Shown: piece after piece, positions 1-21,114 of the stretch
Layout of the letters: every line of letters begins with the position of its first letter
Position numbering within the stretch: the first letter of the stretch is position 1
IMG/VR virus record: IMGVR_UViG_3300035698_004366
Location: 1 to 21,114 of that record
Reading direction: 5' to 3' (one strand)
DNA length: 21,114 nt
DNA from: a virus
Notes under the pieces: model-generated
Told to the model about the DNA's origin: nothing
Seen by the model: the letters and a program-made list of their open reading frames with translations, nothing else
Database searches by the model: none
Program-made: the position numbers and the translations under genes

Positions 1-3000
1 AATGTCTGGAAGAATTGATATTGCCCTTGGCAAAGTAGGTACCCTCCGCAAAGGTCTCACATGCAGTTAGGTCATTAGTGATAGAGTCAGTTAATCTGAA
101 AACCTTATCACCAACGCTGAATCTTGGTTGAAGTGAGTTGTCCCAAGTTTCCAATCTTTCCTTAGACCAGTTTGTGGGGTTGTAGATGAGTACCCCATCT
201 ATTGCTCCAAAGTCATCTGTGAAGAGAGGAGTACCACCAGAATATCTTGTGACAATCGGCCCTGCCGTTGGTAGAATTACCGTAGTGGCTCCAGCAGATG
301 TATATGAAGTGAGGTAAAGTGTGGTGGATTCTGAGAAGGTTCCAGTCACATTCTTGAGAACCAATACTTTAGTGCTCGCGCTCCAACTTCTAATCCACCC
401 ACTGACCACGATTGTACCACTTCCATCAAGCTGATGAATCTTATATGAGTTAGTCGTGTTCGTGAGGTCAATGGCATTGAGACTACCGAGAGGAGATTTC
501 CCATTCATGTTGATTGCAATAGTGTTCTCAAGCCCATAACTACCACTGGCGTTTTTCAGGTAGCAATATTCTGAGACAGATTCTCCATCCATGAATGGAT
601 AGATTTTAGTGTTAGGTTTGAGATTGCGACCAGTGAATGCAATTTCTCTCTCACGCATGAATGGTAACACATTAAGGTTGGTTGCCGTATCACCATGTGT
701 AATTGAGGGGCCTTTAGGAAGTTTACTTCGCTTAACCGCATTGCGATTATGAGAAGATTCCTCTGAGTTCTTGGAGCGAGAATTCTTGGAGCGTCTGAAG
801 ATGGAATTCACACCCTCGGAATCTGTATCCCTGTGAGGATCTCCGAGAAGATTTGTACCGAAGCCATAGACTTCCCAACCACCCCATATTGAACCATACG
901 TGGCACCGCCGTCTTCACCAAGACTCATCGAATTCAACTCTTCATTTTCGTTGGCGATAAGTATTGGACGATCCTCTACTGAACGCCAATAATCTGTTTC
1001 GGGGGAAAGATCGATGAATCCCTTAAATTTCACAGGATTCTTCGTAGCAACTTGGAATAGGCGTGATGCTGAAACGTGTTTCAGGAGTTCAGTATTCGCA
1101 TATGCGAGGGTAATGAGGTCTCCAGTGATAGAGTAATCTGATCCATCATGACCAGAAGTCTTTGTAGTATTCAGTTCGAGGTCAATAGCTCTCTCATAGA
1201 AAGAAGGTCTGAGAGTTCCACTTCTCATATCGACGGCACATTTATAATCATTGTGAGCAACATCACCCACGCTATGACTCTTGAAGTTATCGGTAATATA
1301 ACCAATGATGTTTTGTTCTTTACCACTCACACTATCGATTGAGGATGATGTCTGAAGTTCCTGCTCTAGTAGAGATACTGCCGTGAAATATTCTCCAGAA
1401 CTGAGACGTGCTTCCAAATCTCTGATGTCTCTCATGGTATATCGCTTATGATCGATAACTGTGGGAATGACATCTTCTGTAGAGAATGTATATGCCTTGA
1501 AGTTCAGTAGGTAAATGGTCATCCCATCACCAGAATCTTCAGGCTGAACTGGAAAGACTGCCGAACTCCCCTTGATAAGTTTGAAGTCTCCATTGATATC
1601 AAGGTATATCTTATCGATACGATTCAGGTAGTATTCAATCGAATCGATCTGTGCTTCTGAAGAGACTGCTGGAAGATTGATGATGGCAGCACCGAGAGCC
1701 TCACGAAAGCCACCCAACCTATCTACTGTAGGTCTGAAGTCCAGACAATCACTTAGGGGGTATTCTACTCCACTATTAGTAGAAATGTATGTGGGAATAT
1801 TCTTGTAGGCGATCTGGCTTGGTTGATAGGACTTGACGCTGTAAAAGTCACCATCTCCATGTTGGAGGTATCTGTAGGTGATTCTCATCGGCCCAGAAGG
1901 CTGCATGGAATCATGCTTCAAGATCAAGGAGCCGAAGTCGTAGAAGTTGTCTCTTTGACCACTATCCAGTTTATACTGATTAGTGATATCAACGGCTGCT
2001 GATACGTTGTAGGTACTTGAAGCCGCCCCGAATGATGCCGTACCATCTGTGGTAATTGAGACTACCTTGAAGACATCTGGCTTGGCGAGGGTGATCGCAT
2101 TCTTCTGAACACCATCCCTTGTCATAATCGTCTCTACAACATCTTCAGAGACTGACTTGAAACGAACCTTAGTGTTCGCTTTGCGAATTGTCGCTATTAC
2201 GCTAATCTCATCGCCATGACGTCCACCAGTGACAGTCACAGTGAGGCTTTGAGGTAGTGTGGCAGATATGCCCCCAGAGGTTGTGAGCGCGATATCCTTT
2301 CGGATACCACTGTTACCATAGATAGAATTCTTGCTTGAGACGATGTAGTCAAGAGATCCACTCGAACCAGATACGGAGACAGGTTCAAAACTCTCATTAC
2401 CAGATATCTTGAAAGTAGTTGAGCCACCAACATTCAAAGTACCCTTGAGTGTCTTTCTGATCTTGGTAAGTGTAACTCCATTAACGTCTTTAACAACATT
2501 ATAAGGAAGTTTGAAGAGTAGATTGTTCTCACCAACCTCGAAGAGTGTCTTCTTCTCAGACACTCTCCCAGATGCTCCACTGTAGGTTTCGGGAGAGTAT
2601 TTTTCTCTCAGACTATCACCTACATTAACTCCAATCGCATATTGCGAAGAATTTGCAATAAAAGCATCCGAAAGAGCTTGAATTCTCATCTTCTTAGTAG
2701 AAGGTGTCCACTTGGTGATGTAGGAGTAATAAGGCATATTTGAGCCACCAGAATCACGACTCTCAAGAGCAGAGAAGATACTGCCATTCTCCCAACCTGT
2801 GGTTGTAATCTTGACCCAATTCATCTCAGAGAAATTCACTCCAGAAAAGTTTTCTATCGTGATTTCCGATAATATGTTCCCACGAAACCCCGCTGGCTCG
2901 TTTCCCTCTACTACTGAACTAATCCCGAATGCCTTCACATCATCGAAAGATTTCGTAGCATTCATCTCGATATCGAAAAGATATGTCTTGTATGTTCCCG

Positions 3001-4771
3001 TCACACCATGAACACCACTATCAAGAACTATATCTCTAATTTTCGCAGTGCCGATTTTTCTGGCTGCTGCTGGAACTGGGCCTATAAGCTCATAGCGATA
3101 GTTTGCGAAGTCGGCTGTTAATTCTGAGGGTGCTGGGGCTGTTGTGATAATTGTATTAGTAGCAAAATCATAGGAAGAGATTCCGAGAGCAATCTTCTTA
3201 TGATTCGTATTATGCTCAAAGAGGATTGTCCCATTGTTAAGCATATCTTCACCACGAATAAAGCTAATCATCGTTGAAGATAGTACCACGCTGCTTCCAG
3301 TGACACTTGAAGCATACACCTCAACTCCACCTATCACGTCGAATGAATTATTGTAGAGATCCACTCTTGGATAGGCTTCATCTAGAGGAGAATCGTTGTT
3401 GACCTCTGGAAGCATATACATGCCAGTTGCCAGAATATAATCCCCGATATTCAAAGAGCGATAGACTGTTTCAGCAATATCAGTGTCTCTCGCCTTATCG
3501 AAAGTAAGATTTGTGATTCCAGGAGATTCTACTTCGAAGCCTCGAACATAGGATTTACCTGGGCCAAGAACAGCGACGGCATTTTCCTCTGCTCCCGCAG
3601 AACTCAGGCCGATTCTTCCGTAAGCATCTACAATTGCTGAAGAAGCCTCTCGGATATTCAGGCCATATGGCTCTACTGTATAATCACCAGATTCATCATA
3701 GGTTCTCCGAGCAAGTGTTTCTGTCTTGACAACATCCATTTCCTTCATTGAAGAACGCTCAAGTTTACCATCTACAACCCTAAGAAGTTCCAAGAAATTG
3801 GTGTCTGCCTGAGCATCGAAACTCATCTTTGCTAAGGTCAAAATGAGTTTGTTTCTATCCGCTCCTGGGGCCATATAGTTTGAGGAACCCTGAGACTTAT
3901 CGAGAAGGGAATCATCCTCATTTGAATCAATCACTGTATGTTTAACGTTGAAACCTATCTTGTATGATGGAGAATTGGTGTACTTGTCTAGTACCAATGT
4001 TTGCGCATCTACTATAGAGAAGATTCCATCTACGAAATAGATACCACTCTCGATGAATGCAAGAGAGCCTATGCCAATTGACTCTTCCCCGAAGGCTACT
4101 TGCAGCCACTTACCACTCGTTGTCTTAATCAATTCTCCAGGAAGGAATGTCCCTCGAAGTTCATAGTCGTCTATTGAGGTAATAGTGGCTGAACCATCAA
4201 TGACACCAGAATCATTCAGATATCTAACTGTCTCAGTTGGTAGGAAAGTTGCATTCCCCGTGCGATTTACTCTGAGTGTGAGACCTTCATGTATGACTAC
4301 AGAGCCAGTAGCACCAGAAGTCTTCCCAATGACCGTGACACCACCTGGAAATGTTCCAGAAATGGAACTAATGTTCAAACGTGTTGTAGTACCACCACCA
4401 ACATACTGAATAAAGACGGTATTAGGATCAGATTCGGTGGCATCCTCTGAATGTACTACTCTCGCCTTGACTCCACTCCAATCTCCAGTGAATACAGAAT
4501 CTCTCGAATCTGAGAGAGTATCGTAGGCACTGTCAATCGCAGTCAACTTCAAGAAGTTGGAACGAATACTATATGATAGTTGTCCAGGAACGACAACATC
4601 ACCATTCTTGAATGAGGATGATCGACTAATCTGATTTTGGAGAATTGACTGTATCTGTGTCAACTCTCTAGCTTGAATTGGCTTTCCAGGTTTGAAGAGA
4701 ACCTTTGTGAATCCCTTAGACTCATCAAAGTCATCAAAGTATGGAGAGGTGTTGTAGTTAGGTTTTACCAT
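1..4771 (-). CDS. Large DUF4815-type virion structural protein (partial, runs off left edge)
   Basis: About 1,590 codons are open on the minus strand from the ATG at 4771 to the window edge; the C-terminus is missing. The N-terminus (residues 1-50: NYNTSPYFDDFDE, then KVLFKPGKPIQARELTQIQ) matches my memory of the DUF4815 family of large structural proteins in marine T4-like phages. Near residues 1365-1400 is a segment reading PFMRERE...GLKPNT-like...YPFMDG, also typical of these proteins and of tail-fibre or baseplate-periphery subunits. The rest is beta-rich, Ser/Thr/Gly-rich sequence. It includes small modules of the kind TSGATGSV...LTLRV...GNATF (about 146-176) and again near 1450-1487. 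A basic, Ser/Arg/Asn-rich stretch (about 1320-1355, RRSKNSRSKN) looks like a flexible insertion. It is the last visible gene of the wedge operon, 3 nt after the 99-aa gene, in the place T4 uses for gp9/gp10. A role at the baseplate rim or as a fibre attachment is inference. I read no in-frame stop. Confidence 0.8.
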   Translation of the reverse strand, partial: MVKPNYNTSPYFDDFDESKGFTKVLFKPGKPIQARELTQIQSILQNQISRSSSFKNGDVVVPGQLSYSIRSNFLKLTAIDSAYDTLSDSRDSVFTGDWSGVKARVVHSEDATESDPNTVFIQYVGGGTTTRLNISSISGTFPGGVTVIGKTSGATGSVVIHEGLTLRVNRTGNATFLPTETVRYLNDSGVIDGSATITSIDDYELRGTFLPGELIKTTSGKWLQVAFGEESIGIGSLAFIESGIYFVDGIFSIVDAQTLVLDKYTNSPSYKIGFNVKHTVIDSNEDDSLLDKSQGSSNYMAPGADRNKLILTLAKMSFDAQADTNFLELLRVVDGKLERSSMKEMDVVKTETLARRTYDESGDYTVEPYGLNIREASSAIVDAYGRIGLSSAGAEENAVAVLGPGKSYVRGFEVESPGITNLTFDKARDTDIAETVYRSLNIGDYILATGMYMLPEVNNDSPLDEAYPRVDLYNNSFDVIGGVEVYASSVTGSSVVLSSTMISFIRGEDMLNNGTILFEHNTNHKKIALGISSYDFATNTIITTAPAPSELTADFANYRYELIGPVPAAARKIGTAKIRDIVLDSGVHGVTGTYKTYLFDIEMNATKSFDDVKAFGISSVVEGNEPAGFRGNILSEITIENFSGVNFSEMNWVKITTTGWENGSIFSALESRDSGGSNMPYYSYITKWTPSTKKMRIQALSDAFIANSSQYAIGVNVGDSLREKYSPETYSGASGRVSEKKTLFEVGENNLLFKLPYNVVKDVNGVTLTKIRKTLKGTLNVGGSTTFKISGNESFEPVSVSGSSGSLDYIVSSKNSIYGNSGIRKDIALTTSGGISATLPQSLTVTVTGGRHGDEISVIATIRKANTKVRFKSVSEDVVETIMTRDGVQKNAITLAKPDVFKVVSITTDGTASFGAASSTYNVSAAVDITNQYKLDSGQRDNFYDFGSLILKHDSMQPSGPMRITYRYLQHGDGDFYSVKSYQPSQIAYKNIPTYISTNSGVEYPLSDCLDFRPTVDRLGGFREALGAAIINLPAVSSEAQIDSIEYYLNRIDKIYLDINGDFKLIKGSSAVFPVQPEDSGDGMTIYLLNFKAYTFSTEDVIPTVIDHKRYTMRDIRDLEARLSSGEYFTAVSLLEQELQTSSSIDSVSGKEQNIIGYITDNFKSHSVGDVAHNDYKCAVDMRSGTLRPSFYERAIDLELNTTKTSGHDGSDYSITGDLITLAYANTELLKHVSASRLFQVATKNPVKFKGFIDLSPETDYWRSVEDRPILIANENEELNSMSLGEDGGATYGSIWGGWEVYGFGTNLLGDPHRDTDSEGVNSIFRRSKNSRSKNSEESSHNRNAVKRSKLPKGPSITHGDTATNLNVLPFMREREIAFTGRNLKPNTKIYPFMDGESVSEYCYLKNASGSYGLENTIAINMNGKSPLGSLNAIDLTNTTNSYKIHQLDGSGTIVVSGWIRSWSASTKVLVLKNVTGTFSESTTLYLTSYTSAGATTVILPTAGPIVTRYSGGTPLFTDDFGAIDGVLIYNPTNWSKERLETWDNSLQPRFSVGDKVFRLTDSITNDLTACETFAEGTYFAKGNINSSRH

Positions 4772-4774
4772 TAG

Positions 4775-5074
4775 TTATCTGACCTTATTCTCTTGTATTG
4801 AAATAATCAAATTGCCACCAGTCAATTCCCACCCGTTGTTCAATTTGATTGAACCCTTTGATTTGTTCTTCTTGACGATCATCCCCCGAATCTGCGGGCC
4901 ATTAGTTGATTGAACAAGAACTTCATAACCAATTTGAAGTAAATCCATCGATTCTAAAATAGTACGAAAAGTTCGTGCTTTCTTTTTCTTATGAAGTTCT
5001 CGAACCTCTTTAGGTTCGATTGTTATCGTTGGATCAATAATACCTTCATTGACAAAATCATTGAATAATCGCAT
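4775..5074 (-). CDS. Small hypothetical protein with a leader-like N-terminus and possible SH3-like barrel
   Basis: This 99-aa protein is not recognised. The N-terminus MRLFNDFVNE is followed by a basic helix-like stretch (residues 22-40, HKKKKAR). A short beta-rich second half (47-92) has the spacing of a KOW/SH3-like small barrel: GYEVLVQ, GMIVKKN, GSIKLNN, GWELTGGNLIIS. A good ribosome binding sequence (AGAGAGGA) lies about 9 nt before the ATG, and the stop is 3 nt from the start of the large DUF4815-type gene, so the two are probably translated together. The first ten residues loosely resemble the leader of the 487-aa protein at 12738-14201 and T4 internal-protein leaders. The gene sits between gp8 and the DUF4815 protein, where T4 has gp9/gp10, but it resembles neither. 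It could be a small virion protein or a non-structural accessory. It looks real from spacing, ribosome binding site and lack of a better competing frame. Confidence 0.75.
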   Translation of the reverse strand: MRLFNDFVNEGIIDPTITIEPKEVRELHKKKKARTFRTILESMDLLQIGYEVLVQSTNGPQIRGMIVKKNKSKGSIKLNNGWELTGGNLIISIQENKVR

Positions 5075-5088
5075 GGAAAGTATCCTCT

Positions 5089-6189
5089 CTATAATTCTAT
5101 GACGATTGAAACTGATTCTGTCTCATTTGTCGTTCTCGAATTATTGATATTGGAATGCTCGACGTAGAGGACATCCCCCGAGAATTTTTTAAGCGTTCTG
5201 GTGTACACATTGCTCATCATATAGGTATGTGCCGTAGCTATCACATTGGTATTACTATCAATCGGATTGACAACGATAGCCTTCGCATTGTATTTAGTCC
5301 CGTAAGGAAAATAACCAACCTCATTATTAACAATTTTCGTGTTAAACATCAGGTGAGATGCTCTCAGAGCTTGGGCTGGATCGAATCCGTGGCCACCCTT
5401 GGGAGAGATTTCCGCTCTAAATCGAGCCTCGCCTGTAGTAGGCCCGCTTCCAGTGTATGTAATGTCCACATTTGCGAAGTGATAGCCTCTGCCTGGGTTA
5501 GAGACAGTGGAAGTTTTTGCAACTCCCCCAGCAACATTGACAGTTCCAACAAATGAGACCCCATCTGTGTAATCCAAGGCGAGATCATAGTTGCCGTCTG
5601 TTGGATATCCACCAGAGTCTGTAATGGATATTTTATGGATTCCACCATTAATTGCATTCCCCCGTACTGTAGAATCTGAGAAAACTGGCATCCACACATT
5701 GTTGGAGTCCAGGAATTTGTTTGATTTTGCTGAATCGATAGTATATAGGTACTTCCACCGATACCCATCAGTTGTCTTCTCGATATCCAATCCTGTTGTT
5801 GTGGGCGCTACTGTAGATGCATTGCCACCATCATTGTCCACGCAGAGATAGGTTTTCGTGTTACTAACGAGTGTGTAACAATTCGAATTACCTTCAGTTG
5901 ATAGGTGAGAATAGTAGTGGTATACCGTATTCGTCGCCCAGTCTTGGCGAGGAATGACATAGGCAACATCTGAGGCATAGATTCTTTTGGCCGCATTAGA
6001 TGTTTGCCAGAAATTCAGGTCAGTGAAGATTGATTGAGATAGTGTCTGAACACTATTACCAGCCCAATTTCCTTCCTTGCCTATGATAAGATAGAAGGTA
6101 TCTCCGAAGTACTCAGATAGAGAATTCTTCACCTTGGAAGCAAGGAAATGACTCCAGGAGTTTGTTGTTTGTGAATAGACCGTTGCCAT
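5089..6189 (-). CDS. gp8: Baseplate wedge protein, T4 gp8-like
   Basis: This 366-aa protein corresponds to T4 gp8 (about 334 aa), the wedge subunit that binds gp7 and gp6. Three landmarks match my memory of T4 gp8: VAYVIPRQDW at residues 75-84 (T4 has VIPRRDWG), DGYRWKYLYTI at 141-151 (T4 GDGYVWEYLFEI), and a C-terminal strand pair SGDVLYVEHSN...TNETESVSIVIEL (T4 SGEMIYMENR...TEEINILF). Between roughly 182 and 262 there is an added Gly/Thr-rich beta region (ITDSGGY..., SNPGRGYHFANVDI) of the GxGY type, also seen in the gp7-like neighbour and a likely insertion relative to T4. AAGGG lies 6 nt before the ATG, and the gap to the upstream gp7-like stop is 12 nt. Plus-strand open frames at 5155-5556 and 5591-5851 are shadows. 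Family assignment is firm from motifs; the exact fold of the insertion is unknown. Confidence 0.87.
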   Translation of the reverse strand: MATVYSQTTNSWSHFLASKVKNSLSEYFGDTFYLIIGKEGNWAGNSVQTLSQSIFTDLNFWQTSNAAKRIYASDVAYVIPRQDWATNTVYHYYSHLSTEGNSNCYTLVSNTKTYLCVDNDGGNASTVAPTTTGLDIEKTTDGYRWKYLYTIDSAKSNKFLDSNNVWMPVFSDSTVRGNAINGGIHKISITDSGGYPTDGNYDLALDYTDGVSFVGTVNVAGGVAKTSTVSNPGRGYHFANVDITYTGSGPTTGEARFRAEISPKGGHGFDPAQALRASHLMFNTKIVNNEVGYFPYGTKYNAKAIVVNPIDSNTNVIATAHTYMMSNVYTRTLKKFSGDVLYVEHSNINNSRTTNETESVSIVIEL

Positions 6190-6201
6190 AGTATGCCCTT
6201 A

Positions 6202-8424
6202 TTATGAGATTGTGCTATATGTCGCCGTGGACTTCTCACCTTTCTGGATCACTTCAACTGAGGGATTCTCTCCGAAGAGTGCCATACCAGATGGGTGAAG
6301 AAGTTTCTTGACTATATCCTTCCAGGCATCCATCTCTTTGGACACCTTAATGACGTATGAGAGCTTCTGATAATAATATCCATCGTGAATTCTCTGGTCA
6401 TCTATATTTAGTAACCCCTTTGTACTAGAAAGGTTTCCATCATACTCTGCCATTGCTGAGAGTGTTGCTGATCCTCTCGCCGTCACATTAGTTCTATCGA
6501 GGTATGAGATAATTGTATTCGCGAAAGTGGCGTTTGAGGATATCTTCGGAGATGGGAAGATGTAGGTGCCATCATTGATATTCGTGTGTGTAATGATAGC
6601 AGCATTCGAGGTCATCACCACTTCACCTATAGAGTTATCAAGAAATTCCTTCAAAGGTTTGGAATAGAAGTAGAATTGTTCTCCGAAATCTATGAAAGGA
6701 TCGGTCACATATCCCCAACCAAATCCTGATGCAGTTCCAAATCTCTGAGGCCATACGGAAATCTTCTTAATCCGACCGATATCTTCTCCATATGCTACAA
6801 CATTTGCACCAGTTCCAGTACCACTTGCGATAATCTCAGCATATGGAATGAACTCATAGCCGCTTCCTTGATTGATTATCTCAAAAGTCTCTACTGCTCC
6901 AGTTTCATTATTGGATTTCTTCACATAGCCCTCGAAGCCCGATCCACTACTATTCTTATGTTGGAAGACAGAACCTGTTGCAGTAGTGGTGCCGCCTACA
7001 ACAATATCCTTCTGAGTGCTCCAGGGAGTTGATTCAGAAGTGATTAAAGGCTCTGAAAGATTCTTGATCCATAGATAATTCTTCTGTGCATCCCAAAATC
7101 TGACCTGTGCCGTAGCATTGCTGATGGTTGATGTGATCGTCTCTCCTACCCTAAAGTTGCTATTTACTCTATCAAGAACGAGATAATCATTTACGATCTG
7201 AATTCGATCAGAAACCTTCCCTTTTGTTATGACATATTTACTAATCTTGAAGTTAGCACTCGAAGCAGTTCCTACGATGTTAGCATTAGCCGTTGCATGA
7301 ATATTGGACTTGAGGTCATCCACCTTGATATCATTGATAGTCAAGACCTTGGATGTCGCATTCCATGCAGCGACTGCTCCAAGATTAGCATTATCCTGAA
7401 TCACGCTCTCTTGAATAGTATAGGTTCCAGTACCATCTCCAAGTGTTATCAAAGCGAATGCATTCGTGGCATTCCGAGAGACATAATTAGTGCCTCTGGC
7501 TGTCATAGTCAGTTGAGTAATAGGGCCTGAAGTGGTCTCAATTACCTTACCCGATCCACCAAAGCCAAAGTTCGAAGAAGCATTGGCAGTGAGAAGATCA
7601 CCAATACGATTATCAACACCACCATGTAGTCTGAAGGTATCAAAAGTCATAGACCCCAAATCTGAAATTGTGTTTGAGGAGTAGAATGAGAGAGGTCTAT
7701 CATCTACAACAAACCCAGATATAATTGGATGAACCTTGCCACGAGCAATGACTGTAGTGGATGAATTTCCCGAATATGCTACGACATTCTCCAGAATCCT
7801 GAAATCTCCCACAATGGACTTAGGAAGTAGACGTATCTCGGAAACTGTGTAGGAATTCAAAGTATCGTAAGAAGTATATTGAACAACATCATCGACGGTG
7901 GCTGTGGCATTGGACACATCACCAATCACCAACTTACCATCTATGTTGGCAAAACTTGCATCGGTGAATCCTTCTCCAGGAGTAACTCTCAAAGTTCTAT
8001 CCATCATCCACTTACCAGAAGACGCTTCTATGTACTGTGGATAGAGGATATCAACATCTTTGGCATAGAGGATTCTGAAGAGGAGTTTGAAGGACTTTTC
8101 GCTCCCCTTTGCCTGATAGAAAGCTCTAATGTGCTTAATGAGTTTTCTCTTATCGGCGAGTACATCTCTTGGAATGTTGTTCATAAACTCTTTATGAAAA
8201 TACTCAACGAAGGAGTCTATCGTATCGTCAATATCCAGAAGGTTCTGAATATCGAAGGTTCTTCCGTAGACGTTTTCTTCTCGTTCGAGCCACTCATAAT
8301 ATGCTTCGAGGAAATCGACAATCTTCGTCTGGCCCGACCCCGCGAAGGTACTAAGATCCGTTCTCATATACTCAGGGAGTTGTTGAGTTATCAGAGCGGA
8401 GAGTTTGTTTTTGAATTGGGCCAT
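6202..8424 (-). CDS. gp7: Baseplate wedge protein, short gp7-like
   Basis: The 740-aa product lies between gp6 and gp8, the position of T4 gp7 (1,032 aa). Its N-terminal 130 residues resemble a region in the C-terminal half of T4 gp7: a helical block LPEYM...KIVDFLEAYYEWLEREENVY (17-53), IPRDVLADKRKLIKHIRAFY (84-103), and AKGSEKSFKLLFRILYAKDVDILYPQ (105-130). T4 has a matching STKGIEASYKFLFKVLYNEEVEIE. Near the C-terminus, EMDAWKDIVKKLLHPSGMALFGE recalls T4 SDVIRFVHPVGFGF. The long N-terminal beta part of T4 gp7 is therefore absent, and a different beta-rich middle (about 150-690) replaces internal T4 sequence. That middle holds an NQGSGYEFIPYAEII module (519-532) and a VGETITSTISNATAQVRF module (426-443). 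The ATG is 18 nt after the gp6 stop, with no strong Shine-Dalgarno. Many marine-phage annotations would simply call this a virion structural protein; the gp7 call rests on end motifs plus position. Confidence 0.72.
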   Translation of the reverse strand: MAQFKNKLSALITQQLPEYMRTDLSTFAGSGQTKIVDFLEAYYEWLEREENVYGRTFDIQNLLDIDDTIDSFVEYFHKEFMNNIPRDVLADKRKLIKHIRAFYQAKGSEKSFKLLFRILYAKDVDILYPQYIEASSGKWMMDRTLRVTPGEGFTDASFANIDGKLVIGDVSNATATVDDVVQYTSYDTLNSYTVSEIRLLPKSIVGDFRILENVVAYSGNSSTTVIARGKVHPIISGFVVDDRPLSFYSSNTISDLGSMTFDTFRLHGGVDNRIGDLLTANASSNFGFGGSGKVIETTSGPITQLTMTARGTNYVSRNATNAFALITLGDGTGTYTIQESVIQDNANLGAVAAWNATSKVLTINDIKVDDLKSNIHATANANIVGTASSANFKISKYVITKGKVSDRIQIVNDYLVLDRVNSNFRVGETITSTISNATAQVRFWDAQKNYLWIKNLSEPLITSESTPWSTQKDIVVGGTTTATGSVFQHKNSSGSGFEGYVKKSNNETGAVETFEIINQGSGYEFIPYAEIIASGTGTGANVVAYGEDIGRIKKISVWPQRFGTASGFGWGYVTDPFIDFGEQFYFYSKPLKEFLDNSIGEVVMTSNAAIITHTNINDGTYIFPSPKISSNATFANTIISYLDRTNVTARGSATLSAMAEYDGNLSSTKGLLNIDDQRIHDGYYYQKLSYVIKVSKEMDAWKDIVKKLLHPSGMALFGENPSVEVIQKGEKSTATYSTIS

Positions 8425-8442
8425 TAAGAAGACTACTTTATA

Positions 8443-10233
8443 TTATGCGTTCTTATCGTCTATCATAGAGATTGAGATGTCACCGTCTTCTATGGTGATG
8501 ATCTGATTTCGCACTGCGAGGACATCATCATATTTAGGCGTAACCATGAGACTTACAAGAGAACTTGTATCTGGTTTGAATGAGAGAATCTCCACCTCAC
8601 CAGTCTCATAGTTCACAGTGCCAGCAGTTGAATTGAGAATTAGTCTATCACCACTTGGATTGATCTTGAAGATTCTCAGATTCCCTTTAGCGTCATCATC
8701 GAATGCACAAGTATCTTCATTCCATGTGAATGTCGAGCTACTCATTGTTCCCTGTACACTATTGGAGGGATAATCAATAGGATTCGAAAACTGAACAGTA
8801 TAGTTATTATTCGAGGACGCGAAGGTCTGAACCTTCTTCTTGATTCTCGTTGTCAAGGTATTGTGCTTGATAGAAGCATCGGAACCATCAACCATTGTGA
8901 CAAATGTGGAGTGTTGGAAATCGTTGTCGAATACTGACAACTCAGTGTCTCGATAATTCTGAATGTCGGATAGGACAATGGCTCTAAGATCTCCAGCGGC
9001 CCTTTGTGTCTCCGTACTATTGTAAACTACCTTAGAGGTGGGCATGAGATAGATGTAATCGGGATCAACGAATTCTGGTTGAATACTGACTACAGAATGG
9101 TTCTTAATGACATTCTCCACAATCTCATCTTTCAAAGATTCGATCAGATAGAGGCCTTCTGTGGGTTTAATTGAGATGAAGACCTTTCCATACTCTGGCG
9201 GAACATTATCATCCCCACCCCATACGTGGATGGACTTGATGTTGGTATACTCGGAAAGGAGTTTGGTCTTGTAGTCGAGTGCAGTTACGGCGCGATTTTG
9301 GGCCTCATAATTCAACGGTGCCTTATAGCGTATGGATGCGAGTGATTCTGGATTAGCACCACCATAAGAGTATGAAGGATAACTTAATGGAGCATCTGTG
9401 GTCATTCCAACAGAAGTTGTGTAATCGGTGAGAGCAACCGAGAAATCTCTGGCCCCATTTCCCTCAACTCCATGAGTTTTGAGATAATTGAGAATGACAA
9501 GATTACCATCTACAACCTTCTTGCCAACAACACCATCTCCGAAATACACTTCAAATCTTCCATCATCAGATTCCTGAAGAAAGTATGCTGTTGTATTCGA
9601 GGTGAGAGGATTCAAGTCATCATGTAAAGTATATACTGTCTGAGCACTTGAATGAAGACCATCCTGAACAGTTACACTAAGCGTAGAAGTATCAGCATCA
9701 TTAGTGGGAATGATGAATTTCTGATCTGGGTCATTAGAGTCTACTAATGTTGTATGGGTTAGCCACGTTCCTTCCTTAATTGGTAATTCTCTCTTGAAGA
9801 TTTCGGAAGTTCCGTTAGATGTGAGTGTGTAGGAATCATCTGGGAAGTACTTGTAGACTGTTCCATCAATCGTAGTGGTGAAGAGTGTAGTCTTGTCTAT
9901 CGTTATCGAGGTGGATGCTCCAACATCTGCGAGTCCATAAACATCGACATAGGCCGTAGATGCTCTTCTTGATGTGGGAACATAGCCCAAGAGTTTAGCG
10001 ATAGAAACTAGTGAACTTCTACGGCCTGCACTGTCGATGAAAGACTCATTAGCCACCATATTCAAATATACTGATACATAATGAGAGTTGTAGGACAAGA
10101 GATCGACGAGAACGTTAAGTCCAGATCCCGTGAAATCATAATCTGCGAATTGAGATTGTGCTTGCAGAAACTCTAACAAGCTGGACTTCAATCGATTGAA
10201 GTCCAGCTCAGATACGGAAAACTTTGTTGGCAT
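8443..10233 (-). CDS. gp6: Baseplate wedge protein gp6 (gpJ family)
   Basis: This 596-aa protein is the gp6/gpJ-family wedge subunit; in T4, gp6 dimers form the iris ring that holds the wedges around the hub. The N-terminus is diagnostic: FSVSELDFNRLKSSLLEFL (5-23), DYDFTGSGLNVLVDLLSYNS (31-50), HYVSVYLNMVANESFIDSA (51-69), RRSSLVSIAKLLGYVPTSRRAS (71-92). The central region (about 205-345) carries YFLQESDDGRFEVYFGDGVVGKK, GGANPESLASIRYKAPLNYEAQNRAVTALDYKTKLL, which is the conserved gpJ-family core. Length is close to T4 gp6 (660 aa). AGGA is 9 nt before the ATG on the minus strand, in a 29-nt gap after the nuclease gene. That gap also contains TGTAAATAA, a weak late-promoter-like match. The neighbours gp25 upstream and gp7/gp8-like genes downstream give the standard wedge order. 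Confidence 0.95.
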   Translation of the reverse strand: MPTKFSVSELDFNRLKSSLLEFLQAQSQFADYDFTGSGLNVLVDLLSYNSHYVSVYLNMVANESFIDSAGRRSSLVSIAKLLGYVPTSRRASTAYVDVYGLADVGASTSITIDKTTLFTTTIDGTVYKYFPDDSYTLTSNGTSEIFKRELPIKEGTWLTHTTLVDSNDPDQKFIIPTNDADTSTLSVTVQDGLHSSAQTVYTLHDDLNPLTSNTTAYFLQESDDGRFEVYFGDGVVGKKVVDGNLVILNYLKTHGVEGNGARDFSVALTDYTTSVGMTTDAPLSYPSYSYGGANPESLASIRYKAPLNYEAQNRAVTALDYKTKLLSEYTNIKSIHVWGGDDNVPPEYGKVFISIKPTEGLYLIESLKDEIVENVIKNHSVVSIQPEFVDPDYIYLMPTSKVVYNSTETQRAAGDLRAIVLSDIQNYRDTELSVFDNDFQHSTFVTMVDGSDASIKHNTLTTRIKKKVQTFASSNNNYTVQFSNPIDYPSNSVQGTMSSSTFTWNEDTCAFDDDAKGNLRIFKINPSGDRLILNSTAGTVNYETGEVEILSFKPDTSSLVSLMVTPKYDDVLAVRNQIITIEDGDISISMIDDKNA

Positions 10234-10262
10234 TTATTTACATCCTATGCTATTTTTCTGTA

Positions 10263-10748
10263 CTACTGGATCAAGAACATTATATCACCATATGGTTCGA
10301 AATTGTAAAATATGTGTTTTCTCACATCAATGCTTTCATCTTCAAATCTTCCAGTAACGTGATTCTCTCGAATGAGATATGTACTAAGTTGATCGTCAAG
10401 ATCCTCTCGATAGATGTCTCCGAGAACTCTACTGAAGTTATCCAATTCTCCATAACTCACCAGATACAGCGTGCCAGTAGATAGAAATTCTTGAGTAGCG
10501 GATGTTGCGAGAGTCCCCGAAGTCTTCACTGACTTCTCATAAGCATCACATCCGAGAATCCGCACTCTCTTGCTGACAAATGCGATATCAAAACCAAGAT
10601 CGATATCAACAATGACAGTATCACCATCAACGATTCTCTCGACTGAGGTTATGGGATATTTGAAGATATGGCGCTCTTCCTCCACCTCAGCAGATGCACA
10701 GAGGGACAAACAAACCAATAGGGTTAAATAGACAAGCATTTTCATCAT
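10263..10748 (-). CDS. Thermonuclease-like (SNase) protein with signal peptide
   Basis: The 161-aa protein begins with a typical export signal: MMKM, a hydrophobic core (residues 5-18), and a CASA segment giving a plausible signal-peptidase cut after Ala20. The body is a staphylococcal-nuclease-like domain: ITSVERIVDGDTVIVDID (33-50), KRVRILGCDAYEKS (60-73), DNFSRVLGDIY (103-113). By comparison with S. aureus nuclease, Arg63, Glu71 and Arg107 take the positions of catalytic Arg35, Glu43 and Arg87, and Asp43 and Asp68 those of calcium ligands Asp21 and Asp40. The usual TPE after the second Asp is AYE here. Related SNase-like genes occur in marine T4-like phages next to baseplate genes, from memory. 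The ATG overlaps the gp25 stop by one base (TAATG), so translation is coupled to a late structural gene. Likely roles are nuclease action in the periplasm or at the envelope, or a virion part; a lipoprotein is less likely because the residue before Cys17 is Leu. Confidence 0.85.
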   Translation of the reverse strand: MMKMLVYLTLLVCLSLCASAEVEEERHIFKYPITSVERIVDGDTVIVDIDLGFDIAFVSKRVRILGCDAYEKSVKTSGTLATSATQEFLSTGTLYLVSYGELDNFSRVLGDIYREDLDDQLSTYLIRENHVTGRFEDESIDVRKHIFYNFEPYGDIMFLIQ

Positions 10749-11146
10749 TATCGTAACCTTTCCAGAAATAAATTTACATCTACCAATGCAGCAGATGAGT
10801 TCTTCAAGAAGTATGAGATATGCACCTCATATCCGTTATTCGCATAATCCGCCACCACCTCTACATTATCAAGAGAGACTCTTGACTCAAAATTGTCCAC
10901 AGTCTCCTCTATGAACTTAGTGATATTTATCGCGGTTAAGGGACTGAGATTCTCAAAGAGGCTATATCTGATATTTGAACCAATATCAGGTTCAAATGGT
11001 CGCTCATAGTGATTCGTGAGAATCAGATTCTTCAGAGACGCCTTAATAGCATCCTCACCAGTGAGCTTAATCAAATCCTTGGTCACTGGGTGGATTCCAA
11101 AGTTGAGATCGAGGTCTGAGAAAGTGGTGGATGTTCTAGCAGGCAT
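10748..11146 (-). CDS. gp25: Baseplate wedge protein gp25
   Basis: gp25 family wedge protein, which in T4 links the gp6/gp53 wedge core to the sheath and shares a fold with type VI secretion TssE. The hallmark is HYERPFEPDIGSNIRYSLFE in the middle of the chain, preceded by FSDLDLNFGIHPVTKDL near the N-terminus and followed by the C-terminal YEVHISYFLKNS. With the ATG at 11146 the product is 132 aa, the same length as T4 gp25. An upstream in-frame GTG at 11173 would add nine residues (first residues MTVLGLNRH), but these have no family match and overlap the PAAR stop by 4 bases. They would also turn a CTAAATA promoter-like motif into codons, so I chose the ATG. There is no clear Shine-Dalgarno before it. 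The stop overlaps the nuclease ATG by one base. Confidence 0.94.
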   Translation of the reverse strand: MPARTSTTFSDLDLNFGIHPVTKDLIKLTGEDAIKASLKNLILTNHYERPFEPDIGSNIRYSLFENLSPLTAINITKFIEETVDNFESRVSLDNVEVVADYANNGYEVHISYFLKNSSAALVDVNLFLERLR

Positions 11147-11149
11147 ATG

Positions 11150-11160
11150 TCTATTTAGTC
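11150..11160 (-). promoter_or_regulatory. Late-promoter-like motif before gp25
   Basis: On the minus strand the gap between the PAAR stop and the gp25 ATG reads GACTAAATAG, then ACAT, then ATG. T4 late promoters have a TATAAATA -10 element; CTAAATA is a one-step shorter relative. The identical 10-mer occurs in both arms of the inverted repeat at 17616-17645. If it is a -10 element, the transcript would start almost on the gp25 ATG, leaving little or no leader, which fits the missing Shine-Dalgarno. It is seen in sequence; promoter activity is inferred. Confidence 0.4.
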
Positions 11161-11169
11161 CCAGCACTG

Positions 11170-11442
11170 TCACCCAACAAAGATATTCGAACTACCAGTG
11201 AGGACTCGTGCGCCACATGAGATGCTATCCCCGATTCTCCCCACGGCTGTCAAGTTACAGAAAACACTTGAAGAGCCAGAAGAAAGTCTACCATTATGTT
11301 GTGACCAAGCATCCCCAATTCTATGTATGGCAGGATAGTTACCATATGTATTAGGTGAGCCTTGAGTTGCTGGCATAGGCCCATGTGCTGGATAGTGGGG
11401 TGTGCTTAAATCACCCACTCTACAAACTGGAGGTGCTGACAT
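11170..11442 (-). CDS. PAAR-domain spike tip protein (T4 gp5.4-like)
   Basis: This 90-aa protein has the PAAR layout: an N-terminal PPVCRVGDLSTPHYPAHGP, a central YPAIHRIGDAWSQHNG, and a C-terminal LTAVGRIGDSISCGARVLTGSSNIFVG. The repeated (H/V)R(I/V)GD units and C-terminal NIFVG strand are characteristic. Cys7, His16/His20, His41/His49 and Cys82 are candidate metal ligands for the tip. PAAR proteins, including T4 gp5.4, cap the end of the gp5 beta-helix and form the point that pierces the outer membrane. The context agrees: its ATG is 9 nt after the gp5-like stop with AGGAA about 6 nt before it. Length is normal for a bare PAAR tip, with no effector domain attached. Confidence 0.9.
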   Translation of the reverse strand: MSAPPVCRVGDLSTPHYPAHGPMPATQGSPNTYGNYPAIHRIGDAWSQHNGRLSSGSSSVFCNLTAVGRIGDSISCGARVLTGSSNIFVG

Positions 11443-11451
11443 ATCCTATTC

Positions 11452-12726
11452 CTATTTACCAGGGTTGATAATCAGATACTTACCGAGTATGGTAATGTAG
11501 TCTAGAGAAAATTCTGTCAGTGTTCCTATTGTAAATCTTGCCACCTTTCCTAATGTGGTGTCAGTTCTATCACCCTTAACGAGAGATGTTGACGCGCCTC
11601 CAATAGTTGTCATATGATCTCCCATAACCAAATCTGTCCTACCTCCCTGAATCGTCTTGGTCTTATCTCCCTTAATCATCTCAGTTACATTACCTTCAAC
11701 GAATCTCTTCACATTTCCAGTAATCCACTCATTCAGATTTCCATTGACATAGGTGTTAATATCTCCATCAAGGGTGTTGATATTGATATCCCCCTGATTC
11801 ACACTCACATTCAAGTCACCTGAATCAGAAATCTGAATGTCGAGATTCTGTCCCTCTTGATCGGTGTTTACAAGGAGTTTTGCCCCCTTGTCCACCGTCA
11901 TATGACAGAGGCCGTCAACATGAAGTAGATTGTTCTTGAGTACTATTCCGTAATTATCTCTTAAGACCTTAGTTACTGAGGAACCATCTGGATGAATCTC
12001 GTTGAATGTTCCCGATCTGTGATATCTATGAGTCCTTTCGGCACCTGGAGTATCATCATGTTCCTCAATGTGTCCACTTTCAGTTTCTCTAACTTGATTG
12101 AAAGGATAGACAGCGGCATATGGAGTATCTGGTTCATCGAAAGGTTCATTGGGAGATGTCTCCGATCCCATGTGATGAGCCGCTGATGTGGAGATACCCT
12201 TCTGAGCACCATCAAGTTTTGTTTGGACTATGGTTTGGGCAACTTTCTCATTTCTCGCAAGTCTATTCGTATCTGGTTCATTCAGATGTGATTCCCTTGG
12301 ATATCCTCCATAGGTACCTTCTGAGAACGTTCCACCAGAACCATCATCAATGTAATCTACTGAAATGGGTGGTTGTGTGCCGATGTTCTTCTGGGGATCA
12401 TTGAAGCCAATCTGAGGTAATCCCCGCTCAATGGGAATTCCTCCGAGACTTCCCATAATCACAGGGTCTTGGAGATCATCTCCATCTCGAAAGAAGACTA
12501 CAACCCAACTTCCCTCTACAAGACCTGTAGGAGCAGTTCCTATGCTATTCATAGCTGAAGAGGTTATTGGCTGCATGGGCGTAGCCCATGGGAGTTCTTC
12601 AGTAGGAATCTGAATCTTCTCTTCGGTGTGAATGCCAAGGACTCGAACGCGACAACGACCCAACATCGCTGGATCATTGCGATCCTCGATTACTCCCACA
12701 CCCCATACGAAATTGCCATTATTCAT
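11452..12726 (-). CDS. gp5: Baseplate hub spike, gp5-like without lysozyme domain
   Basis: This 424-aa protein is the central membrane-piercing spike. Residues 1-100 are the gp5 N-terminal OB fold: FVWGVGVIEDRNDPAMLGRCRVRVLGIH, IPTEELPWATPMQPITSSAM, VEGSWVVVFFRDGDDLQDPVIMGSLGG, very close to T4 gp5 (GVVEDRMDPLKLGRVRVRVVGLH, IPTEKLPWMSVIQPITSAAM). Where T4 gp5 has its lysozyme domain, only a 110-residue Gly/Pro/Asp-rich linker is present (about 105-215), with no lysozyme-like catalytic motif. From about 230 comes the triple beta-helix, ending in eleven eight-residue repeats at 327-414 (VNGNLNEW, ITGNVKRF, VEGNVTEM, IKGDKTKT, IQGGRTDL, VMGDHMTT, IGGASTSL, VKGDRTDT and three looser ones), the VxGxxxxx octad of gp5. 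It is followed by the PAAR tip gene and preceded 11 nt upstream by the 487-aa gene. Cell-wall cutting must come from another protein or not be needed. Confidence 0.92.
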   Translation of the reverse strand: MNNGNFVWGVGVIEDRNDPAMLGRCRVRVLGIHTEEKIQIPTEELPWATPMQPITSSAMNSIGTAPTGLVEGSWVVVFFRDGDDLQDPVIMGSLGGIPIERGLPQIGFNDPQKNIGTQPPISVDYIDDGSGGTFSEGTYGGYPRESHLNEPDTNRLARNEKVAQTIVQTKLDGAQKGISTSAAHHMGSETSPNEPFDEPDTPYAAVYPFNQVRETESGHIEEHDDTPGAERTHRYHRSGTFNEIHPDGSSVTKVLRDNYGIVLKNNLLHVDGLCHMTVDKGAKLLVNTDQEGQNLDIQISDSGDLNVSVNQGDININTLDGDINTYVNGNLNEWITGNVKRFVEGNVTEMIKGDKTKTIQGGRTDLVMGDHMTTIGGASTSLVKGDRTDTTLGKVARFTIGTLTEFSLDYITILGKYLIINPGK

Positions 12727-12737
12727 AGATGTCTTCT

Positions 12738-14201
12738 TTATCCAATATACTTATTCAGTTTTCTCTGGAAATTGTTTACGTTTTTGATCTGTGCTGAAGT
12801 TTGAGCGGCATCGCGTTGGTCCTCTATGTTGTTGGCGATTGTTGGAAGATCCAATCTCTTTAGCCCAGATTTTCCCCAAGCCTTAAGCATTTTATCAAGA
12901 AATGGGATTTCCTCTTGAATATAGAAAGATGTTAGAGTTCTTAGAAGTTGATTCGCAGACTTCTTGAAGACGTTACTCTGAATGAAGTCCTTAAAAATCT
13001 CATCAACCCCTTCAACCATTAAGAATCTCTCGAAAACCTCTTCGACATCCTCCGGAGAAACTTTTTTCTTAGTATCAAATAAACCGTGCTTATTGAGTAA
13101 TCCGAGCGAATCTATATCTTTTTTGTTTATGAGATTTACCATAGAACTATTGTCGAAATCATAGGAAAACTCTGAAAGTTTTAGACCTCGTTTGAACAGA
13201 GATTTCAGAATTCGGAATGGCTTTTTCTGATAATGGACGACATTCACTAATATATCTTCCTTTTTGAAAGCGCTTATATCACCGCCCTTCTCTATATACT
13301 CAATAATCTCCTCATCAGATGTAGGATTTTGAAGATTTGTTTTGAGTTCATCCCTTTCCCAAGTTCCTGGAATATCGGGTTCTGCTTCCAAGGTTCCAGC
13401 AACACCAGTCAAACGATTCATCATCCCCATAATACGGGGCGGGATAGTAGAATGCTTCTGCAATTCCCACGAGCCAGCTCTTAATTTCATATCCAGTGCT
13501 CTCTTAATCCACCAAAAACTGTAATTTTTCTGAAAACTTTTAACCTTGCTAAGCATCAGACCAGTGTTATGTTCAATATCAAAGATGTGATCTATCCCCT
13601 CAATCATCGCATTTCTTGAAGTAGCCTTATTCAACTGAAGCCATGCATTAGCGATCATAGCCCATTTGGCCCCACCATATGATTCGCTCCATGCACTTTG
13701 AAATCCGAAGAGTTTCGCTGCCAAAAAGATGAACCTTTTTGGTTTCCAGCCCGATTTCTTAAATGCTATGAACAGTTCTTGCGCCGCGTTGTCAGTTGGC
13801 TGGTACCTGATTCCACTCTGATCCCATTCTTTATCAGTAACTTTATCTAAGAAGAGGTGGTTCAGGAACTTTTCATGTTTGGCTATGAATTTCTCAACTT
13901 CGGGAGAATCATCAGAGAAAAAAACGTCATCGCGGGCGACATACTGGAATTCACTCAAGATGGCGATGAGAGTAGCATCCAGGAGACTCTTCTTCTGAAC
14001 CTTGAGGATCTTGTCAATCGATTCACCCAAGATAGAATAAAGATCTGCTTCGGTACTTGGGCTGAAAAAGTTAATCTTAGAGTTCTGAGTCTGGAAATAG
14101 AGACTCCACAAGTAGAAGTCAAAGAGACGCTTCTCTTTATCCTTCGGCACCTTATAGGTGTAGGATATTGATTCCTTGAAAAATTGCTTATAGGTCTTCA
14201 T
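12738..14201 (-). CDS. Unrecognised 487-aa protein with a T4 internal-protein-like leader
   Basis: I do not recognise a named family. The N-terminus MKTYKQFFKES closely matches the capsid-targeting leader of T4 internal proteins as I remember it (MKTYQEFIAE), including the Glu after which the T4 prohead protease cuts. Residues 25-240 are mostly helical, with conserved-looking signatures YGGAKWAMIANAWLQL (175-190) and IDHIFDIEHNTGLML (203-217). Residues about 292-375 look like irregular ankyrin-style helical repeats (SDEEIIEYIEKGGDIS..., PFRILKSLFKRGLKLSEF, DSLGLLNKHGLFD). There is no signal peptide or membrane segment. Its ATG overlaps the gp27-like stop by one base (TAATG) and its stop is 11 nt before gp5, so it is co-expressed with the hub. 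The T4 hub operon has no counterpart at this point. Possibilities are an injected internal protein, a hub accessory, or inserted cargo. Confidence 0.85.
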   Translation of the reverse strand: MKTYKQFFKESISYTYKVPKDKEKRLFDFYLWSLYFQTQNSKINFFSPSTEADLYSILGESIDKILKVQKKSLLDATLIAILSEFQYVARDDVFFSDDSPEVEKFIAKHEKFLNHLFLDKVTDKEWDQSGIRYQPTDNAAQELFIAFKKSGWKPKRFIFLAAKLFGFQSAWSESYGGAKWAMIANAWLQLNKATSRNAMIEGIDHIFDIEHNTGLMLSKVKSFQKNYSFWWIKRALDMKLRAGSWELQKHSTIPPRIMGMMNRLTGVAGTLEAEPDIPGTWERDELKTNLQNPTSDEEIIEYIEKGGDISAFKKEDILVNVVHYQKKPFRILKSLFKRGLKLSEFSYDFDNSSMVNLINKKDIDSLGLLNKHGLFDTKKKVSPEDVEEVFERFLMVEGVDEIFKDFIQSNVFKKSANQLLRTLTSFYIQEEIPFLDKMLKAWGKSGLKRLDLPTIANNIEDQRDAAQTSAQIKNVNNFQRKLNKYIG

Positions 14202-15553
14202 TAGTTGATAAATACTCCCCGAGTCTCTGAATCTTCTCGAATTCCCCCAAGGATCTCTCTTGAGAGCGAATCTTTAATTAACTCAATGTGCATTGTGTAT
14301 TCCTCTTTATTTATCACATGGTGAATGCTCGTAACCATAAATTTACCACTATAGTAAGTGTCAATAACCTGTTTGGAACTTTCCTGATGCTCTATGGAGG
14401 GAATCTTCAGACGAACAACATCACCAGGGCGTAAAGTGCTATCACCAGCAATAACGATATTGATTCGAACAGATGAAGACTGTCCCATTAGTGATTCTCT
14501 GAATTGCTTCCAATACTCCACACCATTCGTTGGATAGTTATCCCATTGCATAGCATGTTTCGGAAGAGTCGAGCACCGCTGATTTGGACTTCCAGAATAT
14601 TCTCCCTCAATGTGATTACATAGAGGAGCATTCCCAAGATGTCCATAATTTTTCCACGTCTTGAGATAGTCGAATGTATGTCTCTGCCACTTCTTGTAGT
14701 AGACATCGTGAGTCACTAGATTACTCCCATACATTCCACCATGAAGATTACGCAAGATGTCAAACTCATTCTCAATGGAATAATGTCGAATGGCTCTCAT
14801 GTCACTATCAAGAGTTCTCGCAAATGGATTGTCTGCCTCTCGGATGTTAGCAGGTTGGAAGATGTACTCAAGGTCTCCAGGTTCTGTATTCTCTGAATAG
14901 AGGAATTTCTGCTTCACTGGACTTGCTATCATCGACTCTATAGACCTGAAATGTAGGCCATTATTATCCTCATAGAAGAGGTAACTGGGTGTTGCAGCAT
15001 CCTTTGAGGTCGTTCTGGCCGCTATCCAATTGATCGTCTTGATTGGTTGCCAGTTCGGAACTACGAAGTTCAGAGGCCACAGACTCTCTTCGAAGAAGTA
15101 CTTCTTTTCACTGAGAAGGTCATTCTTAATTATCTGACCAACTACCTGTTCAGCATACTTAGTCCGATAGGATCGACTGATCCGAGTCTTGAGATTGGTT
15201 AACATCTCTATAGAAGTGAAGTTCAATATGTATTGCTGATCCGCATCCTTGATCGGTTCTCTACTGGCTATGTTGTAGATGAAACCAGTGAAGTTGAGAG
15301 CGTTCTGCACGACTGGAACATCGATCTTGATTCGCATCTTCTCATGGCCAAGAATGGGAAGATTATGAGGAAGATTGACAGAATCTCGAAGGAGAATGTT
15401 CCCCGTCATCGTTGGTTGAAATAGGTCTTCGAAGATGTTGATCTCTTCCATGAGCGCTCTAACATCGATTCTATTCGCATCGATAGGCTCAATGGTCAAC
15501 TCATTGAGCTTGTAATCTCCTGGAGACTCTATAGTTTTGCGGTCTTTAGGCAT
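14201..15553 (-). CDS. gp27: Baseplate hub protein, gp27-like
   Basis: A 450-aa protein placed between gp53 and the gp5 spike. The chain starts with a beta-rich domain: YKLNELTIEPIDANRIDVRALMEEINIFEDLFQPTMTGNILLRD (13-56), LPILGHEKMRIKI (69-81), FTGFIYNIASREPI (93-106). This is typical of hub proteins of the gp27/gpD group. A helical segment with LKTRISRSYRTKYAEQVVGQIIKNDL follows (about 120-145), then NFVVPNWQPIKTINWIAART (162-181). The C-terminus has GDVVRLKIPSIEHQ and YYSGKFMVTSIHHVINKEEYTMHIELIKDS (400-429), the usual closing barrel of hub proteins. T4 gp27 is 391 aa and forms the trimer on which gp5 sits. Sequence identity to T4 gp27 is not obvious to me, so the call rests on domain style and position. 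The ATG is one base after the gp53 stop; the stop overlaps the next ATG. Confidence 0.75.
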   Translation of the reverse strand: MPKDRKTIESPGDYKLNELTIEPIDANRIDVRALMEEINIFEDLFQPTMTGNILLRDSVNLPHNLPILGHEKMRIKIDVPVVQNALNFTGFIYNIASREPIKDADQQYILNFTSIEMLTNLKTRISRSYRTKYAEQVVGQIIKNDLLSEKKYFFEESLWPLNFVVPNWQPIKTINWIAARTTSKDAATPSYLFYEDNNGLHFRSIESMIASPVKQKFLYSENTEPGDLEYIFQPANIREADNPFARTLDSDMRAIRHYSIENEFDILRNLHGGMYGSNLVTHDVYYKKWQRHTFDYLKTWKNYGHLGNAPLCNHIEGEYSGSPNQRCSTLPKHAMQWDNYPTNGVEYWKQFRESLMGQSSSVRINIVIAGDSTLRPGDVVRLKIPSIEHQESSKQVIDTYYSGKFMVTSIHHVINKEEYTMHIELIKDSLSREILGGIREDSETRGVFIN

Positions 15554-15554
15554 T

Positions 15555-16604
15555 CTATATACGGCTCATTCGGCTCTCGAATTCTTCCACAAACTGATCG
15601 ATATACTCTGGCTTCAGAAGATTGATGTTTCTTCTCGCCTCATTTTGCGTGCGCTCATATGTCGCATTCGTCACAGGCCCCTTAATTCCTGGATTAGCCC
15701 ATGCTGAACTAACCGTACTTTGAATTTCTGTGGTACCGATGTCATAGTCTTTACCAACCGCAGTAATGGTATTCGAATAACCTCTACTGACCACATTTCC
15801 ATCACTGTTCTCATAGTGGTGTGTGGATTCATATGAGAGATTTCCATCTAACATAAGCATCGTAGCGTTACTTCCAATTTGGTTAATTGGATTTGACTTA
15901 TTGAATCGTGGGCCACTCGTAATAGATACTGTAAGTTGTTGATTTTCAGCACTCCATGCTATCACGTTCCCCGTAGATTGTGAGCCTATTTGATGTACAT
16001 AGACGGGGGAAGTGGTATTAACAGTGAATCCACCTTGAGCATAGTATGAGAGTTCTGAGGTAGCATTGACCACATAGGTCTCTGTTCCTCGAACCTGAGT
16101 CTGAGTGATCTTGTTGGTTACATCAAATGCCCCCGAATTCCGTCTACAATAGAGTCTTGTATTAGCAGCCTCATAGAATAGAACATCTGCATTCGCCCCT
16201 GAGGTTGTTTGGATTATTACATTTGATCCATCAAATGTTCCATCAATGGTGGAATTCTCTAGATCAATTATGAAGACATCCTTCTCGCCTCTGACGGTAT
16301 ATCCAGGATACTTCTTCTGAATGAGCCTATCAAGGTCATCTGAGGCCAAGGCCCAGTCAAAGAATGGATTCACGATATCATTCATGATGAGAATCACCCA
16401 GTGAAGAGTTGCGTCACCATACAGTTTGTGTGCGATATCCTCTGGACGCTCACCTTCCTTCACCTCATAAGTGTAGAAGACTCCACCACTATTCAAGAGA
16501 CCTCTCTTCAGTTGAAGTCGATGAAGAATATCTCGAACAAGAGTCTCTCTCTTCGTGTTGTCGAGATTGTAGTAAATCTGAGGAAAACTTGAAAAGTAAG
16601 GCAT
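15555..16604 (-). CDS. gp53: Baseplate wedge protein gp53 with large C-terminal extension or insertion
   Basis: This 349-aa protein starts with the gp53 signature MPYFSSFPQIYYNLDN and a LysM-like domain, VFYTYEVKEGERPEDIAHKLYGDATLHWVILIMNDIVNPFFDW (42-84), then DLDRLIQKKYPGY (90-102). In T4 gp53 (196 aa) this domain clamps gp6 and gp25 at the centre of the wedge. Between about 115 and 300 is an added beta-rich region. It contains two copies of a small module, TTSGANADVLFYEAANTRLYCRRNSGAF (133-160) and QSTGNVIAWSAENQQLTVSITSGPRF (209-234). The C-terminal YERTQNEARRNINLLKPEYIDQFVEEFESRM returns to the T4-type ending. AAGGA is 9 nt before the ATG, inside the end of the gp48-like gene (gap 3 nt). 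Confidence 0.88.
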   Translation of the reverse strand: MPYFSSFPQIYYNLDNTKRETLVRDILHRLQLKRGLLNSGGVFYTYEVKEGERPEDIAHKLYGDATLHWVILIMNDIVNPFFDWALASDDLDRLIQKKYPGYTVRGEKDVFIIDLENSTIDGTFDGSNVIIQTTSGANADVLFYEAANTRLYCRRNSGAFDVTNKITQTQVRGTETYVVNATSELSYYAQGGFTVNTTSPVYVHQIGSQSTGNVIAWSAENQQLTVSITSGPRFNKSNPINQIGSNATMLMLDGNLSYESTHHYENSDGNVVSRGYSNTITAVGKDYDIGTTEIQSTVSSAWANPGIKGPVTNATYERTQNEARRNINLLKPEYIDQFVEEFESRMSRI

Positions 16605-16607
16605 CTG

Positions 16608-17579
16608 TTAATATCCTTCGTTGATTCGCGCTTTGGTGAGAATTTCAAGTTCGTTGAATCCGAGAGTTAATTCCAATTCGACGGGAGCACCATTTTTGAA
16701 TGCAGCCCACACAGCCGCGCCAGTATAATTGGTCTCGATACTCGTGAGAGCGCAGGTCGATATCTTGTTCAAGTAGACATTGGGGCCATTCTTGTGGTAA
16801 TACTGAATGTCAAATTCAGCTGGATATATGAAAAATCTTGAGTTAGGCCCGCCCTTCATCTCTGGATGTGCGTAGAACTTGAGCGTCTTGATAATGTTGT
16901 CTATCACATGAGATTCTTGCTCAGTTGTTGGGGCAAACTTGAATGCAAAGGAGAATGCTCGGAAGTTCATGCCCTTGAAGTACTGCTCCATATGCGGATT
17001 GGTTGCCATTCGCTGATTACCGAGTAACTGAGATTTGAGTTGATCTGCGTCGATTCCAGTCACTGCGGAAGCTGCTCTAGCACCCACAGTAGAGGCTACT
17101 TCACTCTTTATGGTACCAAAGTCGCCTAGAGAAGATAACTTAGACAGAATGTCCTCTTGATTCTCATACTCGAAGCCATATGAGGCTCCAATCGAGGCTG
17201 GCATATGAAGGGCTATAGCTGACTTGATACGGCGAGTTGCTCTTGTCTTGATCTCGGAACTTTCGGGAAGAACTGAGTTGATAATCTTGGTTGCTGATTC
17301 AGGTATCGCGGTAGAAGAGTTTCTCGATCTATTTGAATTCGGATCCTTGGCCCCAGCAGTGCCAGTTAATATCGGATCATCTCCACCACTTTGAGTGGTA
17401 TTAAGAAAGTTGCTTTTGTATTTCTCACCCCTATATGCCACCTCATTGATATAGAAGACGATAAAGTCTTCTAACCCATCTGACCCCAAAGTCTGGGGAT
17501 ACATCAGATTCTGGTAGTCATAGTTGTTTGCTTCAAGGGCAGCGAAAGGGCCTCGATTGCTTGTATTCCTATGTGACAT
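16608..17579 (-). CDS. gp48: Baseplate tail-tube cap, gp48-like
   Basis: The 323-aa protein is first in the leftward operon. N-terminal SDGLEDFIVFYINEVAYRGEKYKSNFLN is followed by a low-complexity Ser/Asn/Ala-rich stretch (about 60-110), as in T4 gp48. The C-terminal half carries FSFAFKFAPTTEQESHVIDNIIKTLKFYAHPEMKG, RFFIYPAEFDIQYYHKNG, LNKISTCALTSIETNYTG, and a terminal PVELELTLGFNELEILTKARINEGY. That last segment resembles the T4 gp48 ending (FTLEITMREIITLNRASLYAGTF). gp48 sits on top of the hub and, with gp54, starts the tail tube. AGGGG lies 5 nt before the ATG. A 30-40 nt leader would follow if transcription starts at the CTAAATA element at 17616-17626. It could be called a gp54/gp48 superfamily protein; gp48 fits best by its ending. 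Confidence 0.8.
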   Translation of the reverse strand: MSHRNTSNRGPFAALEANNYDYQNLMYPQTLGSDGLEDFIVFYINEVAYRGEKYKSNFLNTTQSGGDDPILTGTAGAKDPNSNRSRNSSTAIPESATKIINSVLPESSEIKTRATRRIKSAIALHMPASIGASYGFEYENQEDILSKLSSLGDFGTIKSEVASTVGARAASAVTGIDADQLKSQLLGNQRMATNPHMEQYFKGMNFRAFSFAFKFAPTTEQESHVIDNIIKTLKFYAHPEMKGGPNSRFFIYPAEFDIQYYHKNGPNVYLNKISTCALTSIETNYTGAAVWAAFKNGAPVELELTLGFNELEILTKARINEGY

Positions 17580-17586
17580 AAATACC
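17577..17586 (+). promoter_or_regulatory. ATAAATA late-promoter-like element facing gp4
   Basis: The plus strand reads CATAAATACC at the very start of the gp48-like gene, seven of eight bases of the T4 late consensus TATAAATA. It points to gp4, whose ATG is about 70 nt downstream, a normal leader distance. It overlaps the gp48 start codon on the other strand. This is an alternative to the CTAAATA copy at 17635-17645 as the start for the rightward operon. Activity is inferred only. Confidence 0.4.
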
Positions 17587-17615
17587 CCTGTGATATCTAC
17601 AGATGCCTTGCCTTC

Positions 17616-17645
17616 CTATTTAGTCATTCTCCTTTGACTAAATAG
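17616..17645. promoter_or_regulatory. Perfect inverted repeat carrying back-to-back CTAAATA elements between divergent operons
   Basis: CTATTTAGTCA (17616-17626) and its exact reverse complement TGACTAAATAG (17635-17645) flank an 8-nt spacer. Each arm reads CTAAATAG outward, one toward gp48 (minus) and one toward gp4 (plus). This lies in the only divergent intergenic region of the window (17580-17652). The CTAAATA core resembles the T4 late -10 TATAAATA read by the gp55 sigma factor. The left copy leaves a 30-40 nt leader for gp48; the right copy ends only 7 nt before the gp4 ATG. An operator for a dimeric regulator is the other reading. It is unlikely to be a terminator because no gene converges on it. 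Confidence 0.5.
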
Positions 17646-17652
17646 AACTACT

Positions 17653-18087
17653 ATGAGCTATAAAGGCAAGTTCAGTCCCAAACACCCAGAAAAGTATAGC
17701 GGAGACGCTGCAAAGATCGTCTTTCGCTCTCTCATGGAATTGAGGGCGATGAAGTATTTCGATGAGAATTCCAACATTCTCGCATGGAACTCAGAAGAGG
17801 TCATAGTTCCCTATCGATCCAAAGTGGATGGGCGGATGCACAGATATTTTCCCGATTTCGTGATAGCATTCAAGGATGAAACAACGGGTAGTGTTCGAAC
17901 AATTATGATAGAGGTAAAGCCCAAAGCACAGACTCTTCCACCAAAACAAAAAAAGAGGAATACATCTAAGTATATTTATGAGGTGAAACGTTGGGGTGTA
18001 AATACCTCTAAGTGGGAGGCTGCTGAAACCTTCTGTGAGAGTAGAGGGTGGGAATTCCTCTTTCTAACCGAGCAACAACTGAGTTAA
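17653..18087 (+). CDS. gp4: Head completion protein gp4 (gp50/gp4 family, TnsA-like nuclease fold)
   Basis: This 144-aa protein matches T4 gp4 (150 aa), which acts on the DNA-filled head before tail joining. Family signature: YKGKFSPKHPEKYSGDAAKIVFRSLMELRAMKYFDEN (3-39), ILAWNSEEVIVPY (42-54), HRYFPDFVIAF (63-73), IMIEVKPKAQTLPP (84-97), KWEAAETFCESRGWEFLFLTE (about 120-141). Glu29, Asp68 and Glu87-x-Lys89 form the E...D...ExK set expected of a TnsA/restriction-type nuclease fold, so catalytic residues appear intact. It opens the rightward operon, 7 nt after the TGACTAAATAG arm. No clear Shine-Dalgarno precedes the ATG. The gap to the next gene is 3 nt. Confidence 0.93.
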   Translation: MSYKGKFSPKHPEKYSGDAAKIVFRSLMELRAMKYFDENSNILAWNSEEVIVPYRSKVDGRMHRYFPDFVIAFKDETTGSVRTIMIEVKPKAQTLPPKQKKRNTSKYIYEVKRWGVNTSKWEAAETFCESRGWEFLFLTEQQLS

Positions 18088-18090
18088 TAT

Positions 18091-18687
18091 ATGCCACAAA
18101 CCCTATTAGATCAATTAGAGCAGGAGTTTTACGCCAACGGCTTTGAGAAGGGTAGCCGAGCCGCTATTCTATGGTTCAAGGATAGAGTTTCTGAACTCAA
18201 AAGAGTTTCCAGACCACAACTCATGTCAGATGGAAAAAATCTCAAGATCAGAACATTCCTTGGGGGAATGTATTTCTTCTTCTATGATCCTAAGCATAAG
18301 AAGACTCTCCCCTACTATGATAGATTTCCTCTTGTCATCCCCTTTTCACACGAGAAAGGAGCATTTAGAGGAATCAACCTCCACTACCTTGATCCTCGAA
18401 GTAGGGCACTTTTGCTCAATAACCTGATGAAAATTACTACCAACAAGAATTGGGATAATAAGACCAGAATGCAAATGTCATGGCAGATGCTCAAAGCATC
18501 GAGTAAGTTTCATCTCGTGAAACCTGCCGTGAAAATGTACTTGAGAGATCATCTCAGGAGCAAGTTACTAACCATTAGATCATATCAGTGGCCTATCGCC
18601 ACGTTCCTTCCAGTCGCGAAATTCATTAAGGCATCTCAGCAAAAAGTCTGGAAAGATTCCCAAAGAATCTCAAGAGGAAACCTATAA
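18091..18687 (+). CDS. Conserved phage protein of unknown function (198 aa)
   Basis: A soluble, basic protein. The strongest signature is IRTFLGGMYFFFYDPKHKKTLPYYDRFPLVIPF (53-85) followed by GAFRGINLHYLDPRSRALLLNNLM (90-113), then a helical C-terminal part with VKMYLRDHLRSKLLTIRSYQWPIATFLPVAKFIK (147-180). I recall this YDPKxKKxLPYYDxFPLV...GxNLHYL pattern from other T4-like and marine phage genomes, where it has no settled role. It sits between gp4 and the tube-fold gene with 3-nt gaps on both sides, so it is a late gene and may take part in head or neck completion or DNA-end handling (T4 keeps gp2 next to gp4). I see no resemblance that would prove it is gp2. Lys/Arg density (over 15%) would suit DNA binding. 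Confidence 0.88.
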   Translation: MPQTLLDQLEQEFYANGFEKGSRAAILWFKDRVSELKRVSRPQLMSDGKNLKIRTFLGGMYFFFYDPKHKKTLPYYDRFPLVIPFSHEKGAFRGINLHYLDPRSRALLLNNLMKITTNKNWDNKTRMQMSWQMLKASSKFHLVKPAVKMYLRDHLRSKLLTIRSYQWPIATFLPVAKFIKASQQKVWKDSQRISRGNL

Positions 18688-18690
18688 CAC

Positions 18691-19371
18691 ATGGCATCTT
18701 TCGAAGAGGCAACTACGAGTAAGTTCATGTCTATCCTGAATAGAGAAGGTGGCGTTCTCCGAAACAATCGCTTCGGGGTGATGATCTCTCCACCCCCATC
18801 TTCTGTAATGAGAAGGGAGATGAAGAAAATGTCTGCGGATGGGCTTGATCTATCCATCTTTGGTATCATGGAACATCTATTCTTCGTATGTTCCAAAGCC
18901 AACATTCCTGGAAGAGAATTTCTTACGAGTGATATTATAGAAGGTGGCATTTCTCGAAAATCTCCCTATGGTAGCGGATACGGAGATGTTACCATGACAT
19001 TTCTCTGTACCGCGAGAAACTTCGTAGAACGGAGATTCTTCGAGACCTGGACAAATGCAATTGCCCACCCACTAACTAAGGGATTCAACTACAGAAATGA
19101 ATATGCCTCGACGATTGACATTCATGTTATGGATAGCCTAAATAAGGTCATATATGGAGTTCAACTGCAACAGGCATGGCCCTTGTCCTATACAGATGTT
19201 GAAGTCGATACTACTTCTCAGAATACGATTCACGAATTTGGAGTGAACTTCACCTATGAAAAGATCAAGAACTTAGACTATAAGGATAGCCAAACACAAG
19301 AGAATATTGAGGAGGAAGTGACGACAAAACTTAATCGATACTTAGGCCCCAACCCGAATATCCAACTTTAA
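18691..19371 (+). CDS. Tail-tube-fold protein (gp54-like tube initiator or gp19-like tube)
   Basis: The 226-aa protein has the pattern of T4 tube-fold subunits: FFVCSKANIPGREF (64-77), GYGDVTMTFLCTARNFVERRFFETW (96-120), YASTIDIHVMDSLNKVIYGVQLQQAWPLSYTDVEVDT (138-174), IHEFGVNFTYEKI (180-192). gp19 (163 aa) builds the tube and gp54 (320 aa) is its baseplate-bound relative that starts it. This chain is between them in length. The N-terminal 60 residues (a helix plus PPPSSVMRREMKKMS) are extra relative to gp19. Its neighbours are baseplate and hub-assembly genes, not gp18, and gp48 is its divergent partner, so gp54 is the better guess. A gp18/gp19 pair elsewhere in the genome would support this. 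The start is set by the upstream stop 3 nt away. Confidence 0.82.
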   Translation: MASFEEATTSKFMSILNREGGVLRNNRFGVMISPPPSSVMRREMKKMSADGLDLSIFGIMEHLFFVCSKANIPGREFLTSDIIEGGISRKSPYGSGYGDVTMTFLCTARNFVERRFFETWTNAIAHPLTKGFNYRNEYASTIDIHVMDSLNKVIYGVQLQQAWPLSYTDVEVDTTSQNTIHEFGVNFTYEKIKNLDYKDSQTQENIEEEVTTKLNRYLGPNPNIQL

Positions 19372-19394
19372 TGTACAAGAAAGGTTATTAGAAT

Positions 19395-20135
19395 ATGCCC
19401 AAACTACCAGTAATTGAAACGCCAATCTACGAAACGACCCTTGCATCCACCAACATGCGAGTGGAATACAGGCCATTTCTCGTTAGAGAAGAAAAGATTC
19501 TTCTCATGGCTATTGAGAGTGACGATCAGACAGAAATCTCCAAAGCAATTGAACAAATTGTTAGTAACTGTCTCATAACCGAGAATATCAATGTAGGTAC
19601 TCTTGCATTCTTCGATGTTGAACACCTCTTTCTCCAAATGCGAATTAAATCTGTTGGAGAAATGGTTGAATTAAAATTCAGAATGCAAAAATGTCCTGAA
19701 AATGATTACAAGCCTTGTAAGAATACTATTCTGAAAAGAGTGGACTTAAGTAAGGTTAAAGTAAAAACAATCGATGGCCACTCTAACAAGATTAAGATTA
19801 CTGATTCAATTGGAGTTGTGATGACATACCCATCACTATCGATATTCAATAGTCTGTCCTCAGATTCTGATACAGATTCAATTGACTATAAACTCAAATT
19901 GGTTGCTGCATGTATTGAATCAATTTGGAGTGGTGATATAGTAACTGAAACAAAAACTTGTACTAAGGATGAAGTAAACGAGTTCGTAATGTCACTAAGC
20001 CAGAGCCAGTTCAAAAAAATCGATAAGTTCTTCGAAACAATGCCGAAGGTTACTCATACAGTCAACCTAGAATGTAAGAAATGTAAACTGAAGGAGAAGA
20101 TCGAAATTGAGGGCTTAGAGAATTTTTTCGCATAG
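19395..20135 (+). CDS. gp26: Baseplate hub assembly protein gp26 (T4_baseplate family)
   Basis: A 246-aa protein of the T4 gp26 family (T4 gp26 is 208 aa), needed for hub assembly. The N-terminus LPVIETPIYETTLASTNMRVEYRPFLVREEKILLMA (4-39) is the family hallmark, followed by LAFFDVEHLFLQMRIKSVGE (70-89). Two cysteine pairs, Cys100/Cys108 and Cys227/Cys230 (ECKKCK), could form a zinc site; the second lies in the C-terminal VNLECKKCKLKEKIEIEGLENFF, a standard ending of the family. AAAGG lies about 11 nt before the ATG in a 23-nt gap. The last codons before the stop form a slippery sequence that may send some ribosomes into the gp51-like frame (separate entries). The base composition is more AT-rich than that of the tube gene before it. 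Confidence 0.9.
   Translation: MPKLPVIETPIYETTLASTNMRVEYRPFLVREEKILLMAIESDDQTEISKAIEQIVSNCLITENINVGTLAFFDVEHLFLQMRIKSVGEMVELKFRMQKCPENDYKPCKNTILKRVDLSKVKVKTIDGHSNKIKITDSIGVVMTYPSLSIFNSLSSDSDTDSIDYKLKLVAACIESIWSGDIVTETKTCTKDEVNEFVMSLSQSQFKKIDKFFETMPKVTHTVNLECKKCKLKEKIEIEGLENFFA
20123..20129 (+). other. Programmed -1 frameshift slippery heptamer at the gp26 end
   Basis: T TTT TTC in the gp26 reading frame (AAT TTT TTC GCA TAG) fits the X XXY YYZ rule exactly, with X=Y=T. It lies one codon before the stop. Slipping back one base gives TTT TTT CGC ATA GGG and continues in a frame open for 65 codons to the TGA at 20318-20320. I see no strong hairpin within 10 nt downstream. Small perfect stems at 20203-20215 and 20221-20233 are too far away to be classic stimulators. 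Confidence 0.7.
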
Positions 20136-20320
20136 GGCTTGGTGGCAATAGTTTGCTCAACTATTTCACGACGAACTTCAACTTAATGTATCACCAAAAT
20201 TGGTCACTCAGTGACATAGAGGGAATGCTTCCCTGGGAAAGAGAAATGTACGGAGAAATGTTAGTGAAACAGATCAAGGAAGAAAACGAAAAGGCTAAGG
20301 AAGAAAGGTCTAAACACTGA
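20123..20320 (+). CDS. gp51: gp51-like hub assembly frame, probably a -1 frameshift extension of gp26
   Basis: After the slippery site the -1 frame encodes FFRIGLGGNSLLNYFTTNF, then NLMYQHQNWSLSDIEGML, PWEREMYGEMLVKQIKEE and a charged tail ending ERSKH. The pattern, aromatic 'Y..Q.WS...IE.M.PWERE.Y' followed by a Lys/Glu helix, is like the small gp51 annotated next to gp26 in cyanophage genomes (from memory). It also resembles the T half of lambda-type G/GT tail chaperones. The only ATG in the frame is at 20186, which would give just 44 residues and drop the conserved-looking GLGGNSLLNYF part. There is no Shine-Dalgarno before that ATG, so a gp26-gp51 fusion is more likely than independent initiation. 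A 21-nt gap follows before the next gene. Confidence 0.65.
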   Translation, partial: FFRIGLGGNSLLNYFTTNFNLMYHQNWSLSDIEGMLPWEREMYGEMLVKQIKEENEKAKEERSKH

Positions 20321-20341
20321 TGATCTAAAGGATTGTGAATA

Positions 20342-21114
20342 ATGCCACCTGATAACAACAAGAGTGATCTCGCCCAAATCAACGCTGAGTTGAAGAAAAA
20401 TAATGAACGCTTTAGCAATCTCGTCAAGAACGAGACTGCTATGGCTTCTCTTGTGTTACAAAATAAACAAATCGCAGAGAACATCGGGGAAGTAGGAGAG
20501 TCTCTTAAGGGGAGTGTTGCTAAGGACGTAACTAAGAAACTTGAGGGGTTAGTAGAGTCTCAAAAAGAGAATAATGTCATAACCTCCAGATGGAATAGAG
20601 ACCTCACCAGAATTAAAGAACTAGAACTTGCAGCAATGTCTGACCTTGTGGATGATGAGGGTGAGCGCGAGGAAGTTCTCAAACTAATCAAATCAGTCAA
20701 AGAGAATACACAACGAAATACAGTAGGGACTAAAAACCTACTTAGTGGTATTGGTGGTGCTATCAAGTCTCAAGTAGACTTGACTGCTATCGCAGCAGGG
20801 TTTGCGACTAAGAGTCCTCTTATGGCTCTCGGTATGAAAATTGGCTTGGAATTCTTCAAGAAAAGAAGCGAGGACAAGAAGAGAGCCAAAGATGAAATGG
20901 CAGAAAGAATTCTCCTACGCAATAAAGAATTGATAATGCAAGAAGAGGCAATTAAGGATAGAGAAGAACAAAATTTCTCTGTGCCTGAAGTCAATCTTCC
21001 ATCTATAGAGATTCCAGATGTTGTTTTAGAGACACCTGAAGTCAATCTTCCATCTATAGAGATTCCAGATGTTGTTGTAGAGACACCTGAAGTCAATCTT
21101 CCATCTATAGAGAT
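20342..21114 (+). CDS. Candidate tape-measure protein, N-terminal part (runs off right edge)
   Basis: The frame is open from the ATG at 20342 to the edge (257 codons), with AAGGA about 9 nt before the start and an in-frame TGA 6 nt upstream. Residues 1-125 are charged heptad-like helix with coiled-coil potential (AQINAELKKNNERF, KDVTKKLEGLVESQKE). Residues 131-172 contain a hydrophobic Gly/Ala segment (NLLSGIGGA..., LTAIAAGFATKSPLMALGMKIGLEFF), then a very charged helix (173-211). From residue 215 comes a 17-residue Pro-containing repeat (PEVNLPSIEIPDVV plus L/V, E, T). The gene lies directly after the gp26/gp51 frameshift pair, the usual slot for the tail-length ruler, and the coiled-coil-plus-hydrophobic pattern fits. 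The proline repeat is unusual for a ruler. No sequence identity to T4 gp29 is claimed. Confidence 0.7.
   Translation, partial: MPPDNNKSDLAQINAELKKNNERFSNLVKNETAMASLVLQNKQIAENIGEVGESLKGSVAKDVTKKLEGLVESQKENNVITSRWNRDLTRIKELELAAMSDLVDDEGEREEVLKLIKSVKENTQRNTVGTKNLLSGIGGAIKSQVDLTAIAAGFATKSPLMALGMKIGLEFFKKRSEDKKRAKDEMAERILLRNKELIMQEEAIKDREEQNFSVPEVNLPSIEIPDVVLETPEVNLPSIEIPDVVVETPEVNLPSIE
20984..21114 (+). repeat. 51-bp tandem repeat (17-codon unit), continuing beyond the window
   Basis: Unit 1 is 20984-21034, unit 2 is 21035-21085, and unit 3 starts at 21086 and is cut by the edge after 29 bases. Units 1 and 2 differ by one base (GTTGTTTTAGAG against GTTGTTGTAGAG, Leu to Val). The third agrees with both as far as seen. 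The unit encodes PEVNLPSIEIPDVV(L/V)ET. Such identity at silent positions points to recent duplication or ongoing homogenisation. The repeat is in frame within the candidate tape-measure gene. Confidence 0.97.

What the first reader, a model, noticed from the sequence alone, without database searches (positions are those of the whole stretch)
12738..14201. Cargo-like 487-aa gene inside the hub operon with a T4 capsid-targeting-type leader
The first ten residues (MKTYKQFFKE) match the leader of T4 internal proteins (MKTYQEFIAE, from memory), which sends proteins into the prohead and is cut after Glu by the prohead protease. The gene is translationally coupled to gp27-like and gp5 genes, where T4 has no counterpart, and has an ankyrin-like C-terminal half and unfamiliar conserved-looking motifs (YGGAKWAMIANAW, IDHIFDIEHNTG). 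It may be a protein packaged in the head and injected with DNA, such as an anti-defence effector. Alternatively it may ride on the spike.
Basis: partly seen in the sequence, partly recalled or inferred. Interest (0 to 1): 0.7.

Follow-up and report, generated by a model that had tools for sequence, protein, structure and literature searches.

The report
Probable head-packaged phage protein, unnamed domain
A T4-like phage carries, inserted among its tail-baseplate genes, a gene whose first ten residues look like the tag that sends proteins into the phage head; relatives in other phages make it likely that it is a protein carried in the virus particle and injected into the host, built on a widespread helical domain that no library used here names.

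Summary
The gene is real: 12738-14201, minus strand, 487 aa, between gp27-like and gp5-like hub genes, with TAATG overlap to gp27. Its leader MKTYKQFFKE matches T4 IPII/IPIII (MKTYQEFIAE) at 6 of 10 positions, which only 4 of 11,667 open ATG starts in the fetched loci reach. Residues ~11-245 are a conserved all-helical domain ('X') with no Pfam, NCBIfam, PADLOC or solved-fold match, but present in 48 further IMG/VR loci and in cellular genomes. X occurs (a) alone beside PPDK-like and phosphatase-like genes in siphophages, (b) fused to PPDK ATP-grasp and swivel domains in place of the PEP/pyruvate domain, and (c) without PPDK in T4-like and jumbo phages and in 3,000-3,900-aa polyvalent-like proteins. 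The window gene falls in branch (c). There, X genes carry short leaders shared with unrelated neighbours (9 of 10 consecutive genes in one contig), form tandem arrays, or sit in a structural operon. The gp27-gp5 slot is empty in the nearest syntenic relatives. Packaging is therefore well supported by comparison but not shown. X's activity is unknown; a phosphoryl-handling role is inferred. The ankyrin claim was not confirmed.

The parts
12738..14201 (-). gene X, 487 aa, candidate head-packaged (ejection) protein
   Evidence: accessory insertion between gp27 and gp5
14172..14201 (-). codons 1-10, leader MKTYKQFFKE; predicted prohead-protease cut after Glu10 (E|S)
   Evidence: 6/10 identity to T4 IPII/IPIII leader; leader-sharing clusters in relatives
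13467..14171 (-). helical domain X, residues 11-245; invariant F29, E84, G176, G177, W180, D204, H211, N212, K219; the usual R86/H87 are Q/Y here
   Evidence: phrog_20946 E=4.5e-5
12741..13334 (-). residues 290-487, helical, probably repeat-like; no detectable relatives
14201..15553 (-). gp27-like baseplate hub gene, upstream, coupled by TAATG
   Evidence: phrog_350 E=2e-92
11452..12726 (-). gp5-like hub/spike gene, downstream
   Evidence: Gp5_OB E=1e-25, phrog_430
11170..11442 (-). PAAR spike-tip protein
   Evidence: phrog_281
10748..11173 (-). gp25-like baseplate wedge protein
   Evidence: phrog_261 E=9e-47
8443..10233 (-). gp6-like baseplate wedge protein
   Evidence: phrog_219 E=2e-160
15555..16604 (-). 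gp53-like baseplate wedge protein
   Evidence: Phage_gp53 E=2e-14
16608..17579 (-). baseplate tail-tube cap protein (gp48-like)
   Evidence: phrog_230 E=7e-60
4775..5074 (-). second gene with a similar leader, MRLFNDFVNE|G, 99 aa, downstream in the same strand run
   Evidence: no PHROG match

Best explanation
Gene 12738-14201 is an accessory late gene for a head-packaged, injected protein. Inferred steps: it is made with the hub proteins; its leader docks it in the prohead core; the prohead protease cuts it after Glu10; the mature protein (Ser11-487) enters the host with the DNA. There the conserved helical domain X engages a target tied to phosphoryl transfer, since in other genomes X takes the place of the acceptor-substrate domain of PPDK-type dikinases and neighbours phosphatase-like genes. 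The variable helical C-terminal half probably selects the partner. Shown: the gene, the leader match, the X family and its contexts. Not shown: packaging, cleavage, injection and activity. Because R86/H87 are lost here, this copy may bind rather than catalyse.
For: Leader: 6/10 to T4 IPII/IPIII, rare among ATG starts. CTS function and removal by gp21 in T4 IPs and Alt are published (PMC7411985; PMC3012670). Relatives: in G016 (locus L043) X lies in a run where 9 of 10 consecutive called genes begin MRFK[DE]YYL.E, MSF.KYL.E or close variants; contig-wide the leader is on 18/104 genes there against 1/395 internal Met positions. In G001 (L012) six tandem X copies lie in a run of genes with like leaders, and G012 is similar. 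L061 has two leader-bearing X genes in a structural operon (capsid, head-tail adaptor, sheath stabiliser, X, X, terminase, sheath, tube). An S77 prohead protease is present in G001, G003, G005, G006, G009 and LR756511. X lies inside 3,000-3,900-aa phage proteins, one also with ART and GNAT domains; polyvalent proteins with such domains are predicted to be packaged and injected (PMC5512222, PMC7824862). T4 alt, a packaged effector, also lies next to a baseplate gene. The slot is empty in L078, L080, BUCT-ZZ01, RL38J1 and P-SSM2. PPDK-X fusions match TIGR01828 only up to position ~525 of 865, then X; phosphatase-like neighbours.
Against: No virion data. The window record is 21 kb and holds no protease or capsid genes. 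The leader differs from T4's at four positions and P3 is Phe rather than Ile. Over all N-terminal X members the [ILVFM]xE[AGS] motif is only modestly enriched (10/35 vs 95/788, p=0.009, paralogues not independent, motif chosen after looking), and the first leader regex was not significantly enriched (3/35 vs 24/788, p=0.10). Leaders also occur on housekeeping-like enzymes in relatives (CCA-adding enzyme, kinase, nucleotidyltransferase), whose packaging is unknown. X's activity is inferred from fusions only; branch (c) has no PPDK.
Confidence: 0.55

Rival explanations
1. The leader is a general N-terminal signature of accessory proteins in these phages (for expression, folding or another localisation), and X acts in the infected cell without being packaged.
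For: In G016 and G001 the leader is on enzymes such as a CCA-adding enzyme, an AAA_33 kinase and a cytidylyltransferase-like protein; T4's own RNA-repair enzymes are not known to be packaged (own knowledge).
Against: In T4 the leader regex picks out only IPII and IPIII among 87 called genes; X and leader genes lie in structural operons in the window and in L061.
Confidence: 0.22
2. X is a hub-associated accessory protein: a baseplate assembly factor or extra hub subunit, made at the right time by coupling to gp27.
For: Tight TAATG coupling to gp27 and an 11-nt gap to gp5.
Against: The slot is empty in syntenic relatives; the X family occurs in siphophages, giant proteins and cellular PPDK fusions without baseplates.
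Confidence: 0.15
3. X rides on the spike/PAAR tip and is delivered by tail contraction.
For: It lies next to gp5, and a PAAR gene is in the operon.
Against: No PAAR, gp5-binding or toxin domain is detected in X; relatives lie away from spike genes (no window baseplate protein has a hit in the X loci).
Confidence: 0.05

Closest known systems
T4 internal proteins IPI/IPII/IPIII and Alt (CTS-bearing ejection proteins)
   Same: Short N-terminal leader of the MKTY..F..E type ending in Glu; diverse bodies behind a shared leader; accessory genes; Alt also adjacent to a baseplate gene
   Different: Body unrelated to IPs or Alt (no Pfam ART match); 487 aa against about 95-193 aa for the IPs; packaging not shown
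phrog_20946 (unknown-function PHROG)
   Same: All 37 aligned X members, the window's included, match it
   Different: Window protein matches only about 54 residues with E=4.5e-5, and has leader, extra C-terminal half and Q86/Y87
Phage and CPR/Obscuribacterales PPDK-X fusions with adjacent phosphatase-like gene
   Same: Same X domain
   Different: Window X has no ATP-grasp or swivel domain; none is seen elsewhere in the 21-kb record
Rifampin phosphotransferase / HpeHI-type dikinases
   Same: Modular plan: ATP-grasp, phosphohistidine swivel, separate acceptor-binding domain (PMC4844700, PMC12167813)
   Different: No fold match of X to any solved domain was found; the window protein lacks the other two modules
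Phage polyvalent proteins (Iyer et al. 2017)
   Same: X occurs inside giant phage proteins, one with ART and GNAT domains
   Different: Window protein is a small stand-alone form

Membership tests
T4-type CTS-bearing ejection proteins | N-terminal leader like MKTYQEFIAE with Glu at the cleavage position | tested here: met
   MKTYKQFFKE, 6/10 identical, one of 4 such among 11,667 ATG starts
T4-type CTS-bearing ejection proteins | Leader shared with unrelated proteins of the same phage | tested here: inconclusive
   In the 21-kb record one other gene, 4775-5074 MRLFNDFVNE; clearly met in related contigs G016, G001, G012
T4-type CTS-bearing ejection proteins | T4-like prohead protease in the same phage | tested here: inconclusive
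   None in the 21-kb fragment; S77 found in six related records
T4-type CTS-bearing ejection proteins | Cleaved after Glu, present in virion, injected | not testable with these tools
   needs proteomics
X family (phrog_20946) | E84, YGG..W, D..hDL.HN, K219 pattern over about 230 aa | tested here: met
   F29, E84, G176, G177, W180, D204, H211, N212, K219 present; phrog_20946 E=4.5e-5
X family, ExRH sub-motif (common, not universal, so not used as a defining feature) | ExRH motif (R in 44/52, H in 49/52) | tested here: not met
   E84, Q86, Y87 in the window protein
Ankyrin-repeat proteins | Recognisable ankyrin repeats in the C-terminal half | tested here: inconclusive
   no Pfam Ank match at E<1; low-confidence model, generic helical matches
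PPDK/RPH-type dikinases | ATP-grasp and phosphohistidine swivel domains | tested here: not met
   absent from the window protein; present in X fusions elsewhere
PPDK/RPH-type dikinases | X shares the fold of a known acceptor-binding domain | tested here: inconclusive
   no Foldseek match at E<0.7, best Z 4.5
Alt-type ADP-ribosyltransferases | ART domain | tested here: not met
   no ART family matched by the window protein
Known anti-phage defence proteins (PADLOC) | match to a defence model | tested here: not met
   0 families for P0001, P0002, PPDK-X fusions and two downstream genes

The most novel reading that the evidence does not exclude
X is an undescribed injected-effector domain recruited from dikinase/phosphatase systems, and the leader marks a packaged arsenal in a set of T4-like phages (tandem X arrays plus leader-bearing RNA-repair-like enzymes such as a CCA-adding enzyme, polynucleotide-kinase-like and ligase-like proteins) delivered with the DNA to repair or rewire the host at entry.
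Probability: 0.25. Interest if true: 0.8.

Novelty: new variant of a known kind. Interest (0 to 1): 0.58.

Why it matters
Few injected proteins of tailed phages are known outside T4, P1, N4 and phiKZ-like phages, partly because their bodies are so diverse. Here a short leader, shared in clusters by unrelated genes, gives a sequence rule for picking candidate head cargo in T4-like phages that cannot be cultured. The domain behind it links phage cargo with cellular dikinase/phosphatase pairs and appears undescribed in the libraries used, so it gives a defined, testable enzyme-family question.

Tried and rejected
Close relatives by single-protein scans of viral contigs: none for X or gp27. Known fold: no Foldseek match below E 0.7 in the PDB for either model; BFVD matches at probability 0.85-0.97 are unnamed viral proteins of 326-478 aa, probably family members but not checked; VIA-align best Z 4.5 for the domain, which does not exclude a known fold. 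PDB sequence profile search: nothing. T4 late promoter TATAAATA in the window: none; sigma-70-like sites at chance level. Thymidine-hypermodification idea for the PPDK cassette: no supporting paper among those held. C-terminal half: no relative in the loci searched. Spike cargo: rejected for lack of any supporting feature. A gp5/gp27-conserved role: rejected because the slot is empty in syntenic relatives.

Full report
OBSERVATION. The gp27-like stop TAA overlaps its ATG by one base (CTAATG, with GGGGAG upstream), and gp5 begins 11 nt after its stop. Neighbours were identified by profile: tail-tube cap, gp53, gp27, X, gp5, PAAR, gp25, an SNase-type nuclease, gp6, then further wedge genes, all on the minus strand; head closure, DNA end protector, tail tube and hub genes are divergent on the plus strand. 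This is a T4-like structural region. The record is a 21,114-base virus fragment with no other sequence held.

LEADER. T4 IPII and IPIII were read from AF158101: both begin MKTYQEFIAEA. The window protein begins MKTYKQFFKESIS, 6 of 10 identical with Glu in register. Among 11,667 distinct ATG starts with 60 or more open codons in the fetched non-T4 loci only four reach 6/10, this one included. A leader regex matched 2 of 87 called genes in 66 kb of T4 (IPII, IPIII only), 3 of 196 in phage Melnitz, and 2 of 18 in the window, the second being 4775-5074 (MRLFNDFVNE|G). In T4 the CTS of the IPs and Alt docks them in the prohead core and is cut by gp21 (PMC7411985).

THE BODY. tblastn against 50,697 phage records finds one clear relative, LR756511 (595 kb), with two tandem paralogues at about 27-30% identity over residues 13-239. 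Using these, weaker hits in Vibrio, Stenotrophomonas and Rhodobacter siphophages were aligned and the profile recovered 48 IMG/VR loci; an iterated HMM unites them. In 52 distinct domains E84, G176, G177, W180, D204, H211, N212 and K219 are invariant; R86 (44/52) and H87 (49/52) are common, but Q and Y in the window protein. No Pfam family over its cut-off, and no PADLOC or NCBIfam family, matches the window protein; all 37 aligned members match the unknown phrog_20946. AlphaFold gives an all-helical domain (pLDDT 80, pTM 0.80) with no PDB match. The C-terminal half is helical, of low confidence and without relatives; 'ankyrin-like' stays unproven.

CONTEXTS OF X. A tree of 76 domains (deep supports low) separates three groupings. 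(1) Solo X in siphophages, beside a PPDK-like gene, one or two phosphatase-like genes and DNA polymerase I. (2) X fused behind PPDK ATP-grasp and swivel domains in some phages and in CPR and Obscuribacterales genomes: 13 of 17 genome loci carry PPDK upstream of X, many with a phosphatase-like gene beside it. These fusions match pyruvate phosphate dikinase only up to position ~525 of 865, so X stands where the PEP/pyruvate domain would be. (3) X without PPDK in T4-like and jumbo phages, in HAD-like fusions, and inside 3,000-3,900-aa proteins, one with ART and GNAT domains. The window protein is in group 3, in a clade (support 0.69) with the leader-bearing tandem copies. In the L027-type arrays and in L030 a phosphatase-like gene is still next to X.

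PACKAGING EVIDENCE FROM RELATIVES. In G016 (contig of L043) 9 of 10 consecutive called genes around X begin with the same leader although their bodies differ; across the contig 18 of 104 genes have it against 1 of 395 internal Met positions. G001 (contig of L012) has seven X copies, six in tandem within a run of genes with like leaders; its portal, terminase, sheath, capsid and baseplate genes lack the leader, while a 131-aa gene just before the portal has it. Other leader-bearing proteins include a CCA-adding enzyme, an AAA_33 kinase, a cytidylyltransferase-like protein, DUF5662 and a polynucleotide-kinase-like protein. L061, filed as a Cyclobacteriaceae MAG contig, has a phage structural operon with two leader-bearing X genes between the sheath stabiliser and terminase. 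T4-like prohead protease (S77) is present in six of the 25 records searched, which are mostly fragments. A broader test is weaker: [ILVFM]xE[AGS] near the N-terminus in 10/35 N-terminal X genes against 95/788 others (p=0.009, non-independent, motif chosen after looking), and the looser leader regex 3/35 vs 24/788 (p=0.10).

ACCESSORY STATUS. gp27 and gp5 are adjacent in the nearest syntenic contigs L078 and L080, in BUCT-ZZ01, RL38J1 and P-SSM2; Mosig has one small gene and Melnitz several genes after gp27. The gene is thus an insertion into a late operon. T4 alt, a packaged effector, also lies next to a baseplate gene, and the Alt family is reported to be associated with baseplate genes in several T4-like phages (PMC5512222).

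MECHANISM. Best reading: late synthesis, leader-directed entry into the prohead, cleavage after Glu10, injection, then action by X on a target connected with phosphoryl transfer, with the C-terminal half giving specificity. The first half of this chain rests on comparison with T4 and on leader-sharing clusters; the last part rests on domain fusions only and is weak. RPH and HpeHI show that such dikinases use a separate acceptor domain (PMC4844700, PMC12167813), which is what X would be like; membership is not claimed.

VERDICT. A probable new ejection protein built on a domain that none of the libraries used here names; the packaging class is known, the domain and its distribution are the new part.

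Noticed in passing
window 4775-5074 (-): A 99-aa gene at the end of the same strand run has a similar leader, MRLFNDFVNE|G, and no PHROG match: a second candidate cargo gene.
   Followed up: partly
window 10263-10748 (-): SNase-type nuclease (phrog_452) inside the baseplate operon that appears to begin with a signal peptide (MMKMLVYLTLLVCLSLCASA); phage Melnitz has a 'nuclease-like protein' at the matching place before gp25.
   Followed up: no
L043 3726-10108 and contig G016: Run of genes for unrelated proteins that share only an MRFK[DE]YYL.E-type leader; includes a CCA-adding enzyme, and elsewhere in the contig a kinase, a cytidylyltransferase-like protein and a protein with a ligase-like KTDGQ motif: looks like a packaged RNA-repair kit.
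   Followed up: partly
L012 6577-14442; L027 6632-14758; L034 6559-11039: Tandem arrays of six, five and three X paralogues with variable C-termini.
   Followed up: partly
L063, L070, L071, L076 and other genome-contig loci: PPDK ATP-grasp + swivel + X fusions with an adjacent phosphatase-like gene in CPR bacteria and Obscuribacterales, several copies in one Obscuribacter genome; a possible kinase/phosphatase system without a name in PADLOC or NCBIfam.
   Followed up: partly
L061: Contig filed under a Cyclobacteriaceae MAG is a T4-like phage structural operon.
   Followed up: yes
L018, L020, L026, L028: X fused behind an N-terminal HAD-like domain (FDFDDTLAKTPAKVHVVKNG) in 1,200-1,900-aa proteins.
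   Followed up: no
window 20770-21096: Repetitive ORF (TSGVSTTTSGISIDGRL repeats) on the minus strand at the record's end.
   Followed up: no
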